A stretch of 64,000 nt of DNA from Halosolutus gelatinilyticus (GTDB lineage Archaea; Halobacteriota; Halobacteria; Halobacteriales; Natrialbaceae), in contig NZ_CP095491.1 in assembly GCF_023028105.1 (NCBI RefSeq), positions 2,666,001-2,730,000 of the forward strand, in the 5' to 3' direction. The notes under the pieces are model-generated. The model worked only from the letters and a program-made list of their open reading frames with translations. It was not told the origin of the DNA and did no database searches. Numbering within the stretch: the first letter of the stretch is position 1; each line of letters opens with the position of its first letter. The translations under genes were made by a program, and so were the position numbers. Below are positions 1 through 64,000 of this stretch, piece after piece.

Positions 1-194
1 AACAGGCTCGCGATCGTCGTTTTCGCGACCCCCGGTACACCCTCGATGAGGAGGTGGCCGCGGGTCAGCAGGGCGATCGTGAGGTGCTCGATCGCCGCCT
101 CGTTGCCGACCAGGACGCGGTCGACCTCGTTGCGAACCGCCTCGTAGATCGCCTGCGGATCGCCGCGATCGTCAGTCCGATCCGTCTCGCTCAT
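1..194 (-). CDS. MoxR-family AAA+ ATPase, 5' end only
   Basis: Only the first 64 codons lie in the window; the gene runs off the left edge. The visible N-terminus leads into a Walker A loop, GVPGVAKTT, near residues 52-60, typical of MoxR ATPases that act as chaperones for maturation of membrane or secreted complexes. The ATG at 194 overlaps the 3' end of the DUF4350 gene by 23 bases, so the two are co-transcribed. MoxR next to DUF4350 and a small membrane protein is a common haloarchaeal arrangement. The family call is firm; the substrate cannot be told. Confidence 0.9.
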   Translation of the reverse strand, partial: MSETDRTDDRGDPQAIYEAVRNEVDRVLVGNEAAIEHLTIALLTRGHLLIEGVPGVAKTTIASL

Positions 195-1299
195 GCTGGC
201 TTCCTTTCGACCGGGTCCGGTTAAGGGCTGCTATCACCCGTCGAACGCGGTCGTCGTCCCAGTCGGGGTGGCGACGGCGGAGGGAGGCGGCGCGCTCGGC
301 GCCCGAGAGCTCGGCCGTCGCGATCGACTCGGGACGGCGCGACGACCGCGACAGGCGCTTCCGGACGGCGCCGATCGTCGGGGCGAGCGGCCGCCGCGAG
401 AGCGCGGCGACGACGCCCACGACGAGGAGTCCGATCGCCGCCTGGAGCGAACTCGAAGAGCGGATCGCGGCCACCGCGCCGACGAGCGGGGGCGCCTCGT
501 CGCCGTGCGATCGATCGATCAGGACGCGGTCGGCGTCGGCGTACTGCGCCCGGAGGAACGCCGCGTTGTCGGGCTCGCCGTACATCGCGTTGATCGCGAT
601 GCTGGGATCGCCGACGGCGACGACCGTCCCGTCGCCCACGGATTCGACCGTCGCGACGGGGCGGGTTCCGAGCGAGTCCTCGCCGTCGAGCTCGTCGTCC
701 TCGGCGTCGCCGAGGTAGGCGTACTCGCTCGTCGAGACGAGCACCGTCGCGCCGTTCGGCTCGATCGCCGTCGCGTAGTTCAGCGAGAGCCGCTCGACGC
801 CCGCCGTGCGCGAGCGGTTTGCGACGGTCGTCGCGACGGGCATCGCCGGCCCGCGATCGTAGCGGCGGGTGTCGAGGACGAGGCGGCCGTCGACTCGCGC
901 GTCGGCGCCGACGGCCGCGAGCAGGTCGGCGCCGGGCTCGCCGAAGTTCTCGAGGACGACCAGCGTCCCGCCGGACTCGACGAACCGGCGAATCCGCTCG
1001 CGGTCCTCGTCGCCGTAGCTCGACTCGGGGGCGACGACGAACGCGACCGTCTCGTTCGCCCGCACCTCGTCGTAGCGCGCCGTCTCGCGGATCACCTCGT
1101 GTTCCGTCCCGGGGTCCGACTCGATCTCGTCCCGGAACTCGCTGGTCCCGTCCCACGCGGGGTTGTAGAGCCCGAACGCCGCGGTCGAGGTCGTCGCCGC
1201 GACGAGGAGGCTGCCGAGGACCGCCGCCGAGAGCGCGACCAGGAGAACCCGCGGCCAGTCGATCCCGTCCCGATCGCGGAGCCACGTTCGCGGGGTCAT
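172..1299 (-). CDS. DUF4350 domain membrane protein
   Basis: This 375-residue protein has an N-terminal membrane segment (about residues 16-40), a large extracytoplasmic domain of the DUF4350 type (the VESGGTLVVLENFGEPG stretch is typical), and a second hydrophobic segment near residues 285-303 followed by a basic cytoplasmic tail. DUF4350 proteins sit beside MoxR ATPases and DUF58/DUF4129 proteins and are thought to belong to a membrane-associated complex of unknown task. It overlaps the MoxR gene downstream and lies 34 bp after the small membrane protein upstream, which points to one operon. Confidence 0.85.
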   Translation of the reverse strand: MTPRTWLRDRDGIDWPRVLLVALSAAVLGSLLVAATTSTAAFGLYNPAWDGTSEFRDEIESDPGTEHEVIRETARYDEVRANETVAFVVAPESSYGDEDRERIRRFVESGGTLVVLENFGEPGADLLAAVGADARVDGRLVLDTRRYDRGPAMPVATTVANRSRTAGVERLSLNYATAIEPNGATVLVSTSEYAYLGDAEDDELDGEDSLGTRPVATVESVGDGTVVAVGDPSIAINAMYGEPDNAAFLRAQYADADRVLIDRSHGDEAPPLVGAVAAIRSSSSLQAAIGLLVVGVVAALSRRPLAPTIGAVRKRLSRSSRRPESIATAELSGAERAASLRRRHPDWDDDRVRRVIAALNRTRSKGSQHERDGSD

Positions 1300-1333
1300 C
1301 TTTCCGGCCCCTCCGATCGCGGTCGAGCCGGCG

Positions 1334-1615
1334 TCACACCGGCAACACCTCCGGCGGCAGGATCGCGAGAACCCGCCTGACGACGACGATCGCGAACCCG
1401 ACGAGGCCGAGCGCGATCAGGACGAGCAGCCGCCGGCGCCACGCCGGCGTCACGGCGATCGGCGCCGTGAGTTCGGTGACGAGCAACAGGCCGATCAGCG
1501 AACACACGAAGACGAGCTCGTACGACAGCGCGCCGAGCAGGGTCAGGACCACGATCGTCGCCACCATCCAGGCGAGCTGTGCGTGGACGAATCGCATCCG
1601 GCGCCGCGTCGACAT
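1334..1615 (-). CDS. small membrane protein of the MoxR/DUF4350 operon
   Basis: The 93-residue product has three predicted membrane helices (about 10-30, 33-50 and 61-85) and very little outside them. It is the first gene in this window of the MoxR/DUF4350 group and is transcribed away from glmM. I do not assign a family; its place suggests it belongs to the same membrane complex. An AT-rich stretch 20-30 bp upstream of the ATG could serve as the operon promoter. Confidence 0.75.
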   Translation of the reverse strand: MSTRRRMRFVHAQLAWMVATIVVLTLLGALSYELVFVCSLIGLLLVTELTAPIAVTPAWRRRLLVLIALGLVGFAIVVVRRVLAILPPEVLPV

Positions 1616-1847
1616 CTACTCGAGTGAGTGCGGCGGGATACCGTAAATCTCCCGCTCCCGTTTTCGATCGCGATCGCTGCGATCGGTAGCGTGTTTGAAA
1701 GCGCGACTCGACGCGAGAGGATCGATCGAGTACACGATCGTCTCAACGTCGTGTCCACACAGTGAATAGAACGCAATCGCGATCGATTTTTCGTCCGGAA
1801 TTCGATGTTCCGGTACTGCTAACTGTGGGTTCGAAGAAGCGGGCAGT

Positions 1848-3164
1848 ATGTTCGGAACGAGCGGTATTCGCGGCACCGTCGGCGAAGAGGTTACTGCGTC
1901 GCTCGCGCTCTCGGTCGGGCGCGCGGTCGCGTCCGAGGGGTACGAGCGAGTCGTCGTCGGTCGCGATCCGCGGGCGAGCGGCGCGGTACTGCTGGACGCG
2001 GTGACCGCCGGGCTGCGGGAGTGCGGCGCCGAGGTGATCGAGGTCGGCGTCGAGGCGACGCCGACGATCGCCCGCGCCGTGGGCGCGTACGACGCGGACG
2101 CGGGCGTCGTCGTGACGGCCTCGCACAACCCGGCGACGGACAACGGGATCAAGCTCTGGACGCCCTCCGGGAAGGCGTTCGGGCCCGAAGCGCGCGAGGC
2201 GATCGAAGAGCGCCTGGCGTCGGAGGAGTACGACCTGCGGCCGTGGGACGGCCTCGGCGCGAAGCGATTCCGCGAGGACGCGACGGAGCGCCACGCCGCG
2301 ACGCTACGCGAGGCGGTCTCGATCGAGGAGCCGCCGGAGGTCGTCGTCGACGTGGGCAACGGCGCCGGCGGGATCACCGCGCGCGTGTTGGCCGACCTGG
2401 GCTGTCGCGTCGAGACGCTGAACGGCCAGCCCGACGGGGCGTTCCCCGGCCGCCCCAGCGAGCCCAACCGGGAGACGCTGGGGACGCTCATGACCGTGGT
2501 CGGGGAGACCGACGCCGCGATCGGCGTCGCCCACGACGGGGACGCCGATCGGCTCGTCGCGGTCGACGAGACCGGCGCGTTCGTCCCGAAGGACGTCCTG
2601 CTGGCGCTGTTCGCGCGCGAGGCCGCGGGCGAAGGCGATCGGGTCGCGGCGCCGGTCGACACGAGCCTCGCGGTCGACGACGCGCTGGCCGAGGTGGGCG
2701 CGTCGGTGACGCGGACCGCGGTCGGCGACGTCTACGTGGCCGAGCGGGCGACCGCCGAGGACGTCACGTTCGGCGGCGAACCCAGCGGCGCCTGGATCTG
2801 GCCCGACGAGACGCTCTGCCCCGACGCGCCGCTTGCCGCGTGCAAACTCGTCGAACTGGTCGCCGATCGGGGGCCGCTGTCCGCGCTCGTCGAGTCGGTC
2901 TCGACGTACCCGATCGAGCGCTCGTCGATCGAGGTGGCGGACAAGGCGGGCGTCATGGAGCGGGTCGCCGAGCGGGTTCGCGATCGGTACGACGACGTGG
3001 AGACGCTCGACGGCGTCCGCGTCGACGCCGGCGAGGGCTGGTTCCTCGTGCGCGCGAGCGGGACCGAACCCGTGGTCCGGGTGACCGCGGAGGCCCGCGA
3101 CGAGGCGCGGGCCGGCGAGCTGGCCGAGGAGGCGACGTCGATCGTCGCCGCCGCGACGGAGTGA
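1848..3164 (+). CDS. glmM: phosphoglucosamine mutase-type phosphohexomutase
   Basis: A 438-residue alpha-D-phosphohexomutase that should interconvert glucosamine-6-phosphate and glucosamine-1-phosphate (possibly also mannose or glucose phosphates). Visible hallmarks are the catalytic loop TASHNP with the phosphorylated serine at residue 92, the metal loop DGDADR near residue 230, the sugar-binding GGEPSG and the phosphate-binding RASGTEP near the C-terminus. Length and motif order fit the archaeal GlmM group. glmS and a GlmU-like enzyme are encoded at 34.3-37.3 kb, so the window holds the whole route to UDP-GlcNAc. Substrate preference among hexosamine and hexose phosphates is inferred. Confidence 0.9.
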   Translation: MFGTSGIRGTVGEEVTASLALSVGRAVASEGYERVVVGRDPRASGAVLLDAVTAGLRECGAEVIEVGVEATPTIARAVGAYDADAGVVVTASHNPATDNGIKLWTPSGKAFGPEAREAIEERLASEEYDLRPWDGLGAKRFREDATERHAATLREAVSIEEPPEVVVDVGNGAGGITARVLADLGCRVETLNGQPDGAFPGRPSEPNRETLGTLMTVVGETDAAIGVAHDGDADRLVAVDETGAFVPKDVLLALFAREAAGEGDRVAAPVDTSLAVDDALAEVGASVTRTAVGDVYVAERATAEDVTFGGEPSGAWIWPDETLCPDAPLAACKLVELVADRGPLSALVESVSTYPIERSSIEVADKAGVMERVAERVRDRYDDVETLDGVRVDAGEGWFLVRASGTEPVVRVTAEARDEARAGELAEEATSIVAAATE

Positions 3165-3199
3165 CGGCGCGATCGGCGTCGGAGCGGCGGATTCGCAGC

Positions 3200-3212
3200 C
3201 GGTGAAACACCG
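3200..3212 (+). terminator. hairpin after glmM
   Basis: A perfect 5-bp stem, CGGTG/CACCG, closes an AAA loop 36 bp after the glmM stop and is followed by CTTTC. It also covers the GTG at 3202, which argues against that codon being the start of the next gene. Confidence 0.45.
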
Positions 3213-3270
3213 CTTTCAGTCCCTGACGCGGACCCGAGAGGATAGAGGCGTCTTCGATCCACGTACATTC

Positions 3271-3879
3271 ATGCTCCCGTGGGAACACGCTGCGATCGCG
3301 TACCTGCTCTACTCCGGCTACTCGCGGTGGTGTCGCGGCGCCCTGCCCGCTGCGCGGCCGGTCCTCGTCGTGCTGATCGCCTCGCAACTGCCTGACCTGC
3401 TCGACAAACCGCTGGCGTGGCAGTTCGGACTCGTTCCGAGCGGCCGATCGGTCGCCCACTCCGCGTTCATCGCCGTCCCGCTCGCCCTCGCCGCGCTGGA
3501 ACTCGCGCGACGGCGCGACGGAACGCCGCTTGGCGCGGGGTTCGCGATCGGCTATCTCTCGCACCTCGCGACCGATGCGGTCCCGCTGTACCCGGGGCGA
3601 TCGACCAGTTTCGCGAGCGTCCTCTGGCCGCTCGTCGAGTACGAGCCCGCCACGCAGTACGAGGGTTTCCTCGAGCAAACGCTGGAGATACTGACCGCCG
3701 CCGCGACGTCGCTCGCGGAGCCGAGTCCGAGCGACCTGACCGGGCTCGCGTTCGTCGGACTCCTGCTCGGCGTCTGGCTCCTCGACGGCGCGCCGGGCGC
3801 CCGCCCCCTCCTCGGACTCGCCCGACGGCGGATCGATGCGATTCGAACGGCGGTTTCTCGCCGACGGTCTCCGAACTAG
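3271..3879 (+). CDS. YdjM/DUF457-like membrane-bound metal-dependent hydrolase
   Basis: The 202-residue protein belongs to the LexA-binding, inner-membrane-associated putative hydrolase group. It opens with MLPWEHAAIAYLLYS and carries LPDLLDKPLAW, PSGRSVAHS and GYLSHLATDA, conserved His/Asp positions spread across several membrane helices. The ATG at 3271 is chosen because the upstream in-frame GTG (3202) lies inside a hairpin and the extra residues look non-coding. A close relative is encoded at 18032-18571 and a more distant one at 27341-27847. No substrate is known for the family, so the hydrolase label is by homology only. Confidence 0.8.
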   Translation: MLPWEHAAIAYLLYSGYSRWCRGALPAARPVLVVLIASQLPDLLDKPLAWQFGLVPSGRSVAHSAFIAVPLALAALELARRRDGTPLGAGFAIGYLSHLATDAVPLYPGRSTSFASVLWPLVEYEPATQYEGFLEQTLEILTAAATSLAEPSPSDLTGLAFVGLLLGVWLLDGAPGARPLLGLARRRIDAIRTAVSRRRSPN

Positions 3880-4037
3880 TACTCGGTCCGTTCGCGGCGG
3901 CCCGCGCGTTCGGTGACCGCGGGAAGCCGTCGCTCCCGGCCGATCGAGCGTCGACCCCAGCCGGCTTCGTGCCTCCGCAGTCAGCTCGCGAGCAGTGCAA
4001 TCAGTACGGCTCGATGGTCGTCGAGCCGTCCCGCCCG

Positions 4038-4259
4038 TCACACCATCCGATCGAGCGATCGGATCACGTCCGACTGGATCCACACGCCGGGATTTCGCTG
4101 GTCGTAGATGAGTCCTTCCCCGTCCGCCAGGGAGAGCACCGCGTAGCGGTCCGGAATCGCGGCCGGTCCGGCGAGCCGACGCTCGGCGCCGCTCGTGGTG
4201 CGTTCGTCAGTCGATCGGTCAGTCCGCGGTGCCGCCGAAGTCAGGTCGTCCGAGTCCAT
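4038..4259 (-). CDS. small haloarchaeal protein, DUF7331-like
   Basis: The 73-residue product has a polar, probably disordered first half and a compact end (PDRYAVLSLADGEGLIYDQ followed by NPGVWIQSD) that resembles the haloarchaeal DUF7331 group. The second half is what persuades me it is real. It has no membrane segment. It lies alone at the edge of the AT-rich island and is convergent with the YdjM-like gene. Function unknown. Confidence 0.6.
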   Translation of the reverse strand: MDSDDLTSAAPRTDRSTDERTTSGAERRLAGPAAIPDRYAVLSLADGEGLIYDQRNPGVWIQSDVIRSLDRMV

Positions 4260-4430
4260 CTGCTACTGCGGTGACGAGTCACCGATAGTTGTTAACTATT
4301 GCCATGCACGTATAAGCCTTACTCTCGGCCGATAGGAGTTGTATCACCGGTTCTAGTATCGGATAGGCTGGAGCGGGGCGATCGGCCAAGTGAGCGTTGC
4401 TATAGGTCACATATCGATAAACTGAGTGGG

Positions 4431-4598
4431 TTACCAGACCTGCGCTCCTGGGACACCACACTCAGCACACACGACTGCATTATTTCCTTTATATACATCA
4501 TGGTCTAATGTGCCTGCTCCACAAAAGGTACAGTCAGATCCCGCGAGCGCGTCCAAGATTCCTATCTCCCTGCCGGTAGTTCCCATGATTTCTTGCAT
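4431..4598 (-). CDS. very small double-knuckle zinc-finger protein
   Basis: A 55-codon gene. The protein begins MQEIMGTTG and carries two cysteine knuckles, CTFCG near residue 23 and CAECG near residue 44, ending in PGAQVW before TAA. The C-x2-C...C-x2-C spacing is that of the small CPxCG-type zinc-finger proteins abundant in haloarchaea, several of which affect stress response or motility. The ATG at 4598 is chosen because an in-frame TGA lies eight codons upstream of it. Codon use is AT-rich, like the surrounding island. Function unknown; being real is supported by the intact paired knuckles. Confidence 0.65.
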   Translation of the reverse strand: MQEIMGTTGREIGILDALAGSDCTFCGAGTLDHDVYKGNNAVVCAECGVPGAQVW

Positions 4599-4986
4599 CA
4601 ATTTGAACTGTTCTATAGATCACATATATCTTATGGCTGCATCCAATATTTATAATATAGTTTCATGATGGCCGTGAAGCAGCGAATGTTGCTCATATAC
4701 CAATCAAGACACTGTTTTCCTGCGAATCGCTCCTCCCAATTCCCGATGAATTACTGTTCGATATCGCCAGATTCGGTCAGCTGATGTCCTCCAGTTGTTC
4801 CATCTACTGCCTTTGTAAACAGTGTCAACGATACATGAGGGAGATTAGTGATATTCCGTCCTTCGGCGCAGATTCTGCGGGGTGCAATACTAGTCTGTTA
4901 CGTTACAATCATAGCCAAGAGCGCCACGTTGTCTGGTAATCACAAGATGTGCCAGTTGTACGTCTGAATTGTGATCGGTTTGTAGA

Positions 4987-5160
4987 TCATGTCGAATCAA
5001 CCGATTGACGTCGCTTGGTTTGTGCTTGGTCAGCCGTGTCATCATCTGAATCCTGAAGCCGCGCCAGCTGCACACAGTTCGGACACCAGAGTTCGCCAGA
5101 GGCTGTACTGAACTCACGTTCGCCACATTCCTGACACCGTCCATCCGGGTATCGAACCAT
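4987..5160 (-). CDS. very small zinc-ribbon protein
   Basis: A 57-codon gene starting MVRYPDGRCQECG. Knuckles CQECG (Cys9, Cys12) and CPNC (Cys26, Cys29) form a classic zinc ribbon; the tail after residue 33 is acidic, then basic and probably disordered. The frame closes at TGA 4987-4989. It is the second minus-strand zinc-finger gene in the AT-rich island, about 390 bp upstream of the other, with no sign of shared transcription. Such proteins often bind nucleic acid or partner proteins, but nothing here decides which. Confidence 0.7.
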   Translation of the reverse strand: MVRYPDGRCQECGEREFSTASGELWCPNCVQLARLQDSDDDTADQAQTKRRQSVDST

Positions 5161-5482
5161 ACCCTCCTCTCGAAACTCCTGTCATATAATCTATTGGATT
5201 CATTCTTTCCAATAGTATCTCAAGTCAAGATTGTCCGGGTATCTGTCTCGTATTATTGTAGCAATTAATTCGATCAGTGGACAGTCTTTGATCTACTGCG
5301 GCGCATATAAAATAATCATCATCTATTTTCACGATATATGGTTGGATTGTGAACAATCATACAACCCAACACTTATTACCACGCCACACAGAAAAACGCA
5401 GACACTAACACATCAGATTTAGAATGGGAAGGGTACTCAAACGGCTGTACAATCGCAGATTTTATCAACTAACAGCAAACGG

Positions 5483-6697
5483 ATGTCTATTCAGGAACAC
5501 CACGTAGCAGCGGGTACCGCAGAGGCAGAACTCAGCACACACGAAGCCGACCAATTACTGATCGACGCTGAGAGCGACCAGACACCGGAACTTAGCGTTG
5601 TGATGCCGACGCTCAACGAAGAGGAAGGCGTCGGTGAGTGCATCGAGCGCGCCAAGACCGCGATCGCCGAACTCGGTATGAGAGCGGAGATCATCTTGAG
5701 CGACAGTTCCACCGATCGGACGCCTGAGATCGGCCGCGAGATGGGGGCGGTCGTCGTCGAACCCGACGGAAAGGGCTACGGCTACGCTTACCGCTACGCG
5801 TTCGATCGCGCTCGGGGCGACTACATCGTAATGGGGGACGCCGACACGACCTACGACTTCGAGCAGATTCCGCGCCTGCTCGAGCACCTTCGCGAGGAGG
5901 ACGCCGACATGGTGATGGGCAGCCGACTCGAAGGCGAAATCAAGCCGGGCGCAATGCCACCGTTGCACCAGCACATTGGCAACCCGTTACTGACGAAATT
6001 CCTGAACGCGTTCTACGGTGCCGGCGTAAGCGACGCCCACAGCGGATTCCGGATCTTCACACGTGACGCCTACGAGACGATGAACCTCCAGACGACCGGA
6101 ATGGAGTTCGCGAGCGAGATGATCATGGAGGCCGGCGCGAAGGACCTCGAGATCGTCGAGACGCCGATCGTCTACCACGAGCGCGAGGGCGAAGAGACGC
6201 TCGAGAGTTTCAAAGACGGCTGGCGCCACGTGCGCTTCATGCTCGTGAACGCGCCCGGCTACCTGTTCTCGGTCCCTGGTGCGCTGTTGAGTGTCTTCGG
6301 ACTGGCGATCATGGCGATCGCGGCCAGCAGTGTGACAATCGGCGGCATCAATTTGGGGATTCACTCGATGATCGCCGGTAGCTTGTTTACGATCGTTGGC
6401 TATCAGGTCGCGAGTTTAGGCGTGTTCGCGACTGTGGCGAGCGATCCGATTCGGAAACCTCGCGATCCGATCACAGAACGGGTGACGGAATCGCTGTCGC
6501 TCGAACGCGGTGCCACGTTCGGCCTCGGCATCTTCGCCCTCGGCGGCGGCTACGCGAGTCTGCTTGTCTACCAGTGGATCTCCAGCGGCTTCTCGTCGAT
6601 CGCGTTCACGATGGGATCGTTAGCGGCGTTTACGGCGATCGTTCTCGGATTCCAGACGGTATTCTCGTCGTTCTTCCTCAGTGCGGTGAACCAGTAG
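5483..6697 (+). CDS. membrane glycosyltransferase family 2 (dolichol-phosphate sugar synthase type)
   Basis: This 404-residue protein has a GT-A catalytic domain (about residues 35-245) with LSVVMPTLNEEEGV, SDSSTDRTPE and the metal-binding DAD (GDADTTYD) motif, then about four membrane helices (near 245-270, 280-305, 335-355 and 370-398). The layout matches archaeal dolichol-phosphate glucose/mannose synthases such as those starting N-glycan assembly, which load a sugar onto the lipid carrier at the inner membrane face. It is the first and only plus-strand gene of the glycan cluster. The donor sugar cannot be read from sequence. Confidence 0.88.
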   Translation: MSIQEHHVAAGTAEAELSTHEADQLLIDAESDQTPELSVVMPTLNEEEGVGECIERAKTAIAELGMRAEIILSDSSTDRTPEIGREMGAVVVEPDGKGYGYAYRYAFDRARGDYIVMGDADTTYDFEQIPRLLEHLREEDADMVMGSRLEGEIKPGAMPPLHQHIGNPLLTKFLNAFYGAGVSDAHSGFRIFTRDAYETMNLQTTGMEFASEMIMEAGAKDLEIVETPIVYHEREGEETLESFKDGWRHVRFMLVNAPGYLFSVPGALLSVFGLAIMAIAASSVTIGGINLGIHSMIAGSLFTIVGYQVASLGVFATVASDPIRKPRDPITERVTESLSLERGATFGLGIFALGGGYASLLVYQWISSGFSSIAFTMGSLAAFTAIVLGFQTVFSSFFLSAVNQ

Positions 6698-6796
6698 GGA
6701 ACGAGTCGCGGTCCAGCCTCTCGGTTTCTCCTTTCATGCGTTCTCGGATCGACGTCGCCCGATACCGTGCCCGATCGGCAGGTCGCTTCGAACGAA

Positions 6797-7363
6797 TTAC
6801 CGCGTCGGAACCGTCGCCTCGATCTCGTAGTAATCGTGGGCCTCGGCCAGCCGACGACGGATCGCGTCTACGTCTCCCGGCTGGATCGCCTCGAAAAACG
6901 TTCGTGCTCGTTCCAGCCGCCGCGCTTCGCGGGCCCGGCCGTGTGAACCGGACGGCGGCGTTTCGACCGCGTACGAGGTGTCGATTCGATAGTCGTCTCC
7001 AAAGCATTGCTCGAAGATGTACGCCGCGCGATCAGCGTGATACGCCGAGGTCACGACCGCGATCGTCTCGGGATCGTCCGCGAGCTCGTCGACGAGCAGC
7101 CGCGCGAAGTAGGCGTTTCCGATCGTATCGAGCGATCGGTTTTCGAGGAGGATTCGGGACCGGTCGATGCCTCGTTCGATCGCGTACTCCCGCATGACCT
7201 CGGACTCTGTTCTCGGGACGGCGTCGTTCGTCCGACCACCTGAACAGACGAGAAACGGCGCGTTCGTTTGTTGGAAGGTCGTGATGCCTGCGTCGACTCG
7301 ATCGCGAAGTTCGGGATGAATTCCATTCTTCGATAGGCGGTGTCCGAGGACGACGACGACCAT
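6797..7363 (-). CDS. YdcF-like DUF218 protein
   Basis: A 188-residue YdcF/DUF218 protein beginning MVVVVLGHRLSKNG. Family marks include CSGGRTND, the ESEVMREYAIERGI helix, the NRSLDTIGNA loop and VVTSAYHADRAAYIF. The family includes SanA- and YdcF-like proteins tied to envelope assembly and has been linked to SAM binding and to polysaccharide elongation. I use the ATG at 7363 rather than the TTG at 7381 because the family begins with this beta strand. No signal peptide is present, so it acts in the cytoplasm. Its place between a GT2 and a flippase gene fits surface-glycan work. Confidence 0.82.
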   Translation of the reverse strand: MVVVVLGHRLSKNGIHPELRDRVDAGITTFQQTNAPFLVCSGGRTNDAVPRTESEVMREYAIERGIDRSRILLENRSLDTIGNAYFARLLVDELADDPETIAVVTSAYHADRAAYIFEQCFGDDYRIDTSYAVETPPSGSHGRAREARRLERARTFFEAIQPGDVDAIRRRLAEAHDYYEIEATVPTR

Positions 7364-7515
7364 ACGGAACGCTACCAGCAATATATTAAATATTCTTTGA
7401 TAACTTCGTTGGAGTATACGTCTCTCCTATAAATACTTGGATCGAGTGAGACGGCCGCCTGTCGCCTTTTTGTGATCTTGCACGGAACACGGATGGAGAT
7501 CACATTGTTCTTCCA

Positions 7516-9063
7516 TCAGCCTCTTAGCCCGGCCAGGGCCGGCTCAATAGTATCTGCGTAGAACTCCTTATCTTCGGCTTCGATGCCGAATGCGAAGAGA
7601 AGCAGACCGAACGCGACCAGCCCCGACGCTGCCCCGACGAACAGCAGCGGGTAGCCCGAGAGTACGAACGTCCAGGCGGCCATCACGGGAACGGTGAGGA
7701 TCCCCGCGACGATCGGTTTCCAATAGGACCGAGAGTACGGCGTCATCCCCTCCAAGTACCAGACTTCAATCACGCGGACGACGTTGATCACTGCAAGCGA
7801 CCCCGCCGTCGCGACAGCCACACCGATGAAACCGAACTGCAGGATGAGGACGTAGTTTAGGATGAGGTTCGAGACGCCCAGAACCCACTGGTTAATCATG
7901 TTCACGTACTGGTGGTCGGTCATCATGAGCAGGAATCCGCTCGGCCCCACCGCACAGTTGGTGAGTTGCGCGAGTGCAAAAAGAGCCAAGACGGTGGCAC
8001 CACCGGAGAACCCGTCACCGAAGATTCTGAGAGCCTCGTGACTGTACATGACGAGGGCGATGGCCGGCGGGATAACGATGGTGAACGTCCACCGCGTGAT
8101 GACCTGATACACTGACTCCAGTTCGGCACGTTGGCCGTTCTCGTTGAGATCCGACGCGACCGGCGGGAATAACTGATTTATCCCCTGCAGCGGGAGTACC
8201 AGAAACGAACTCAGGAGGATCGAGATTCGGTAGATACCAACGGCGGAACCAGTCAGGAACAACCCGACCATCAGGATATCCACTCGCGTGTATAGCTTCT
8301 GTCCTATGTCTTTCAGCGTGAGGGGGAGCGAGTAGTTGTAGAAGTGTTTGAGACTCCCGTTCGAACGCTTACCCAGCGGACGAATGTTGGTCTTCGTATA
8401 GAGGAGTGAGACGGCGATAGCGAGGGTAAGGATCGAACCGATCGCGATTGCGGCGACAGCACCGACGAGGGAGAAACCCAGGAGAAACGCCACAGCGACC
8501 GCGAAAATCCGTACAAGATGCTGGGTCACGTCAGCAACGACGACCTGCAATTCAAGTCTTTTGAGGCCGCGAAATATCTGGTTCGTCAGGTTGAGGAGCG
8601 TATTGAAGGGAAGAACGATCGCCAACACCTGTAGAACGAGGACGAGCAGCGGATCGCTGAGCGTCAGATCGTTGATTTCGGGTGCGAAAACGTACAAGAC
8701 GGTTCCGATGACTATGCTTGAACCCAGTGCCGTCAAGTAGGCGACGTAGATGATCCAGTTGCTCCGGGCTGGATCGTCCGCGTTAGCCGGCAAGAATCGC
8801 AGAATCGATTTGCCGGTCCCCAGACGCGCCAAGACCATGAGGAACTCAATCAGCGTGTTCGCGTAGGTGAAGACACCATACAGTGTCGCCCCGAGCGTCC
8901 TGGTCATCAGGAGGTTGAAGACGAAACCCAACCCGTTGGAGGCGGCTTTGCCGCCGAAGTGAAGGGCCGCCCCGCCGGAGATGTCCCTGAGTGAGTCGCC
9001 ACTCGCTGACTCGGCGCCGGGATCGTGTTCTTCAGCAGGTTCTCGCTCAGAAACTTGCGTCAT
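7516..9063 (-). CDS. oligosaccharide flippase (Wzx/polysaccharide transporter type)
   Basis: A 515-residue polytopic protein with about 12-14 membrane helices and no other domain, of the polysaccharide-transporter (MATE-like/MVF) superfamily. The N-terminal segment (SGGAALHFGGKAASNGLGF, then the first helices with MTRTLGATLYGVFTY) is typical of archaeal flippases that move lipid-linked glycans across the membrane. It heads a run of minus-strand glycan genes: the sulfatase-like gene upstream starts 27 bp before it. A second, more GC-rich flippase gene lies at 20405-21874. Confidence 0.87.
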   Translation of the reverse strand: MTQVSEREPAEEHDPGAESASGDSLRDISGGAALHFGGKAASNGLGFVFNLLMTRTLGATLYGVFTYANTLIEFLMVLARLGTGKSILRFLPANADDPARSNWIIYVAYLTALGSSIVIGTVLYVFAPEINDLTLSDPLLVLVLQVLAIVLPFNTLLNLTNQIFRGLKRLELQVVVADVTQHLVRIFAVAVAFLLGFSLVGAVAAIAIGSILTLAIAVSLLYTKTNIRPLGKRSNGSLKHFYNYSLPLTLKDIGQKLYTRVDILMVGLFLTGSAVGIYRISILLSSFLVLPLQGINQLFPPVASDLNENGQRAELESVYQVITRWTFTIVIPPAIALVMYSHEALRIFGDGFSGGATVLALFALAQLTNCAVGPSGFLLMMTDHQYVNMINQWVLGVSNLILNYVLILQFGFIGVAVATAGSLAVINVVRVIEVWYLEGMTPYSRSYWKPIVAGILTVPVMAAWTFVLSGYPLLFVGAASGLVAFGLLLFAFGIEAEDKEFYADTIEPALAGLRG

Positions 9064-9090
9064 GTGGGAGATGGGACATCAAGAACGGCG

Positions 9091-10062
9091 CTACATATCC
9101 ACGTAACCGAGGTCAGCCAATCGGTCAGTCACTTCAGACGAAGTGTCAGTCAACCGTTCATGGGGCGCCTCGCTGTGGGCCTCCTTTCGTTCTTCGCCTT
9201 CTATTACCAACCACGGGACCTTCCGAAGTTCGTCCGTGTAGATCCTGACCGGATGGCCGTACTTGGGACCGCCGAAGGGGAGAATTCGTTCTCCGACGAG
9301 GTTGCCGTGGTCGGACGTAACCACCGTTTTTTCAGAGAACTCGTCGACGAGATCTTCGACGTGTTCAAGCGCGATTTCGAGCGTTTCATCGTAGGCCTTC
9401 CAGACGAGATTCTCATCTACCTCACCAGCTTCTAATAGCTCCCAGACAGTTGGATCATCCCGTTCTGCAGACTCGCCCTGAACTTGCCGATACGTGAATT
9501 CGATTCCAGCGTGTTCACCGATTTGATTTGCTGCATCCCCAATAAATGGGTAATGAGGTTGGATGAAGTGAGCGATAAGCCGTTTGTTCGGATACTTCTT
9601 GTATGCTTCGAGAACCGCCTCTGCCATCGCTCCGGGTGAAACTGTCCGCCGTTTCTCGTCCCAATTCGAATCCCAAACGTCGAAGACATCATGGAAGACG
9701 TTGTCAAGGCCCTTCGTTCGATACATGGGGTTGGCAGTCACGTACACAGTATCGTGGTAAGTCTGTCCAGCGAAGTTTTTCTCCAAGAATTCCGGTGTCG
9801 CTGAACCAAGCGAAGTACGTACTTCCAGTGTTCCCGAGACGGTGTTTATACGTTCGAATTGATCATAACGACATGCATCTAAAATGATGAGGTTGTCCCA
9901 GTCCTCATTCATTATTCGACATTTTGGTTCAGGAGATGAGTAGTTGAATTTCGACACATATTGAATAGTTCGTACCCTAAGAAAAGGAGTAGCCTCGTTA
10001 AGCCACCAGCTAGGCTTATAAAATCCGTTGAGAAATTGACGGAATTTGCTCATAGATGACAT
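9091..10062 (-). CDS. sulfatase/alkaline-phosphatase-fold protein of the glycan cluster
   Basis: The 323-residue product has the metal-binding motifs of the alkaline-phosphatase superfamily: NLIILDACRYDQF near residue 57 and TSDHGNLVGE near residue 248, with HFIQPHYP between. It lacks a signal peptide and membrane helices, so it should act in the cytoplasm. Similar proteins occur in haloarchaeal glycan clusters, where transfer or removal of a sulfate or phosphate group is a reasonable guess. The C-x-P-S-R sulfatase signature is not seen; DACRYD takes its place, so true sulfatase action is doubtful. It probably shares a transcript with the flippase gene. Confidence 0.75.
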   Translation of the reverse strand: MSSMSKFRQFLNGFYKPSWWLNEATPFLRVRTIQYVSKFNYSSPEPKCRIMNEDWDNLIILDACRYDQFERINTVSGTLEVRTSLGSATPEFLEKNFAGQTYHDTVYVTANPMYRTKGLDNVFHDVFDVWDSNWDEKRRTVSPGAMAEAVLEAYKKYPNKRLIAHFIQPHYPFIGDAANQIGEHAGIEFTYRQVQGESAERDDPTVWELLEAGEVDENLVWKAYDETLEIALEHVEDLVDEFSEKTVVTSDHGNLVGERILPFGGPKYGHPVRIYTDELRKVPWLVIEGEERKEAHSEAPHERLTDTSSEVTDRLADLGYVDM

Positions 10063-10208
10063 ACAGAGGTCAACTGATATAATACTTTAATTTCTCGCGT
10101 ATTAATAGGCATGGGGATGTCAAACACGTGGCTGCTACAAGGTCAACTATAATATGAAATTCTAAATATAACATCCTCCGGTGGTTCACCAGAATCGAAT
10201 TGAGGTGA

Positions 10209-11765
10209 TCAATGGTGATAGCCATGTTGGGGAATTATAAGAATCGTCTCACCATTCGAATAAACTCTATCTGATTTTCCGACGTGACTATTATAGGACT
10301 CAGATGGAATGGCCTGATGAGATGAGTCAGCCGCGCTAATCCCATATTCGGTCATACCTTTAGACAATAACACAGGTCCACCAGTAGAATTGGCGAAAGT
10401 CCCATAGTCCGAGGAGTAATAAACTTCTTCCACAGACTCCTGAGTTCTTGGATATTCCGCGCTGAAATCACCAGTGGCAGCTAATGATGCACCCAGTTTG
10501 TGATCCGTAGTAAAGGAGTCATCAATGTACTCTCCCGCCCAATATGATCCTGATTGAACACCGGACTCGTACGAGTTGAGCGCCGACACTGGAACACCTA
10601 ACTGCAATATTAGTGATGCGACAATCAGTACAAGAAGAACACTCGAGGAAAGTGCCTGGGTCAAAGCACTCCGTGTGCGCAAGAATCTCGCGCCACCGAG
10701 GATCATTACTGGAAGTGCGATGAAGTAACTACGACCGATGAGCCACCCTGTGGCCGCGATCATATAAATAACCGAGTAAATAACCGCTATCACTCCCCAA
10801 GAAACGGCTACAATCGAAACACTACTAGGACGTCCTCGTAGGTCGAATACTGTGAGAATCCCGCCGATAGCTGCGATTGGAAGAAGTACAGGTAACGGGA
10901 GAAGTGAATAATATTTGGGTTCGTGAGCGGTCGGTTGCGTAGTTGAATACTCTGCAGTTGGTGAAACGAAATCGAGTGTAAATATGTTCATGAGCACCAA
11001 CTGAAAATACCTCACGTACGACTGTAGAGGGATAGAGAAAATCTGAAGAGCGATCAGAACACCCAAAACAACGATTGATAGATACAACGATAATTGTGGC
11101 CGTTTAATGTAAGTTAGTACACCAGCGACGACGAAAACCATCAAAAGAATGAAAAACTGTGGAGGGTATCGGAAAAATAAGAAGGTGAGTATAATTATCA
11201 GGGGCAAACCCGTTGAAACACTCTTAAGAGAAGAAATATTCAGATTCTGGGATAAATCGACATGAATAACCACTATACTGATGCCCAAGAACATAATTCC
11301 GAGGGAGATAGTGGGCGCAGTTATGGGATAAAAGGCAGTCGCGGGAGCAGCGAGGGCACCAGCAGTAGCCAACATTAAAGCAAGAGGTGTCCCGATATCC
11401 CACCTCCTAATCAGGAGCAGCAACCCAAATAGGGGCAGAAGAAAGGCTGGAAAGCCTGTATAGACGATCGTCTTATCGACACCAGACACAGATTCCAATA
11501 CTACCAAAAAGACAGGCATCATAGGTGTATTAACAACTACTCCAATCTTCCCCCAACGATTCGGAAGTGAATCAGATATATCACGACTTTGTGGGATATG
11601 GTGAGTGCTTACTATTTCATTGGCAACGAAGTAGTCTGCGTAGAAGAATGTGTCACGGGCATAGCTAGTAGGGATATGATATCTTGTGCCTGCATAGACG
11701 GCTGCTATGGCCAAGAAAAACACTGTTAGCGATAATTTGAGAGACTGAGTACGAGAAAATCTCAT
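10209..11765 (-). CDS. large polytopic membrane protein of the glycan cluster
   Basis: This 518-residue protein starts MRFSRTQSLKL, has about 11-12 membrane helices up to roughly residue 410 and a polar C-terminal extracytoplasmic region. No catalytic motif is clear; the shape recalls lipid-linked-sugar glycosyltransferases (GT39/GT83-like) or O-antigen polymerases, but I cannot choose. The ATG at 11765 is used because it overlaps the TGA of the upstream GT2 gene (ATGA), a sign of translational coupling; a longer in-frame start at 11897 would lie inside that gene. Base composition is AT-rich relative to the chromosome average, suggesting transfer. Confidence 0.75.
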   Translation of the reverse strand: MRFSRTQSLKLSLTVFFLAIAAVYAGTRYHIPTSYARDTFFYADYFVANEIVSTHHIPQSRDISDSLPNRWGKIGVVVNTPMMPVFLVVLESVSGVDKTIVYTGFPAFLLPLFGLLLLIRRWDIGTPLALMLATAGALAAPATAFYPITAPTISLGIMFLGISIVVIHVDLSQNLNISSLKSVSTGLPLIIILTFLFFRYPPQFFILLMVFVVAGVLTYIKRPQLSLYLSIVVLGVLIALQIFSIPLQSYVRYFQLVLMNIFTLDFVSPTAEYSTTQPTAHEPKYYSLLPLPVLLPIAAIGGILTVFDLRGRPSSVSIVAVSWGVIAVIYSVIYMIAATGWLIGRSYFIALPVMILGGARFLRTRSALTQALSSSVLLVLIVASLILQLGVPVSALNSYESGVQSGSYWAGEYIDDSFTTDHKLGASLAATGDFSAEYPRTQESVEEVYYSSDYGTFANSTGGPVLLSKGMTEYGISAADSSHQAIPSESYNSHVGKSDRVYSNGETILIIPQHGYHH

Positions 11766-12712
11766 GATCTCAACCTTTCGAACTTCATTAACACATTTGA
11801 GACAGCGTTCTTTAGCCCCAACAAATACCGATTGTTTGGGGAGATGTGGAAACTCGAAAGTGGTAGGAGCAACCAACGCTGTATTCCCACTGGCCACAAA
11901 GCGATCGATTTGAGTGCGTATCTTCTCGAATCGTCGAATTCATTTGATATATACGAGAAAGTAGCGATAGATTCGAATTGTTTTGCTAAAATCCGCCTCT
12001 GATCAATCTCTCCAAAGTCTCTAATATGATCTTTGATGCGGTCCACCATTACGTGGTTTGCACCCATCCGGGACTGGTATTGTGAACTGATTCTATCATC
12101 ACGATCTTCGTAGATGACAACGAGAGGTTCCCGAACGGGTTGGAATTCGTAGTGCTCTGATATTCGTAGCCACATGTCGTAATCCTGTCTGGCAGGAAGG
12201 TTAGGATTGAATCCGCCTGCGGTTTCGAAGCATTCCTTTCTCACCATCACTGTGGAGGTTGGATTGATATAATCGGACTTGAGCTGATCCCGGTAGACAT
12301 CTCCTGACGCTGTTGGAACAGGCCCTAAGCGTTTAGAGTCCGAATCAGAGAGGTAGTGGCCAGTGTAGACAACTCCGGTATGCGGATTAACTCGGTCAAA
12401 AACTTCCAGTTGTTTTTCTAACTTGGTAGGTAGCCATTCGTCATCACTATCGAGAAATGCTATGTATTCGCTGCTCGCGGCTTCAATACCTGTATTTCTA
12501 GCCGCCGCACCACCCATATTCTCTTCGTGAACGATGTATGACATCCTAGAATCATCATACTGTTCAATAATTTCTCCTGTATTGTCCGACGAATTGTCAT
12601 CAACAATAATAATTTCACAATCATCAAGAGTTTGATTATATACACTATCAATAGACCTAGGCAAAACATCTGCTCGGTTATAAGTAGGTATTACGACACT
12701 TACTGTCGGCAT
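11762..12712 (-). CDS. glycosyltransferase family 2
   Basis: A 316-residue soluble GT2 enzyme. It begins MPTVSVVIPTYNRADVL, followed by IIIVDDNSSDNTGE, then the metal/nucleotide motif FLDSDDEW near residue 91 and GGAAARNTGI before it. The C-terminal third, with several basic residues, is probably the acceptor-binding part. It should add a sugar from a nucleotide donor to a growing lipid-linked glycan. Its stop overlaps the start of the large membrane protein, so the pair is co-translated. AT-rich codons set it apart from the housekeeping genes. Confidence 0.9.
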   Translation of the reverse strand: MPTVSVVIPTYNRADVLPRSIDSVYNQTLDDCEIIIVDDNSSDNTGEIIEQYDDSRMSYIVHEENMGGAAARNTGIEAASSEYIAFLDSDDEWLPTKLEKQLEVFDRVNPHTGVVYTGHYLSDSDSKRLGPVPTASGDVYRDQLKSDYINPTSTVMVRKECFETAGGFNPNLPARQDYDMWLRISEHYEFQPVREPLVVIYEDRDDRISSQYQSRMGANHVMVDRIKDHIRDFGEIDQRRILAKQFESIATFSYISNEFDDSRRYALKSIALWPVGIQRWLLLPLSSFHISPNNRYLLGLKNAVSNVLMKFERLRS

Positions 12713-12826
12713 CTAGTGTAATTGAATAAGGAGACGGTTCAATCATAAGTGTGATGCTATCGAATTGCTACGCAGACTTTTCTATTTCCGCAGATTCCAC
12801 TCGTCCTAGACAACCATCAAACAAAT

Positions 12827-13963
12827 TCAGACGACCTCCGTATAGATCGAAAGAACATCTTCGGTCCGCTCATCCCAGGTATGAGATTCGAGGATGTACT
12901 GGCGAGCCCGTTTGCCGAGATCGACGGCCTGATCCGAATCCGACAACAAAGCAGATATCTTCGTTGCTACTGCGCCAGGATCACCGGGCGGAACGAGGAC
13001 GGCCGTTTCGCCATCGTCAACGACTTCATCGACCCCTGCAATAGGCGTAACTACAGCTGGCAAACCAGAGGACATAGCCTCCAACAATGTCAACGGCATT
13101 CCTTCTGTCTTTGACGGACGGCAAAACACATCGGCCCGTTGCATCTCCTCGGCAACCGATTCCACGCGTCCACAAAACTTCACAGAATCCGAAATATCCA
13201 ATTCAGATGCTCTTGTCTCTAAGTCGTCTCGAAGCGGACCGGTACCCACGAATTTTATCTTTACATCCGGATGCTTGTCTGTAATCTCTACCACAGCATC
13301 AAGTAGAACCGACGGCCCCTTGTTCTCAATTAACCTCCCGACAAACAGGATTGTATTTCCTTGTCTATTGTCACCAGGTTTGAACGTCTCCGCATCGACA
13401 GCGTTCGGAACTGCGTACGTAGCTGCCGTAGGCGCACCTAAGGAAAGAGCGTGGCTGGCTACGTCGTTGCTCACCCCAATACAGGCGTCGGCAGCACGTA
13501 AAAGAGTTCGACTGACAGTTTGATCATACCCTCTTGCGAAGAGACCACCGGCTCCCTTCATTCCTCGCATGGACCCGAGGTGGAAAGTTACGACAAATGG
13601 CACTGAGGTTGTGCGTAAGACTCGTAGCAATCCGGCTGAAAAAGTAGTGAAGAAAAACCGATTGTGGGCGTGGATCAAATCAGGTTCTGTCTCGCGAATC
13701 AGGCGTTGTAACTCAAGAGGAGCACGAGCAGAGAACTGAGCCTGCAGCCCGATTTTCTCGGTCAAGTCAATCGTTGGGGCGCGATGCACAGAAACTCTAT
13801 CAATTGACGCGAGCGACGGGGTAGTCTGGTCAACGAGGGAAAACACAGTAACGCTGATATCGTGATCAACTAGTCCCTGAGCTAGATTCTCAACGACGGT
13901 TTCGACACCCCCATCAGAAGGTTCGAGATAATCGCTACACAGCAGTACGTGATCAACGCTCAT
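12827..13963 (-). CDS. glycosyltransferase family 4
   Basis: A 378-residue GT-B enzyme. The N-terminal domain opens VDHVLLCSDYLEPSDGGVE with the glycine-rich acceptor loop; the C-terminal domain has ILFVGRLIENKGP and the nucleotide-sugar site PSKTEGMPLTLLEAMSSG (EX7E type), followed by GETAVLVPPGDP. Retaining GT4 enzymes use UDP- or GDP-sugars. It lies 114 bp upstream of the GT2 gene on the same strand, probably as part of the same glycan pathway. Composition is intermediate between the AT-rich neighbours and the GC-rich chromosome. Confidence 0.9.
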   Translation of the reverse strand: MSVDHVLLCSDYLEPSDGGVETVVENLAQGLVDHDISVTVFSLVDQTTPSLASIDRVSVHRAPTIDLTEKIGLQAQFSARAPLELQRLIRETEPDLIHAHNRFFFTTFSAGLLRVLRTTSVPFVVTFHLGSMRGMKGAGGLFARGYDQTVSRTLLRAADACIGVSNDVASHALSLGAPTAATYAVPNAVDAETFKPGDNRQGNTILFVGRLIENKGPSVLLDAVVEITDKHPDVKIKFVGTGPLRDDLETRASELDISDSVKFCGRVESVAEEMQRADVFCRPSKTEGMPLTLLEAMSSGLPAVVTPIAGVDEVVDDGETAVLVPPGDPGAVATKISALLSDSDQAVDLGKRARQYILESHTWDERTEDVLSIYTEVV

Positions 13964-14039
13964 TGGTTATCCCTTGTAGCGTATAGTAAAAATCAATGGC
14001 GTTCCTCGTTGCTGAAAGGAGCTGCTAATGGCTACGAAG

Positions 14040-15206
14040 TTACTCTCGGGATTTAGCTTCATAGAAGAGAAACTCCAATTTCCGGACGGATCTATCCCAC
14101 GTATGTTGTTCTGCCCATTCGCGGGCGTTCGTACCAATCTCTTCCCTCAGCTGGAAATCCTCTAGAATTTGATGTATCGCTCTCGCAAATTGGTCGGGGT
14201 TGGATCCATCCACTAGTAGCCCTGTTTCGTCATGGCGAATCGAGTCACGAAGCCCACTCACGTTGCTCCCAACTGCAGGTGTACCACAGGCATTCGCTTC
14301 CAATACCGCAATCCCCCATCCCTCTACTCGGCTGGGGGCGATAAACACCCACGCGGACTGAAGAAGTTCGATTTTCTTTTCCAGAGAGACGAACCCGTGA
14401 TAGTGCGCGTCGTTCGTTGAGGAACAGTATTTGGCGATCTCATCCTTCATTGGACCATCTCGACCAGCGACATCGAGACGAACCGAACCATCACTTATCT
14501 CTCGTAAAGTGTCGTGGATCTCTGGAATTCGATCTACACCCTTGTATCGCTCAAGACCACCGATATACACGATACGAGGGATAGACGACTCCGTTCCAGG
14601 ACGATATCGATCCACGTTGAGACCATTTCGTATCTCGTAAACGGTCTCCGGATTGTGTCCTCGGTTCACTAGTTCTTCCGTCGTGCTCGGACTAACGCTT
14701 ACAGTCAAATTCCGGCGTTCACGGAACACCCCGAGTGACTGTGAAACACACCCCAGGACGTTCTGGGGAAACGGATGTGTATCGAAGAACGAGTCGATCG
14801 CAATATGGTGAAAGATAGAAACTCGCGGCTTTCGAGTGATCACGGGCCACGGTAGTGGCGAATTCACAGTGTAGACGACGTTGGGGGATAATTTGTATAG
14901 ATACCAGTAGAAGTACAACGAGACGGTCAGGTACGAAATCACAACGTCCCACGGTGCAGGCACCTTCTCATCGAATCCAACTCGATGGATGAGTACTGAG
15001 CCGTCGAGTTCCGTCCGCGATTGACCCCCATCAGACCCGGTCAGAAGGTGAACCTCGTGACCACGCTTGGCGAGACGTTTCGTCGTTTCCTCCAGATTTA
15101 ACTCGGCGCCTCCAGCCTTTGAGTGATGCCAGCTCCGCTTGTTCAGAGCTAGAACTCGCAGGGTTGAACTTGGTTCCTCGCCGATTGAAGGCCTCTCTTC
15201 GGTCAC
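14040..15206 (-). CDS. glycosyltransferase family 4
   Basis: A second GT4 enzyme, 388 residues. The acceptor-side loop reads HSKAGGAELNLEE near residue 30, and the donor site APSRVEGWGIAVLEANACG lies near residue 300, followed by DETGLLVDGSNPDQFARA. The middle of the N-terminal domain contains a hydrophobic patch (VVISYLTVSLYFYWYLY) that may touch the membrane. Transcribed with the other minus-strand glycan genes; the upstream intergenic region holds the relic of a further GT4 gene, so this locus once encoded at least three. Confidence 0.9.
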   Translation of the reverse strand: MTEERPSIGEEPSSTLRVLALNKRSWHHSKAGGAELNLEETTKRLAKRGHEVHLLTGSDGGQSRTELDGSVLIHRVGFDEKVPAPWDVVISYLTVSLYFYWYLYKLSPNVVYTVNSPLPWPVITRKPRVSIFHHIAIDSFFDTHPFPQNVLGCVSQSLGVFRERRNLTVSVSPSTTEELVNRGHNPETVYEIRNGLNVDRYRPGTESSIPRIVYIGGLERYKGVDRIPEIHDTLREISDGSVRLDVAGRDGPMKDEIAKYCSSTNDAHYHGFVSLEKKIELLQSAWVFIAPSRVEGWGIAVLEANACGTPAVGSNVSGLRDSIRHDETGLLVDGSNPDQFARAIHQILEDFQLREEIGTNAREWAEQHTWDRSVRKLEFLFYEAKSRE

Positions 15207-15306
15207 TTTAGATAGGATATCTCGTCAATTCGGATATACCCTTCGAGAACCGATAATTACGAAATGGCGCAGTTTTTAGAGTTGTGAGAGGAATAACTCT
15301 ACATCC

Positions 15307-15518
15307 ATGGTCAGCGAGAGGAATAATATCGTTCTCGTCGTGAGACACTTCCCGTGCTTCGCCAGAGGACGAAGCATTTAACGAGAAGACTCGAACGGGC
15401 GGTCACCGGTGAGCGTCCCGGTGCAGACCCAACGAGTCGCGCCAACCAATTCGATTGGGACACGATCGCCGAAGATGCAGAGCGATGTTACCGCCGAGCG
15501 ATCGACGGTACCTGGTAG
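15307..15518 (+). pseudogene. GT4 glycosyltransferase reduced to its two ends
   Basis: The plus strand begins ATG at 15307 with SERNNIVLVVRHFP, which looks like the first beta strand of a GT4 enzyme, and after a frame change ends with RANQFDWDTIAEDAERCYRR then AIDGTW and TAG, the usual C-terminal helix of haloarchaeal GT4 proteins. Only about 60-70 codons remain of an expected 350 or more, so the middle has been deleted. The C-terminal match is clear; the N-terminal match is weaker. The relic sits at the border between the glycan cluster and the accessory patch. Confidence 0.55.
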
Positions 15519-15560
15519 GTCACGCGTGGCATCAACCCGCCTGAACCGCCGCGGGTGGGA

Positions 15561-15660
15561 CTGAAAGGGGCGGCGCGATCGAGGTGTGAAACGAAGCAAG
15601 CACCGCAACGAAGTGAGGAGCGCAGCGAGTTGCAGCCCTCGATCGCGCCGGGGCTTTCTG
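15561..15660. repeat. long imperfect inverted repeat around a GAGCGCAGCGAG-type spacer
   Basis: A perfect 14-bp inverted repeat (15571-15584 and 15637-15650, CGGCGCGATCGAGG and its complement) is flanked outside by GAAAG and CTTTC, which also pair. The roughly 50-bp loop carries CGAAGTGAGGAGCGCAGCG, a word pattern that recurs between haloarchaeal genes. The structure could form a strong hairpin. It is not a recognised insertion-sequence end. Confidence 0.5.
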
Positions 15661-15702
15661 AGTATTCGAAACACTATAGAGATCGACCTAAAATCGAACA
15701 TC

Positions 15703-15972
15703 CTACTCTAGATCAGCCAACTCAAGATCACCGTTCAGATACGATCGCCCTTTCGAACTCACTTGGTAGTACCCCGCCTCGTCGACTTTCTCGAGCAGTT
15801 TGTGATCCTCGAGCTCGCGGAGGCGTTGCCGGACAGTCGAATACCCGATCTCGTGGCCGTGCCGATTCAGATTTCGATAGAGCGGTTTCGCCGGGAGTTC
15901 AAGGTCATGCTCCTCGAGAAACTCGAGAATGAGACCGTCGTACAGCGACATCCACTCTGGCCGAGGGCGCAT
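15703..15972 (-). CDS. winged-helix regulator, PhiH1-repressor-like (copy 1)
   Basis: An 89-residue protein with a winged-helix fold: SLYDGLILEFLEEHDLE, then GYSTVRQRLRELEDHKLLEK as recognition region and a wing at GYYQVSSKGRSYLNGDL. Haloarchaeal relatives are annotated as phage PhiH1 repressor-like proteins. It is divergent from a small acidic-protein gene at 16199 with a conserved palindromic block between them, the arrangement seen again at 18648-19249. It probably binds that intergenic DNA. C-terminal ends of the two copies (YLNG-L-SDLE) are clearly related. Confidence 0.85.
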   Translation of the reverse strand: MRPRPEWMSLYDGLILEFLEEHDLELPAKPLYRNLNRHGHEIGYSTVRQRLRELEDHKLLEKVDEAGYYQVSSKGRSYLNGDLELADLE

Positions 15973-16127
15973 TCGACGCGAGTGTCCCGGTGGCGAGCAT
16001 TAACTTGGACTGGTTCACTGACTAAGTGGCCTATTTACGATCCCACAGTAGCACAAATACGCTAGAAGTTAAGTGCATAGAGCACACCAGTGAAAGACGC
16101 GGAAGCCTCAGTACGGACGCGACGATT

Positions 16128-16184
16128 ACGAGTCCCGAAGTAGCGGATCAGTGTCTCCGACACTGCGCCCGCAAGACGCTTCCG
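16128..16184 (+). repeat. conserved 57-bp block with palindrome, copy 1
   Basis: This block recurs at 19106-19162 with only three differences. It contains CAGTGTC-TCC-GACACTG, a perfect 7-bp inverted repeat with a 3-base spacer at 16149-16165. It lies between a TATA-like TTAAGT near 16072 and the ATG of the small protein, thus probably in its leader, where it may act as an operator or RNA hairpin. Confidence 0.75.
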
Positions 16185-16198
16185 CACCCCACGAACGC

Positions 16199-16579
16199 AT
16201 GTCGAACGACGAGCCACGGACTCCGACCCCGCCCGACGACGCGCAGGCACCGATCGACGACTACCGATCGCGACTCGCAACAATCGACGCGCACGCTAGC
16301 GCCGTCCTCGACGCGATCGAGGGGGACGAGACGATCGAGCCGGGCGATCGACGAACCGCCACGAGGCACCTCCGCGAGGTGCGGGCGGAGCTCGAACGGG
16401 CTGCGTGGCAGCTGTGCGAGGGGGAGTGGCACACGCGCCCGGAGACCGAGCCCCACGGGACCGTCTCGGTGGTCAGGGGGCCGATGGGGGCGCTCGTCGA
16501 CGCCGCGCGACGGCGCGCGGCCGACCAGGGGGTGGCGACGATCGACGACGAGCGCGCCGGTGACGAGACGCCGGACTGA
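16199..16579 (+). CDS. small acidic haloarchaeal protein next to PhiH1-like repressor
   Basis: A 126-residue soluble protein starting MSNDEPRTPTPPDDAQAPIDD. Residues 22-70 form a likely helical pair (YRSRLATIDAHASAVLDAIE, then RTATRHLREVRAELERAAWQL), followed by a short beta-rich segment and an acidic tail ending DETPD. The family is unknown to me; the composition is halophilic. The ATG at 16199 is preferred over the GTG at 16151 because in the second copy (19172) the upstream sequence is out of frame. Its link to the winged-helix gene suggests a shared module. Confidence 0.7.
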   Translation: MSNDEPRTPTPPDDAQAPIDDYRSRLATIDAHASAVLDAIEGDETIEPGDRRTATRHLREVRAELERAAWQLCEGEWHTRPETEPHGTVSVVRGPMGALVDAARRRAADQGVATIDDERAGDETPD

Positions 16580-17480
16580 GGAGGGCGCCGGCGACGAACC
16601 CGACGCTCGAAACGGTCGTCCGGGAACGTCGCGTGCGCAGAGCCCGAATCGCGGAACCGGAAGCGTTCGAGGGGTCGATCGGTCGGCACGTCTCGAACGA
16701 TTGCGGGGGGTCGACCTCGACGCGTACGACGCGACGGACGCGATAGGGTTCACCAATCGCGCTCCGCACAGTTTTTCTATAGTGGCGTCGACCGGCCGTT
16801 GCTGAAAGACGTCAGCGCGATCGTTACTGTCGCGCACCAAGACTACGAACCGGCGCTGCTCGAGGCTCTGTCGAGAGCAGTGGTCGCCGACCCGATCGTA
16901 TGCTCGATCTTCTCGAAAGCCATGTCGAACCTGCGGGAACTCGCGTACGATTCCGATCGTCGACTCACTCCCGAATTAGTGTACCGACGCGTCGGCGCGC
17001 GATCCCGCCTCTGCTCCCGAAAACTGTGATTGCCGCAGCGTTGGCACGGCAACGGGCGGCGGCCTCCCGGCACTCGACGCCCGGCTCAGCGACCGGGTCG
17101 GTATTCGATGATCACGGGTACGTGACTTCCAGTTCCGACTGCGGTGCCAACAGGTGCTCGTGATGGCCGGTGAGAACGTGAACTGGGTTGCGTCCGTCCG
17201 AACAGTGGTCTCGAACGCCGCAGCGCGCCTCGGCTATGCACGACCGGTCTTGTTCTGGAGCGGGCTCGCATAGAAACAGATGTGGCACCGAAATCAGTAC
17301 GAAGCGCGGTGGTTGCTCCGCCGATCCGACCGTCTCCGCTCTTGCACGGAAGCACCCGCACTCCGGTCACGCTTTACGCCAGCTGCCGGGGCATGTCGAT
17401 CGGGTATCTCGAACCCACCTCGAACTGCCGGACGAGGGACGTCGTGGCTTCGTGTGCCCGGCACCAGGCGTGGCGATCGG
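16580..17480. other. 900-bp stretch without an assignable gene
   Basis: No frame here is convincing. The best candidate is plus-strand 16799-17029, reading on from FFYSGVDRPLLKDVSAIVTV through AVVADPIVCSIFSKAMSNL with an ordinary amino-acid mix but no good start codon and no family I know; it may be a fragment of a lost gene. A short frame at 17163-17273 (beginning MAGENVNW) is even less certain. Alternatively the whole stretch is relic DNA beside the repressor module. Confidence 0.35.
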
Positions 17481-17759
17481 TTAGCCGGTCTTGGACACCG
17501 GGACGGATCGGTCGTTCCCGGTCATCGATGCCGCCACAGACACGGCTCCGGTGTGGTCAACGGTCACCGTGTAGTTGCGGTAGGTGAACGACACGGTCCC
17601 GGTAAAGTCGCGTCGCTCGTGCGGGTGAGAGCCGATCAGGTTCTCGAGCGCGTCTGCGTCGACCACCGCATGCAACGGTGGGTCGAGGGCAGCCGCGTCG
17701 ACATCTTCACAGGCGGCAATGCGTTGGGCGATTCTCACGTGGAGGGAGGCACTCTCCAT
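17481..17759 (-). CDS. HalOD1 output-domain protein
   Basis: The 92-residue protein consists almost wholly of a HalOD1 domain, an output module found in haloarchaeal two-component and signalling proteins. It begins MESASLHVRIAQRIA and continues with DPPLHAVVDADALENLI, FTGTVSFTYRNYTVTVD and GAVSV. The ATG at 17759 matches the domain boundary; a longer in-frame start at 18002 would add a low-complexity stretch. Stand-alone HalOD1 proteins have no known biochemical role. It is divergent from the YdjM-like gene downstream. Confidence 0.8.
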   Translation of the reverse strand: MESASLHVRIAQRIAACEDVDAAALDPPLHAVVDADALENLIGSHPHERRDFTGTVSFTYRNYTVTVDHTGAVSVAASMTGNDRSVPVSKTG

Positions 17760-18031
17760 AGAATCGCCTCCACTGGCCACTATTTGAACGTTAGTCAGAC
17801 ATTCGTTTATTGGAACAACACTGGCACTGTTAGATACCCCCGCGGGCGACGAGCTGGCAACTCTCAACATAGTGCGATCGCCCTGTGAGTCGCGAGCACC
17901 CGGGCTGTGCCCGTCGCGATCGGTTGACCGTGGCACCACGACACCGGTCGGCGGCGCCCGACCGCCCTCGGCCGACAGGCCGGCGGAGCTCGATAGCGTC
18001 ACTTTTCTCGTTCCGATGCGTCGGATGGCCC

Positions 18032-18571
18032 GTGTTTCCCCTGGGCCACCTCGCGATCGGCTACCTCTGCTATAGCCTCTCGACGCGCGTCCGCTCTCGC
18101 ACCCCGCCAGCGGACGGCCCGGCGCTCGTCGTCCTCGTCGCGAGTCTCAGCCCGGATCTGATCGACAAGCCGCTGGCGTGGTATCTGGGGCTCCTCCCTT
18201 CGGGGCGGTCGCTCGGCCACTCGGCCCTGGTCATCGTGTTGTTCTCGATCGGGCTCTACCTCCTCACGCGGCCGTCCGGGCACGGCGAGTACGCGATCGC
18301 CGTCGCGATCGGCGGGCTCTCGCACAGCCTGCTCGACATCGCGCCGCTACTGTGGGATCCGACGGCCAGCGAGCCGTTTCTCCTGTGGCCGCTGGCCGCG
18401 GTGCCGATCCCGGCGGTGCTCGCCGCCTCCCACCCGCCGCTGGGGGGGCTCTACTTCCTCTCGGAGGTCGGCTTCGCGAGCCTCGCGCTCGTCGCCTGGC
18501 GCCGGGACGGCTACCCCGGTCTCGCGCTGGTTCGGGCCGGCGTCGTCCGCGCACGGCGACCGACGAGCTAG
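18032..18571 (+). CDS. YdjM/DUF457-like membrane-bound metal-dependent hydrolase
   Basis: A 179-residue membrane protein starting at GTG with FPLGHLAIGYLCYS. It shares DLIDKPLAWYLGLLPSGRS and the following GH-S block with the gene at 3271-3879, and has GGLSHSLLDIAPLLWDP further on. Four to five membrane helices are likely. The GTG is chosen because the preceding residues in frame are Arg/Pro-rich and non-coding in character, and because the relatives start at exactly this point. The catalytic role is unproven for the family. Confidence 0.8.
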   Translation: MFPLGHLAIGYLCYSLSTRVRSRTPPADGPALVVLVASLSPDLIDKPLAWYLGLLPSGRSLGHSALVIVLFSIGLYLLTRPSGHGEYAIAVAIGGLSHSLLDIAPLLWDPTASEPFLLWPLAAVPIPAVLAASHPPLGGLYFLSEVGFASLALVAWRRDGYPGLALVRAGVVRARRPTS

Positions 18572-18647
18572 GCGCTCCGTCCGATCGCCTACGCCAAGTT
18601 CGCTCATTGTGTCTGTTCCGAGTACTCTCGAAACGGAAATCAATCGA

Positions 18648-18956
18648 CTACTCTTCAGGCTGTTCGAGGTCGCTTGCCGCCAGTTCTCCGTTGAGATAGG
18701 CGAATCCTCGATCTGTAATCCGATAGTAGCCGCGTTTCTCGTCGATCTTTTCGAGCAATTCGGCATTCGAAAGCACGTTCATCCGCCGGGAGATCGTATT
18801 CTGGCTTCGATCTAAGACGCCGAGTTCCGCTACAAGATTGTACCACACGGCGGTCGGCGGAAGTGCAATTCGGTGGCCCGTGTCGGTTTCTAACTCCTGC
18901 AAGTACTCCAGAATCGCGTCGTCCGCCTCGTTCATCCACGAGACACGGGCTCGCAT
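18648..18956 (-). CDS. winged-helix regulator, PhiH1-repressor-like (copy 2)
   Basis: A 102-residue paralogue of the protein at 15703-15972. It has WMNEADDAILEYLQE, a recognition region at SRRMNVLSNAELLEKID and a wing GYYRITDRGFAYLNGEL. The upstream region (19005-19040) holds near-palindromic ATATG repeats, GGACCATATGATCC and GGGTCATATA, which could be its own operator. As with copy 1, a small-protein gene with the conserved 57-bp block lies on the other side, although here that gene has lost its centre. Confidence 0.85.
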   Translation of the reverse strand: MRARVSWMNEADDAILEYLQELETDTGHRIALPPTAVWYNLVAELGVLDRSQNTISRRMNVLSNAELLEKIDEKRGYYRITDRGFAYLNGELAASDLEQPEE

Positions 18957-19004
18957 ATCCCGGAGGTTGATTGTCCGGTGATTAACTGCATCGGACCGAT
19001 CGCT

Positions 19005-19040
19005 TCTTGGACCATATGATCCAAATATGGGTCATATACA
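19005..19040. promoter_or_regulatory. CATATG-type near-palindromes upstream of copy-2 regulator
   Basis: GGACCATATGATCC reads almost the same on both strands and is followed by ATATGGGTCATATA, giving repeated CCATAT/ATATGG half sites within 36 bp. They lie about 50-85 bp upstream of the minus-strand start at 18956 and just before the TATA-like TTAAGTAA (19050-19057) of the plus-strand unit. Operator function is inferred from symmetry and place. Confidence 0.45.
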
Positions 19041-19105
19041 CTAGTAGCTTAAGTAATCGGAACCCGCACTACTGACTACGGGAGCATAACGCGGATTGGA
19101 CTCTC

Positions 19106-19162
19106 ACGAGTCCCGAAGTAGCGGCCCAGTGTCTCCGACACTGCGCCCGCGAGACGCTTCCG
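19106..19162 (+). repeat. conserved 57-bp block with palindrome, copy 2
   Basis: It matches 16128-16184 at 54 of 57 positions. The palindrome CAGTGTC-TCC-GACACTG (19127-19143) is unchanged, while the three substitutions fall outside it. It again lies just upstream of a small-protein ATG. Confidence 0.75.
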
Positions 19163-19171
19163 TACCGACGC

Positions 19172-19249
19172 ATGACGGACCACAGACCACGGGCTTCGGA
19201 CCCGCCCGACGACGCGCAGGCACCGATCGACGACGAGGCGCCGGACTGA
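19172..19249 (+). pseudogene. internally deleted copy of the small acidic-protein gene
   Basis: The 25-codon frame starts MTDHRPRASDPP and shares DDAQAPIDD with the N-terminus of the protein at 16199, then jumps straight to EAPD and a stop, matching the last codons (DETPD) of that protein. About 100 codons of the centre are missing. The reading frame is intact, so a short peptide could still be made, but the loss of the helical core argues that it is a relic. Confidence 0.65.
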
Positions 19250-19393
19250 CGGACCCGGTCCGACCGCCGGTGGCGCTCGACGGTCGCGCCGAACGCCGAA
19301 GGGGGTGGCGACGGCGCGATCGTCGAGCCACCGACGGCACTACGCGATGAGAAGTGCCGATCGAGGGGGCGAGCTCGACGCCGCCAAGAGCGG

Positions 19394-19750
19394 CTACTGC
19401 TCGCCGTCGGCGACGAGTTCTAGATAGGGTGCGATGACGTCGCGATCGACCGCTAGGTCCACGAGTTCGCTGTCCGCCTCGTAGTGAACGAGGCCGGCGT
19501 CGCGCAGGTGCGGCAGGTGGCGGTGGTGCAGGTCGACGAGGATCCGCTGGTACCAGTCGTACGACGGCTCGCCTTCCGCGACCGCGATGTACTCGGCGAG
19601 GTCGCCGAGGTGGATCGCCGCCGGTTTTTGGGCGAGGTACGAAAGCGTGTCCCGTCGCCGCGCCGCTGCGAACGCGGCGAACAGATCGGTGGGAGAGATA
19701 GCTTCGGTGTCGGTCGCGTCGTCTCGGGGGGTTTTCGTGTGCGGCTTCAT
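19394..19750 (-). CDS. DUF7344 winged-helix regulator
   Basis: A 118-residue ArsR-like protein of the haloarchaeal DUF7344 group. Helices at LFAAFAAARRRDTLSYLAQ and IHLGDLAEYIAVAE lead to WYQRILVDLHHRHLPHLRDA, the expected recognition region, with a short wing GLVHYEADSELVDL. Such proteins are small cytoplasmic DNA-binding regulators with unknown signals. The gene stands alone and is convergent with the region holding the deleted small-protein copy. Confidence 0.8.
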   Translation of the reverse strand: MKPHTKTPRDDATDTEAISPTDLFAAFAAARRRDTLSYLAQKPAAIHLGDLAEYIAVAEGEPSYDWYQRILVDLHHRHLPHLRDAGLVHYEADSELVDLAVDRDVIAPYLELVADGEQ

Positions 19751-19899
19751 GATGTCTGCGTACTTTACCTACGCGCTATCGACCGACCGGTCTCGCAGGA
19801 CGACTTCAGCAGAGTACGTCTCGACGTGAGGCGCGCGTCTATATAACCTTTATTGTGAAAAATAGAGCTAGAAAACAAACGGTCCGATTCCGCGACCGA

Positions 19900-20109
19900 T
19901 CACTCGGTGAGGAACTCCGGATCGTAGGGCGATTCGTCGTCGGTTTCGCGTCGTTCGATCGTGACGACCCACCGAGGGGCGTCGGCGATGGGGAGGGAGA
20001 CGTTCCAGACGCCCTCGACGACGGCGCCCTGGCCGAAGGCCGTCATGATGAGGTCTGCGAGGTCGTCTTCGAACGTGTCCGTTGTACCGGTGGAGGGTGA
20101 TGGTTTCAT
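19900..20109 (-). CDS. small haloarchaeal protein of unknown function
   Basis: A 69-residue soluble protein starting [17 protein letters not shown]; the core [20 protein letters not shown] is followed by [11 protein letters not shown] and an acidic tail. I do not recognise the family, though the helix-then-strand pattern and the acidic surface look like a real haloarchaeal product. The frame stays open upstream as far as 20274, including an 18-bp near-tandem repeat, but the ATG at 20109 gives a compact protein. Separated by about 300 bp from the flippase gene. Confidence 0.6.
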
Positions 20110-20404
20110 GATCCGACTCGGGAATTGCTGCCCAATTCCTACGGTGTGCAGGTCGGGCACGAAGATAATGTTGTCTCCCACTGCGGGCTCGACGATCGAC
20201 AAGTCCGCAGTTTCGCCGATCACCGGCCCCGCAGTCTCGCCGATCGGATCGCCGCCGGATCGGCCCTCGGGCACCTGGCCGAGATGGACTCGACGGTGCG
20301 CGTGAGCGACGGGACTGCGACGATCGGCGCAGGGCTCGTCCCCGCCCCGGCATCGACGCGAGTCGAGCGGGACCCGCGAACCCCGCGACCGCTGCGACGA
20401 TCGG

Positions 20405-21874
20405 TCACGCCAGCATCGTCAGCGTCTCCCGGGGATCGAGCAGTCCGCTGACCGTCGCGAGTCCCGCCCAGATCGCGGCGCCGAGCAGGATCACGCCGGC
20501 CAGCGAGACGACGCCGCCGACGTACGGCGCCAGACCCACGACGCACAGGCCCATCACGGCCGAGATCGCGACGGTTCCGGCCGCGACCCGGAGGAGGCCG
20601 CCGAGGCGCAGATCGAGTTCGGTGTGGACGATATAGAGGTTGGCCAGCGCGTAGGCGCCGTAGGTCACGACCGTCGCCGCGGCCGCCCCGGAGACGCCGT
20701 AGGTCGGGATGAGGACGACGTTCAGCCCCAGGTTGGCGATCGAAGCGAGCCCCTTCGCGGCCGCCCGCGTCCGGGCCCGGCCGAGGAAGTCGAGCACGTC
20801 GGTCGTGACGAGCGTGACCGCCTGCACGAGCACGAAGAGGCTGAGGATGCGAACCACGGGGATCGCGCCGGCGTACTCGCGGCCGAACAACAGTAACACG
20901 GCCGGCTCCGCGATCACGACGATCCCGATCGTCGCGGGGACGTACAGCAGCAGGATGTACTCGACGGTGCTCTCATAGCGCCGGGCGGCGCGGTCCAGTT
21001 CGTCGTTCGCCTTGTCCTCCCCGAAGGTCGGCGAGACGGCGAACCCGATCGATCCCGCCGGCGCCAGCACGAACTCGGAGATCTGCTTGCCGAGCGTGTA
21101 GAACCCGACGGCAACCGGGGTCATGAAGAAGCCGATCAGGATCGTGTCGATCCGTGACGCGATGTTGCCCGCGCTCTTCGAAACCGTCAGCGGGACGCTG
21201 TACTCGAGGATCCGCCGTCGGAGCTCCGGCTCCGGCTCGTCGCTCCCCTCGTAGCCGCGGTAGAATCGCGCGTAGAGGACGGCCAGCCCGAGGACGGCGG
21301 CGACGGCCGCGCCGACCGCGTAGCCCAGGAGCGCGCCGGCGACGCCCCAGCCGAGCGCGACGAACCCGACGACCAGCACGAGCCGGGCGAGGTAGTTGGC
21401 GATGTTTGCGAGCGCGCTGAGTTCGACCGCGTTGAACCCCTGGAACGCGACGGTGGTGAACGTGTGCAGCGATCGGCACGCGATCAGCGCCGCGCCGACG
21501 AGCAGCAACGTCCCGAGTCCGGGTTCGGCGAGCGCGCCCGCGATGACGTCCCGCAGCGCCGCGATCGCCAGGACCGTCCCGCCGATCAGGACGAGCCGAT
21601 ACCGCAGCGCGATCGCCAGGACGTGTGGTACCTGGGACGGATCGGACTCCTTGAACTCCGAGATGTACCGCGCGGCGGACCGCTCGAGGCCGAGATCGGC
21701 GAACAGCTGGGCCACGCCGACGATCGAGATCGCCAGAAAGAGCAGTCCGTAGCCGCCGGGGTCGAGCAGCACGGTCGAGAGGAGGACGACCAGGAGCCCG
21801 TTGACGCCCGTGTTCACCGCGCGGGAGACGAACGTCGCCTTGATCCCGGCGGCGACCTTCTCAGTGACGGGCAT
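20405..21874 (-). CDS. oligosaccharide flippase (Wzx-like)
   Basis: A 489-residue polytopic protein with about 14 membrane helices, of the polysaccharide-transporter superfamily. It begins [20 protein letters not shown]; typical features are [18 protein letters not shown], the RYISEF motif and a conserved GYALGNL-like C-terminal half. The ATG at 21874 is chosen over the in-frame start at 21934, whose extra residues are low-complexity. It is GC-rich, unlike the flippase at 7516-9063, so the two were probably gained separately. The neighbouring asparagine-synthase-like gene suggests a shared glycan pathway. Confidence 0.87.
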
Positions 21875-22055
21875 CGCGTGGCTGGTGCCGGCTGGCGGTC
21901 GACGCGCCCCCGTAGCGGCTCCCGCTGCGTGCACGCCGATCGCGAGGGCGTTGGCGATTCAACTGAGTCATGCGTTGTTGACAGTCCGGCTCACGTGGAA
22001 TGTTCTTGTGCGCTCCCGGTCATTGCTACGGCCTCGTTACCGGGTCGGGAGGGGA

Positions 22056-22074
22056 CCGTAGCGGGGCCCTACGG
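22056..22074. terminator. hairpin over the stop codon of the asparagine-synthase-like gene
   Basis: CCGTAG and CTACGG (22056-22061 and 22069-22074) pair around a 7-base loop, and the right arm includes the TAG stop read on the minus strand. It could end the transcript, but no T-rich tract follows. Confidence 0.3.
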
Positions 22075-23862
22075 CCGCGTCGACGCGCTGGCCGGCTGAG
22101 GCGCCGCGGGCCGTTCGAGCGGGTCGACGTGGCGCTGAAGCCAGCGTTCGAGGCCGGTCACTGCCGCCAGCGGCGTCAGGTTGTCCGACTTCCCGGAGCG
22201 AATCCGATCGCGAAGCGCGAGCAGTTCGTCGCCGTCGAAGAACGGCCGGTCTCGGGCGTCGTCGACGAGCTCGTCGACGAACGATCGGACGCGCTCGGAG
22301 CGTCGATACTGGGCGAGGTAGGGGCCGGGCGAGTCGCTCGTGAGTCGATTCGCGAGCTGCTTGCCGACGAAGCCGGCGGTGTGGAGCCAGTACGATCGGG
22401 ACGGCGCGACGCCGGTCCGCTGGTAGGGAATCTCGTCGAGCCCGGCGCCGAGCTCTCTGGTCACTCGCAGTTTGAGCGGCGGCACGCCGAACGGGATCTT
22501 CCCGTTCGTCCCCGGAACGGTTTGCATCCGCTGTTCGACGGGCATCTCGAGGAAGTGGTTCAGGAACGCGCCGTCGCTGATCGTCCGGGTACCGACCTGG
22601 CTCCGCTGGACGACGTTGCTGCGCATGTGAAGGTACGCGTAGATCCGCTGTATCGCGTCGCGAAGCTGGCGCGCGTTGCTGTACTCGCCGAGGTGTTCGA
22701 CTTCCGAGCGGAGGGAGCGACGGGGATCGTCGATCGCCGGGACCAGCGAGGCGACCTCGTCGGCCGGCAGCAGCCGCCGCTTTTGGTACAGCATCTCCGC
22801 GGGCGAGACGCCGGTTTCGATGTCGTGCGACCAAACGCCCTCCCCGAGAAACGTCCCGCCCTCCATGACGACGTCGACTGTCTCGGCGAGTCCGTGGTAC
22901 ATAAACGGCAGCGCCGGGACGAAGGCCCACGACTGCATCGCGTCGTTGCAGTCGATGCAGCGCTCGACGCTCTCGATGAACTCGTCGGCCGAACCCGTCA
23001 CGTCCGTGACCTGCCGGTGCTCGACGCCGAAGCTGTCCGCGACGCGAGGGGCGACGCTGTTGTCGCCCGGCAGTCCGTTGTCGTAGGTGAGCGCCGCGAA
23101 ATCGGCGCCGTTTCGCAGAAGCGACGCGCCGGCGACCCGGCTGTCGATCCCGCCGGACAGCCAGAGGCCGAGTCGCCCGTCGACGGTGCCGGCCAGGTCG
23201 CCCATCGCGCTATCGTGGCGCCGGATCCAGCCGCCGACGTAGTCTTCGTCCGGATCGTCGCTGAACTCGGGATACCAGTAGCGGGACGTCTCGACGGCCC
23301 CGTCGGCGTACGTGAGGTACGTCGCCGGCGGGAGATTGCGGACGCCCTCGAGGAGCGTCTTCTCGCCGACGACCGTTCCGAGCAACAATAGGTCGCTCAC
23401 GGCGCGGCGATCGACCGTCGGCGACCCGACGCGCTCGAGGAGCGGTTTGAGCTCGGATCCGAAGAAGAATCCCGACTCCGCGGTATAGTAACACGGGCGG
23501 CTGCCGACCTTGTCGGTCGCGATTCGAATCGTCCCCGTCCTGCGATCCATCGCCGTGATCAAGAACGGACCCTCGAGTTTCGGCAGGGCCACGTCGGGGG
23601 AGTCGACGATGGCGAGCAGTAGTTCTTCCATCGTCCACGGTAACTCTGCCGCGTTCGAGACGACGCCGTAGATCGCCCCGAGAACGCGGTCGGTACCCCA
23701 GATCGTGCTACTCTGCGGATCCTTCGCCCCGTGATGGGCGACGCCGACGCCCAACTCCTCGAGCGAACGACGCTCGATCGCGTACCATGGCTCCTGATAG
23801 AGCGAGTCGAGCATCGCATCGATCGTCGGTTCCGCAGCCGTTCCTCCGACAATACCAGTCAT
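22069..23862 (-). CDS. asparagine synthase-related protein with inactive glutaminase start
   Basis: This 597-residue protein joins an Ntn-type N-terminal domain (about 1-200) to an ATP-pyrophosphatase domain with the P-loop LWLSGGIDSRVAG near residue 238. It opens MTGIVGG, so the catalytic Cys2 of true glutamine amidotransferases is replaced by Thr and glutamine hydrolysis should not occur. Similar proteins in surface-glycan clusters are thought to form amide links on sugars or acids using free ammonia or another amine. It lies downstream of a flippase on the same strand. The amidation role is inferred from context. Confidence 0.82.
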   Translation of the reverse strand: MTGIVGGTAAEPTIDAMLDSLYQEPWYAIERRSLEELGVGVAHHGAKDPQSSTIWGTDRVLGAIYGVVSNAAELPWTMEELLLAIVDSPDVALPKLEGPFLITAMDRRTGTIRIATDKVGSRPCYYTAESGFFFGSELKPLLERVGSPTVDRRAVSDLLLLGTVVGEKTLLEGVRNLPPATYLTYADGAVETSRYWYPEFSDDPDEDYVGGWIRRHDSAMGDLAGTVDGRLGLWLSGGIDSRVAGASLLRNGADFAALTYDNGLPGDNSVAPRVADSFGVEHRQVTDVTGSADEFIESVERCIDCNDAMQSWAFVPALPFMYHGLAETVDVVMEGGTFLGEGVWSHDIETGVSPAEMLYQKRRLLPADEVASLVPAIDDPRRSLRSEVEHLGEYSNARQLRDAIQRIYAYLHMRSNVVQRSQVGTRTISDGAFLNHFLEMPVEQRMQTVPGTNGKIPFGVPPLKLRVTRELGAGLDEIPYQRTGVAPSRSYWLHTAGFVGKQLANRLTSDSPGPYLAQYRRSERVRSFVDELVDDARDRPFFDGDELLALRDRIRSGKSDNLTPLAAVTGLERWLQRHVDPLERPAAPQPASASTRP

Positions 23863-24248
23863 GAACGAATATAGTACCGATTAAATCTATTGTAATGGGT
23901 GATATTACGGTCTTCGAGGATTTAGAATCCGGTGCATAACGCGGGCGCGGTAGCAACTGAGGGGGCGACGTCGTGAACGGGTACTCGGCGGGACGGCCGT
24001 AGAAGTCGCGCTGCGAAGGGCCGGTTCGCTCGGTGCGCCCGATCGCGACCGAAGATAGTCGACCCGACGAGAGTCGGCTCTCGGTCGAGCCGATTTGCAA
24101 CGGTTCCGCTGACTGCTGTGCGAACGATGCTATCGACGTCGTTCGTCGGAGCTTCGCGGTCGACGCAACCGTGGCGCCGTTGCCCGGATGCGACGAGCCG
24201 TCGTCGGTGGTCGCGCCGTCGATCGCGATCGCGCGGATCGCGATTCGA
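23863..24248. other. intergenic region, no gene seen
   Basis: The right three quarters are GC-rich without an ATG-led frame of note. A 6-bp hairpin CGAGAG-TCGG-CTCTCG at 24068-24083 lies beyond the stop of the beta-helix gene and might end its transcript. The AT-rich 23865-23930 is the likely promoter of the asparagine-synthase-like gene. Confidence 0.4.
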
Positions 24249-26369
24249 CTACACCGAGTCGGGGTCGACCGGCTCGTCGTTGACGTAGACCTTCGCGTCA
24301 CCCTCCACGGTTAGATCCGTGAGGTCGCCGCCGAACTGGAAAGCGTCGCGCCAGCCGCCGACGGCGCCCGTGACGGTCCCGCCGTCGATAGCGTCCTCGT
24401 CGTCGATCGTGGCATCCTTCGCGGAGGACTTCTCGACGGCGCCGCTGACGGCGAATTCGTAGTTCGTGACGCCGCTCGTCCCGCCGCCGTCGACGAGCAG
24501 GAGGTTGTCGAGCGCCGGCTCCTCATCGCTATCGTCGCTATCGTCGCCATCGTCGCCGTCGAAGTCGCTCGGATCGACCGGTTCGTCGTTGACGTAGACC
24601 TTCGCGTCGCCGTCGACCGTGAGATCCGTCAGGTCGCCGCTGAACTGGAAGGCGTCGCGCCAGCCGCCGACGGCCCCTGTGACGGACCCGCCGTCGATAG
24701 TGTCCTCGTCGTCGATCGTGGCATCCTTTGCAGAGGACTTCTCGACCGCGCCGCTGACGGCAAATTCGTAATTCGTGACACTGCTGGTCCCGCCACCGTC
24801 GACGAGCAGGAGGTTATCGAGCGCCGGCTCCTCACCGACGTCATCAGGGTCGACCGGCTCGTCGTTCACGTAGATCTGCGCGTCACCCTCCACGGTTAGA
24901 TCCGTGAGGTCGCCGCTGAACTGGAAAGCGTCGCGCCAGCCGCCGACGGCCCCTGTGACGGACCCGCCGTCGATAGTGTCCTCGTCGTCGATCGTCGCAT
25001 CCTTCGCGGAGGACTTCTCGACGGCGCCGCTGACGGCGAATTCGTAGTTCGTAACGCCGCTTGTCCCGCCGCCGTCGACGAGCAGGAGATTGTCGAGCGC
25101 CGGCTCCTCGTCGTCATCGCCGTCGAAGTCGCTCGGGTCGACCAGTTCGTCGTTGACGTAGACCTTCGCGTCGCCGTCGACCGTGAGATCCGTCAGGTCG
25201 CCGCTGAACCGGAAGGCGTCGCACCAGCCGCCGACGGCACCCGTGACGGTTCCGCCGTCGATGGTGTCCTCGTCGTCGACCGTGGCGTCCTGTTCGGTGG
25301 ACTTCTCGACCTCGCCGCTGACCGCGAACTCGTAGTTCGTGACACCGCTCGTCCCGCCGCCGTCGACGAGCAGGAGGTTGTCGAGCGCCGGCTCCTCGTC
25401 TTCGCCGTCGCCGGGGTCCGTCGAGGAGCCACCGCTGGCCGCCTCCGTCGCTGACTGCGGACACCCTTCGGGGATCCGTTCTTCGGGCGTCCCCGACGAC
25501 CGCCCGTTCAGCCGCCCGTTGGCTTCGTGGGCCGTCCCGAAGCACGTGTTGCCGTCGAGCGTAACCGTCGACGATCGGCGGTACCCCGACTGTCCGACGA
25601 CGATGTCGGTGGCGTTGTCGCCGAAGTCGCAGCCGCGAGCCTCGGTGTTTGCCCACCGCGACCACAGCCCGCGGACGGTGCGAAACGCCACGCAGTTGTC
25701 GACGTACGATCCGTCGGTTCCGATGCGGAACCCCGAGTTCTCGAGATCGGCGGCGTACGAGTCGTGGATGCGGACGGTCCCGCCCTTTCCACCGGTTTGG
25801 CGGTTTCCGGGGGCGGACGCGTAGATCGCGTGACTGGGCAGGTCCGTCGCGTAGACGTTGCGGATCTCGAGATCGCCCGCGTGGTTGGCGTGGACGAAAA
25901 TCCCCGAGGGGAACGACGACCTGCGTCGCGGATACGTCGTTCCCGGCAGGTAGACGTTCTCGATGAGACCGCTCGCTCCGCTGCTTGACACCTGGACGAC
26001 GAAGTTCTGGCTGCCGGGGCTCGAATCGAGTTTTCCTCGGACCCCGATGTTACGGATCGTCCAGTCGTCGGTCGTCGCGATGATTCGGTATCCGGCCCCT
26101 CGGGCCGTGATATCGATCAGAACGTTCTCCCAGGTCTCGCCACGGGAGAGCCGCTTCGTGAACGTCTGTCCCGCGCCGACTTCGATCACGTCGTAGTCGG
26201 CCGACGCAGCCGTCACCCCGGTCGCCGCGGCCGCGGCCGCGGCTGTCGTTCCGGTCAGCTTGAGATACGATCGGCGGTTCAGTAATGCGTCCTTACCATT
26301 GTCAGCGTTTCCAGTAGTTCTCCCGTCCGTGGTGTTCAGTGTTTCCTGATCTTCAGGATCTCTTGCCAT
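24249..26369 (-). CDS. Tat-exported beta-helix protein with four tandem C-terminal repeats
   Basis: The 706-residue protein starts with a Tat signal (NRRSYLKLTGT then an Ala-rich helix ending near residue 57), followed by a right-handed parallel beta-helix region (about 60-300) of the pectate-lyase type. Residues from about 325 on are four units of roughly 90-100 residues, each with ALDNLLLVDGGGTS, NYEFAVSG and GAVGGWRDAF, separated by Asp-rich linkers. It should be secreted or cell-surface attached and bind or cut polysaccharide. A smaller relative without the repeats is at 40860-41789. The AT-rich upstream region (26390-26520) holds its promoter. Confidence 0.85.
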   Translation of the reverse strand: MARDPEDQETLNTTDGRTTGNADNGKDALLNRRSYLKLTGTTAAAAAAATGVTAASADYDVIEVGAGQTFTKRLSRGETWENVLIDITARGAGYRIIATTDDWTIRNIGVRGKLDSSPGSQNFVVQVSSSGASGLIENVYLPGTTYPRRRSSFPSGIFVHANHAGDLEIRNVYATDLPSHAIYASAPGNRQTGGKGGTVRIHDSYAADLENSGFRIGTDGSYVDNCVAFRTVRGLWSRWANTEARGCDFGDNATDIVVGQSGYRRSSTVTLDGNTCFGTAHEANGRLNGRSSGTPEERIPEGCPQSATEAASGGSSTDPGDGEDEEPALDNLLLVDGGGTSGVTNYEFAVSGEVEKSTEQDATVDDEDTIDGGTVTGAVGGWCDAFRFSGDLTDLTVDGDAKVYVNDELVDPSDFDGDDDEEPALDNLLLVDGGGTSGVTNYEFAVSGAVEKSSAKDATIDDEDTIDGGSVTGAVGGWRDAFQFSGDLTDLTVEGDAQIYVNDEPVDPDDVGEEPALDNLLLVDGGGTSSVTNYEFAVSGAVEKSSAKDATIDDEDTIDGGSVTGAVGGWRDAFQFSGDLTDLTVDGDAKVYVNDEPVDPSDFDGDDGDDSDDSDEEPALDNLLLVDGGGTSGVTNYEFAVSGAVEKSSAKDATIDDEDAIDGGTVTGAVGGWRDAFQFGGDLTDLTVEGDAKVYVNDEPVDPDSV
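24255..25402 (-). repeat. four near-identical tandem repeats inside the beta-helix gene
   Basis: Units lie at about 25118-25402, 24840-25112, 24555-24832 and 24255-24525. They are nearly identical at DNA level over long runs (for example the GAVGGWRDAFQFSGDLTDLT segment), with the most N-terminal unit the most diverged. Such identity points to recent duplication or ongoing gene conversion. Confidence 0.85.
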
Positions 26370-26715
26370 ACGTCCGGTAAGCTCGAGTTAACCAATATAA
26401 AACTTGCGCCTATAGGACAACGAATATAATATTTTCTGAATTAAAGGGCTGCAACCGTCAATACATCCTGAATATACTACTACGAATGTAAGATTTTCAA
26501 GCTACCCTGATTGTGTTAAAATCGTGACCGATCCGCCGGAAAATCCGGCCGACATTGCGGATCGGTTTTGCATTCCCGCCGATCGGGCGGCCGGACTACC
26601 GCGGAAAGAGACTCGAACCGCCGTCGTCCGTCCGTCGACTGGTCACCGAGCCAACCGGTCCGAATCGAGAACGGAAAGGGTTTCGTACGGCTCCACCCTG
26701 GATTCAGAAGAACGA
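26370..26715. other. AT-rich intergenic region with divergent promoters
   Basis: The stretch 26390-26520 is AT-rich, with several TATA-like runs (CAATATAAAAC near 26394 and TATAATATTTTC near 26425), and lies between two divergent genes. A plus-strand frame open from 26524 precedes the gene at 26716 but looks non-coding. No separate gene is seen. Confidence 0.45.
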
Positions 26716-27357
26716 ATGCAGCCACTTCTCCCCGGACAACTCAGCCGCGTTTTCGTTGGAGTGGTCCTCGTCGGGCTGCTGTTCGGGAGTTTCGTCTTCG
26801 CGGGCGCGACCCCCGGCGATCCGATCGAGGAGGAGTACCCCGACGAGCGCGACGTGATGCGGTCGCCGGACGCGTACGTGGGCGAGCGGGTCATCCTCGG
26901 GGGGTTCGTCGTCGAGACCGACCCGGTCGTGATCGCGACGCGTGCCAGTGGGTACGGGCGGTTCACCCTCGTCGATGCGGAGGCGCGGCTCCTCAACGCC
27001 GACGCTCCGCTCGAGCGGAACGATCGGGTCACCGCGTTCGGGACCCTCGAGGACGACTCGACCCTCGCCGTCGACCGGGCGATGACCCGCGAGTCGGGCG
27101 AGGAGCGCTACATGTTCGCCGCCTCGCTGCTCGGCGGGCTCTGGGTGGTCGGCCGGTTCGTCCGCGGCTGGCGGTTCGATCGGACGACGCTCGCGTTCGC
27201 GCCGCGGGAGCGCCGATCCGCCGCGCGGGACGATCGCGACGGTCCGGACGCTCGATCGCGTCCGAACGCCGATCGCTCCGATCGACCGGACCCGAGCACC
27301 GATCGCTCGGACGACGCGGTCGGCGTCCCGTCGGACGGCGGTGATCGGCGTGCCTGA
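26716..27357 (+). CDS. membrane-anchored OB-fold-like protein
   Basis: A 213-residue protein. After a membrane segment (VFVGVVLVGLLFGSFVFAGA, about 12-31) comes a small beta domain (residues 35-115: AYVGERVILGGFVVETDP, then GRFTLVDAE and RVTAFGTL) whose strand order resembles an OB fold, a second hydrophobic helix (SLLGGLWVVGRFV) and a charged, probably disordered tail. The ATG at 26716 begins the first helix directly. It overlaps the next gene by 17 bp, so the two are probably co-translated. Role unknown. Confidence 0.7.
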   Translation: MQPLLPGQLSRVFVGVVLVGLLFGSFVFAGATPGDPIEEEYPDERDVMRSPDAYVGERVILGGFVVETDPVVIATRASGYGRFTLVDAEARLLNADAPLERNDRVTAFGTLEDDSTLAVDRAMTRESGEERYMFAASLLGGLWVVGRFVRGWRFDRTTLAFAPRERRSAARDDRDGPDARSRPNADRSDRPDPSTDRSDDAVGVPSDGGDRRA

Positions 27358-27847
27358 CGTGCTCACCCACGTGCTCGTCGGCTACAGCATCGGAACGCTC
27401 CTCTCGCTTCGCTTCGAGGCGGTGCGCCCGGTCCACGTCACCCTGGTGATGATCGGCGCGCTCTCGCCGGATTTCGCGAAGATCGAACTGGTGTTCCCGG
27501 ACGGGTTCGTCTGGTACGTGCTCGGCATCCCGTTCTCCTGGTCGCCGCTGCACACCCTGGGCGGCACCGTCCTGGTGGTCTGTCTCGGCGCGCTGGTCGT
27601 GGCGCCCGAGCACCGACGCCGGGCGATCGCTCTGATCGCGATCGGCGCCGTCTCGCACCACGTCCTCGATATCCTGCTGTTGAACGTGACGGGCGTCTCG
27701 TACGCCGCCCTCTGGCCGCTGTCGTCGTATCGCTTCCCGTCGCTCGACCTGTATCTCAGCAGCGATCGCTGGCCGGCCCTCGTCGCCGGCACGATCGCCG
27801 CGGCGCTCTGGTTCGTCCGGCACCGCGGTCGGTCCGTCGCGAACTAA
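27341..27847 (+). CDS. YdjM-like integral membrane hydrolase family protein
   Basis: A 168-residue protein with about four membrane helices, opening with a GTG start and VPDVLTHVLVGYSIGT. SPDFAKIELVF, SWSPLHTLGG and IGAVSHHVLDILL place His and Asp residues as in the YdjM/DUF457 group, though it is more distant from the two other copies in the window. A second GTG three codons later is an equally possible start. It is coupled to the OB-fold-like gene upstream and convergent with hutI, separated by only 40 bp. Confidence 0.75.
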   Translation: MIGVPDVLTHVLVGYSIGTLLSLRFEAVRPVHVTLVMIGALSPDFAKIELVFPDGFVWYVLGIPFSWSPLHTLGGTVLVVCLGALVVAPEHRRRAIALIAIGAVSHHVLDILLLNVTGVSYAALWPLSSYRFPSLDLYLSSDRWPALVAGTIAAALWFVRHRGRSVAN

Positions 27848-27887
27848 AAGCGGCGCGACGGCGGGACCGCCCTGCCGCCGCGATGAT

Positions 27888-29147
27888 CTATTGCTCGCCG
27901 ACGACCGCCTCGCCGGCCTTGAGAACCGTCTCGACGAGGGTGCCGTCGTAGACGTACGGGAGGTGCCGGTACGACGGCGCGTCGAGCACCACAAGATCGG
28001 CCGCCGCCCCCGGTTCGAGGGTTCCACGGCCGTCCGCGCGATCGAGCGCGGCCGCGCCGCGTTCGGTGATGCCGAGGATCGCCTCCGCCGGCGTCATGCC
28101 GACGCCGACGCAGGCCAGCGTGGCCGCGAACCCCATGGTCCGCGCGTAGCAGTTCGGATTGAAGTCGCTCCCGATCGCGGGAACGACGCCCCGTTCGCGG
28201 TACGGCGCGAGGTCCGGGTACTCGCCGTCGAGCCCGAACGCCGTGCCCGGGAGGAGGACGGGCGTCACCCCGGCGTCGACGAGCGCGCCGACGTCGTCGT
28301 CGGTCGACCGGAGCAGGTGGTCGGCGCTGGCGGCCGACAGCGCCGCCGCCAGGCGCGCTCCACCGAGGTTCGCGAACTCGTCGGCGTGAATCTTCGGCGT
28401 CAGGCCGGCGTCGGCGCCCGCGGCGAGGATTCGCCGCGATTGATCGACCGAGAAGACGCCCTCCTCGCAGAAGACGTCGCAGAACTCCGCGACGCCCTGC
28501 TCGGCGACGGCCGGCAGCTGGTCGTCGACGACCGTCTCCGCGTAGGCGTCGGCGTCGGCTCCCTCGGGGACCGCGTGGGCACCCATGAACGTCGGGACGA
28601 CGTCGACGGGGTGGCGCTCGGCCGCCCGCTCGATCGCCGACAGCATCTTCAGCTCCGTCTCCGTCTCGAGCCCGTAGCCGGATTTTACCTCGACGGTCGT
28701 CGTCCCGTGGGCGAGCATCGTGTCGAGACGATCGAGCAGTCCCTCGACGAGGGCGCCTTCGTCGGCCGCCCGGACGGCGCGGACGGTGCGGAGGATGCCG
28801 CCGCCTTCCGCGAGGATCTCCTGGTACTCCTTTCCCCGGAGCTTCGCCTCGAACTCGTCCGAGCGATCGCCGGCGAACAGCGCGTGCGTGTGGCAGTCGA
28901 CGAAGCCGGGCAGGACGCACTTCCCGCTCGCGTCCACGGCCGTCGCGGCGTTCTCGACGGGGTACTCGCGGCGCACCGCATCGCTCGCTCCCGTCGCGAC
29001 GACGTCGCCGTCGCTCGCGACGATCGCGGCGTCCGATTCGGTCGCGACGATCGGGTCATCCGCGGATGTCGGCGTCTGTTCGGCGCCCGAGCGGCGTGCC
29101 GGACCGGTGACCAGTTCGGTCGCGTCGTAGACGATGGTGTAACTCAT
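27888..29147 (-). CDS. hutI: imidazolonepropionase
   Basis: A 419-residue amidohydrolase that converts 4-imidazolone-5-propanoate to N-formimidoyl-glutamate in histidine breakdown. Metal-binding [10 protein letters not shown], the KSGYGLE motif, [24 protein letters not shown] and [10 protein letters not shown] are all in place. The ATG at 29147 overlaps the stop of hutG (ATGA), showing translational coupling. It is the last gene of the hut operon here; no hutH follows, and the next gene is on the other strand. Confidence 0.95.
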
Positions 29148-30130
29148 CTCGTGTCCTCCCGGTTCAGGTAGCCGTACAGCGCGTGCGCGATCGTCCGCGC
29201 CGCGGCATCGACGGTGCGGCCGGCCGAATCGAGCGGCGGCGCGCACTCGACGATCTCGAGTCCCGCCAGGCGATCGTCGCCGGCGAGGCGACCGACGGCC
29301 GCGAAGAGTTCGCGCGTCGTCAGCCCGCCGGGGGTCGGGGCGCTGACCCCGGGAGCGACCGTCGCGTCGAGGACGTCGCAGTCGACGCTCAGGTAAAGCG
29401 CGTCGACGTCCGCGATCGCGTCCCGCACCCGCTCCGCGACGGCGTCGACGCCGTCGTCGAACGCCTCCGGCGGGACGATCGTCCCGTCGCGATCCCGGAC
29501 GTACTCGACGTACGTCCGCGAGGTTTCGAAGTGGCGAGCGCCGACGCAGACGTACGTCTCGAGGCCCGCATCCAGCAGCTGTCGGTAGGGCGTGCCGCTC
29601 GTGGGGCCGTCGTCCGGCACCCGGCAGTCGAGGTGGGCGTCGAAGTTGACGACCCCGACGGCGCGGTCGTCGAGCAGCGGGGCGACGTTGCCGAACGTGA
29701 GCGAGTTGTCCCCGCCGAGGAACACCGGGAGCGGACCCAGGTCGTGAATCCGTTCGGCACCGGTTCGGACGCGCGCCTGGACGGCCGCGACGTCGGCGTC
29801 CGGCAGGACGAGATCTCCGAGGTCGCCGATCCGCGGACCCGACGAGCGACGTCGAATCGCGTCACCGGTCGTCAGGTGGGCGGTCTTCACCCCGGCCAGC
29901 GATCGGCGGATCGCGACCGGCCCCTCGCGGGCGCCGCGGCGGCCGATCACGGCGCCGTCGTAGGGTTCGCCGACGAGGACGGCGTCGGCCTCCGCCGCCG
30001 ATTCCAGGGTCAGAGGCTCGATACCGTCCCCGAACTGCCGATCGCGGGGATCGGTCGACGGGCCGCACCACCCGTTCCAGTCGGGCCGTTCGAACCGCAC
30101 GTCGTCGTCGTCGAAGGCGTCCCGGCTCAT
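29144..30130 (-). CDS. hutG: formimidoylglutamase
   Basis: A 328-residue ureohydrolase (arginase family) that hydrolyses N-formimidoyl-glutamate to glutamate and formamide. The binuclear manganese site is visible as [14 protein letters not shown] and [14 protein letters not shown]. The start [18 protein letters not shown] at 30130 fits the family. It follows hutU with a 4-base overlap (30127-30130) and overlaps hutI, so the three form one operon. Confidence 0.93.
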
Positions 30131-31913
30131 CGGTCGTGCATGGGGATCCGGACGTTCGATCGACGGGCTTCGTCCAGCGCGTCCTCGTAGCCCGCGTCGG
30201 CGTGGCGGATCACGCCCGTCCCCGGATCGGTCGTGAACACCGCCTTCGCCTTCTCGGCCGCGAGGTCGGTGCCGTCGAGGACGACGTGGTTGTTCGCGTG
30301 GATCGCGTTCCCGATCCCGACGCCGCCGCCGTCGTGGACGCTGACGATGTCGGCGCCGGCGGCGCAATTGAGCAGCGCGTTCAAGATCGGCCAGTCCGCG
30401 ACGGCGTCGGTCCCGTCGCGCATGGCCTCCGTCTCGCGGTTCGGGCTCGCGACGGAGCCGGCGTCGAGGTGATCGCGCGTGACGACAATCGGGGCCGAGA
30501 TCTCGCCGTCGGCCACGAGGTCGTTGATCCGCAGCGCGAAGCGGGCGCGTTCGGTCAGCTCCTCGTCGCCCGCGCCCGCCGTGTTGTAGCCGAGCCAGCA
30601 GACGCGACTGGGAAGCCCCTGGAACTGGATCCGCTCCCGGGCCAGGTCGATCCAGCGTCGGAGGTGGTCCTTCTCGGGGAAGAGTTCGAGGACGGCGTCG
30701 TCGGTCCGGTGGATGTCCGCGGGATCGCCCGACAGCGCCACCCAGCGGAACGGCCCCTTCCCGCGGCAGAACTGCGGGCGGATGTACGCTGGGACGAAAC
30801 CGGGGAAGTCGAACGGCCGGCGATCCGCCGGATCGCTGCCCGATACGGGCCAGCGGTCCCCGTCGACGCCGTCCCGGTCGCGGTATTCCGCGACCTGCCC
30901 CCGGATGTTATTGCCGTACTCGAAGGCGATCGCGCCCCGCTCTTGCAGCTCGAGGATGGCGTCGACGTGGCGCTCCATCGTCGCGAGGCTCTCCTCGACG
31001 TACCGATCGGGGTTCTCCTCGCGAAGCCGATCGGCTCCCGCGACCGTGTAGCCGGCCGGGTAGTACCCTTCGAGGGCGTCGTGGGCGCTCGTCTGGTCGG
31101 TGACCACGTCGGGAACGAAGCCGCGATCGAGCATGGCTTCCAGCATGTCCGCGGCGTTCGCGCGGACGCCGACGCTGTACGGCTCGCCCGCCGCCGCAGC
31201 TTCTTCGGCCCGTTCGATCGCCTCGTCGACGTCGTCGGTCTTGTCCGCGCAGTAGCCCGTCTCGATGCGCCGATCGATCCGGGCGTCGTCGACCTCGGCG
31301 GCGATGCAGACGCCATCGTTCATCGTGACCGCGAGGGGCTGGGCGCCGCCCATCCCCCGAGCCCCGCCGTGATGACGATCTTGCCGGCGAGGTCGCCGTC
31401 GAAGTGTTGGCGGGCGAGTTCCGCGAGCGTTTCGAAGGTCCCCTGGATGATCCCCTGGGTGCCGATGTACGCCCACGAGCCGGCGGTCATCTGGCCGTAC
31501 ATGATCTTGCCCTCGGCCTCGAGTTCGTGGAAGTGCTCCCAGTGGTCCCACTTGCCGACCAGGTTGGAGTTCGCGATCAGGACCCGCGGGGCGCGCTCGT
31601 GGGTCTCGAACCGGCCGACGGGTTTCCCCGACTGGACCAGCAGCGTCTCGTCGTCGGCGAGCGTCCGGAGCTCCGCCAGGATGGCGTCGTAGGCGTCCCA
31701 CGATCGGGCGGCCCGGCCGGTGCCGCCGTAGACGACGAGGTCTTCCGGTTTCTCGGCGACCGCCGGATCGAGGTTGTTATTGAGCAGCCGGAGCGCCGCC
31801 TCCTGGCGCCATCCCGGACACTCGAGATCGGTACCCGTTGGCGCCCCCTGGTACTCGCGCCACTGCTCGCTCGGCGCGTCGCGTCCACGGGACGAAGTCG
31901 TCTCGTCACCCAT
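30127..31913 (-). pseudogene. hutU: urocanate hydratase with a single frameshift
   Basis: The gene should give a protein of about 595 residues that hydrates urocanate using tightly bound NAD. The N-terminal part ([10 protein letters not shown] through [20 protein letters not shown] and [10 protein letters not shown]) and the C-terminal part ([16 protein letters not shown] on to the stop) are both well conserved but lie in different frames. The break falls at a run of five C's at 31354-31358, where six would restore the frame. It may be a sequencing error or a true mutation. Transcribed first in the hut operon. Confidence 0.9.
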
Positions 31914-31945
31914 GGACGAACCGACCACGTCCAGATCCAAGATCG

Positions 31946-31973
31946 GGAACGTTCCGTTTGGAACATGTTTTAT
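31946..31973. promoter_or_regulatory. GGAAC palindrome and TATA box between hutU and its divergent regulator
   Basis: A perfect palindrome GGAACGTTCC (31946-31955) is followed after GTTT by another GGAAC, giving three half sites in 19 bp. Immediately to the right is TTTTATTA (31966-31973), centred about 28 bp before the ATG at 31998, the spacing for leaderless transcription. A protein on the palindrome could control both the hut operon and the regulator. Confidence 0.6.
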
Positions 31974-31997
31974 TAGTACCCGCCCGTCTACTGCGCC

Positions 31998-32648
31998 ATG
32001 TACGAGGCGACCTTCGCCATCGTCGACTCGAGCGCCTACGCCCGGCCGACCGAGGGGACGGACTGTCGGGTCGAACTCTGGTGTAACGATCACGCGGACC
32101 TCCTCTACGTCGCCGGGTCGGCGGTCGAGGCGCTGCTCTCGCAGGTCGAAGAGGATATCGGAATCGAGAACCGGATCCGCGGAGACGGGGACGCGATCGT
32201 CATCACGAGCTCCTGTCTCAAACGACACGAGACGACGTACATCGAGCGCTACCTCGAGTCACACGACTGCCTCCTCCTGCCGCCGCTGCGGTACGAGAAC
32301 GGGGCGAAACACTGTCGGATCCTCGCGCTCGAGTCGGCGAGTCTCACGGCGCTTTACGGCGATCTGGTCGCCGACGGGTTCGCGATCGACGTTCGGTCCA
32401 AACGCGAGATCGGCGCCCCCTCCCAACCCTCGCCGCTCGTGACGCTCGACGACGTCCTGCCGGCGCTGACGGCCCGCCAGCGGGAGGTCCTGACGCTCGC
32501 CGTCGAGCGCGGCTACTACGACCTGCCCCGGGCGACCACGACCGAAGCGCTCGGCGACGAATTGGGGATCAGTCGTCGGGCGGCGGAAGACCACCTTCGC
32601 CGGGCCGAACGGAAGCTGATCACGGCGCTTGTTTCGTACCTCTACTGA
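31998..32648 (+). CDS. Bat-type HTH_10 transcriptional regulator beside hut operon
   Basis: A 216-residue regulator of the haloarchaeal bacterio-opsin-activator (Bat) group. The N-terminal part (1-145) is a ligand- or partner-sensing region without a named fold, and the C-terminal HTH_10 domain (about 150-216) contains [21 protein letters not shown] and [17 protein letters not shown]. It is divergent from hutU with a palindrome between the starts, so it is the natural candidate for histidine-catabolism control. The inducer (urocanate or histidine) is inference only. Confidence 0.85.
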
Positions 32649-32846
32649 GCGGTCCTTGGTCGGACGCCGCACGGCCGATCGCGGTACCGAGCGATCGCGC
32701 GACGGCGTTGCGGAGACAGCGAACGCCGAGAGGGGCGAAACGGGCGACTCGGGCGCGATCGCCGCGTCGTGACGACCCCGCGAGCTGGCAACACCCGCCG
32801 GCGAACCGTCCCGATCGTCGCGATCGTTCGGGCGAAGCGGATGTCA

Positions 32847-32862
32847 ATACTGATAACAGTAT
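32847..32862. promoter_or_regulatory. ATACTG-ATAA-CAGTAT inverted repeat upstream of FAD oxidoreductase
   Basis: A perfect 6-bp inverted repeat with a 4-base spacer lies 28-43 bp before the GTG at 32890, in an otherwise GC-rich 240-bp gap. It may be an operator, a promoter element, or both. The 11-mer TGATAACAGTA within it recurs before two other genes. Confidence 0.45.
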
Positions 32863-32889
32863 CAGGCGTGCAGTGTAAACCGACCGCTC

Positions 32890-34236
32890 GTGACGTTCAG
32901 AACCGTTCCGCGGTACGATCCCGATCGACTCGCCGCCGCCGACGGGCGCGCCGTCGTCGTCGGGGGAAGTATGGCCGGGCTGCTCGCGGCCCGCGTGCTC
33001 GCGGACGCGTTCCGGGAGGTGACGGTCCTCGAGCGGGATCCGCTGGAGTCGGATTCCGAGATCCGCCGCGGCGTGCCCCAGGCCGGCCACGTGCACGTGC
33101 TGCTGGAGGCCGGCCGGGCGACGATCGAGCGGCTGTTCCCGGGATACGGCGCGGAGCTTTCGGCCGCCGGCGGGCTGGAACTCGACGCGGCGACCGAGTT
33201 GCGCCACTACCAGCGGGGCGGCTTCCTGACCGACGGGCCGTCCCGGCTTCCGATGTACTCCGCGAGTCGACCGCTGTTCGAGCGGCTGATTCGCGAACGC
33301 CTGGCCGATCGCGACGGCGTGACGATCCGGCCCGGGCGTCGCGTCGTCGACTACCGAACCGACGACCGGACGGCCGTCGACGGCGTGGTGGTTCGCGATC
33401 GGTCCGGCGGCGAGTCGGAACTCGCGGCCGACCTCGTCGTCGACGCGACCGGTCGGGCCTCGCGGACGCCGGACTGGCTCGAACGTCACGGGTATCCGTC
33501 GCCGACGACCGACGCGGTGACGGTCGATCTCGTCTACGGTACGGCCGTCGTCGAGCGGCCCTCCGACGTGAGCCGCGGCTACCTCGTCGCGCCGTCGCCG
33601 GCGGTTCCCCGCGGCGGGACGGCCGTTCCCGTCGAGGGCGATCGGTGGATCGTGACGCTGTTCGGCCTGCACGGGGAGCGGCCGCCGCCGACCGCCCGCG
33701 GATTCCGCGAGTTCGCGCGTGGGTTGCCGACCCCGGAACTGGGCGAGCTGCTCGAGGCCCACCGGTGGGACGGGGACGACCTCCGACACTATCCGTTCCC
33801 GGCGAGTCGGTGGCGCCGCTACGAGGCCCTCCCCCGGTTCCCCGACGGGCTCGTCGTCACCGGCGACGCGATCGCGAGCTTCAATCCGATCTACGGGCAG
33901 GGGATGTCGATCGCCGCGCTCGAGGCGATGCAACTACACCACGCGCTGGCGGCGGGGGACCGGCGGACCCTCGCGGCCCGCTTTTTCGATCGGGCGGCGG
34001 CGGTCGTCGAGCCCGCCTGGCGACTGTCGGTCTGCGCCGACTTCCAGTTCCCGCGGACGACGGGGCCAAAACCCCGCGGGACCGCGCTCGTCAATCGCTA
34101 CGTCTCCAGACTGCTCCGGACGGCGCAGACCGACGGGCGGGTTTCCGAGCGGTTCTCTCGCGTCCTGCGGCTGGAACGGCCGCCGCGGACCCTCTTCGCG
34201 CCGGAGATCGTCTGGCGCGTCCTCCGCCCGTCGTAG
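32890..34236 (+). CDS. FAD-dependent oxidoreductase (geranylgeranyl-reductase/monooxygenase type)
   Basis: A 448-residue flavoprotein. The dinucleotide fold VVVGGSMAGLLAARVLAD begins near residue 21, RRGVPQAGHVHVLLEAG follows near 60, ADLVVDATGR near 180 and the second FAD site VTGDAIASFNPIYGQGMS near 320. This set is found in p-hydroxybenzoate-hydroxylase-fold enzymes acting on lipids, quinones or phenolics. The GTG start fits the family N-terminus. It stands alone between the hut regulator and glmS, so the substrate cannot be inferred. Confidence 0.85.
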   Translation: MTFRTVPRYDPDRLAAADGRAVVVGGSMAGLLAARVLADAFREVTVLERDPLESDSEIRRGVPQAGHVHVLLEAGRATIERLFPGYGAELSAAGGLELDAATELRHYQRGGFLTDGPSRLPMYSASRPLFERLIRERLADRDGVTIRPGRRVVDYRTDDRTAVDGVVVRDRSGGESELAADLVVDATGRASRTPDWLERHGYPSPTTDAVTVDLVYGTAVVERPSDVSRGYLVAPSPAVPRGGTAVPVEGDRWIVTLFGLHGERPPPTARGFREFARGLPTPELGELLEAHRWDGDDLRHYPFPASRWRRYEALPRFPDGLVVTGDAIASFNPIYGQGMSIAALEAMQLHHALAAGDRRTLAARFFDRAAAVVEPAWRLSVCADFQFPRTTGPKPRGTALVNRYVSRLLRTAQTDGRVSERFSRVLRLERPPRTLFAPEIVWRVLRPS

Positions 34237-34330
34237 CCGCCGTCCGTGTCGAACCGGCGACGAACGGGGCGATCCGCGCGCGACGACTCGTCGCCGGCGG
34301 ACGCCCCGCCGGAAATCGGCGGGGTGGTCC

Positions 34331-36133
34331 TCACTCGACGGTCACGCTTTTCGCCAGATTCCGCGGCTTGTCGATCGGCCGGCCGAGCTCGTTCGCGGTC
34401 CAGTACGCGACCAGCTGCAGCTGGACGTTCGCGACGATCGAACTCGCGACGGGCGACGTTGCCGGCACCTCGAGGACGTGATCGGCGTAGCGCCCGACGT
34501 CGGACCGGCCGTCCGTCACGGCGACGACGGGGGTCCCGCGGGCCTCGACCTCCTTGACGTTGCCGATCGTTTTCTCGGCGAGCGGGCCGTCCCCGGTGGC
34601 GACCGCGAAGACCGGCGTCTCCTCGGAGACCAGCGCGAGGGGGCCGTGTTTGAGCTCGCCAGCGGCGAACCCCTCGGCGTGTTCGTAGGTTATCTCCTTC
34701 ATCTTCAGCGCGCCCTCGAGCGCGACGGGGTAGTGATAGCCGCGGCCGATGAAGAAGTACGCGCCCGATCCGCGGTAGGTCTCCGCGATCTCTCGCGCGC
34801 TCGACGTGTCGAGGATCGACTGGATCCGATCGGGGACCGCCCGGAGCTCCCGCACGAGGTCGCGCGAGCGCCGGTCGGTGACCGCCGCGGCGAACATCGT
34901 CAGCGCGGCCTGTTGGCTCGCGAACGTCTTCGTCGCGGCGACGCTGATCTCCGGGCCGGCGCGGATGTACAGCACGTGATCCGTCTCGCGGGCCGCGGAG
35001 CTCCCGACGACGTTCGTGAGGGCGACCGTCGTCGCGCCGGCGCGGTTGGCCTCGCGGATCGCGCGCATCGTGTCCGCCGTCTCCCCGCTCTGGGTGACGC
35101 CGACGACGATCGACGTCGAATCGATCGGGACGACGTCGGCGCCGAACTCGCTGGCCAGGAAGGCGTGCGCAGGGATGCCCTGCTCGCGGAGCAGCCGGGC
35201 GCCGAACATGGCGGCGTGGTACGACGTGCCACAGGCGACGAACGTCACCGTCTCGACCGGGCCGAGCTCGTCGAGTTCCGGAACGTCGATGCGCCCGGAG
35301 AGCTCGTCGAGCCGGCCGCGGAAACATTCCCGGAGCGCGGCGGGCTGTTCGTTGATCTCCTTGCGCATGTAGTGGTCGTACCCGCTCTTGCCCGCGTCAT
35401 CCGGGTCCCAGCTGATCGTTTCGATCGACGGCTCGAGCTCCCGTCCGTCGCCGTCGGTGACGACGAGTTCCGCGGGCGTGAGCCGGGCGAACTGGCCGTC
35501 GTCGAGGTAGATCACGCGATCGGTGTACTCGATGAACGCGGGGACGTCGCTCGCGAGGAAGTGGCCGTCGTCGCCGACACCGAGCACGAGCGGCGACTCG
35601 TTTCGCACCGCGTACACCGTCTCCGTCCCGTCGAAGACCGCGGCGATCGCGTAACTTCCCTCGAGGCGATCGATCGCGGCCCGGAACGCGGCCTCGTGAT
35701 CCAGGCCCTCGTCGAGGAAGCCGGCGATCAGGTGCGGGACGACCTCCGTGTCCGTCTCGCTCCGAAACGCCACGCCGGCGGCCGCGAGCTCGTCGCGTAT
35801 CGACTGGTAGTTCTCGATGATGCCGTTGTGGACGACCGCGACCCGTTCCTCGGCGTCGGTGTGGGGGTGGGCGTTGGCGTCCGACGGCGGACCGTGCGTG
35901 CTCCACCGCGTGTGGCCGATCCCGATCGAGTCGCCGTCGAACCGCTCCGGCGAGAGCGTCGACTCGAGCGCCGAGAGTTCGCCCTCGCGCTTGTGGACGG
36001 CGATTCCGCCGTCGGCCAGCGCGATGCCCGCCGAATCGTAGCCCCGGTACTCCAGCTGCGAGAGCCCGTCGAGCAACACCTCGATCGCGTCGTCGCCGCG
36101 ATCGGTCCCGACGTAGCCGATGATGCCGCACAT
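34331..36133 (-). CDS. glmS: glutamine--fructose-6-phosphate aminotransferase (isomerizing)
   Basis: A 600-residue GlmS, the first step of amino-sugar synthesis (fructose-6-phosphate plus glutamine to glucosamine-6-phosphate). The N-terminal Cys2 glutaminase opens MCGIIGYVG, and two SIS domains follow (VACGTSYHAAMFGARLL near 295 and RGYHYPVALEGALKMKE near 475), ending in KSVTVE. Start codon and upstream stop overlap in TGATG, so it is translationally coupled to the nucleotidyltransferase gene. Both feed UDP-GlcNAc to the glycan genes in this window. Confidence 0.96.
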   Translation of the reverse strand: MCGIIGYVGTDRGDDAIEVLLDGLSQLEYRGYDSAGIALADGGIAVHKREGELSALESTLSPERFDGDSIGIGHTRWSTHGPPSDANAHPHTDAEERVAVVHNGIIENYQSIRDELAAAGVAFRSETDTEVVPHLIAGFLDEGLDHEAAFRAAIDRLEGSYAIAAVFDGTETVYAVRNESPLVLGVGDDGHFLASDVPAFIEYTDRVIYLDDGQFARLTPAELVVTDGDGRELEPSIETISWDPDDAGKSGYDHYMRKEINEQPAALRECFRGRLDELSGRIDVPELDELGPVETVTFVACGTSYHAAMFGARLLREQGIPAHAFLASEFGADVVPIDSTSIVVGVTQSGETADTMRAIREANRAGATTVALTNVVGSSAARETDHVLYIRAGPEISVAATKTFASQQAALTMFAAAVTDRRSRDLVRELRAVPDRIQSILDTSSAREIAETYRGSGAYFFIGRGYHYPVALEGALKMKEITYEHAEGFAAGELKHGPLALVSEETPVFAVATGDGPLAEKTIGNVKEVEARGTPVVAVTDGRSDVGRYADHVLEVPATSPVASSIVANVQLQLVAYWTANELGRPIDKPRNLAKSVTVE

Positions 36134-37302
36134 CAGGCGCGTACCTCCGTGTCGTTCTCGATCGCGCCGTCGACGGTCGATCCGGCCCGGAGCACGGCGT
36201 CCGCGCCGACGATCGTCCCCGGCCGGTAGGTGACGCCGCCCTCGTCGCGGACCCGATCGGCCAGCACCGCGCCGAGCGGTTCGTCCCGGTGGACTCGGGT
36301 CCCGATTTCGACGTCGCCGGGACCGCCGACGACGGTCGATCCAGGACCGATCGTCACGCCGCGGCCGGTGACGCAGTCGGTCAGCGTCGCGTTCGCCCCG
36401 ATCCGCACGTCGGCGTCGACGACGGAGTGTTCGACGACCGCGTTCGCGCCGACGGTGGCGTTCTCGCCGAGACAGACGTTCGGGCCGACGACGGCGCCCG
36501 GGCCGACGACGCAGTCCGGTTCGACGACGACGGGCTCGACGATCGTCGCGTCGGCGTGGACCGTCGCGGTGGGTGCGATCTGGCTGGCGACGCCGTCGGC
36601 CGCGAACAGGTCGTCCGCGATCTCGAGGAGGTCCCACGGGTAGGTGGCGTCGACCCAGACGCCGTCGGAGACGACGCCCCGGACCGGCGCGCCGTCTTCG
36701 ACCAGCGTCGAGAGGGCCTCGACGAGCGAGTGCTCGCCGGCCCGGGGCGTCGTCGTCCGAATCGCATCGAAGATCTCCGGCTCGAGCGCATACACGCCGG
36801 CGTTGAGGTAGTACTCCCGATCGTCGTGGGGGTTCTCGATGAGGTCGGTGACGCGGCTGCCGTCGTCGATCAGGACGCCGCCGTACTCGGTCACGTCGGC
36901 CTGCTGGACGAGTCCCAGCGTCGCCACCGAGTCGTGGGTCGACGCCACGTCGCGAACGATCCGCTGGTCGATGAGCTGGTCGCCGTAGACGACCAGCGTC
37001 GAACCGTCGACTTCCGGTTCGGCCGCGAGGAGGGCGTGCCCGCTGCCGAGTTGTTTCTCCTGGACGACGTACGTCAGCGGCACGTTCCGGTAGGCCGGCC
37101 CGAAGTGAGACTGCACCCGGTTCCGACGGTAGCCGACGACGACCGCGATGTCGGTGACGCCGGCGTCGATCAACTCGTCGAAGACGTGTTCGAGGATGGG
37201 CTTCGGCCCGGCGGAGAGCATCGGCTTCGGGCGGTTCGTCGTGAGCGGCCGCAGCCGTCGGCCTTCGCCCGCTGCGAGGACGATCGCGGAGCGACTGGTC
37301 AT
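36133..37302 (-). CDS. bifunctional sugar-1-phosphate nucleotidylyltransferase/acetyltransferase (GlmU-like)
   Basis: A 389-residue enzyme. The nucleotidyltransferase half starts SAIVLAAGEGRRLRPLT with the Lys of RPKPML, and the C-terminal half (from about 240) is a left-handed beta-helix with hexapeptide repeats (VVEPDCVVGPGAVVGPN and similar). The archaeal enzyme is expected to acetylate glucosamine-1-phosphate and join it to UTP, giving UDP-GlcNAc, although some relatives prefer glucose-1-phosphate. Coupling to glmS supports the amino-sugar role. Confidence 0.88.
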   Translation of the reverse strand: MTSRSAIVLAAGEGRRLRPLTTNRPKPMLSAGPKPILEHVFDELIDAGVTDIAVVVGYRRNRVQSHFGPAYRNVPLTYVVQEKQLGSGHALLAAEPEVDGSTLVVYGDQLIDQRIVRDVASTHDSVATLGLVQQADVTEYGGVLIDDGSRVTDLIENPHDDREYYLNAGVYALEPEIFDAIRTTTPRAGEHSLVEALSTLVEDGAPVRGVVSDGVWVDATYPWDLLEIADDLFAADGVASQIAPTATVHADATIVEPVVVEPDCVVGPGAVVGPNVCLGENATVGANAVVEHSVVDADVRIGANATLTDCVTGRGVTIGPGSTVVGGPGDVEIGTRVHRDEPLGAVLADRVRDEGGVTYRPGTIVGADAVLRAGSTVDGAIENDTEVRA

Positions 37303-37468
37303 GCGAGACTAGCAGTACTATAGTGAAGTTATTCTTTCGGATTGAAACGCCACATCATTTTTATCATGTGTGGTTTTAACGGATAGCTGTTTACAATTGT
37401 GTAGAAACACCCGTCCGAGATCCGTCGTCAACTCGTCCTGTCAACGGAGAGTGATAGAGCAGAAGGAC

Positions 37469-37474
37469 TTTATC
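37469..37474 (+). promoter_or_regulatory. TATA box of the secreted protein at 37497
   Basis: TTTATC lies centred about 26 bp before the ATG, preceded by purine-rich AGAAGGAC as a possible BRE. The spacing implies transcription starting at or next to the start codon, so the message would be leaderless. Confidence 0.5.
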
Positions 37475-37496
37475 TCGACCCTGAAAATCACGCTCC

Positions 37497-38591
37497 ATGC
37501 GAAGAAGTTTCGTTCGAGTCGCGATCGTCGCCTTCCTGCTTCTCGCGACGGCGTCCGCGACGCTGGTCGTGGCCGATACCGAGTACGAACTGACGGTCGC
37601 CGGTGCAATAGACACGCCGACGGAGACGGTTACGATCGAAGGAAGCGAGTTCAAGATCGATCACATCGGCGTCGTCGAACCAGGAGAGACGATCACGGTC
37701 GGGGTGGAATCGATGGAGAACTACTACCTCTATCTCTACAACGCGGACGGACAATCGGAGTACGACGACTACTACAGCGCCAGCGACGACGAGGTCGAAA
37801 TCGATACCTCATCGACCCCACCAGGTACGTATATGCTCTCGTTGACACCGGAGACCGAAGACGGACGGCAAGCTGTCGCCCCCGTCGTCGTGGAGGGATA
37901 CGACCTCTCGCTGGAATACACGGAGACGGCGACGATCAACGAGGAGATCGAGTTCACGGCGACGGCCGAACCGTCCGGGGAGTCGAACGGTGCGGGCGTC
38001 GATGTCGCGATTTGGGACGGCAACGACGTGACGGAGATTTCGCTTGACCAGACGGGCGAGATGACCTATGAGGGGGCACTTCCGGCGGCAGACCTGGGCG
38101 AAGGCGAGTACCAGGCCTACGCGGCGGTCAGAGGCGATGACGAAGTGGAAAACTACGAGACCGTCCTCGCGATCGAAAACGGCGCGACCATCACCGTCAC
38201 GGCCGACGAGGGGGACGGCGAATCCGGTGGCGACGAATCGGATGATGACGAGTCCGACGAAAACGAATCCGACGATGAGTCCACTGACGAAGACACCGAC
38301 CCGGACGAGACGACCAGCAACGAGTCGACGGGACCGGCGGACGACGCGAACGAGACGCAGAGCGATTCGAACGAATCGGGAGACGGTTCCGAGGAGCACG
38401 CCGATTCGGACGGCAACGCGGACCAAAACGGAGACGGCGAAACCGGCGACGATTCGGTGCTCGAACCGAACGAGGACGATTCCGACGAGTCAACGACCGA
38501 TGACGACTCCCTCGGCACCGGCGGAACCGCAGTGGTCGCGATTGCACTCGCCATACTAGGACTCGCTCGCACGGCTCGACGGCAATACTAA
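37497..38591 (+). CDS. exported surface protein with Asp/Glu/Ser-rich stalk and C-terminal anchor
   Basis: A 364-residue protein with an N-terminal Sec-type signal (FVRVAIVAFLLLATASATLVVA), two beta-rich domains (about 30-130 and 135-235, the latter like a BGTF or invasin-type surface fold), a very acidic low-complexity stalk (240-335) and a C-terminal hydrophobic helix followed by ARRQY. There is no PGF motif, so the tail may be a plain membrane anchor. It is a cell-surface protein, perhaps with a spacer through the S-layer; the ligand is unknown. Confidence 0.75.
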   Translation: MRRSFVRVAIVAFLLLATASATLVVADTEYELTVAGAIDTPTETVTIEGSEFKIDHIGVVEPGETITVGVESMENYYLYLYNADGQSEYDDYYSASDDEVEIDTSSTPPGTYMLSLTPETEDGRQAVAPVVVEGYDLSLEYTETATINEEIEFTATAEPSGESNGAGVDVAIWDGNDVTEISLDQTGEMTYEGALPAADLGEGEYQAYAAVRGDDEVENYETVLAIENGATITVTADEGDGESGGDESDDDESDENESDDESTDEDTDPDETTSNESTGPADDANETQSDSNESGDGSEEHADSDGNADQNGDGETGDDSVLEPNEDDSDESTTDDDSLGTGGTAVVAIALAILGLARTARRQY

Positions 38592-38732
38592 TCGCGGTTA
38601 CGACGGCTTTTATTGCGCTTGAATATAATACTCCTATCAGATCGGCTAAATTGAGTGTTCCCAGTCACTCACCCCGATTTGTTCCGGCGTTTCAGACCAT
38701 TTCCGGCGATCTCGACCGATTCCTCGGAACTG

Positions 38733-38738
38733 TTAAAA
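38733..38738 (+). promoter_or_regulatory. TATA box of the PKD surface protein
   Basis: TTAAAA is centred about 27 bp upstream of the ATG at 38763 in an AT-rich gap, the spacing expected for a leaderless transcript. Confidence 0.5.
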
Positions 38739-38762
38739 TGGTTGAGTTAGTTGTCCTGATAT

Positions 38763-40526
38763 ATGGGTAGTGATGAACGACTCGTACTCGTGATATTCCT
38801 CGCGAGTATCATGATCCTCGCTCCGATCACCGGGGTGGTTGGAGCTGCTGGCGGGGCCTCGACCGCGAACATCCAGGAGGGCAGTTCCGGTGGCGATTTC
38901 GTCGATATACACGACGACGTCTCGATCTGGAAGGGGGCGGCGATTCCGCTTCGGACGGAGACCGGCGTTGAAAACGCCGTGACGGTCGGTGACATTCCCG
39001 GCCTCACCGTCGAGACGACAACCGAAGGCGACACGCAGCTGAACCGCGATGCGATCTCTGTCTACGAGACCGGCTCGCCAGTCCCGCTCTCGTACAAGAC
39101 GTCGGACCTCGACACCAGTCAGTTCGGTAGTGACGTGCAGATCCTGGTCGGACACCTCGAAGAGAACACCACTGAAGACGACGTTAATATGAGCGACCTG
39201 CCGATGACCGGCGACGAACTACTAAACGAACTTACCCAAGATAATCTTGACACCCTGAACGCGAACGTTTCGTTCGAGCTGCGGGAAGCGAGTCTTGACA
39301 GTAACGGGGAGCTCGAAGGATACGACGAAATCGAGCCGAGCGAGGCCGGCTTCTACACCGTGATGATGGTCGACGGTACCGACAGCCTCGTTGTCGAAAA
39401 CGGCGATATCAAGTCGATCGACGATGCCCGTGTCATCGGCGTCGAGCAGTTCGCCGTTCACGACGCGCCTTCGAAGGTCTCCGTTGACGCCAGTGAACCC
39501 GGAGAAGACGTCGTCTTCAATGTCAGCGCGACGGAACTAGACGGTGACGTGAACCACGCCATCGTCCTGTACGACGCTCAAGCGTTCGCCGAGAGTCGGC
39601 TGACGTTCAGCGTCACTGAGGAACTAGCCACCGACCTCTCGACTGAGGACATCACGATCAAACACGAGGTCAAAGACGTCAACGGTGTCCAGTCTCTCGG
39701 CGAGGACGTGAAGTTCTTCGGCGAGTCGCTCGACGCTCGATCGGTCGGCGGGATGACGAACCTCGCCGATATCATCTCGTTCTTCGCGAACGAGGGTGAC
39801 TTCGACGAGCCGGAGACGGAAGTAATCGATGACATGATCACCCTCAATGCCTCCTCCACCGCGAACGTCAGCGATGCGGATACCGAACTGGTCGTCGAAA
39901 CCTATGGCAACTGGAGCGAAGGCGACTACCGCTGGATCCACGTCGCGATGGGCGACTCCACCGACCAGTTCCAGGCTAACACCGATACGGTGACGCTCGA
40001 ACCGTCGGGTGGCGCACCAGCGCCTGCCCCAGGCCCCGGTCCGGCTCCGATCCCCGACCCCGGTCCCAACCCCGAACCGACCGCGGTGATCTCTATCGAT
40101 CCGAACCCGGCGCAGGTCGGTGAGGAGGTCACCTTCTCCGGCGCGGACTCGTACGATGACGAACGGGACATCATCTCCTACGAGTGGACGATCGACGGCG
40201 AAACGTTCTCGGGCGAAACCGTCACGACGTCGTTCGACGCGGCCGGCGAGTACGACGTCGAACTCACCGTCACGAACGACTTCGCCGAGGAAAACACCAC
40301 GACGGCCACCGCGACGGTCGAGGCTGATCGCGACGACGGCACCGGCAGCACCGGCGGCACTGACGGCACCGGCAATGACGACGAAAGCTTCTGGGCCGAC
40401 GGCATCGACGGCGACGACGGCGACGACGACGACGACGGGCTGCTCCCGGTCCCCGGGTTCGGAGTCATAGCCTCGATCGTCGCGCTCCTCTCCGTCGCGC
40501 TGCTCGCGCTCCGTCAACAGCACTGA
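38763..40526 (+). CDS. PKD-domain surface protein with PGF-CTERM anchor
   Basis: A 587-residue exported protein. A signal peptide covers about residues 1-28, followed by a long beta-rich region (30-415), a Pro/Gly/Ala linker (APAPAPGPGPAPIP), one PKD domain (about 440-515: VISIDPNPAQVGEEVTFSG, SYEWTIDG, YDVELTVTN) and a Thr/Gly/Asp stalk. It ends PVPGFGVIASIVALLSVALL then basic residues, the PGF-CTERM signal cut and lipid-modified by archaeosortase ArtA. It should be tethered to the outer face of the membrane. Confidence 0.88.
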   Translation: MGSDERLVLVIFLASIMILAPITGVVGAAGGASTANIQEGSSGGDFVDIHDDVSIWKGAAIPLRTETGVENAVTVGDIPGLTVETTTEGDTQLNRDAISVYETGSPVPLSYKTSDLDTSQFGSDVQILVGHLEENTTEDDVNMSDLPMTGDELLNELTQDNLDTLNANVSFELREASLDSNGELEGYDEIEPSEAGFYTVMMVDGTDSLVVENGDIKSIDDARVIGVEQFAVHDAPSKVSVDASEPGEDVVFNVSATELDGDVNHAIVLYDAQAFAESRLTFSVTEELATDLSTEDITIKHEVKDVNGVQSLGEDVKFFGESLDARSVGGMTNLADIISFFANEGDFDEPETEVIDDMITLNASSTANVSDADTELVVETYGNWSEGDYRWIHVAMGDSTDQFQANTDTVTLEPSGGAPAPAPGPGPAPIPDPGPNPEPTAVISIDPNPAQVGEEVTFSGADSYDDERDIISYEWTIDGETFSGETVTTSFDAAGEYDVELTVTNDFAEENTTTATATVEADRDDGTGSTGGTDGTGNDDESFWADGIDGDDGDDDDDGLLPVPGFGVIASIVALLSVALLALRQQH

Positions 40527-40859
40527 CGACGCGCCGTGTCCCTCGGCTTTTCCTGCTCCTAACCGCCGGAAGCGACGCGCACGAGACGCCGGTGCGATCG
40601 ACCGGTCGGATGATGACCCGGACGCCGACCCGCGCTGGTGCCGATCGCGATCGGCGGATGCGAGCCGGTAAAACCACGTTACGAACGAGTAGGGCGCGGA
40701 CGGCGCCGTTCGACCGTCAATCGCCGCTCAGCGTTCAGTCAATCGTTCGAGCACGTTCCAAAGCCGTGCCAGAATGTGGACAAAAGAAACAATACTCGCG
40801 AAAACTTAGGGGTATTTAAAGGGAAGATTGATAACAGTAACGCTTTGTTGGCAAAACGT
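40527..40859. other. intergenic region upstream of the small beta-helix gene
   Basis: No gene is seen. TATTTAAA at 40813-40820 is a good TATA element about 43 bp before the ATG at 40860, and TGATAACAGTA (40829-40839) follows it near the expected transcription start. Confidence 0.5.
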
Positions 40860-41789
40860 ATGCCGCAGAAACCCCGCATTACCGCTCGCGACGAATCCGC
40901 CGGACACGATCGTAAGTCGGTATTAACGCGGCGGTCGTACGTGCGATCGATCGCCGCTGCGGCCCTGGCAACGACGGGCGCCGCCGCAGCCGGGCCCGCG
41001 ACGGCGGCCGAACCCGAGGTCATCGAGGCCAAGGGGCAGACGATCGAGATCGGCGAGGGCGAAACCTTCGAGAACGCGCTCGTCGATCTCACGACGGGCG
41101 AATCGATCGTGTTTATGGTCGAGGGTGGTAATTCGACGATCCGGAACGTCGGGTTCAAGGGACTGTACCGGGGCGAGAGCTTCCAGTTCTCCATCACCGC
41201 GCCCGCCGGCGAGATCCTGTTCGAGAACATTTACCTCGGCGACGGGGCGACGAAAGAAGGGGAGAGTTTCGTCCACGGTCCCGGCGCGGTGTTCCTGCAC
41301 AAGCACGCCAACTGCGACGTGACGTTCCGGCGCTGTAACGTCCAGGGCTACCCGAACAACGGGTTCTACTGTTCGAACACAGCGACCGGCGGCTCGGTCA
41401 CGTTCGACAGCTGCTACGGGAAGAACAACGGCGTCGCCACCTACCGCTGCGGCGGTCCCAACGACGCGATCCGAAACTGCGTGGCGTACAACGACGATAC
41501 CGATTACGGCGACGGCTACGGCGGGTACGTCGAAGAGAACGGGCGTCCCGTCTGGGTGTGGTCTCCCGGCCCGGTCACCGTCGAAGAGTCACACTTCGCC
41601 GCCGGGCCGTACGCCGCCGCGCTGTACACCCACCAAGGGGCGTCGATCGACTTCGAATCCGGCGCCTACAGCGGCGGTTCGCAAGGGAAGGTCCAGACCG
41701 GCGACATCGGCGACGATCCGGATCTCTCCGTTCCCGACGGGGTCCCCACCAGCGCCAAGGAAGCCGCGACCGGCTCGGCCGGCGACTAG
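40860..41789 (+). CDS. Tat-exported right-handed beta-helix protein
   Basis: A 309-residue secreted protein. The Tat motif TRRSYVRSIAA sits near residue 23, with cleavage likely after the Ala-rich AGPATAAEP region. The rest is a parallel beta-helix of the pectate-lyase type (EGETFENALVDLTTGE, ENIYLGDGA, VTFRRCNVQGYPNNGFYCSN, NCVAYNDDT) with several Cys residues that may pair outside the cell. It resembles the N-terminal half of the protein at 24249-26369 but has no C-terminal repeats. Polysaccharide binding or lyase action is inferred. Confidence 0.85.
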   Translation: MPQKPRITARDESAGHDRKSVLTRRSYVRSIAAAALATTGAAAAGPATAAEPEVIEAKGQTIEIGEGETFENALVDLTTGESIVFMVEGGNSTIRNVGFKGLYRGESFQFSITAPAGEILFENIYLGDGATKEGESFVHGPGAVFLHKHANCDVTFRRCNVQGYPNNGFYCSNTATGGSVTFDSCYGKNNGVATYRCGGPNDAIRNCVAYNDDTDYGDGYGGYVEENGRPVWVWSPGPVTVEESHFAAGPYAAALYTHQGASIDFESGAYSGGSQGKVQTGDIGDDPDLSVPDGVPTSAKEAATGSAGD

Positions 41790-42084
41790 GCGGCCTCGTT
41801 CGCGGCGATCGACTCCCTCTCCCTCGTTTCTGCGGGTTTTCGATTTCGGCGATCGGCGTCCCCGATGGCTGCGGCTGTCGACGCCCAGCGCGACGAGACG
41901 CGCCGATCGAGATGTCAGACGGCGATCCCTGCCCGGAAATCCGGCCATACGGGGAGGATTACGACGCGTTCGATCGGTAGTCGACCGATACGGCGCGATC
42001 GCGGGCCGTCTCGTCGGCTCGGCGGTCGAAACAGGCAGTTGAAAGGCGCAGGGTCTTTGCGTCGGATTCGAAAGAACAGTACGT

Positions 42085-42246
42085 ATGTCACTCACCACTG
42101 CGGTGCGGCAGTGGCTGTCCAACGACGAGGTCATCTACGAGTGTCGGAACTGTGGGACGACGCTCGCGCCCTCCGAGTGGCGCTGTCCTTCCTGCGGGTC
42201 GACCGAGATCGCCGAGTACGACGCCGCGGAATACGATTCCGCGTGA
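42085..42246 (+). CDS. 53-residue zinc-ribbon protein
   Basis: The product begins MSLTTAVRQWLSNDE and carries ECRNCGTTL and RCPSCGSTE knuckles, a rubredoxin-like zinc ribbon, then an acidic tail. The ATG at 42085 follows TACGT and gives a complete compact domain. Such small zinc-ribbon proteins are frequent in haloarchaea. The 295 bp before it hold only a 22-codon frame (41912-41980, beginning MSDGDPCPE), which I do not call a gene. Confidence 0.75.
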   Translation: MSLTTAVRQWLSNDEVIYECRNCGTTLAPSEWRCPSCGSTEIAEYDAAEYDSA

Positions 42247-42354
42247 TTCGGTCGACTCCGCCGGATCATCCGATCGGCCGTGTCTCCCCGGCGGCCCGTG
42301 ACGATCGACCCGGGTGCCGATTGCCGGAGTTGCGGATCGGCGGGTGATCGGTGA

Positions 42355-42636
42355 TCAGTGAAGCGGCGTGAGACACTCCCGACAGAACGTGTAGAAGGGA
42401 TCGTTGTCGGTTCCGCAGGCGCGGCATCGCCCGGGAACGGGTGGCGGCCGCGGTTCCTCGACGGCCGTCACTCCGTCGGCGGAACGGACGAACGGGGGTC
42501 CGCCGCCGATATCGGTCGACCCCCGCTCCGGATCGTCGCGATCCGCCTCGCCGCCCGACGCTCTCCAGGGCGCGAACAGCACGAGTATCACGAGCACGAG
42601 GGCGAGGACGAGCCCCCACCAGAGCACCCCTTCCAT
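42355..42636 (-). CDS. small membrane protein with zinc ribbon (DUF7577-like)
   Basis: A 93-residue protein. It begins MEGVLWWGLVLALVLVILVL, a single membrane helix, continues with a polar linker and ends in a zinc ribbon, CRACGTDNDPFYTFCREC. This layout matches the haloarchaeal DUF7577 group. The ATG at 42636 is used because the helix starts at once; an upstream in-frame start at 42780 adds unlikely residues. Role unknown; the ribbon would face the cytoplasm or outside depending on topology. Confidence 0.75.
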   Translation of the reverse strand: MEGVLWWGLVLALVLVILVLFAPWRASGGEADRDDPERGSTDIGGGPPFVRSADGVTAVEEPRPPPVPGRCRACGTDNDPFYTFCRECLTPLH

Positions 42637-42669
42637 GCTATCGAGTAGCACATCCGACGATAAAAGCCT

Positions 42670-42849
42670 GTGCGCTCGGCCGCGACGGGCCCGGCCGTCG
42701 GCGTACCGGTGGAACTGAGATTCCGCGATGACGACGCAAGGATCGGTTCCGAGCAGAGGGCGTTCGTCGGGTACTTCCATCGCAAGAACGGCGTCGAAAC
42801 GATTTTTCCGCCGGTCTACGGTCGGATTTCGTTAATCAGATCGAACTAG
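42670..42849 (+). CDS. possible 59-codon gene
   Basis: An open frame from GTG at 42670 to TAG at 42849 encodes a product whose second half, SEQRAFVGYFHRKNGVET followed by IFPPVYGRISL, looks like protein rather than noise. No family is recognised, and it overlaps the promoter region of the minus-strand DUF7577-like gene. It could be a remnant of a longer protein. Confidence 0.3.
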   Translation: MRSAATGPAVGVPVELRFRDDDARIGSEQRAFVGYFHRKNGVETIFPPVYGRISLIRSN

Positions 42850-42890
42850 GCTGGCGGAAAACGGACGGATGCTGGGGGTGAGTCACAGGT

Positions 42891-43677
42891 ATGTCCACCA
42901 CAACGTCGGTCGAAGGGATGCACTTCCTGACGCAATCGTCCGTGCGGGTTCGGATCCTCGAACTGCTGTACGAGGCCGAGGTCCTGTCGAAGCGCGAACT
43001 CAGAGACCGGATCGACGCGTCGCGAGTGACGGTTCGACGGAACGTCATCGCGCTCGAGGATCGGGACCTGATAACGGTCGCGAATCGTACGTGTGAGAAG
43101 CACAGTCCTCGGTGAACTCGTCGTCGAAGAGCTCCTGCCGGCCCTGGAAACGACGGCGGTAGTCGAACGCCTTCGGCCGTTCGTGTGGTGGTTTCCCGAC
43201 GAATTCCTCGAGTTCGACGTGCGCGCTCGACAGCGCGACGATCGTCGTCTCGGACCCGAACGATCCGTACGCGCCGGTCAACCGTCACATCGAAGTCCTG
43301 GAGAAGGCGGACCGGTTTCGGGGGCTGCTTTCGGCGATCGGATTGCCGGCGATGACGAGCGCGCGCGACCGCGTCGTCGGGAGGGAGCGCGACCACGAAG
43401 TGATTACGACCCCCGAAACCGGGACCGTCATCGCGACCAGCGCGGAGTACCGAACGCTAGCTGAGGAGATGCTCGAGTCGGGTAACTGCGCACTATTCGT
43501 TTCGAACCGGAAGATTCCCTTTTATCTGGGACTGTACGAGCAATTCGTCCAGATCGGTGTCGAAGACGATGCGTGAAGCGGGTGCTCGCCGAGAGCGGGG
43601 GCGACCCGCCGGGGGACGCGGATGACGAGCATTCGGGCGACGCCGGTGCGCTCGGCGCGAGTCCAATTTCGTCCTAA
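42891..43677 (+). pseudogene. HTH regulator broken by two or three frameshifts
   Basis: The first 65 codons give a winged helix (LTQSSVRVRILELLYEAE, RIDASRVTVRRNVIALEDRDL). The sequence then continues in the next frame (STVLGELVVEELLPALE...PFVWWFPDEFLEFDVR) and from about 43217 in the third (ALDSATIVVSDPNDPYAPV, FYLGLYEQFVQIGVEDD), which is the expected sensor domain of this haloarchaeal regulator family. A third shift near 43575 may have cut off the tail ending at 43677. The summed match shows one gene of about 250 codons decayed by small indels. Confidence 0.75.
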
Positions 43678-44240
43678 CACATCGTGTAGGCTAGCATGTA
43701 TTTTCCTATTCATATAAAATATTTGTTGTTTTCTCGATCGCGAGCGACGAATTCCGACCGACGAGCCCCGATTGATGGGGCGCGTTCGGCGATATCGTCT
43801 CGATAAGTGGCGGCGTCTCGCCCGGGTTTACCGCCCGGAACGCCGAGCTGTGTCGGCGGCCGTACCCGCGGCACCCGGGCGCGCAACCCGCATTGGCCCG
43901 ATCGGCGGAAGGACTTGATCCGGACGGAAGTCAGTGCGATCGATGTTTCGGGAAGAAGAGGGCGAGAGCCGGACAGTACCTCCGTGAGGCGCGTTTTCGT
44001 CGCCGTCTGAGCCGTCGACTGCAGGTACAAAATTCGGACGAAGAGATAATCGATATAACGCAAGATGTAGAAGAATACGGATTTCATACATTATCTAACT
44101 CGATGCGCGCACCGTTCGAGCCACAGCGACGATGACCGCTCGAGCGGTCCCGATTCCGTAACCGTGGTTCGTCCTACAGAAATCAATTTCAGCGAACGTT
44201 TATTTTCATTTGGACCCTGGAAACCAGTGGGAACAAATCC
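43678..44240. other. intergenic region upstream of sod
   Basis: No convincing gene. The first 50 bp are AT-rich. Short frames such as the one ending near 44135 (with SDEEIIDITQDVEEYGFHTL) look protein-like for 25 codons only and may be a relic. TTTATTTT at 44199-44206 is the likely TATA element of sod. Confidence 0.4.
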
Positions 44241-44843
44241 ATGACAGACTACGAACTGCCACCGCTTCCGTACGACTACGACGCACTCGAACCGCACCTC
44301 TCCGAACAGGTCCTCACCTGGCACCACGACACGCACCACCAGGGCTACGTCAACGGCTGGAACGCCGCGGAGGAGACGCTCGCCGCGAACCGCGAGGACG
44401 GCGACTTCTCCTCGTCGGCCGGCGCGATCCGCAGCGTGACGCACAACGGCTCCGGACACGTCCTCCACGAGCTGTTCTGGCAGAACATGAGCCCCGAGGG
44501 CGGCGACGAGCCGACCGGCGCGCTCGCCGATCGCATCGCGGAGGACTTCGGCAGCTACGAGGCCTGGAAGGGCGAGTTCGAGGCCGCCGCGTCCGCCGCC
44601 GGCGGCTGGGCACTGCTCGTCTACGACAGCTTCTCGAACCAACTCCGCAACGTCGTGGTCGACAAGCACGACCAGGGCGCCCTCTGGGGAAGCCACCCGC
44701 TTCTCGCGCTGGACGTCTGGGAGCACTCCTACTACCACGACTACGGTCCCGCCCGCGGCGACTTCGTAGATAACTTCTTCGAGGTCGTCGACTGGACGGA
44801 GCCCGCCGATCGCTACGAACGGGTCGTCGAAGCGTTCGAGTAA
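44241..44843 (+). CDS. sod: superoxide dismutase (Mn/Fe family)
   Basis: A 200-residue SodA-type enzyme that converts superoxide to hydrogen peroxide and oxygen. The metal ligands are seen in LTWHHDTHHQGYVNGWN (His near 28), GHVLHELFWQNM (His near 75) and DVWEHSYYHDYG (Asp near 158 and His near 162). GGWALL and the sequence around DKHDQG fit manganese rather than iron use, as in other haloarchaea. The short leader (about 10 nt) follows a TATA element at 44199-44206. A hairpin lies 40 bp after the stop. Confidence 0.97.
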   Translation: MTDYELPPLPYDYDALEPHLSEQVLTWHHDTHHQGYVNGWNAAEETLAANREDGDFSSSAGAIRSVTHNGSGHVLHELFWQNMSPEGGDEPTGALADRIAEDFGSYEAWKGEFEAAASAAGGWALLVYDSFSNQLRNVVVDKHDQGALWGSHPLLALDVWEHSYYHDYGPARGDFVDNFFEVVDWTEPADRYERVVEAFE

Positions 44844-44883
44844 CTGCACGACCAGCCGCTGGGCTCCGGGCATCACCGTGGGC

Positions 44884-44910
44884 GCCCGCATCCGTGATTC
44901 GGATGCGGGC
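44884..44910 (+). terminator. strong hairpin after sod
   Basis: An 11-bp perfect stem (44884-44894 with 44900-44910, core CCCGCATCCG/CGGATGCGGG) has a 5-base TGATT loop and is followed by CGTTTCG. It is about 40 bp beyond the sod stop and is probably its terminator or an mRNA 3' stabiliser. Confidence 0.6.
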
Positions 44911-45277
44911 CGTTTCGCCGGTTTCGATACGCCGGCAAGCAGTTCCGGTTCAAGAAACACGAGTCGTCGCATCGGCTCAAGACGTTGTAATCGCAAGAAA
45001 CGCTACGATCGACAGGGAGCCGAAGCGCCGTCGCCGCGGGCCTTCTCGATCGAATGCTGATCGCGACGGTCGCCTCACAGCGTTCGAGTCCCCGCTCGTT
45101 GGGTCTGATGGTTCGTTGTGGAAGATGACGATAGTTAAAACGCCACGAAAGCCCCTGGCGCTTTCAACCCCGCCCGTCCCGGCTGATCGGACAGGCTACC
45201 ACGGGTGGAACTTTCGCGGTATCGATCAATCCTACTGTGGACCCGCCCAATCCGAATAGGAGACGTCTATCGGGGAC
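44911..45277. other. intergenic region between sod and dgoD remnant
   Basis: No gene is seen. A 6-bp hairpin GAAAGC/GCTTTC (45147-45152 and 45160-45165) with flanking AACCCCGCCC resembles the GAAAG...CTTTC element at 15561-15660. Confidence 0.4.
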
Positions 45278-46377
45278 TCACCATTCGGCAACGGAGCCGT
45301 CGGGATGGCGCCAGACGGGGTTGTGCCGGTCGACGTCCGTCTGCGCTTGCTCCCGGACGTGGTCCTCGTCGACCTCGATGCCGAGGCCTGGCCCCTCGGG
45401 GATGTCGACGTAGCCGCCGCGGTACTCGAACACCGAGGGATCGGTGAGGTAGTCGAGGACGTCGCTGGTCTCGTTGTAGTGGATGTCCAGGCTCTGCTCC
45501 TGGATGAGCGCGTTGGGCGAACAGGCGTCGACCTGGATGCAGGAGGCGAGCGCGATCGGCCCGAGCGGACAGTGGGGCGCCATCGCGACGTCGTGGGCCT
45601 CGGCCATGCTCGCGATCTTCGTGACCTCCGTAATGCCCCCGGCGTGCGAGAGGTCCGGCTGGATGAGGTCGACGTGGCCGTCCTCGAAGATCGACTTGAA
45701 GTCCCAGCGAGAGTACAGCCGCTCGCCGGTCGCGATCGGGATCGTCGTGTGTTGGGCGATCTCTCCGAGATCGTCAAACTGCTCGGACAGGACGGGTTCC
45801 TCGACGAAAAAGGGCTCGTACGGTTCGAGCGCCGCGACCAGTCGCTTGGCCATCGGTTTCGAGACGCGGCCGTGGAAGTCCACGCCGACGTCGATGTCGT
45901 CGCCGACGGCCTCGCGCATCCGATCGCCGGCGTCCCGTTCATCTTCAGCGCGGTGAAGCCGGCGTCGACCTTCGCCCGGGCCTCGTCGGCGACGTCCGAG
46001 GGGGCGTCCCCGCCGATCCACTGGTAGACGCGCAGCCGATCGCGGGCCTTCCCGCCGAGAAGTTCGTACACCGGCGCGTCGAACGTCTTGCCCTTGATGT
46101 CCCACAGCGCCTGGTCGATACCGGCGATCGCCGACATGAGGATCGGGCCGCCGCGGTAGAAGCCGCCGCGGTACATCGTCTGCCAGTGGTCCTCGATCCG
46201 CGACGGGTCCTCGCCGAGAAGGTAGGTGTCCATCAGTTCTTCGACCGCCGTCTCGACGGTCTTGGCGCGGTCCTCGACGACGGGTTCGCCCCAGCCGACG
46301 GTACCGTCGCTCGTCGTCACCTTGAGGAACAGCCAGCGCGGCGACACTTCGAACAGTTCGTAATCCGTTATGTGCAT
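45278..46377 (-). pseudogene. dgoD: galactonate dehydratase with internal deletion and frameshift
   Basis: The N-terminal part ([20 protein letters not shown]...GFTALKMNG) and the C-terminal part ([55 protein letters not shown]) are those of enolase-superfamily galactonate dehydratase, which makes 2-keto-3-deoxy-galactonate. They lie in different frames; near 45920-45933 only about 10 residues separate MNG from VGDD where the family has about 26, so roughly 50 bases are lost. The catalytic acid/base His and metal ligands remain in the pieces, but no full protein can form. Confidence 0.88.
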
Positions 46378-46382
46378 AAATC

Positions 46383-46570
46383 TCAATTGGTGTGCGGCGA
46401 CGTTAGCCGGTCGGATAGGTCCCGCGCGAGTTCCTCGACGAACGCGGCGAGCGCCGCGATCGCGATCGGGTCGTCGCAGTAGAACAGCGACGGGGCGAGG
46501 GTCCAGCGCTCGTCCTCCGGCAGCGATCGGTACGCGACGTGTCTTCGTTGGAAACAGGACGCAACGGGCG
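46383..46570 (-). pseudogene. C-terminal remnant of a regulator, LysR-effector-domain-like
   Basis: Immediately upstream of dgoD the minus strand reads [19 protein letters not shown], then [19 protein letters not shown] and [16 protein letters not shown] before a stop at 46383. The GGLA-V-hydrophobic start, the V-YR-L core and the closing helix resemble the end of a LysR-type effector domain. An in-frame stop lies just upstream, so only about 60 codons survive. The identity as LysR-type is uncertain; that this is a coding relic is more secure. Confidence 0.5.
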
Positions 46571-47371
46571 CCAGTCCGCCGCGTGTTTACACACATACGG
46601 CTGTAACCTCGTCTGCCGTCTCCTCTCTGTGGCCGCCCGTCTCACGAAGGGCGGCCGAGACGAGGACGGTACCGCGCGATCGCTCGTCCAAGCATCGGTT
46701 CCGATCGGAAGAACGGGTCTGGAATCGCTTGGTGGTCGATCGACGGCGAAGGTGGCGACGATTCGGTCGCCGGTGCCGCGTTCGAGAGGGCCGTTCGCGC
46801 GGCGGTGTTGCGGCGGAACCCGCGCCGGATACTCCGACGGAGAAACCAAATAGAAGTAATACTTTTAAATAATTCATAATTATAAATAGGGCATATTCGT
46901 CGTCGAACGCGATACCGAACGCCAATCGTCGACAGTTCGACGTTTCACGGCACGAACGTCGGATTTCGAATCGTCAGGTAAAATTCGATACCGATCGACT
47001 CCGGGATCAGATTCTCCACTCGGTCGCCTCCGGCGTTCGAATGCCGATCGACAGAAACCCCCCTCATCGCCGTACCAGGGCTTACTCGACGGGAATGTGG
47101 TTCGACACGAAGGTGTTTCTGTGGCGGAAACGCAGAGCTCGAAATCAGCGGATCTCTCCTAGTTACACACACTAGTTCAAATATACCAAATTCAAAATAC
47201 GTAGTTCGGTCGAATACCAGCCGCTACGAGCGGCGGAGTCACGGGGCCGTCATCCGATCCGCTTCCGACGAATCGAGCGGCGGCCCGGATCGGCCGACGG
47301 GTTCGGAACAGGCGAACGGACGATACCGGGCGACGGCAGGCGTCGAGTGCGCGGCTCGCGTCCGAGTCGGC
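46571..47371. other. 800-bp stretch without an assignable gene
   Basis: The DNA changes from GC-rich (to about 46850) to AT-rich around 46855-46890 (repeated TAATTCATAATTATAAAT) and again near 47160-47205. Frames are short and lack family features. It probably contains relic DNA left from the decayed galactonate locus. Confidence 0.4.
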
Positions 47372-47683
47372 TCACCGATCGCGCTTCGGCTCGCGCCCGA
47401 GCACGTTCGCGACCGACTCGACGCGGTCCTCGGCCTCCGTATCGCGGCTCCCGTAGTCGTCGATCTCGAGCGAGGTGATGGTGCGATCGCTCTCGACCGC
47501 GTTGTGCGCCGCCCGGACGGCGTCGAACACCTCGTCGACCTCCTCCGCCTCGACCACGGTATCGGTCGCGGTCAGTTCGTACGAGACGTCGAACTCGTCG
47601 AGCGCTTCGATCGCCTGTGCGATCTCTTCGGAGAGGCTCCCGTCGCGGACGGGGATGACCTCGAATCTGGCGATAACTGTCAT
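47372..47683 (-). CDS. MTH1187-family thiamine-binding protein
   Basis: A 103-residue protein of the MTH1187/YkoF-like family with ferredoxin-like fold, thought to bind thiamine or its HMP moiety. It opens MTVIARFEVIPVRDGSLSEE, then AIEALDEFDVSYELTATDTV and a helix EEVDEVFDAVRAAHNAV. Length and strand order match the family (about 100 residues, usually tetrameric). It has no signal peptide. No thiamine gene lies nearby, and the gene is monocistronic. Confidence 0.87.
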   Translation of the reverse strand: MTVIARFEVIPVRDGSLSEEIAQAIEALDEFDVSYELTATDTVVEAEEVDEVFDAVRAAHNAVESDRTITSLEIDDYGSRDTEAEDRVESVANVLGREPKRDR

Positions 47684-48032
47684 GGGGAAACACCTCGAGG
47701 GCTACGTTGCGGGAACGCGGTCGCCCGCTGGCACCGACGTGCTACCACGACGGCACGCATAGTTCTTCGGCGTGGATACGCACGCCGGAAGCGATCGCCG
47801 CGGCTCGCGCGGCGAATCGATCGGAAAGCGAGAGTGACGAAAGGTGTGGACGAGGAGACGGGGTGTGCTCGTTCCCGGGAAACGAGCGGTGCGACGGGCC
47901 GGAGCGACGCGCAGTGCCGGAAATGACGTGAAAAGCGCCCTCCCGGCATTCGTGAAAAAGCGGGGTGAGACCAAAAAATCAGCGGTCCGTCGCAGCGACT
48001 TGACTTCGCGAGATCGCCGGCCGAGAACCCGG
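47684..48032. other. intergenic region, no gene seen
   Basis: A GC-rich 350-bp gap with no family-like frame. CGCTCGTTTCCC and its partner GGGAAACGAGCG overlap in CGTTCCCGGGAAACGAG (47873 on), a near-palindrome centred on CCCGGG that might serve as a terminator. Confidence 0.3.
47873..47889. terminator. possible CCCGGG-centred hairpin
   Basis: CTCGTTTC-like arms around CCCGGG form a near-palindrome between the thiamine-binding-protein gene and the nitrilase gene. It lies downstream of the nitrilase stop only in the opposite sense, so its role is open. Confidence 0.2.
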
Positions 48033-48899
48033 CTAGAGCCGACGGTCCGCGAGCGCCGGGAACTCCTCGCGAACGGCTGCGACCCGGTCCGGATCGACGT
48101 CGGCCAGCACGAGCGCCGGGTCGTCCCCGGCCGACGCGAGCGGGACGCCCCAGGGATCGTAGACGCTCGATCGACCGAGTAGGGTTGCCTCGTCGAAGGC
48201 GCCGCTACCATTGATCGTCGCGACGTAACACTGGTTCTCGATCGCGCGGGCCTGCGAGAGCGTCCGCCAGTGCTCGATCCGCGGGTACGGCCACGCGCTG
48301 GGGACGAGCAGCAGGTCGGCCCCCGCGTCGATCAGTTCCCGGTACAGCTCCGGGAACCGAAGGTCGTAGCAGGTCGTCACGCCGACGGTGAAAGGGCCGA
48401 TCGACGCGGTCTCGATGCGCTCGCCGGGGACGAGCAGTTCCGACTCCGCGGAGTCGTAGCCGAACAGGTGGTGTTTCCGGTAGACGAGTCGCAACTCGCC
48501 GTCGGCGTCGAACAGCGCGGCGGTGTTGGCCAGTCCCTCGTCGGCCGGCGTCTCGACCGAGTCGGTCGCCGCGAGGTCCTCGACGATCGAGCCCGCGAGG
48601 ACCGCGATTTCGTGGTCGGCGGCCGCCTCGCGGAGCCGGGTGAACGTCTCCCCCTCGAAGGGTTCCGCCTTCCGCGCGTACAGGTCGAAGGCGAAGTAGC
48701 CCACGTTGAACAGCTCCGGGAGCGCGACGATCGATGCGCCGCGGGCCGCCGCCCGGGAGACGGCGGCGATCGCCCGATCCACGTTCGCCTCGATCTCGCC
48801 CGGTTCGACGCGTATCTGTGCGAGCGCGATCGTCGGTTCGTCAACCGTCGGTCGGTCGTCGGCGGTCGGTCCGTCGGGTTCGGGGGTCGGGTCGGTCAT
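48033..48899 (-). CDS. carbon-nitrogen hydrolase (nitrilase superfamily)
   Basis: A 288-residue nitrilase-fold amidase. The catalytic triad is visible as Glu in LPELFNVGYF, Lys in YRKHHLFGYD and Cys in GVTTCYDLRFPE. An extended acidic N-terminus of about 25 residues precedes the first strand (TIALAQIRVEPGE). Such enzymes hydrolyse small amides, for example omega-amides, carbamoyl compounds or dicarboxylate amides. The SRPBCC gene ends 2 bp upstream on the same strand, implying an operon. The exact substrate cannot be told. Confidence 0.88.
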   Translation of the reverse strand: MTDPTPEPDGPTADDRPTVDEPTIALAQIRVEPGEIEANVDRAIAAVSRAAARGASIVALPELFNVGYFAFDLYARKAEPFEGETFTRLREAAADHEIAVLAGSIVEDLAATDSVETPADEGLANTAALFDADGELRLVYRKHHLFGYDSAESELLVPGERIETASIGPFTVGVTTCYDLRFPELYRELIDAGADLLLVPSAWPYPRIEHWRTLSQARAIENQCYVATINGSGAFDEATLLGRSSVYDPWGVPLASAGDDPALVLADVDPDRVAAVREEFPALADRRL

Positions 48900-48901
48900 G
48901 A

Positions 48902-49336
48902 CTATTGCTGTGTTGCGAGGTCGCGTTCGAGCGCGCGCCGGAGGTTCTCCAGCTCGTCGTCCAGATTCCGCTTGAAGAACTTCTCGACGCCGGGGAGTTT
49001 GCCGTCGACGACGAAGCGGTTCTCGAGGCGACACCCGGCGTCGGTCTCGACGATCTCGTGTTCGCCGGTGACGGTCAACACGCTGGAGCGGCCGACGAAC
49101 TTCACGTACTCCGGCGATCGCCGCGTAACGTCTTCGGTGTCGACCGCGATCGTCCGGCGCACGAGGGGGATCGGTAACTCGACGTGCCACGTGACCTCGT
49201 AGCCGTCCTCGTCCGTGACGGTGTACTCGTCGACGACGCTGATCGCCCGAGCGCGGTTTTCCGGATCCGCGATGAACGCCCAGACTCGCTCGGGCGATGC
49301 CGACAATTCGAACGACCGGTCGACCCGTACAGTCAT
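48902..49336 (-). CDS. SRPBCC-family lipid/polyketide-binding-fold protein
   Basis: A 144-residue protein of the START-like SRPBCC superfamily, CoxG/polyketide-cyclase type. It starts MTVRVDRSFELSASPERVWAF, with the usual ISVVDEYTVTDEDGYEV strands and the C-terminal helix FKRNLDDELENLRRALERDL. Such proteins bind hydrophobic ligands in a deep pocket. It is translated just ahead of the nitrilase gene; joint action is possible but unproven. A related but longer protein is encoded at 59482-59973. Confidence 0.83.
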   Translation of the reverse strand: MTVRVDRSFELSASPERVWAFIADPENRARAISVVDEYTVTDEDGYEVTWHVELPIPLVRRTIAVDTEDVTRRSPEYVKFVGRSSVLTVTGEHEIVETDAGCRLENRFVVDGKLPGVEKFFKRNLDDELENLRRALERDLATQQ

Positions 49337-49472
49337 GCCCGTATCTGGGTGATTGACCGGTAAAAAGACCGTGGCCTCGGCCGTCCCGCAAGCGGCGAGC
49401 GGCCGATCGCCCGGCGGCCGGAAATTCGAGTTCCGAACGGACGGCGACGAGGATGGGGACGAGGACGAACGC

Positions 49473-49709
49473 TCAGCTGAGAGTTACTTTCCAGGTCGTC
49501 GACCGGGCGCGACCCCACTTCTCGATGTCGACGTCGTCCGATTTCTCGGCGAGGTGCGGCAGCCGCGCGCCAACCTGTTTCGACGAGAGTCCGATCGCGT
49601 TCGCGATGTTTTTCGCCCGGAAGTACTGCTCGCCGCGGGCGGCACTCTCGCGGAGATACGAGAGAATTCGCTGCTCTTCGTCGGAGTAGTCGGTCATCGT
49701 CAGCGCCAT
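49473..49709 (-). CDS. DUF7123 winged-helix-like protein
   Basis: A 78-residue protein of the haloarchaeal DUF7123 group, which looks like a short winged helix (SDEEQRILSYLRESAARGE, NIANAIGLSSKQVGARLPHL, then a wing RSTTWKVTL). TTAAAAG about 24 bp before the ATG at 49709 would give a leaderless transcript, so the first ATG is kept rather than the one four codons later. It probably binds DNA; its targets are unknown. Confidence 0.8.
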   Translation of the reverse strand: MALTMTDYSDEEQRILSYLRESAARGEQYFRAKNIANAIGLSSKQVGARLPHLAEKSDDVDIEKWGRARSTTWKVTLS

Positions 49710-49788
49710 CTAGGGCGCGGGTAGTCTTAACTTTTAACGGCCGATACGCACCGCGAAACCGCGGCGCCGAACGATCCCAATGCGACAC

Positions 49789-49977
49789 TTACTCGGAGTA
49801 AAGGTGGATACCGACGACAGCTAGCGATCCGAAGACCATCGCGGCGGCAAAGCCCCACGCCGCTTCGATCTCGGGCGCCCCGGCGAACATCAGCGCCGCC
49901 CCGATGACCGCGAGCGCGCCGAGCGCGAGCGATAGTCCGATGCCCTTGTCCGTCGCCGCTTCCGATTGTGTAGCCAT
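49789..49977 (-). CDS. small two-helix membrane protein (DUF7525-like)
   Basis: A 62-residue protein with two hydrophobic helices (LSLALGALAVIGAALMFAG and WGFAAAMVFGSLAVVGIHLY) and a short polar N-terminus MATQSEAATDKG. It matches the haloarchaeal DUF7525 small membrane proteins of unknown role. It is flanked by the DUF7123 and PhoU-type genes on the same strand with short gaps. Confidence 0.75.
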   Translation of the reverse strand: MATQSEAATDKGIGLSLALGALAVIGAALMFAGAPEIEAAWGFAAAMVFGSLAVVGIHLYSE

Positions 49978-50047
49978 GGTCGGGGGTTTCGGGTCGGCGC
50001 TCTTAATTATACTCGTTTTCCCGCTCGTTGTCGAACCGAGCGACGAC

Positions 50048-51079
50048 TCAGTTGATCGTCGTGTATTCGGACTCCTCGTTCAGCGCGAGGTTCGCCGCGA
50101 TTTCGGCGTTGCGCATCGCGTACTGGGCGGTCTGTTGGAGGCTGACGAGCACTTCGCGGACGCGCAGCAGATCCTCGTTGGACATTTCCGGGAGCTCCGA
50201 GAGGATCGCCTGCTCCTGGTCGGAGATGTCGTGGAACAGTTTGCGGACCTCGTTGGACTTGTCGTAATCCCGTTCGACGGCCGCCTCGACCGCGCACGAG
50301 GTGATCTCGTCGACCAGCTCGTTCAACTCGCGGATCTCGCGCATCACCGCGCTGTCGACGTTTAAGCTGTGACCCTCGGTCTCGATGACGATCTCGCCGA
50401 TGTCCTCCGCGTTGTCGGCGGTCAGTTCGAGGTTCTTCGCGATCGATCGGTAGCCGATCAGCGGGAAGCCGCTGTTCAACCCGACCGCGCGGGCGAGGTT
50501 TGGGTTCTGGTAGGCGGTGAAGATCAGTCGCAGGAGGAGCACGAAGATCTTGTTGGCCTGTCGCTCCCGGTTCAGCGCGCGCTGGGCGAGATCCGGATTG
50601 CCGTGGGCGAGGGCTTTGATCGCCTCGCTGCGCATCGTCTGGCCGGTGCGCTCCAGGCGTTCCAGGAGGTTGTCGAGCGTGAAGTCCTCGGGGTCGACCG
50701 AACAGCGGATCGAGATGCTCTCGGGGGTCTCCTCGATCACGCCCAGCCCCATCAGCTGCGTCTCCGCTTGGTAGACCGCGTTGATCGTCGCCGACTCCAG
50801 GGCGCCGTCCTCGCACTCGATCCGGATGACCCGACGGCCAAGCACGTACTGGGCGACGATCGCCCGCTCGACGGCTGCGGCGCCCAGATCGTCCGAGTGG
50901 ATGATCGCCTCCGTCTCTTCGGAGCTCGCAGATTCCGGCATCACCGTCAGCGTTCCCTTGCCGCTCGTCCGCAGCGACACCTCGTCGCCCTTCTCGACCG
51001 CGTGTTCGGCGGCCCACTCCGCCGGGAGGGTCATCGCCAGCGTCGACGGGCCGAGTCGTTGCACTTTCCGCGTTTCCAT
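50048..51079 (-). CDS. AbrB-PhoU phosphate-uptake regulator
   Basis: A 343-residue protein. Residues 1-46 form a SpoVT/AbrB DNA-binding fold (METRKVQRLGPSTLAMTLPAE, then WAAEHAVEKGDEVSL), and the remainder contains two PhoU-like helical repeats (SEAIKALAHGNPDLAQRALN and EIRELNELVDEITSCAVEAA). Haloarchaeal PhoU-AbrB fusions are thought to sense phosphate status and act on transcription. The ATG at 51079 begins the AbrB fold at once. No pst transporter gene is present, so the regulated genes lie elsewhere. Confidence 0.85.
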   Translation of the reverse strand: METRKVQRLGPSTLAMTLPAEWAAEHAVEKGDEVSLRTSGKGTLTVMPESASSEETEAIIHSDDLGAAAVERAIVAQYVLGRRVIRIECEDGALESATINAVYQAETQLMGLGVIEETPESISIRCSVDPEDFTLDNLLERLERTGQTMRSEAIKALAHGNPDLAQRALNRERQANKIFVLLLRLIFTAYQNPNLARAVGLNSGFPLIGYRSIAKNLELTADNAEDIGEIVIETEGHSLNVDSAVMREIRELNELVDEITSCAVEAAVERDYDKSNEVRKLFHDISDQEQAILSELPEMSNEDLLRVREVLVSLQQTAQYAMRNAEIAANLALNEESEYTTIN

Positions 51080-51274
51080 GAGATCGGGTACGATCGAATC
51101 GACCTTAATCTTGACTATATGCTCATTATATCCGAACCGGATGGCTATATGGTTGTGTTCTCTGCTCGTATTCGGGTACTCCTTAAACAGCATCGTCGGG
51201 GCCGCCGCGACGGTCGAACGGCGCGTCACCGGCGCTCGTCCATCCTCGCGCGGTCCGAACCCGAAAACCGGCCC

Positions 51275-52414
51275 TCACACGACCTTCACGAGGCGGGTCG
51301 TGAACCGGCCCGTACGGACCTGAACCCAGCCGCGCAACTCCTCGTCGACTGCCGGATCGTCGATATCGACACGTAACGCGGCGATCGCGTCGAGTTTCGA
51401 TTCCGAGGCGACGACCTCGATCTCGTCGGCTCGCTCGATGACCGCCGGCGAGAGCTGGTGATTCCCGCGGCCGAAAATGAATCCCTGGCCGCCGATCGGC
51501 GAGACGACGATCGTCGCGGGCTCGTCGAGCGCGTCGAGGATGTCGGACTCCGAGGCGTCGCGCGCCAGTACGTCGCCGTTGCGCCAGACGTCGACGCCGA
51601 GCGGCGACGGATCGATCCCGAGTTCCTCCTCGATCGCGCCGACGGTGCTGCCGGGGCCGAAGACGTAGGTGCGTTCGGCCTCGACCTCGCGTGCGAACCC
51701 GGACGCCAATCCGTCGACGTTCCCGCTGGAGATCTGCTTGCTCGACTGGACGTCGGGGGCGACGGGGACCGGAACCACGGCCTTCAGCTCCGTCCGCACC
51801 TCGCCCTCGCGGTAGGCCGCTTCGTCGATGTCGTTGACCTCGCGGTCCTCGACCCGATCGAACTCGGCGGCGATTCGTCCCGCGTCGGCGGGCGTGACGC
51901 CGAACACCGACGAGTAGATCTTGACGCCCGCGGGCACGCCGAGCATCGGCGTTTCGGCGCCGTCCGCGTCGAGGACTTCGGCGACGTCGACCGCGGTCCC
52001 GTCGCCGCCGACGAAGAGCACGAGGTCGACGCCGCGATCGAGGAAGGCCCGAACGGCGTTGCGAGTGTCCGCGGCCGACGTCCCCGGCTCGGCCGGATCG
52101 ATCGACCTGGACGGTCCCGCGGCCCCGTTCGTCGCGTCGGCCGTCCCCTCGCCTCCCGTTCGGGGGTCGTAGACGACTTCGGGCTCGTACCCCGCGTCGC
52201 GAGCGGCGTCCGCGCCCAGCACGGTCGCCGCCGCGTAGACCGCGAGGTCGGGATTCCGGCGGTATAGCGACGACAGCGCCTCTTTAGCTCGATCGGGCGC
52301 GCGCGGTTCGGCTCCCCGACGACGCGCTTCCGCGACGTTTCCGTCGGTTCCCTTCAACCCGACCCGACCGCCCATGCCCGCGATCGGATTCACGACGACG
52401 CCGAGCGACTCCAT
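51275..52414 (-). CDS. ATP-NAD kinase family protein
   Basis: A 379-residue member of the NAD kinase/diacylglycerol kinase superfamily. It begins MESLGVVVNPIAGMGGRVGL, with an NPIAG nucleotide loop, and the catalytic GGDGT lies near residue 150 (LVLFVGGDGTAVDVAEVL), followed by TIVVSPIGGQGFIFGRGN. This archaeal subgroup is larger than classical NAD kinase and its substrate is not proven; it may phosphorylate another small molecule. The in-frame start at 52570 is rejected because the added residues overlap the promoter of the divergent 40-residue gene. Confidence 0.85.
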   Translation of the reverse strand: MESLGVVVNPIAGMGGRVGLKGTDGNVAEARRRGAEPRAPDRAKEALSSLYRRNPDLAVYAAATVLGADAARDAGYEPEVVYDPRTGGEGTADATNGAAGPSRSIDPAEPGTSAADTRNAVRAFLDRGVDLVLFVGGDGTAVDVAEVLDADGAETPMLGVPAGVKIYSSVFGVTPADAGRIAAEFDRVEDREVNDIDEAAYREGEVRTELKAVVPVPVAPDVQSSKQISSGNVDGLASGFAREVEAERTYVFGPGSTVGAIEEELGIDPSPLGVDVWRNGDVLARDASESDILDALDEPATIVVSPIGGQGFIFGRGNHQLSPAVIERADEIEVVASESKLDAIAALRVDIDDPAVDEELRGWVQVRTGRFTTRLVKVV

Positions 52415-52553
52415 GGCGGACACATCGGGCGCCGGCACAAAGAGGCGTACGGTAGCGGGGTGGAAAATCGCGTCCGCGATCCCGAGCCGCGCCACTGCGG
52501 CGATTCCCGACGATTTCTGAACCGTTAAGAGGGCACGGGACCGATCGACGCCC

Positions 52554-52676
52554 ATGACCGAACTGTCCACCGTTCTCGCGTCGGACCCGGCACTGCCGAT
52601 GGAGATCGTCGGCCCGGGGGTACTGGTACTCAGCCTGCTCGTGACGCTGCTCTGGATCGCCTACTTCTACCGGTAG
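52554..52676 (+). CDS. 40-residue single-span membrane protein
   Basis: A 41-codon frame from ATG at 52554 starts MTELSTVLASDPALPMEIVG, then forms one hydrophobic helix (GVLVLSLLVTLLWIAYFY) and ends Arg-stop. It is divergent from the NAD-kinase-like gene and convergent with the CinA-type gene four bases away. The clean helix and codon use support a real gene. Function unknown. Confidence 0.6.
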   Translation: MTELSTVLASDPALPMEIVGPGVLVLSLLVTLLWIAYFYR

Positions 52677-52679
52677 CGG

Positions 52680-53366
52680 CTAGCGGGGTGACTCGACTCG
52701 CTCGCGAAGCCACGCCGCGGCGTCCGCCGCGGCGGATTCGTCCGGACTCTCGATGACGAGTCGGACCGACTCGCCCGGATAGCTGCCGACGGAGACGTCG
52801 AACTCCTCGCGAAGCCGTTCGATCCGATCGAGGAGCGCGCTCTCGGGTTCGGCCGCGAGCACGTCCTCCCGGTAGGTCGGCTCGCCGGCGAATTCGGGAG
52901 CGATCGACTCGAACATCGCCTTCATCTCGGCCGGCACGCCCGGGAGGACGTAGACGCCGTCGAGCACCGCGCCCGGAGCGACGCCGACTTCGTTGTGGAG
53001 CGGCCGCGCGCCGATCGGCAGGTTCGCCGTCCCCTCGGTCAGATCGGCGCGTGAGTAGCCGTTCTCCTCGAGCCACGCGAGGGCGGTCTCGTGTTCCTCC
53101 AGCCCCCGTCCGAGGGCGGCGGCGACGCCCTCCATGGTAACATCGTCGTGCGTCGGTCCGAGGCCGCCGGTGACGACGACCGCATCGTACTCCGCGCGGT
53201 ACTCGTCGATCACGCGGGCGATGTCCCCGACTCGATCGGGGACCGTCGTGACCCGTTCGACGCTCGCGCCGCGCTCGGTGAGGCGTTCGCACAGCCACGT
53301 GGCGTTCGTGTTCGTCGTCCGTCCCGCGAGCAGTTCGTCCCCGACCGTGACGACCGCGACGTTCAT
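52680..53366 (-). CDS. CinA-type molybdopterin-binding-fold protein
   Basis: A 228-residue protein with the MoaB/Mog-like fold of CinA N-terminal domains: VAVVTVGDELLAGRTTNTNA near residue 4, VTGGLGPTHDDVTMEG near 64 and VYVLPGVPAEMKAMFE near 140. The C-terminal nicotinamide-nucleotide deamidase domain is absent. In bacteria the related domain acts as ADP-ribose pyrophosphatase; the archaeal role is not settled. The gene is monocistronic. Confidence 0.88.
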   Translation of the reverse strand: MNVAVVTVGDELLAGRTTNTNATWLCERLTERGASVERVTTVPDRVGDIARVIDEYRAEYDAVVVTGGLGPTHDDVTMEGVAAALGRGLEEHETALAWLEENGYSRADLTEGTANLPIGARPLHNEVGVAPGAVLDGVYVLPGVPAEMKAMFESIAPEFAGEPTYREDVLAAEPESALLDRIERLREEFDVSVGSYPGESVRLVIESPDESAAADAAAWLRERVESPR

Positions 53367-53508
53367 AGCTTCCCTTCGAACCGATCGGTAAAATGACTCT
53401 CGTCCGTCGATCCCCGCGCCGCCGTCGTGTCACCGCCGACGATATACCAGGAGAATTGTACGCTAGATAACCACAAGATTCAATTTTGATAATGATAACA
53501 GTACGGTG

Positions 53509-53865
53509 ATGTCTCGTAGCGTGGCGGAACAGGACGAGCCGGATTCGAGTACGGTCCTCTCCGCGTTGGGAAGCAAGTACAGCGCGGAGATTCTCTGTGC
53601 AGCGGGGACGCCGAAGTCGGCTCAAGCGTTGAGCGACGATATCGAAATTCCGATCGCGACCTGTTACCGTCGAATCGAAGATCTCGTACGTGCCGGCCTG
53701 TTGACCTGTGAGGGACGACAACTCTCCGACGAGGGACGTCGAACGAACATCTACCGCCGAACGGTCGACCAGATCGAAATCGACTTCTCCGGCGACGGTC
53801 CGGCGTTCTCTCGAAAGCGCAGAACGGAGGCCAAAAATAGACTCCAGGATCAGCTCGAGGACTGA
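53509..53865 (+). CDS. ArsR-like winged-helix regulator
   Basis: A 118-residue protein beginning MSRSVAEQDEPDSSTVLSAL. The winged helix covers about 15-85: LGSKYSAEILCAAGTPKSAQ, ALSDDIEIPIATCYRRIEDL as recognition helix and LLTCEGRQLSDEGRRTNIYR as wing, followed by a charged C-terminal helix. Haloarchaeal relatives are called helix-turn-helix domain-containing proteins. A GTG lies directly before the ATG. The 11-mer TGATAACAGTA ends just before the start. It is divergent from the CinA-type gene. Confidence 0.83.
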   Translation: MSRSVAEQDEPDSSTVLSALGSKYSAEILCAAGTPKSAQALSDDIEIPIATCYRRIEDLVRAGLLTCEGRQLSDEGRRTNIYRRTVDQIEIDFSGDGPAFSRKRRTEAKNRLQDQLED

Positions 53866-54091
53866 CCGTTCGACCGACCGTTGGATGCGGCTTCGGAACC
53901 GATCGCTCGTCTCGCCCGTCGAACGACCCGCGCGTCCTCGCGTCCCGTGCTCCGTGCAGCCTCGCCGGTAGCGTCCAGTCTCGTTCTCCACGTCGACCTC
54001 CTTCGGACGGCAACTCCCTCCCGCGGTCGAGACGAACGGCGTCCCGGCGCTTCGCTCGCCCTACGATCGCGTTCCGACGCATCGACCAGAG

Positions 54092-54098
54092 TTAAGTA
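54092..54098 (+). promoter_or_regulatory. TATA box of the que operon
   Basis: TTAAGTA is centred 25 bp before the queD ATG at 54120, in a GC-rich 250-bp gap that otherwise shows nothing. It implies a leaderless queDEC transcript. Confidence 0.5.
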
Positions 54099-54119
54099 CT
54101 CTCTCGATAATCTCGAGGT

Positions 54120-54593
54120 ATGACTGGAGTAGCAGGAGACGGCGAGGCGATCGACGCGAACTCGGCGGACGTCGTCGGAACTCGACGCGTCCTCCACGTC
54201 GGCCGGGACCGGCCGATCCGGATCAGCGCCGGCCACCGCATCCTGCACCACGACGGCAAGTGTTCGCGGCCACACGGCCACAACTACGAGATCGCCGTCA
54301 CCCTGACGGGCGAACTCACCGAGGAGGGGTGGATCGCCGACAAAGGAGATATTACCGACGTCATCGACGAGTGGGATCACATGTTCCTACTCGAGGCGGG
54401 CGATCCGCTCGTCGAGGCGTTCGAAGCGACCGGCGACGATGACGCCGTGATCGTCCTCGAACACCCGCCGACGGCGGAGGTGATGAGCGTCCTCCTGGAG
54501 CGGAAACTCGAGGCCGCGCTACCCGACACTATCACCGACGTCGCCGTGCAGGTCAACGAGACGTCCGAACTCTGCGGGGGGAGCCGGTTCTGA
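54120..54593 (+). CDS. queD: 6-carboxytetrahydropterin synthase
   Basis: A 157-residue QueD, which turns dihydroneopterin triphosphate into 6-carboxy-tetrahydropterin on the way to preQ0. Zinc ligands are seen in ISAGHRILHHDGKCSRPHGH (His in SAGHR; His in HGHNY) with the catalytic Cys of DGKC. A family Asp/Glu pair follows in VIDEWDHMFLLE, and the protein ends CGGSRF. It is the first gene of queD-queE-queC; queE starts 2 bp after its stop. Archaea use preQ0 to make archaeosine in tRNA. Confidence 0.93.
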   Translation: MTGVAGDGEAIDANSADVVGTRRVLHVGRDRPIRISAGHRILHHDGKCSRPHGHNYEIAVTLTGELTEEGWIADKGDITDVIDEWDHMFLLEAGDPLVEAFEATGDDDAVIVLEHPPTAEVMSVLLERKLEAALPDTITDVAVQVNETSELCGGSRF

Positions 54594-54594
54594 A

Positions 54595-55371
54595 ATGCCG
54601 GTCTCCGACTCGGTCGATCGGGCGAGCGAGGTGGACGCCGCGGACGGCGACGGTCTCCCGATCAACGAACTGTTCTACTCCCTGCAGGGCGAAGGTGCGC
54701 TCGCCGGCGTCCCGTCGGTGTTCGTCCGCACGAGCGGCTGTAATCTCAGATGCTGGTTCTGTGACTCCTATCACACCTCCTGGGAACCCACGCACGCGTG
54801 GATGGATCTCGAGACGATCGTAGCGGAGGTGGAGTCGCACGAGAGCGCCGAGCACGTCGTTCTCACCGGCGGCGAGCCGCTGATCCACGAGGCAAGTGTC
54901 ACCCTCATCGAAGCGCTCACCGATCGGGGCTACCACACGACCGTCGAGACGAACGGCACGATCTACCGGGACGCCCCGATCGATCTCGCCTCGATCAGCC
55001 CGAAACTCGCGAGCAGTGTGCCCACGCCCGATCGCGATCCGAAAGGCGAGGGCGAGTGGGAGGCGCGCCACGAGGCCGATCGGATCGACCTCGGCACGCT
55101 CGTCCGTCTCGTCGAGGACTACGATTTCCAACTGAAGTTCGTCGTCACCGACGCGGACGATATGCCGGAGATCCTCGAGTTGCTCGGGGACCTCCGAGGC
55201 GCGGCCGCCGTCCCGGTTCGAAACGACGACGTGCTCCTGATGCCCGAGGGCGCGACGCGAACGCGACTCAAGGAGACCCGAAATCGCGTCGCGCGACTGG
55301 CGATGGACCACGGCTTCCGGTACACGCCGCGGCTGCACGTCGACCTCTGGAACGACGCCCCCGAGACGTAA
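54595..55371 (+). CDS. queE: 7-carboxy-7-deazaguanine synthase
   Basis: A 258-residue radical-SAM enzyme that contracts carboxy-tetrahydropterin to 7-carboxy-7-deazaguanine. The iron-sulfur site is SGCNLRCWFCDSY (C-x3-C-x2-C) near residue 49, preceded by FYSLQGEG, and LTGGEP is the SAM-binding glycine motif near 90. The C-terminus reads HVDLWNDAPET. It is tightly spaced after queD. A 15-bp direct repeat (CGACGCCCCCGAGAC) flanks its stop codon at 55360-55389, just before queC. Confidence 0.93.
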   Translation: MPVSDSVDRASEVDAADGDGLPINELFYSLQGEGALAGVPSVFVRTSGCNLRCWFCDSYHTSWEPTHAWMDLETIVAEVESHESAEHVVLTGGEPLIHEASVTLIEALTDRGYHTTVETNGTIYRDAPIDLASISPKLASSVPTPDRDPKGEGEWEARHEADRIDLGTLVRLVEDYDFQLKFVVTDADDMPEILELLGDLRGAAAVPVRNDDVLLMPEGATRTRLKETRNRVARLAMDHGFRYTPRLHVDLWNDAPET

Positions 55372-55394
55372 TTCGACGCCCCCGAGACACCGCT

Positions 55395-56129
55395 ATGACC
55401 GAGACACTCACCGACACCGCGACCGACGAATCGACTCCTGACCGCGCCGTCGTCCTCCTCTCCGGCGGGATGGACAGCGCCACTGACGCCTACGAGGCTC
55501 GCGATCGCGGCTACGACCTGTACGCCCTGCACACCTCCTACGGTCAGCGCACTGAGGATCGCGAACTCGAATGTGCCCGCCGACTCGCCGACGAACTCGA
55601 CGCCGCCGACTTCCTCCGGATCGAGACCGGCCACCTCTCGGCGATCGGCGCCTCGAGTCTCACCGACGACGGGATGGACGTCGAAGACGCCGACCTCGAA
55701 AGCGACGAGATCCCCACCTCCTACGTCCCGTTCCGCAACGCGAACCTGCTGGCGATGGCGGTCTCCTACGCCGAGGCCAACGCCTCTTCGGCCGTCTTCA
55801 TCGGCGCCCACAGCGAGGACTTCTCGGGGTATCCGGACTGCCGCCCCGCGTTCTTCGACGCGTTCGAACGCGTCGCCGACGTCGGAACGAAACCCGAGAC
55901 CGAGATCGCGATCGAGGCGCCGTTCGTCGACTGGTCGAAAACCGACATCGCGGACCGCGGCGTCGAACTCGACGTCCCGTTCGAACACACGTGGAGTTGC
56001 TACCGCGAGAACGAACCCGCCTGCGGCACCTGCGACGCCTGCGCGTTCCGGCTGCAGGCCTTCCAGAACGTCGGAGTTCGCGATCCGATCGCGTACGCCG
56101 AACGGCCGACGTACGCCGATCGGGGGTAA
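55395..56129 (+). CDS. queC: 7-cyano-7-deazaguanine synthase
   Basis: A 244-residue enzyme that converts carboxy-deazaguanine to preQ0 with ATP and ammonia. The PP-loop VVLLSGGMDSATDAYEA lies near residue 20 (Gly-Met-Asp-Ser in place of the usual G-L/Q-D-S), the ATP region YVPFRNANLLAMA near 115, and the zinc-binding cysteines in SCYRENEPACGTCDACAFR near 205. The ATG at 55395 opens an acidic leader and is chosen over longer open frames. Last gene of the que operon. Confidence 0.94.
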   Translation: MTETLTDTATDESTPDRAVVLLSGGMDSATDAYEARDRGYDLYALHTSYGQRTEDRELECARRLADELDAADFLRIETGHLSAIGASSLTDDGMDVEDADLESDEIPTSYVPFRNANLLAMAVSYAEANASSAVFIGAHSEDFSGYPDCRPAFFDAFERVADVGTKPETEIAIEAPFVDWSKTDIADRGVELDVPFEHTWSCYRENEPACGTCDACAFRLQAFQNVGVRDPIAYAERPTYADRG

Positions 56130-56228
56130 GGCCGATCCGAGCGTCCCGCGTCGGGAGCCGCGATCGCGGAGATTCGGTCACGAACTGTTAGAAAATGTTT
56201 ACGACGGTGCGCCGAGAACCGACGCCCG

Positions 56229-56675
56229 ATGGCCGCCGCCATACTGGAGTGGTTCCGCGACGAGAACGGAGACTGGGCGACTCCCGAGGGGCGTCGCGGC
56301 GAGTTCGTCTTCCTGGTCGCCCTGTTGGTCGTGTTCGCCGTGCACGCCCACTTCGAGGTCGGACTCCCGGCTCCCGACGAGCGTCCGATCGTCGCGCTTT
56401 TCGGAGTCCTCTGTGGCTTCTGGTACGCGACGTACGGTCGAAAGCACGTAGTCGACTACGCCCCGGAAAGCGCCTGGACGTACGTGTCCACGATTCTGGG
56501 TGGATTCGGGTTTTCGCTGTTCAAACTCGTCCACGTCGCGACGCCGATCGTGGTGTTCGTCGTCACCGCGGTGGGGACGGTACTCCTGGTGTATACGGTC
56601 AGGGTGGCGTCGCCGGTTCATGACGGGATGGAGCCACCTCCTCGCGGAGCGAAGCCGCCGAGCGAGGTTTCCTGA
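56229..56675 (+). CDS. membrane protein of unknown function
   Basis: A 148-residue protein with about four membrane helices: EFVFLVALLVVFAVHAHF, PIVALFGVLCGFWYATYG, a weaker one near TYVSTILGGFGFSLF and PIVVFVVTAVGTVLLVYTV. The ends are polar. No family is recognised. It stands alone between queC and a DHFR-like gene, 100 bp after queC. Codon use matches neighbouring chromosome genes. Confidence 0.65.
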   Translation: MAAAILEWFRDENGDWATPEGRRGEFVFLVALLVVFAVHAHFEVGLPAPDERPIVALFGVLCGFWYATYGRKHVVDYAPESAWTYVSTILGGFGFSLFKLVHVATPIVVFVVTAVGTVLLVYTVRVASPVHDGMEPPPRGAKPPSEVS

Positions 56676-56868
56676 GAGGCGATCGTCGTCGACGAGTAGT
56701 GGACGCCTCTCGGCCGGTGTAGCACACGTCGTCGCCGGTGGATCCCGAACTGTAGTTCGGGTACGATACGCTCCCTCTATGTAGGAGCGACGGATAAGAT
56801 AGCGCATGGCGGACTGGTGATGTACCACCGTTACGTCGCCAAAACGATCCCTCAACGGGGGTTAACAG

Positions 56869-57426
56869 ATGAAGACCCAATACTACACCGCAACGAGCAT
56901 CGACGGGTATCTCGCCGACGACGATAACTCGCTCGACTGGCTCTTCCAGTTCGGAGCGATCGAGGAAATCGAGGGCGTGAAGGACGACTACCCGCAGTTC
57001 ATAGACCAGGTCGGTGCCCTGGCCATGGGGTCGACGACATACGAGTGGCTCGTCGAGCACGAGAACCTCCTGGAAAACCCGGAAACGTGGCCGTATGAGG
57101 TCCCGGCTTGGGTGTTTAGCAGCCGAGAATTACCGGCAGTCGACGGTGCGGACGTCCGCTTCGTGCAGGGGGACGTCGAGCCCGTCCATGCAGAGATGGT
57201 GACGGCCGCAGACGGCGAGAACGTCTGGCTTGTCGGGGGTGGTGACCTCGTCGGACAGTTCCACGATCGCGGCCTACTCGACGAGATTATTCTCACCGTT
57301 GCTCCCGTCACGCTCGCCTCGGGTGCGCCGTTGTTGCCACGCAGGATCACCGATTCGCCCCTGAAACTGGTTGACGCGCAAAAGTACGGCGATATTTTCG
57401 CGGTTCTAACCTATGAGGTGCAGTAG
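56869..57426 (+). CDS. dihydrofolate-reductase-family protein (RibD C-terminal type)
   Basis: A 185-residue protein of the YwjB/YyaP RibD-C group. It starts MKTQYYTATSIDGYLADDDN, followed by AMGSTTYEWLVEHE, VWLVGGGDLVGQFHDRGLLD and TLASGAPLLP. The fold binds NADPH; members act on pterins, riboflavin precursors or unknown substrates. It is slightly AT-richer than its neighbours. No other folate or flavin gene is close, and true DHFR activity is unlikely given the motif set. Confidence 0.85.
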   Translation: MKTQYYTATSIDGYLADDDNSLDWLFQFGAIEEIEGVKDDYPQFIDQVGALAMGSTTYEWLVEHENLLENPETWPYEVPAWVFSSRELPAVDGADVRFVQGDVEPVHAEMVTAADGENVWLVGGGDLVGQFHDRGLLDEIILTVAPVTLASGAPLLPRRITDSPLKLVDAQKYGDIFAVLTYEVQ

Positions 57427-57596
57427 TTCGCGGCGGCTACTCATTTGAACGCTTCTTCCCCTCTACTAACTCTTCCCTCTTACTGACAAGTGGGGAGGGG
57501 ATGGCGCTCGATTCATGTCGGGTAGGGACCGATCGAAGAGGATACAGCCGCCGCTCCGCATAACTCACTCAGTAGTTTTCGCTGAAATACGGGTCG

Positions 57597-58511
57597 TTAC
57601 TCGCCCGCCGCGACCTCGTCCGGCCCGCGTCGCCGCTCCCGTTCGATCGTCGTCACGTAGATTCCCGCGAGGACGATCGCGCCGCCCAGCACCGTGATCG
57701 CGTCCGGCACCTCGGAGAGCAACACCAGCGCGAGCAGCGTCGAGCCGACGGGTTCGCCGAGCCAGGCGACGCTGACGACGACCGACTCGAGGTGTTTTAA
57801 CACCCAGTTGACGATCGTGTGGCCGAGGATGCCCGGCCCGATCGCCATGCCGAGAAAGAGCAGCCACTCGCGGCCGGGATAGGCGAGGTAGGCGTGACCC
57901 TGCGCACCGACGAGCAGGCCGAGCGTCAGCGCGCAGGCCGTGTAGACGACGGTCACGTACGGAAACAGCGGGACGCGCTGGCGGATCGATCGGCCGGCGA
58001 GGACGTACCCCGCGACGGTGATCGCCCCCAGGAGCGCGAGCGAGTTCCCGTACAGCGTCGCGTCCGCGAGCGGGGCCTGGCCCGCGTCGCCGAACGACAT
58101 CGCCGCCGCCCCGACGATCGCGATCGCGATTCCAGTCACCGTCTCGCGAGAGACTCGTTCGCCGAGCACGAGGGCGGCGCCGAGCGCGACGAAGATCGGC
58201 TGGGTCTGGACGAGCGTTACGCTGGCGGCGACGCTGGTGTAGTTCAGGCTCTCGAACCAGGCGGCGAAGTGCACCGCGAGCGCGACCCCGGCGACGATCG
58301 CCCACCCGAGATCGGACCACGAGAGCCGGCTCAGATCGTCCCGATATCGGAGGAGTGCGATCGGCGCGACGATCGCCGTCGTGAACAGCACCCGGTAGAA
58401 GGCCGCGACGGAACTCGGCGCGTGGCTCCAGCGCACCAGGATCGCGCTCGTGCTGGCGGCGAAGACCGCGAACGCCAGCGCGGCGATCGGCGTCACCTCG
58501 AGATCCGACAT
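57597..58511 (-). CDS. EamA/DMT-superfamily transporter
   Basis: A 304-residue protein with ten membrane helices arranged as two EamA repeats (about 10-140 and 155-290). It opens MSDLEVTPIAALAFAVFAAS; markers include FYRVLFTTAIVAPIALLRY, YTSVAASVTLVQTQPIFVAL and WLGEPVGSTLLALVLLSEVP. The ATG at 58511 begins close to the first helix. Such carriers export small metabolites or amino acids; the substrate cannot be read. Convergent with the DHFR-like gene. Confidence 0.88.
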   Translation of the reverse strand: MSDLEVTPIAALAFAVFAASTSAILVRWSHAPSSVAAFYRVLFTTAIVAPIALLRYRDDLSRLSWSDLGWAIVAGVALAVHFAAWFESLNYTSVAASVTLVQTQPIFVALGAALVLGERVSRETVTGIAIAIVGAAAMSFGDAGQAPLADATLYGNSLALLGAITVAGYVLAGRSIRQRVPLFPYVTVVYTACALTLGLLVGAQGHAYLAYPGREWLLFLGMAIGPGILGHTIVNWVLKHLESVVVSVAWLGEPVGSTLLALVLLSEVPDAITVLGGAIVLAGIYVTTIERERRRGPDEVAAGE

Positions 58512-58697
58512 CGAGACGGTCACGTCCGGGACGTGCGCCCGGGGCGGCAAACGCGTTCCGAAAGCTCCCGATCGGATCGTGCGCGGAACTGTCGCGAGCG
58601 CCGCGCCGTCGAGAACAGCCGCGAGGCCACGGCGTCGGAACCCGTCGGGACTTCGCCCTGCGTCGGACGGCGTCAATACGCGACCGAACCCGGCGCG

Positions 58698-59333
58698 TCA
58701 CTCGTCCGGAAGCCGGTTCCCGCGGTAGATCGCGGCGACCTCCCGGTCGACGTCGGCCAGGCCGACGATGTCGTCCTCGGTCAACTCCTCGGCCTCCCAC
58801 TCGTCGAGGTACGCGACGGCGTCGTCGTACGACGCGAACGGTCGCGGGTTGAGCCCCATAGTCTCGTTCGGGACGGCTTCCGAATCGGTGACGAGCACGT
58901 AGGAGGCGTCCGTTCCGTCCACGAGGTCGCCCGACCCGAAGTCCGTCACCCACGCGCCGTCGATCGGCGAGTCGATCGGCGGGGCGGCGTAGTAGGCGAA
59001 CATGCAGCCGGGCGTGTCGAAGAGGGCGCCCTGGCCGTTCTCGTGGGCGAGCTGGCACTGCCACCGCGGGTAGTCGGCGGGCGTCATGTTGCAGACCGGG
59101 CAGTTGTAATCGCCGGAGAACTCGAGTGGTTCGCCGCCAGGATGTTCGACGTCCGTCGCGTACTGGTGTTCGTCACCTTCGCCGCGGCCGTCGCCGTCCT
59201 CGGCGGAGTCGGCGGACCCGCTACCGTCGTCGCCGAATCTGCCCAGACACCCCGCGGCGGCGATCGTCGCGCCGGCTCCCGCGCTCCCCAGCAGTCGACG
59301 CCGCGTGAACGGGCGCCCCTCGAACCCAGTCAT
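58698..59333 (-). CDS. nosL: NosL-type copper-binding Tat lipoprotein
   Basis: A 211-residue secreted lipoprotein. The Tat motif TRRRLLGSAGAGATIAAAGC ends in the lipobox Cys near residue 29. An acidic linker precedes the NosL domain, with NCPVCNMTPADYPRWQCQLA (copper-binding C-x2-C-x-M) and GCMFAYY. NosL delivers copper to nitrous-oxide reductase, but haloarchaea also have lone nosL genes. No nosZ or other nos gene lies in the window, so it may serve general copper handling. Confidence 0.85.
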   Translation of the reverse strand: MTGFEGRPFTRRRLLGSAGAGATIAAAGCLGRFGDDGSGSADSAEDGDGRGEGDEHQYATDVEHPGGEPLEFSGDYNCPVCNMTPADYPRWQCQLAHENGQGALFDTPGCMFAYYAAPPIDSPIDGAWVTDFGSGDLVDGTDASYVLVTDSEAVPNETMGLNPRPFASYDDAVAYLDEWEAEELTEDDIVGLADVDREVAAIYRGNRLPDE

Positions 59334-59481
59334 GATACCTCCCTCTTGTGACTCTGCGAGCAAAACGAGCGTGGTTCGATCGTCGAACTCGACGATGATC
59401 GCCGGTCGCCGACGGCGACGGCTTTGGCTCCTGATGGGGCGATCGACGGCGCCGACACGATCGGAACCCGCCGGCCGCTCG

Positions 59482-59973
59482 TCACTCGAGTTCGGCTTTC
59501 GTCGTTCGATGGCGCCGGCGGAACACCGCCTCGAACCCGGCCTGCGAAATCGGCGCGGCGGCGCTCGAGACGCCGCCGAGCGTCCCGCTGAGCGGGAGTT
59601 CGTAGTCGACGTGATCGTGAAGCACCGTCCGGTCCCCGTCGGCGTAGAACGCGTGGGTGTGGACCCACCGATCGAACGGTCCGCGAACCATCTCGTCGCG
59701 GAAGTAGGCCGTTCCGTCGTCGCGCTCGCGCTCCGTGATGATCGACGTCCACCGCCGGCGCGGACCGACGCCGAACGGTCGGATCGAGAGATCGATCTCC
59801 GAACCGGCCTCCAGTCGATCGGGGTTCGGTTCGCCGTCCGGGCCGACGACGGACTCGACGCGCAGCCCCATCCACGCCGGCGTGAGGGTCTCGAGCCCCT
59901 CGACGCGCGAGTGAAACGCCCACACGTTCTCGAGTGGCGCGTCGATCCGCGTCTCGCGTTCGTACGACGGCAT
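59482..59973 (-). CDS. SRPBCC-family protein
   Basis: A 163-residue START-like protein of the cyclase/ligand-binding-protein type. It starts MPSYERETRIDAPLENVWAF, followed by VEGLETLTPAWMGLRVESVV, FRDEMVRGPFDRWVHTHAFY and VLHDHVDYELPLSGTLG. The ATG at 59973 fits the usual family N-terminus better than the one nine codons earlier. It probably binds a hydrophobic ligand; the role is unknown. The gene lies between nosL and lrp on the same strand but with gaps of about 100-150 bp. Confidence 0.82.
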   Translation of the reverse strand: MPSYERETRIDAPLENVWAFHSRVEGLETLTPAWMGLRVESVVGPDGEPNPDRLEAGSEIDLSIRPFGVGPRRRWTSIITERERDDGTAYFRDEMVRGPFDRWVHTHAFYADGDRTVLHDHVDYELPLSGTLGGVSSAAAPISQAGFEAVFRRRHRTTKAELE

Positions 59974-60075
59974 GATATCGACTACGGGGGCGATCGGCAA
60001 AACGGGACGGCCTCCGTCGAATCTCCCGGATCGGGAGTCGCCGGCGGCGCCGGTCCGATCGGCGACCGAGAGAGC

Positions 60076-60504
60076 CTACTTTAGGCGCTCCTGCAGGAAC
60101 GAGGGGTGGGCGGCGGTGACGCCCGCTATCTCGAGCAGTTTGTCGGAAATGATCTCGCCGACTTCGTCGCCGTCCGCGGCGCGGACCTCGGCCATCAGCA
60201 TGTGGTCGCCGCTGGAACTGTAGAGGGCTTCGATCTCCGCGAGTTCCTTGAGCGCCTTCGTCGCTTCGACGTAGCGTTCGCTCGCGACGTCGATCCCGAC
60301 CAGGGCGATCGTCTTGCTCGAGAGCTTCTTCGGGTCGATGTCGGCCGAGTAGCCGACGATGACGCCCTCGTCTTCGAGCTGGTTGATGTACTTTCTGACC
60401 GTCGGTTTCGAGACCTCGGCCCGATCGGCGATCTCGGCGTAGGAGGCCTGGGCATCCTCCTCGAGAACTTCGAGGATGCGATCTTCCGTCGACTGGGTAC
60501 TCAT
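60076..60504 (-). CDS. Lrp/AsnC-family transcriptional regulator
   Basis: A 142-residue regulator. The AsnC helix-turn-helix covers about 8-60 (VLEEDAQASYAEIADRAEVS, KPTVRKYINQLEDEGVIVGY), and an RAM ligand-binding domain follows (IALVGIDVASERYVEATKAL, ALYSSSGDHMLMAEVRAADG). It should form dimers or octamers that respond to amino acids. Two GTATAC sites, one touching the start codon and one 35 bp upstream, suggest self-regulation. The membrane-protein gene at 60651 is divergent and may be a target. Confidence 0.9.
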   Translation of the reverse strand: MSTQSTEDRILEVLEEDAQASYAEIADRAEVSKPTVRKYINQLEDEGVIVGYSADIDPKKLSSKTIALVGIDVASERYVEATKALKELAEIEALYSSSGDHMLMAEVRAADGDEVGEIISDKLLEIAGVTAAHPSFLQERLK

Positions 60505-60505
60505 G

Positions 60506-60546
60506 GTATACAGTTTTGCTCCGACGGGAAAATATCTTTTGTATAC
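60506..60546. promoter_or_regulatory. paired GTATAC sites flanking the lrp promoter
   Basis: Palindromic GTATAC occurs at 60506-60511, right before the lrp ATG, and again at 60541-60546. Between them on the minus strand is the TATA-like AAAGATATTTTCC. A protein bound to both would cover the TATA element and transcription start, as expected for Lrp autorepression. Confidence 0.6.
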
Positions 60547-60650
60547 GAAAACGTCGGATCTCCCGACCGAATCGTCCCTCGACGAATGTCGACGGCGGTC
60601 CGGATTCCGGCGGACTTATTCGGCCGCCGGCCCCAGATGCTGGAACCGAA

Positions 60651-60971
60651 ATGGTCGCCTTCAACCTCGTCAGCGGCGCCGTCTGGCTCGCCTGTGGGCT
60701 GGTAATCTGCTACCTCGCCTACCTCATCGGCGTTCGCGGTCGGGTGGATCTCCACGCGAGCTACGACGCCGACGAGTCGGTCGATCCCGCCTACGTCGCC
60801 CGGCGAGCCGGCGGAACGGCCATGCTCATGGGGTTGCTCACCATCGCGTACGCCGTCCGCGAGATGGTCTATGGCTTTCGACCGGCGGCGCTCGGCGCCC
60901 TGATCGTCGCGCTGCTCGCGTTGAGCTACGTCAGCAAGCTATTCGCCCGCGGCGTCGGCTACCGGGGCTGA
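60651..60971 (+). CDS. small three-helix membrane protein
   Basis: A 106-residue protein that starts MVAFNLVSGAVWLACGLVIC and has three to four hydrophobic helices (VWLACGLVICYLAYLIGV, AMLMGLLTIAYAVREMVYGF, ALGALIVALLALSYVSKLF). The ATG at 60651 begins at the first helix; the earlier in-frame start at 60516 would pass through the lrp promoter. I do not recognise the family. Divergent from lrp, convergent with porB. Confidence 0.7.
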   Translation: MVAFNLVSGAVWLACGLVICYLAYLIGVRGRVDLHASYDADESVDPAYVARRAGGTAMLMGLLTIAYAVREMVYGFRPAALGALIVALLALSYVSKLFARGVGYRG

Positions 60972-61105
60972 ACCGCCGCGCGCGTTCGAGTACGTCGCTC
61001 GCCGAATGCGATCGCACCGCCGCTTCGAGTACGATCGGCGACGCTCCGTATCGAGACGCCGTCAGAAGATCCGCGTCGAACGGTGGGACAGCCGCGGGAG
61101 ACCCG

Positions 61106-62041
61106 TTACTTGTGCCGATCGAGCAGGTCGTAGCTGCGCTCCCACTCGGCGTCGTCGTCGAAGTACCGCTCGGCCAGCGGCTGGTCGGGCAGTTCGCCGA
61201 CGGCGGATTTCTCCTCCTGGTAGGACGGTCGGTCTTCATCGACGTAGTAGCGTCCGGTGAGGACGGTGCCGTCGTAGAGGGCGCTTTCGGTCTCGTACAT
61301 CATCTCGGCCGCCTCGCGGCGATCGGTGACGTCGAAGTCGTAGTCGTCGGACTCCTGGACGTCGACGTACGGGACGTACTGGCGGGCGTCCTTGTTCCAG
61401 GTCGGACACTGCGTGAGGAAGTCGATGTGCGCGAAGCCGTCGTGCTCGATCGCTTCCTTGATGATCTCCTTGGCCTGGTTGGGGTTCACGGCGGCGGTGC
61501 GAGCGACGTAGCTCGCGCCGGCGTTCAGCGACATCGACAGCGGTCGCAGCGGCGTCTTCGCGCTGCCCGACGGCTGGGTCTTCGACTTGTGGCCCTTCGG
61601 ACTGGTGGGCGAGGTCTGGCCCTTCGTCAGGCCGAAGATCTCGTTGTTGAAGACGATGTAGGTGATGTCGTGGTTCTCGCGGGCCGTGTGGATCCAGTGG
61701 TTGCCGCCGATGCCGTAGCCGTCGCCGTCGCCGCCGGCGGCGACGACCTCGAGTTCGGGGTTGGCGAGTTTGGCGGCGCGAGCCACGGGCAGCGAGCGGC
61801 CGTGGATCGTGTGGAACCCGTAGGTGTCCAGGTAGCTGTTCAGCTTGCCGGAACAGCCGATCCCGGTGACCGTCAGGACTTCCTCGGGCGTCTTGCCGAC
61901 TTCCGGGAGGGCCTGCTTCAGCGCCTTCAGAACGCCGAAGTCACCACAGCCCGGACACCAGGTCGGCTGCGGTTCGACACCGGGCGTGTACTCGTCCCGG
62001 TCGATCTCTCGTTCTTCACCGATTGCGTTGAATGCACTCAT
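61106..62041 (-). CDS. porB: 2-oxoacid:ferredoxin oxidoreductase beta subunit (probably pyruvate)
   Basis: A 311-residue thiamine-diphosphate subunit. WCPGCGDFGVLKALKQ near residue 28 and the TPP/Mg motif GGDGDGYGIGGNH near 103 (with VFNNEIFGLTKGQ after it) are those of archaeal beta subunits. Together with PorA it oxidises pyruvate to acetyl-CoA and reduces ferredoxin. The length (311) fits haloarchaeal PorB better than KorB, as I recall the families. It starts 2 bp after the porA stop; the pair is an operon. Confidence 0.87.
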   Translation of the reverse strand: MSAFNAIGEEREIDRDEYTPGVEPQPTWCPGCGDFGVLKALKQALPEVGKTPEEVLTVTGIGCSGKLNSYLDTYGFHTIHGRSLPVARAAKLANPELEVVAAGGDGDGYGIGGNHWIHTARENHDITYIVFNNEIFGLTKGQTSPTSPKGHKSKTQPSGSAKTPLRPLSMSLNAGASYVARTAAVNPNQAKEIIKEAIEHDGFAHIDFLTQCPTWNKDARQYVPYVDVQESDDYDFDVTDRREAAEMMYETESALYDGTVLTGRYYVDEDRPSYQEEKSAVGELPDQPLAERYFDDDAEWERSYDLLDRHK

Positions 62042-62043
62042 GG

Positions 62044-63951
62044 TTAATCACCTGCTGCGGGTTCGATGCGTACCTGTGCGGTCGGTTCGCGGTCCTCGTC
62101 CGCGATGTTGACCTCGTACCCCTCGACGACCTCCGCAGGTTCGAATGGGTTCCCGTTGTACTTGAGCAGGCTGGTCATCCTGTCGCCGAAGCGACCGAGT
62201 TCCTTCTGGATGAGACCGCGGAACTGCGCCGTCGCGTTCATCTCGACGACCATCGCCTCGTCGACGCTCTCGAGGAACTCCTCGACTTCGGCTTCGGGGA
62301 ACGGCATCATGTCGGAGACGCTCAGTCCCTTGACCGAGTGGCCGCTCTCGTTCAGGCGGGAAACGGCTTCGACGACGGCACCCTGGGAGGAGCCCCAGGT
62401 GATGATGCCGTACTCGGCCGTCTCGTCGCCGAAGTAGGTCTGGTTCGACTCGTGTTCCTCGTCGAGTTCCTCGCGGATCGCCTCGAGTTTCCCGATCCGG
62501 CGGTCCATCTGGTAGACGCGGTTGTCCGGGTCCTCGCTGATGTGTCCAACGGGGCTGTGCTCGTTACCCGTCGCGAGGTAGCGTCCGCCCTTCTGGCCCG
62601 GCAGCGATCGCGGGCTGACGTGTTTGTCGTTGTCGGGTTCGTACTCGAAGCGGTGGAACTTCCCGGAAGCGTCGTGGGCGGCCTCCCGGAGTTCCTCCTC
62701 GGTGAGCGTCGATCCCAGGTCGGGTTCGGGCTCACGGTCGAAGAACTCGACGTCGACGTTCGTGTTCTCGCCGGAGAGCTTCTGGTCGTAGATGAGGATC
62801 GTCGGGATCTGGTACTCCCAGGCGATGTGGAACGCGAGTCGGGTTTGCTCGTAGGCCTCCTCGATGTTCCCCGGCGCGAAGACGACCCGCGAGGAGTCGC
62901 CCTGGCTCGTATAGAGGACGAACTCGAGGTCGCCCTGCTCGGGTTTCGTCGGCATCCCGGTCGAGGGACCGGCGCGCATCGACTCGACGAGCACGATCGG
63001 CGTCTCGGTCATCTCGGCGAGACCGAGCGGTTCGCTCATCAGCGCGAAGCCGCCGCCGGAGGAGCCGGACATGGCCTTCGCGCCGGCGTGGCTCGCGCCG
63101 ACGGCCAGCGCGGCCGCGGCGATCTCGTCTTCGACCTGTTCGGAGACGCCGCCCATGTCGGGGAAGTTCTGGCTGAGGATGGTGAACACGTCCGTCCACG
63201 GCGTCATCGGGTAGCCGGCGATGAAGCGACAGCCGCCGTCGATCGCGCCGTAGGCGATCGCGTTCGAACCGGACAGCAGCGCCTGCTCGGTCTCGTGTTC
63301 GCCCGTCGGGATGCGGAGGTCGTGTTCGACCTCGATCTCGTCGCCGACCATCTCGTAGGCTTCGTGGAGGATCTCGAGGTTCGCCTCGAGGACGTCCCCG
63401 GACATCGCGTCCTCCATTAGGTCCTCGATGTGCTCGAGATCCATCTCGAGCAGCCCCGCCGTCACGCCGACGCCGGCGGTGTTTCGCATGACCTCGCGGC
63501 CGTGTTCCTTTGCGAGGCTGCGAAGGTCGACCGGATAGACGTGCCAGCCGTTCTCCTTGGCGCGTTTCTCGAGATCGAGTTCCGCGACGTCCTCCTCGCT
63601 GAGGAGCCCCTCGTCGTAGACGATGACGCCCCCCTCGCGAAGATCGTCCAGGTTCTCCGACAGCGGCTTGATCTCTTCGTTGCCGTAATACGCTTCCTCC
63701 TGGGGGTTCCGGGCGAACGAGTCGCCGAGCGCGAGCAGGAAGTTGTAGCCGTCACCCCGTGACTGTACCTCGTGGCCTGCCGCTCGGATCTCGACGTACG
63801 TGTGACCGCCGCGGATTCGCGATGGATAGTGGCGGTGTGTAAATACGTGGAGCCCCGAGCGCATCAGCGCCTTTGCGAAATTCTGGCTCGTCGAGTCGAT
63901 TCCGTCGCCGGAACCGCCTGCGATTCGCCAGATGAGTTCGTCGTCGCTCAT
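62044..63951 (-). CDS. porA: 2-oxoacid:ferredoxin oxidoreductase alpha subunit (gamma-alpha fusion, probably pyruvate)
   Basis: A 635-residue fused subunit. The N-terminal gamma domain (about 1-190) opens WRIAGGSGDGIDSTSQNFAK and has HRHYPSRIRGGHTYVEIRA; the alpha domains follow with GSNAIAYGAIDGGCRFIAGY, the YPMTP loop and KAMSGSSGGGFALMSEPLGL. The C-terminal part (EYGIITWGSSQGAVVEAVSR) is the transketolase-like domain. Haloarchaea use this enzyme instead of pyruvate dehydrogenase; oxoglutarate as substrate cannot be excluded. It is the first gene of the pair. Confidence 0.88.
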   Translation of the reverse strand: MSDDELIWRIAGGSGDGIDSTSQNFAKALMRSGLHVFTHRHYPSRIRGGHTYVEIRAAGHEVQSRGDGYNFLLALGDSFARNPQEEAYYGNEEIKPLSENLDDLREGGVIVYDEGLLSEEDVAELDLEKRAKENGWHVYPVDLRSLAKEHGREVMRNTAGVGVTAGLLEMDLEHIEDLMEDAMSGDVLEANLEILHEAYEMVGDEIEVEHDLRIPTGEHETEQALLSGSNAIAYGAIDGGCRFIAGYPMTPWTDVFTILSQNFPDMGGVSEQVEDEIAAAALAVGASHAGAKAMSGSSGGGFALMSEPLGLAEMTETPIVLVESMRAGPSTGMPTKPEQGDLEFVLYTSQGDSSRVVFAPGNIEEAYEQTRLAFHIAWEYQIPTILIYDQKLSGENTNVDVEFFDREPEPDLGSTLTEEELREAAHDASGKFHRFEYEPDNDKHVSPRSLPGQKGGRYLATGNEHSPVGHISEDPDNRVYQMDRRIGKLEAIREELDEEHESNQTYFGDETAEYGIITWGSSQGAVVEAVSRLNESGHSVKGLSVSDMMPFPEAEVEEFLESVDEAMVVEMNATAQFRGLIQKELGRFGDRMTSLLKYNGNPFEPAEVVEGYEVNIADEDREPTAQVRIEPAAGD

Positions 63952-64000
63952 GGGTAGATCTGTGGCCTGTTGGCCAACCGTACCGGAGTTTCGGACCAGT

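Follow-up and report, generated by a model that had tools for sequence, protein, structure and literature searches.

A conserved leader RNA beside divergent PhiH1-like repressor genes in haloarchaea and their temperate viruses, with a possible two-state translational switch

The 64,000-nucleotide stretch of Halosolutus gelatinilyticus DNA that we analysed (the window; NZ_CP095491.1, positions 2,666,001 to 2,730,000) carries two copies of a module in which a minus-strand gene for a PhiH1-like winged-helix (wHTH) repressor faces a small plus-strand open reading frame. The features are listed below in window coordinates; P1 to P3 are RNA helices, a, b and c are pairing strands, and R1 is the covariance model described further on.

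15703-15972, minus strand: PhiH1-like winged-helix repressor, subtype A, shared with 13 leaders that have the same dyad (phrog_2440, E 1.8e-20)
16049-16064: putative operator dyad of the subtype-A repressor, TAGCACAAATACGCTA
16067-16076, plus strand: TATA-like box of copy 1, AGTTAAGTGC, about 27 nt before the RNA start (A+T profile of 145 elements)
16098-16201, plus strand: leader RNA copy 1, including the start codon (R1 match 31.3 bits, E 0.0019 per genome; folding)
16099-16106, 16178-16185 and 16149-16165, plus strand: P1a, P1b and P3 tip of copy 1 (folds)
16191-16198, plus strand: strand c of copy 1, eroded (sequence)
16199-16579, plus strand: small acidic protein of 126 aa, LREIRAE family, ATG at 16199
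18648-18956, minus strand: PhiH1-like winged-helix repressor, subtype B (phrog_2440, E 2.6e-23)
19007-19024: promoter dyad TTGGACCATATGATCCAA near the copy 2 promoter (direct sequence; looser related CATAT dyads occur in subtype-B promoters)
19048-19057, plus strand: TATA-like box of copy 2 (sequence and A+T profile)
19077-19174, plus strand: leader RNA copy 2, including the start codon (R1 match 32.5 bits; folding)
19078-19085, 19156-19163 and 19127-19143, plus strand: P1a, P1b and P3 tip of copy 2; strand c is lost (folds)
19172-19249, plus strand: 25-codon small-protein gene remnant, MTDHRPRASDPPDDAQAPIDDEAPD, ATG at 19172 (comparison with copy 1)

The initial annotation had reported the two divergent wHTH genes, the two small plus-strand ORFs and a 57-bp block common to both leaders with an unchanged palindrome, all of which we confirmed in the sequence: the block is identical at 54 of 57 positions (16128-16184 versus 19106-19162), and CAGTGTC-TCC-GACACTG is the same at both P3 tips. 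Since a DNA search of the genome with the block returned only two strong matches (E 4e-24 and 1e-21, the next being 0.25), the repeat is not a product of chance. Similarity between the copies is not confined to the block: it covers about 140 nt in two segments, 75 nt at 87% followed by 67 nt at 85%, and takes in the start codons. Weak DNA matches to the block in other genomes (L015-L018) were dismissed as chance, two of them (L015 and L016) lying inside coding genes.

Both wHTH proteins match the viral transcription-regulator family phrog_2440 over their whole length in profile searches, they belong to different subtypes with different promoter dyads, and their PADLOC matches are to generic winged helices only. 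The 126-aa protein, the first codons of which overlap the RNA element, matched no family above cut-off in family searches; it has matches, most of them homologues, in 43 of the 391 genomes of the class. The copy 2 ORF looks like an internal-deletion derivative of the copy 1 gene and not an equal partner, and it keeps a hairpin, P4 (CGGGC/GCCCG). Beside and between the copies lie ORFs for a HalOD1-domain protein, a YdjM-like membrane protein and a DUF7344 protein (17481-18002, minus; 17885-18571, plus; 19394-19750, minus). A run of glycosyltransferase-like genes (11762-15206) adjoins the module, and just downstream of the first wHTH gene a 30-nt inverted repeat (80%) with a 36-nt loop (15563-15658) could be a mobile-element remnant or a terminator.

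The block had been proposed to be an operator or an RNA element. A divergent wHTH gene accompanies the leader at 141 of the 145 elements examined (median distance 118 nt), including both window copies, and the repressors are highly diverse. Across the 145 elements the A+T content peaks at 0.86-0.97 at positions -29 to -26, so that the RNA should begin at +1; the palindrome lies downstream of this predicted start, as the terminal stem of helix P3. At the TATA box itself, all 13 subtype-A leaders carry a TAG[CT]N8[GT]CTA dyad (TAGCN8GCTA type) that is found at 0 of the 132 others. This separate promoter dyad, rather than the palindrome, is the putative operator of the subtype-A repressor; because the patterns of subtypes B and C are looser (4/12 and 7/22), we make the assignment for subtype A only. 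A perfect 7-bp dyad kept in both copies between divergent genes would suit a wHTH binding site in the palindrome or the block, yet besides the promoter dyad and the position of the block downstream of the start, this reading conflicts with the covariation of P1-P3, c:b and P4 as RNA helices with asymmetric loops (see below). Furthermore, the exact CAGTGTCTCCGACACTG tip of P3 is absent from every other leader element examined and thus restricted to this genome, although the repressors have homologues elsewhere. We consider a DNA operator within the block very improbable; of the two earlier proposals it is the RNA element, with its P1-P3 fold and covariation, that is well supported.

The folded window leaders form a three-way junction with a strong P1. 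The copy 2 fold has a z score of -3.44, with 0 of 200 shuffles as stable, while that of copy 1 (z -1.98) is more stable than 192 of 200. The ends of P1 have changed in a compensatory manner between the copies (GCGGAAGC/GCTTCCGC versus ACGGGAGC/GCTTCCGT). In most leaders of homologous genes the three-way junction recurs, and TACGGAAGC is present a second time, as strand c, immediately ahead of the ATG. Since P2 came out misaligned when subtypes were mixed in a MAFFT alignment, the covariance model R1 was seeded from six homologous leaders of a single subtype, leaving the window copies out; it nevertheless recovers both of them as a P1-P2-P3 junction that ends at the start codon. Of the 391 haloarchaeal genomes searched with R1, 141 contain elements, with as many as nine in one genome, and in a phylum sample of 295 genomes all of the matches listed fall within the same order. 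Opposite-strand R1 matches (E 0.005-0.05) are shadows of the palindromic stems and were excluded. A blind DNA pattern, b-N4..9-c-ATG, run over about 257 Gb of an 84,980-species collection, retrieved 69 stretches against about 1.4 matches expected by chance on our estimate; 68 are haloarchaeal, and a divergent wHTH gene is present at 66 of 70 matches. The one non-haloarchaeal match, in a proteobacterial bin, has neither a wHTH gene nor strand a. The block had also been expected to recur between PhiH1-like repressors and one type of small-protein gene: the repressor/leader/plus-strand gene module does recur widely, with variable downstream genes and diverse repressors in place of a constant partner. 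Two exact patterns gave no match among IMG/VR viral contigs, the Rfam 15 covariance models returned nothing relevant in the window, homologous or viral loci, and a search of the open-access literature yielded no description of the leader RNA. The family is apparently undescribed, a novelty we regard as provisional.

Two-sided changes occur in 20 of the 25 pairs of P1-P3 (188 cells versus 54 in shuffles, counted on an alignment fitted to the model and with cell counts inflated by kinship among the sequences). Two strands are complementary to strand b of P1, namely a on the 5' side and c next to the AUG. Where b changes, a still pairs 26 times (12.2±2.2 in shuffles, 0/2000) and c, which R1 modelled as unpaired when this was counted, still pairs 24 times (13.2±1.4, 0/2000); at position 1, b pairs with c in 65 of 74 elements and with a in 27 of 74. 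The a:b and b:c folds differ by a median of -0.6 kcal/mol, a near-equality partly due to the identical sequence of a and c, and the better of the two lies within 1.5 kcal/mol of the minimum free energy in 134 of 143 elements, all energies being computed for 1 M salt and not for molar KCl. The asymmetry of G-U over A-C marks the plus strand clearly only in P2 (96 versus 18) and P4 (29 versus 10), and is reversed in P3 (34 versus 72) and c:b (5 versus 38). Mutually exclusive folds with covariation, a criterion for riboswitches, are thus present in the family at large; a strongly conserved unpaired pocket of the usual aptamer kind was absent from the elements examined.

A further hairpin, P4, lies some 18-37 nt into the coding sequence at a nearly constant place in most elements; it covaries (in this comparison the copy 1 row is offset by one base), its loop sequence recurs, and the downstream proteins fall into at least six unrelated families. 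As these codons carry an RNA hairpin, unrelated proteins share an N-terminal M-x-N-D-x-S-R-G-x-E-S-P-D-R. Some downstream ORFs are very short, and there the AUG after the leader may start a leader peptide.

The same evidence bears on two other RNA readings. The leader might bind a protein or stabilise the message, through protection of the 5' end from exonucleases, landing of ribosomes or a host factor, or autoregulation by the first product, with the a/c repeat a duplicated site and no switch. The junction at the extreme 5' end fits this, as do the recurrent P4 loop and an unpaired sequence that is not very conserved; a single-stranded duplicate site, however, would not need c to follow changes in b, and autoregulation is unlikely as a general rule given that the first genes are unrelated. 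We judge this reading rather unlikely. Alternatively, folding could decide whether polymerase enters the operon, by attenuation or by antitermination, for which lambdoid put/nut leaders are the comparison. Mutually exclusive hairpins do resemble attenuators and the leader stands at the very start of early viral operons, but neither hairpin is followed by a T-run in the elements examined, b:c runs directly into the ATG and P4 sits inside the coding sequence, which makes this improbable.

The reading we favour, with a probability of about 0.62, is a leader RNA that is conserved, acts in cis and has the 57-bp block as its core: a translational two-state switch of temperate haloviruses that also occurs as solo copies in host chromosomes. 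On this reading the divergent PhiH1-like repressor would act on the promoter at a dyad of its own close to the TATA box. Once the promoter fires, the transcript would begin at strand a and fold into a three-way junction (P1 as a:b, P2 and P3); alternatively, b would pair with c, which touches the AUG, while P4 stays fixed within the coding sequence. Pairing of a with b would leave the AUG accessible and allow translation of the first gene; pairing of b with c would place a hairpin against the AUG and block initiation. Control at the level of translation is suggested by the b:c pairing beside the AUG, the three-strand covariation and the lack of a terminator-like T-run after either hairpin, and because the elements share no protein except the highly diverse repressors, the signal that throws the switch would come from the host or the environment. 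Masking of the AUG can regulate translation in Haloferax (PMC8241225).

In the window itself, pairing of c with b beside the AUG, found in most other elements, is gone, c being eroded in copy 1 and absent from copy 2. The window copies look like degenerate, partly worn-out members of the family, and with P1 perfectly paired and strand c eroded we predict them to be locked in the open state. As their shared P3 tip is unique to the genome among the elements examined, their extra likeness is probably due to recent duplication or gene conversion, which would account for a block conserved above its flanks. It is possible, if somewhat against the odds, that the two are simply a tandem duplication homogenised by gene conversion in which the block has no function, an alternative that concerns the window copies and not the RNA family. 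The private P3 tip, the eroded c and the 25-codon ORF of copy 2 would agree with it; against it, both copies keep P1 (with a compensated GC/AU change at its end), P2, P3, repressor and promoter.

The leader RNA heads the integrase operons of the viruses SNJ2 and Halfgib1, the latter with an R1 match of 42.1 bits; in HRPV9 the match is weak (19.3 bits) and clear by eye, and analogous junction leaders in phiCh1, phiH, BJ1 and HarHp1 were assigned by eye only. An integrase follows the leader at 22 of the loci examined, whereas none of the SNJ2 type, the mark of a betapleolipovirus provirus, lies beside the leaders in the 64-kb window. A third leader in the same genome (L126, C1:1727473-1727582) is followed by a short leader ORF and by an integrase ORF of the SNJ2 type that breaks off at 228 aa; this locus is probably a provirus remnant. 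Five integrase-linked leaders (L080, L081, L069, L084 and L085) have a further stretch of conservation in common, which lies between the leader and the integrase and translates as SRARPRSYTVACAVRPRS; it does not look like protein sequence and may be one more RNA or DNA element. At L168 and L179 the ORF of the leader is in frame with the integrase, possibly giving an N-terminally extended enzyme. More tentatively still, the leader could be a virus-borne, riboswitch-like sensor: temperate haloviruses would use it to read a signal from the host or the environment before the integrase or early operon is translated, and host chromosomes would have retained it with new genes behind it.

Halovirus lysogeny has been described mainly through repressor proteins, and to our knowledge archaea have few known leaders of a structured, regulatory kind. 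With a leader RNA that different groups of haloviruses share, that about a third of the haloarchaeal genomes sampled contain and in which three strands covary around the AUG, Haloferax and Natrinema SNJ2 offer a direct test of post-transcriptional control in archaeal lysogeny.

Among the closest known systems is the orf4/orf3-orf2-int region of the betapleolipovirus SNJ2, which has a divergent PhiH1-like repressor as in the window and whose orf3 leader is a member of the RNA family (39.1 bits, L129 1403-1503); the window copies differ in driving another small protein and in lacking the integrase and accessory genes. A review describes alternative transcription starts of the SNJ2 int operon, two in number, as a possible control of lysogeny, in passages that make no mention of a leader RNA (PMC8371274). 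In phiH and phiCh1, a divergent RepR and a three-way junction likewise accompany the early lytic T4 leader, which has a b/c-like repeat (GAAGGTAA..TTGCCTTC..GAAGGCA); these leaders differ in having extra hairpins before the AUG and are too distant for R1 (phiCh1 14.7 bits, phiH not found). The mapped T4 early-lytic start of phiH coincides with the first paired base of its leader fold. In MK002701 (L119), T4 at 2209 starts at the first base of the leader and T5 at 2375, 8 nt before the start codon of the next gene; T4 would be the form of one early message that carries the leader and T5 the form that lacks it. Translational riboswitches combine an aptamer with an expression platform that masks the AUG or Shine-Dalgarno sequence, and in them too the strand that closes the junction domain also forms part of a hairpin adjacent to the start codon; the family described here differs from them in matching no Rfam class, in its lack of a clear conserved pocket and in preceding viral or mobile rather than metabolic genes. 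Finally, phage immunity regions (lambda cI/cro, and HK022 with its put leader) likewise set interchangeable repressor-operator pairs around a common early-operon architecture, from which the present family is distinguished by being archaeal and by a conserved leader RNA extending across the start codon.
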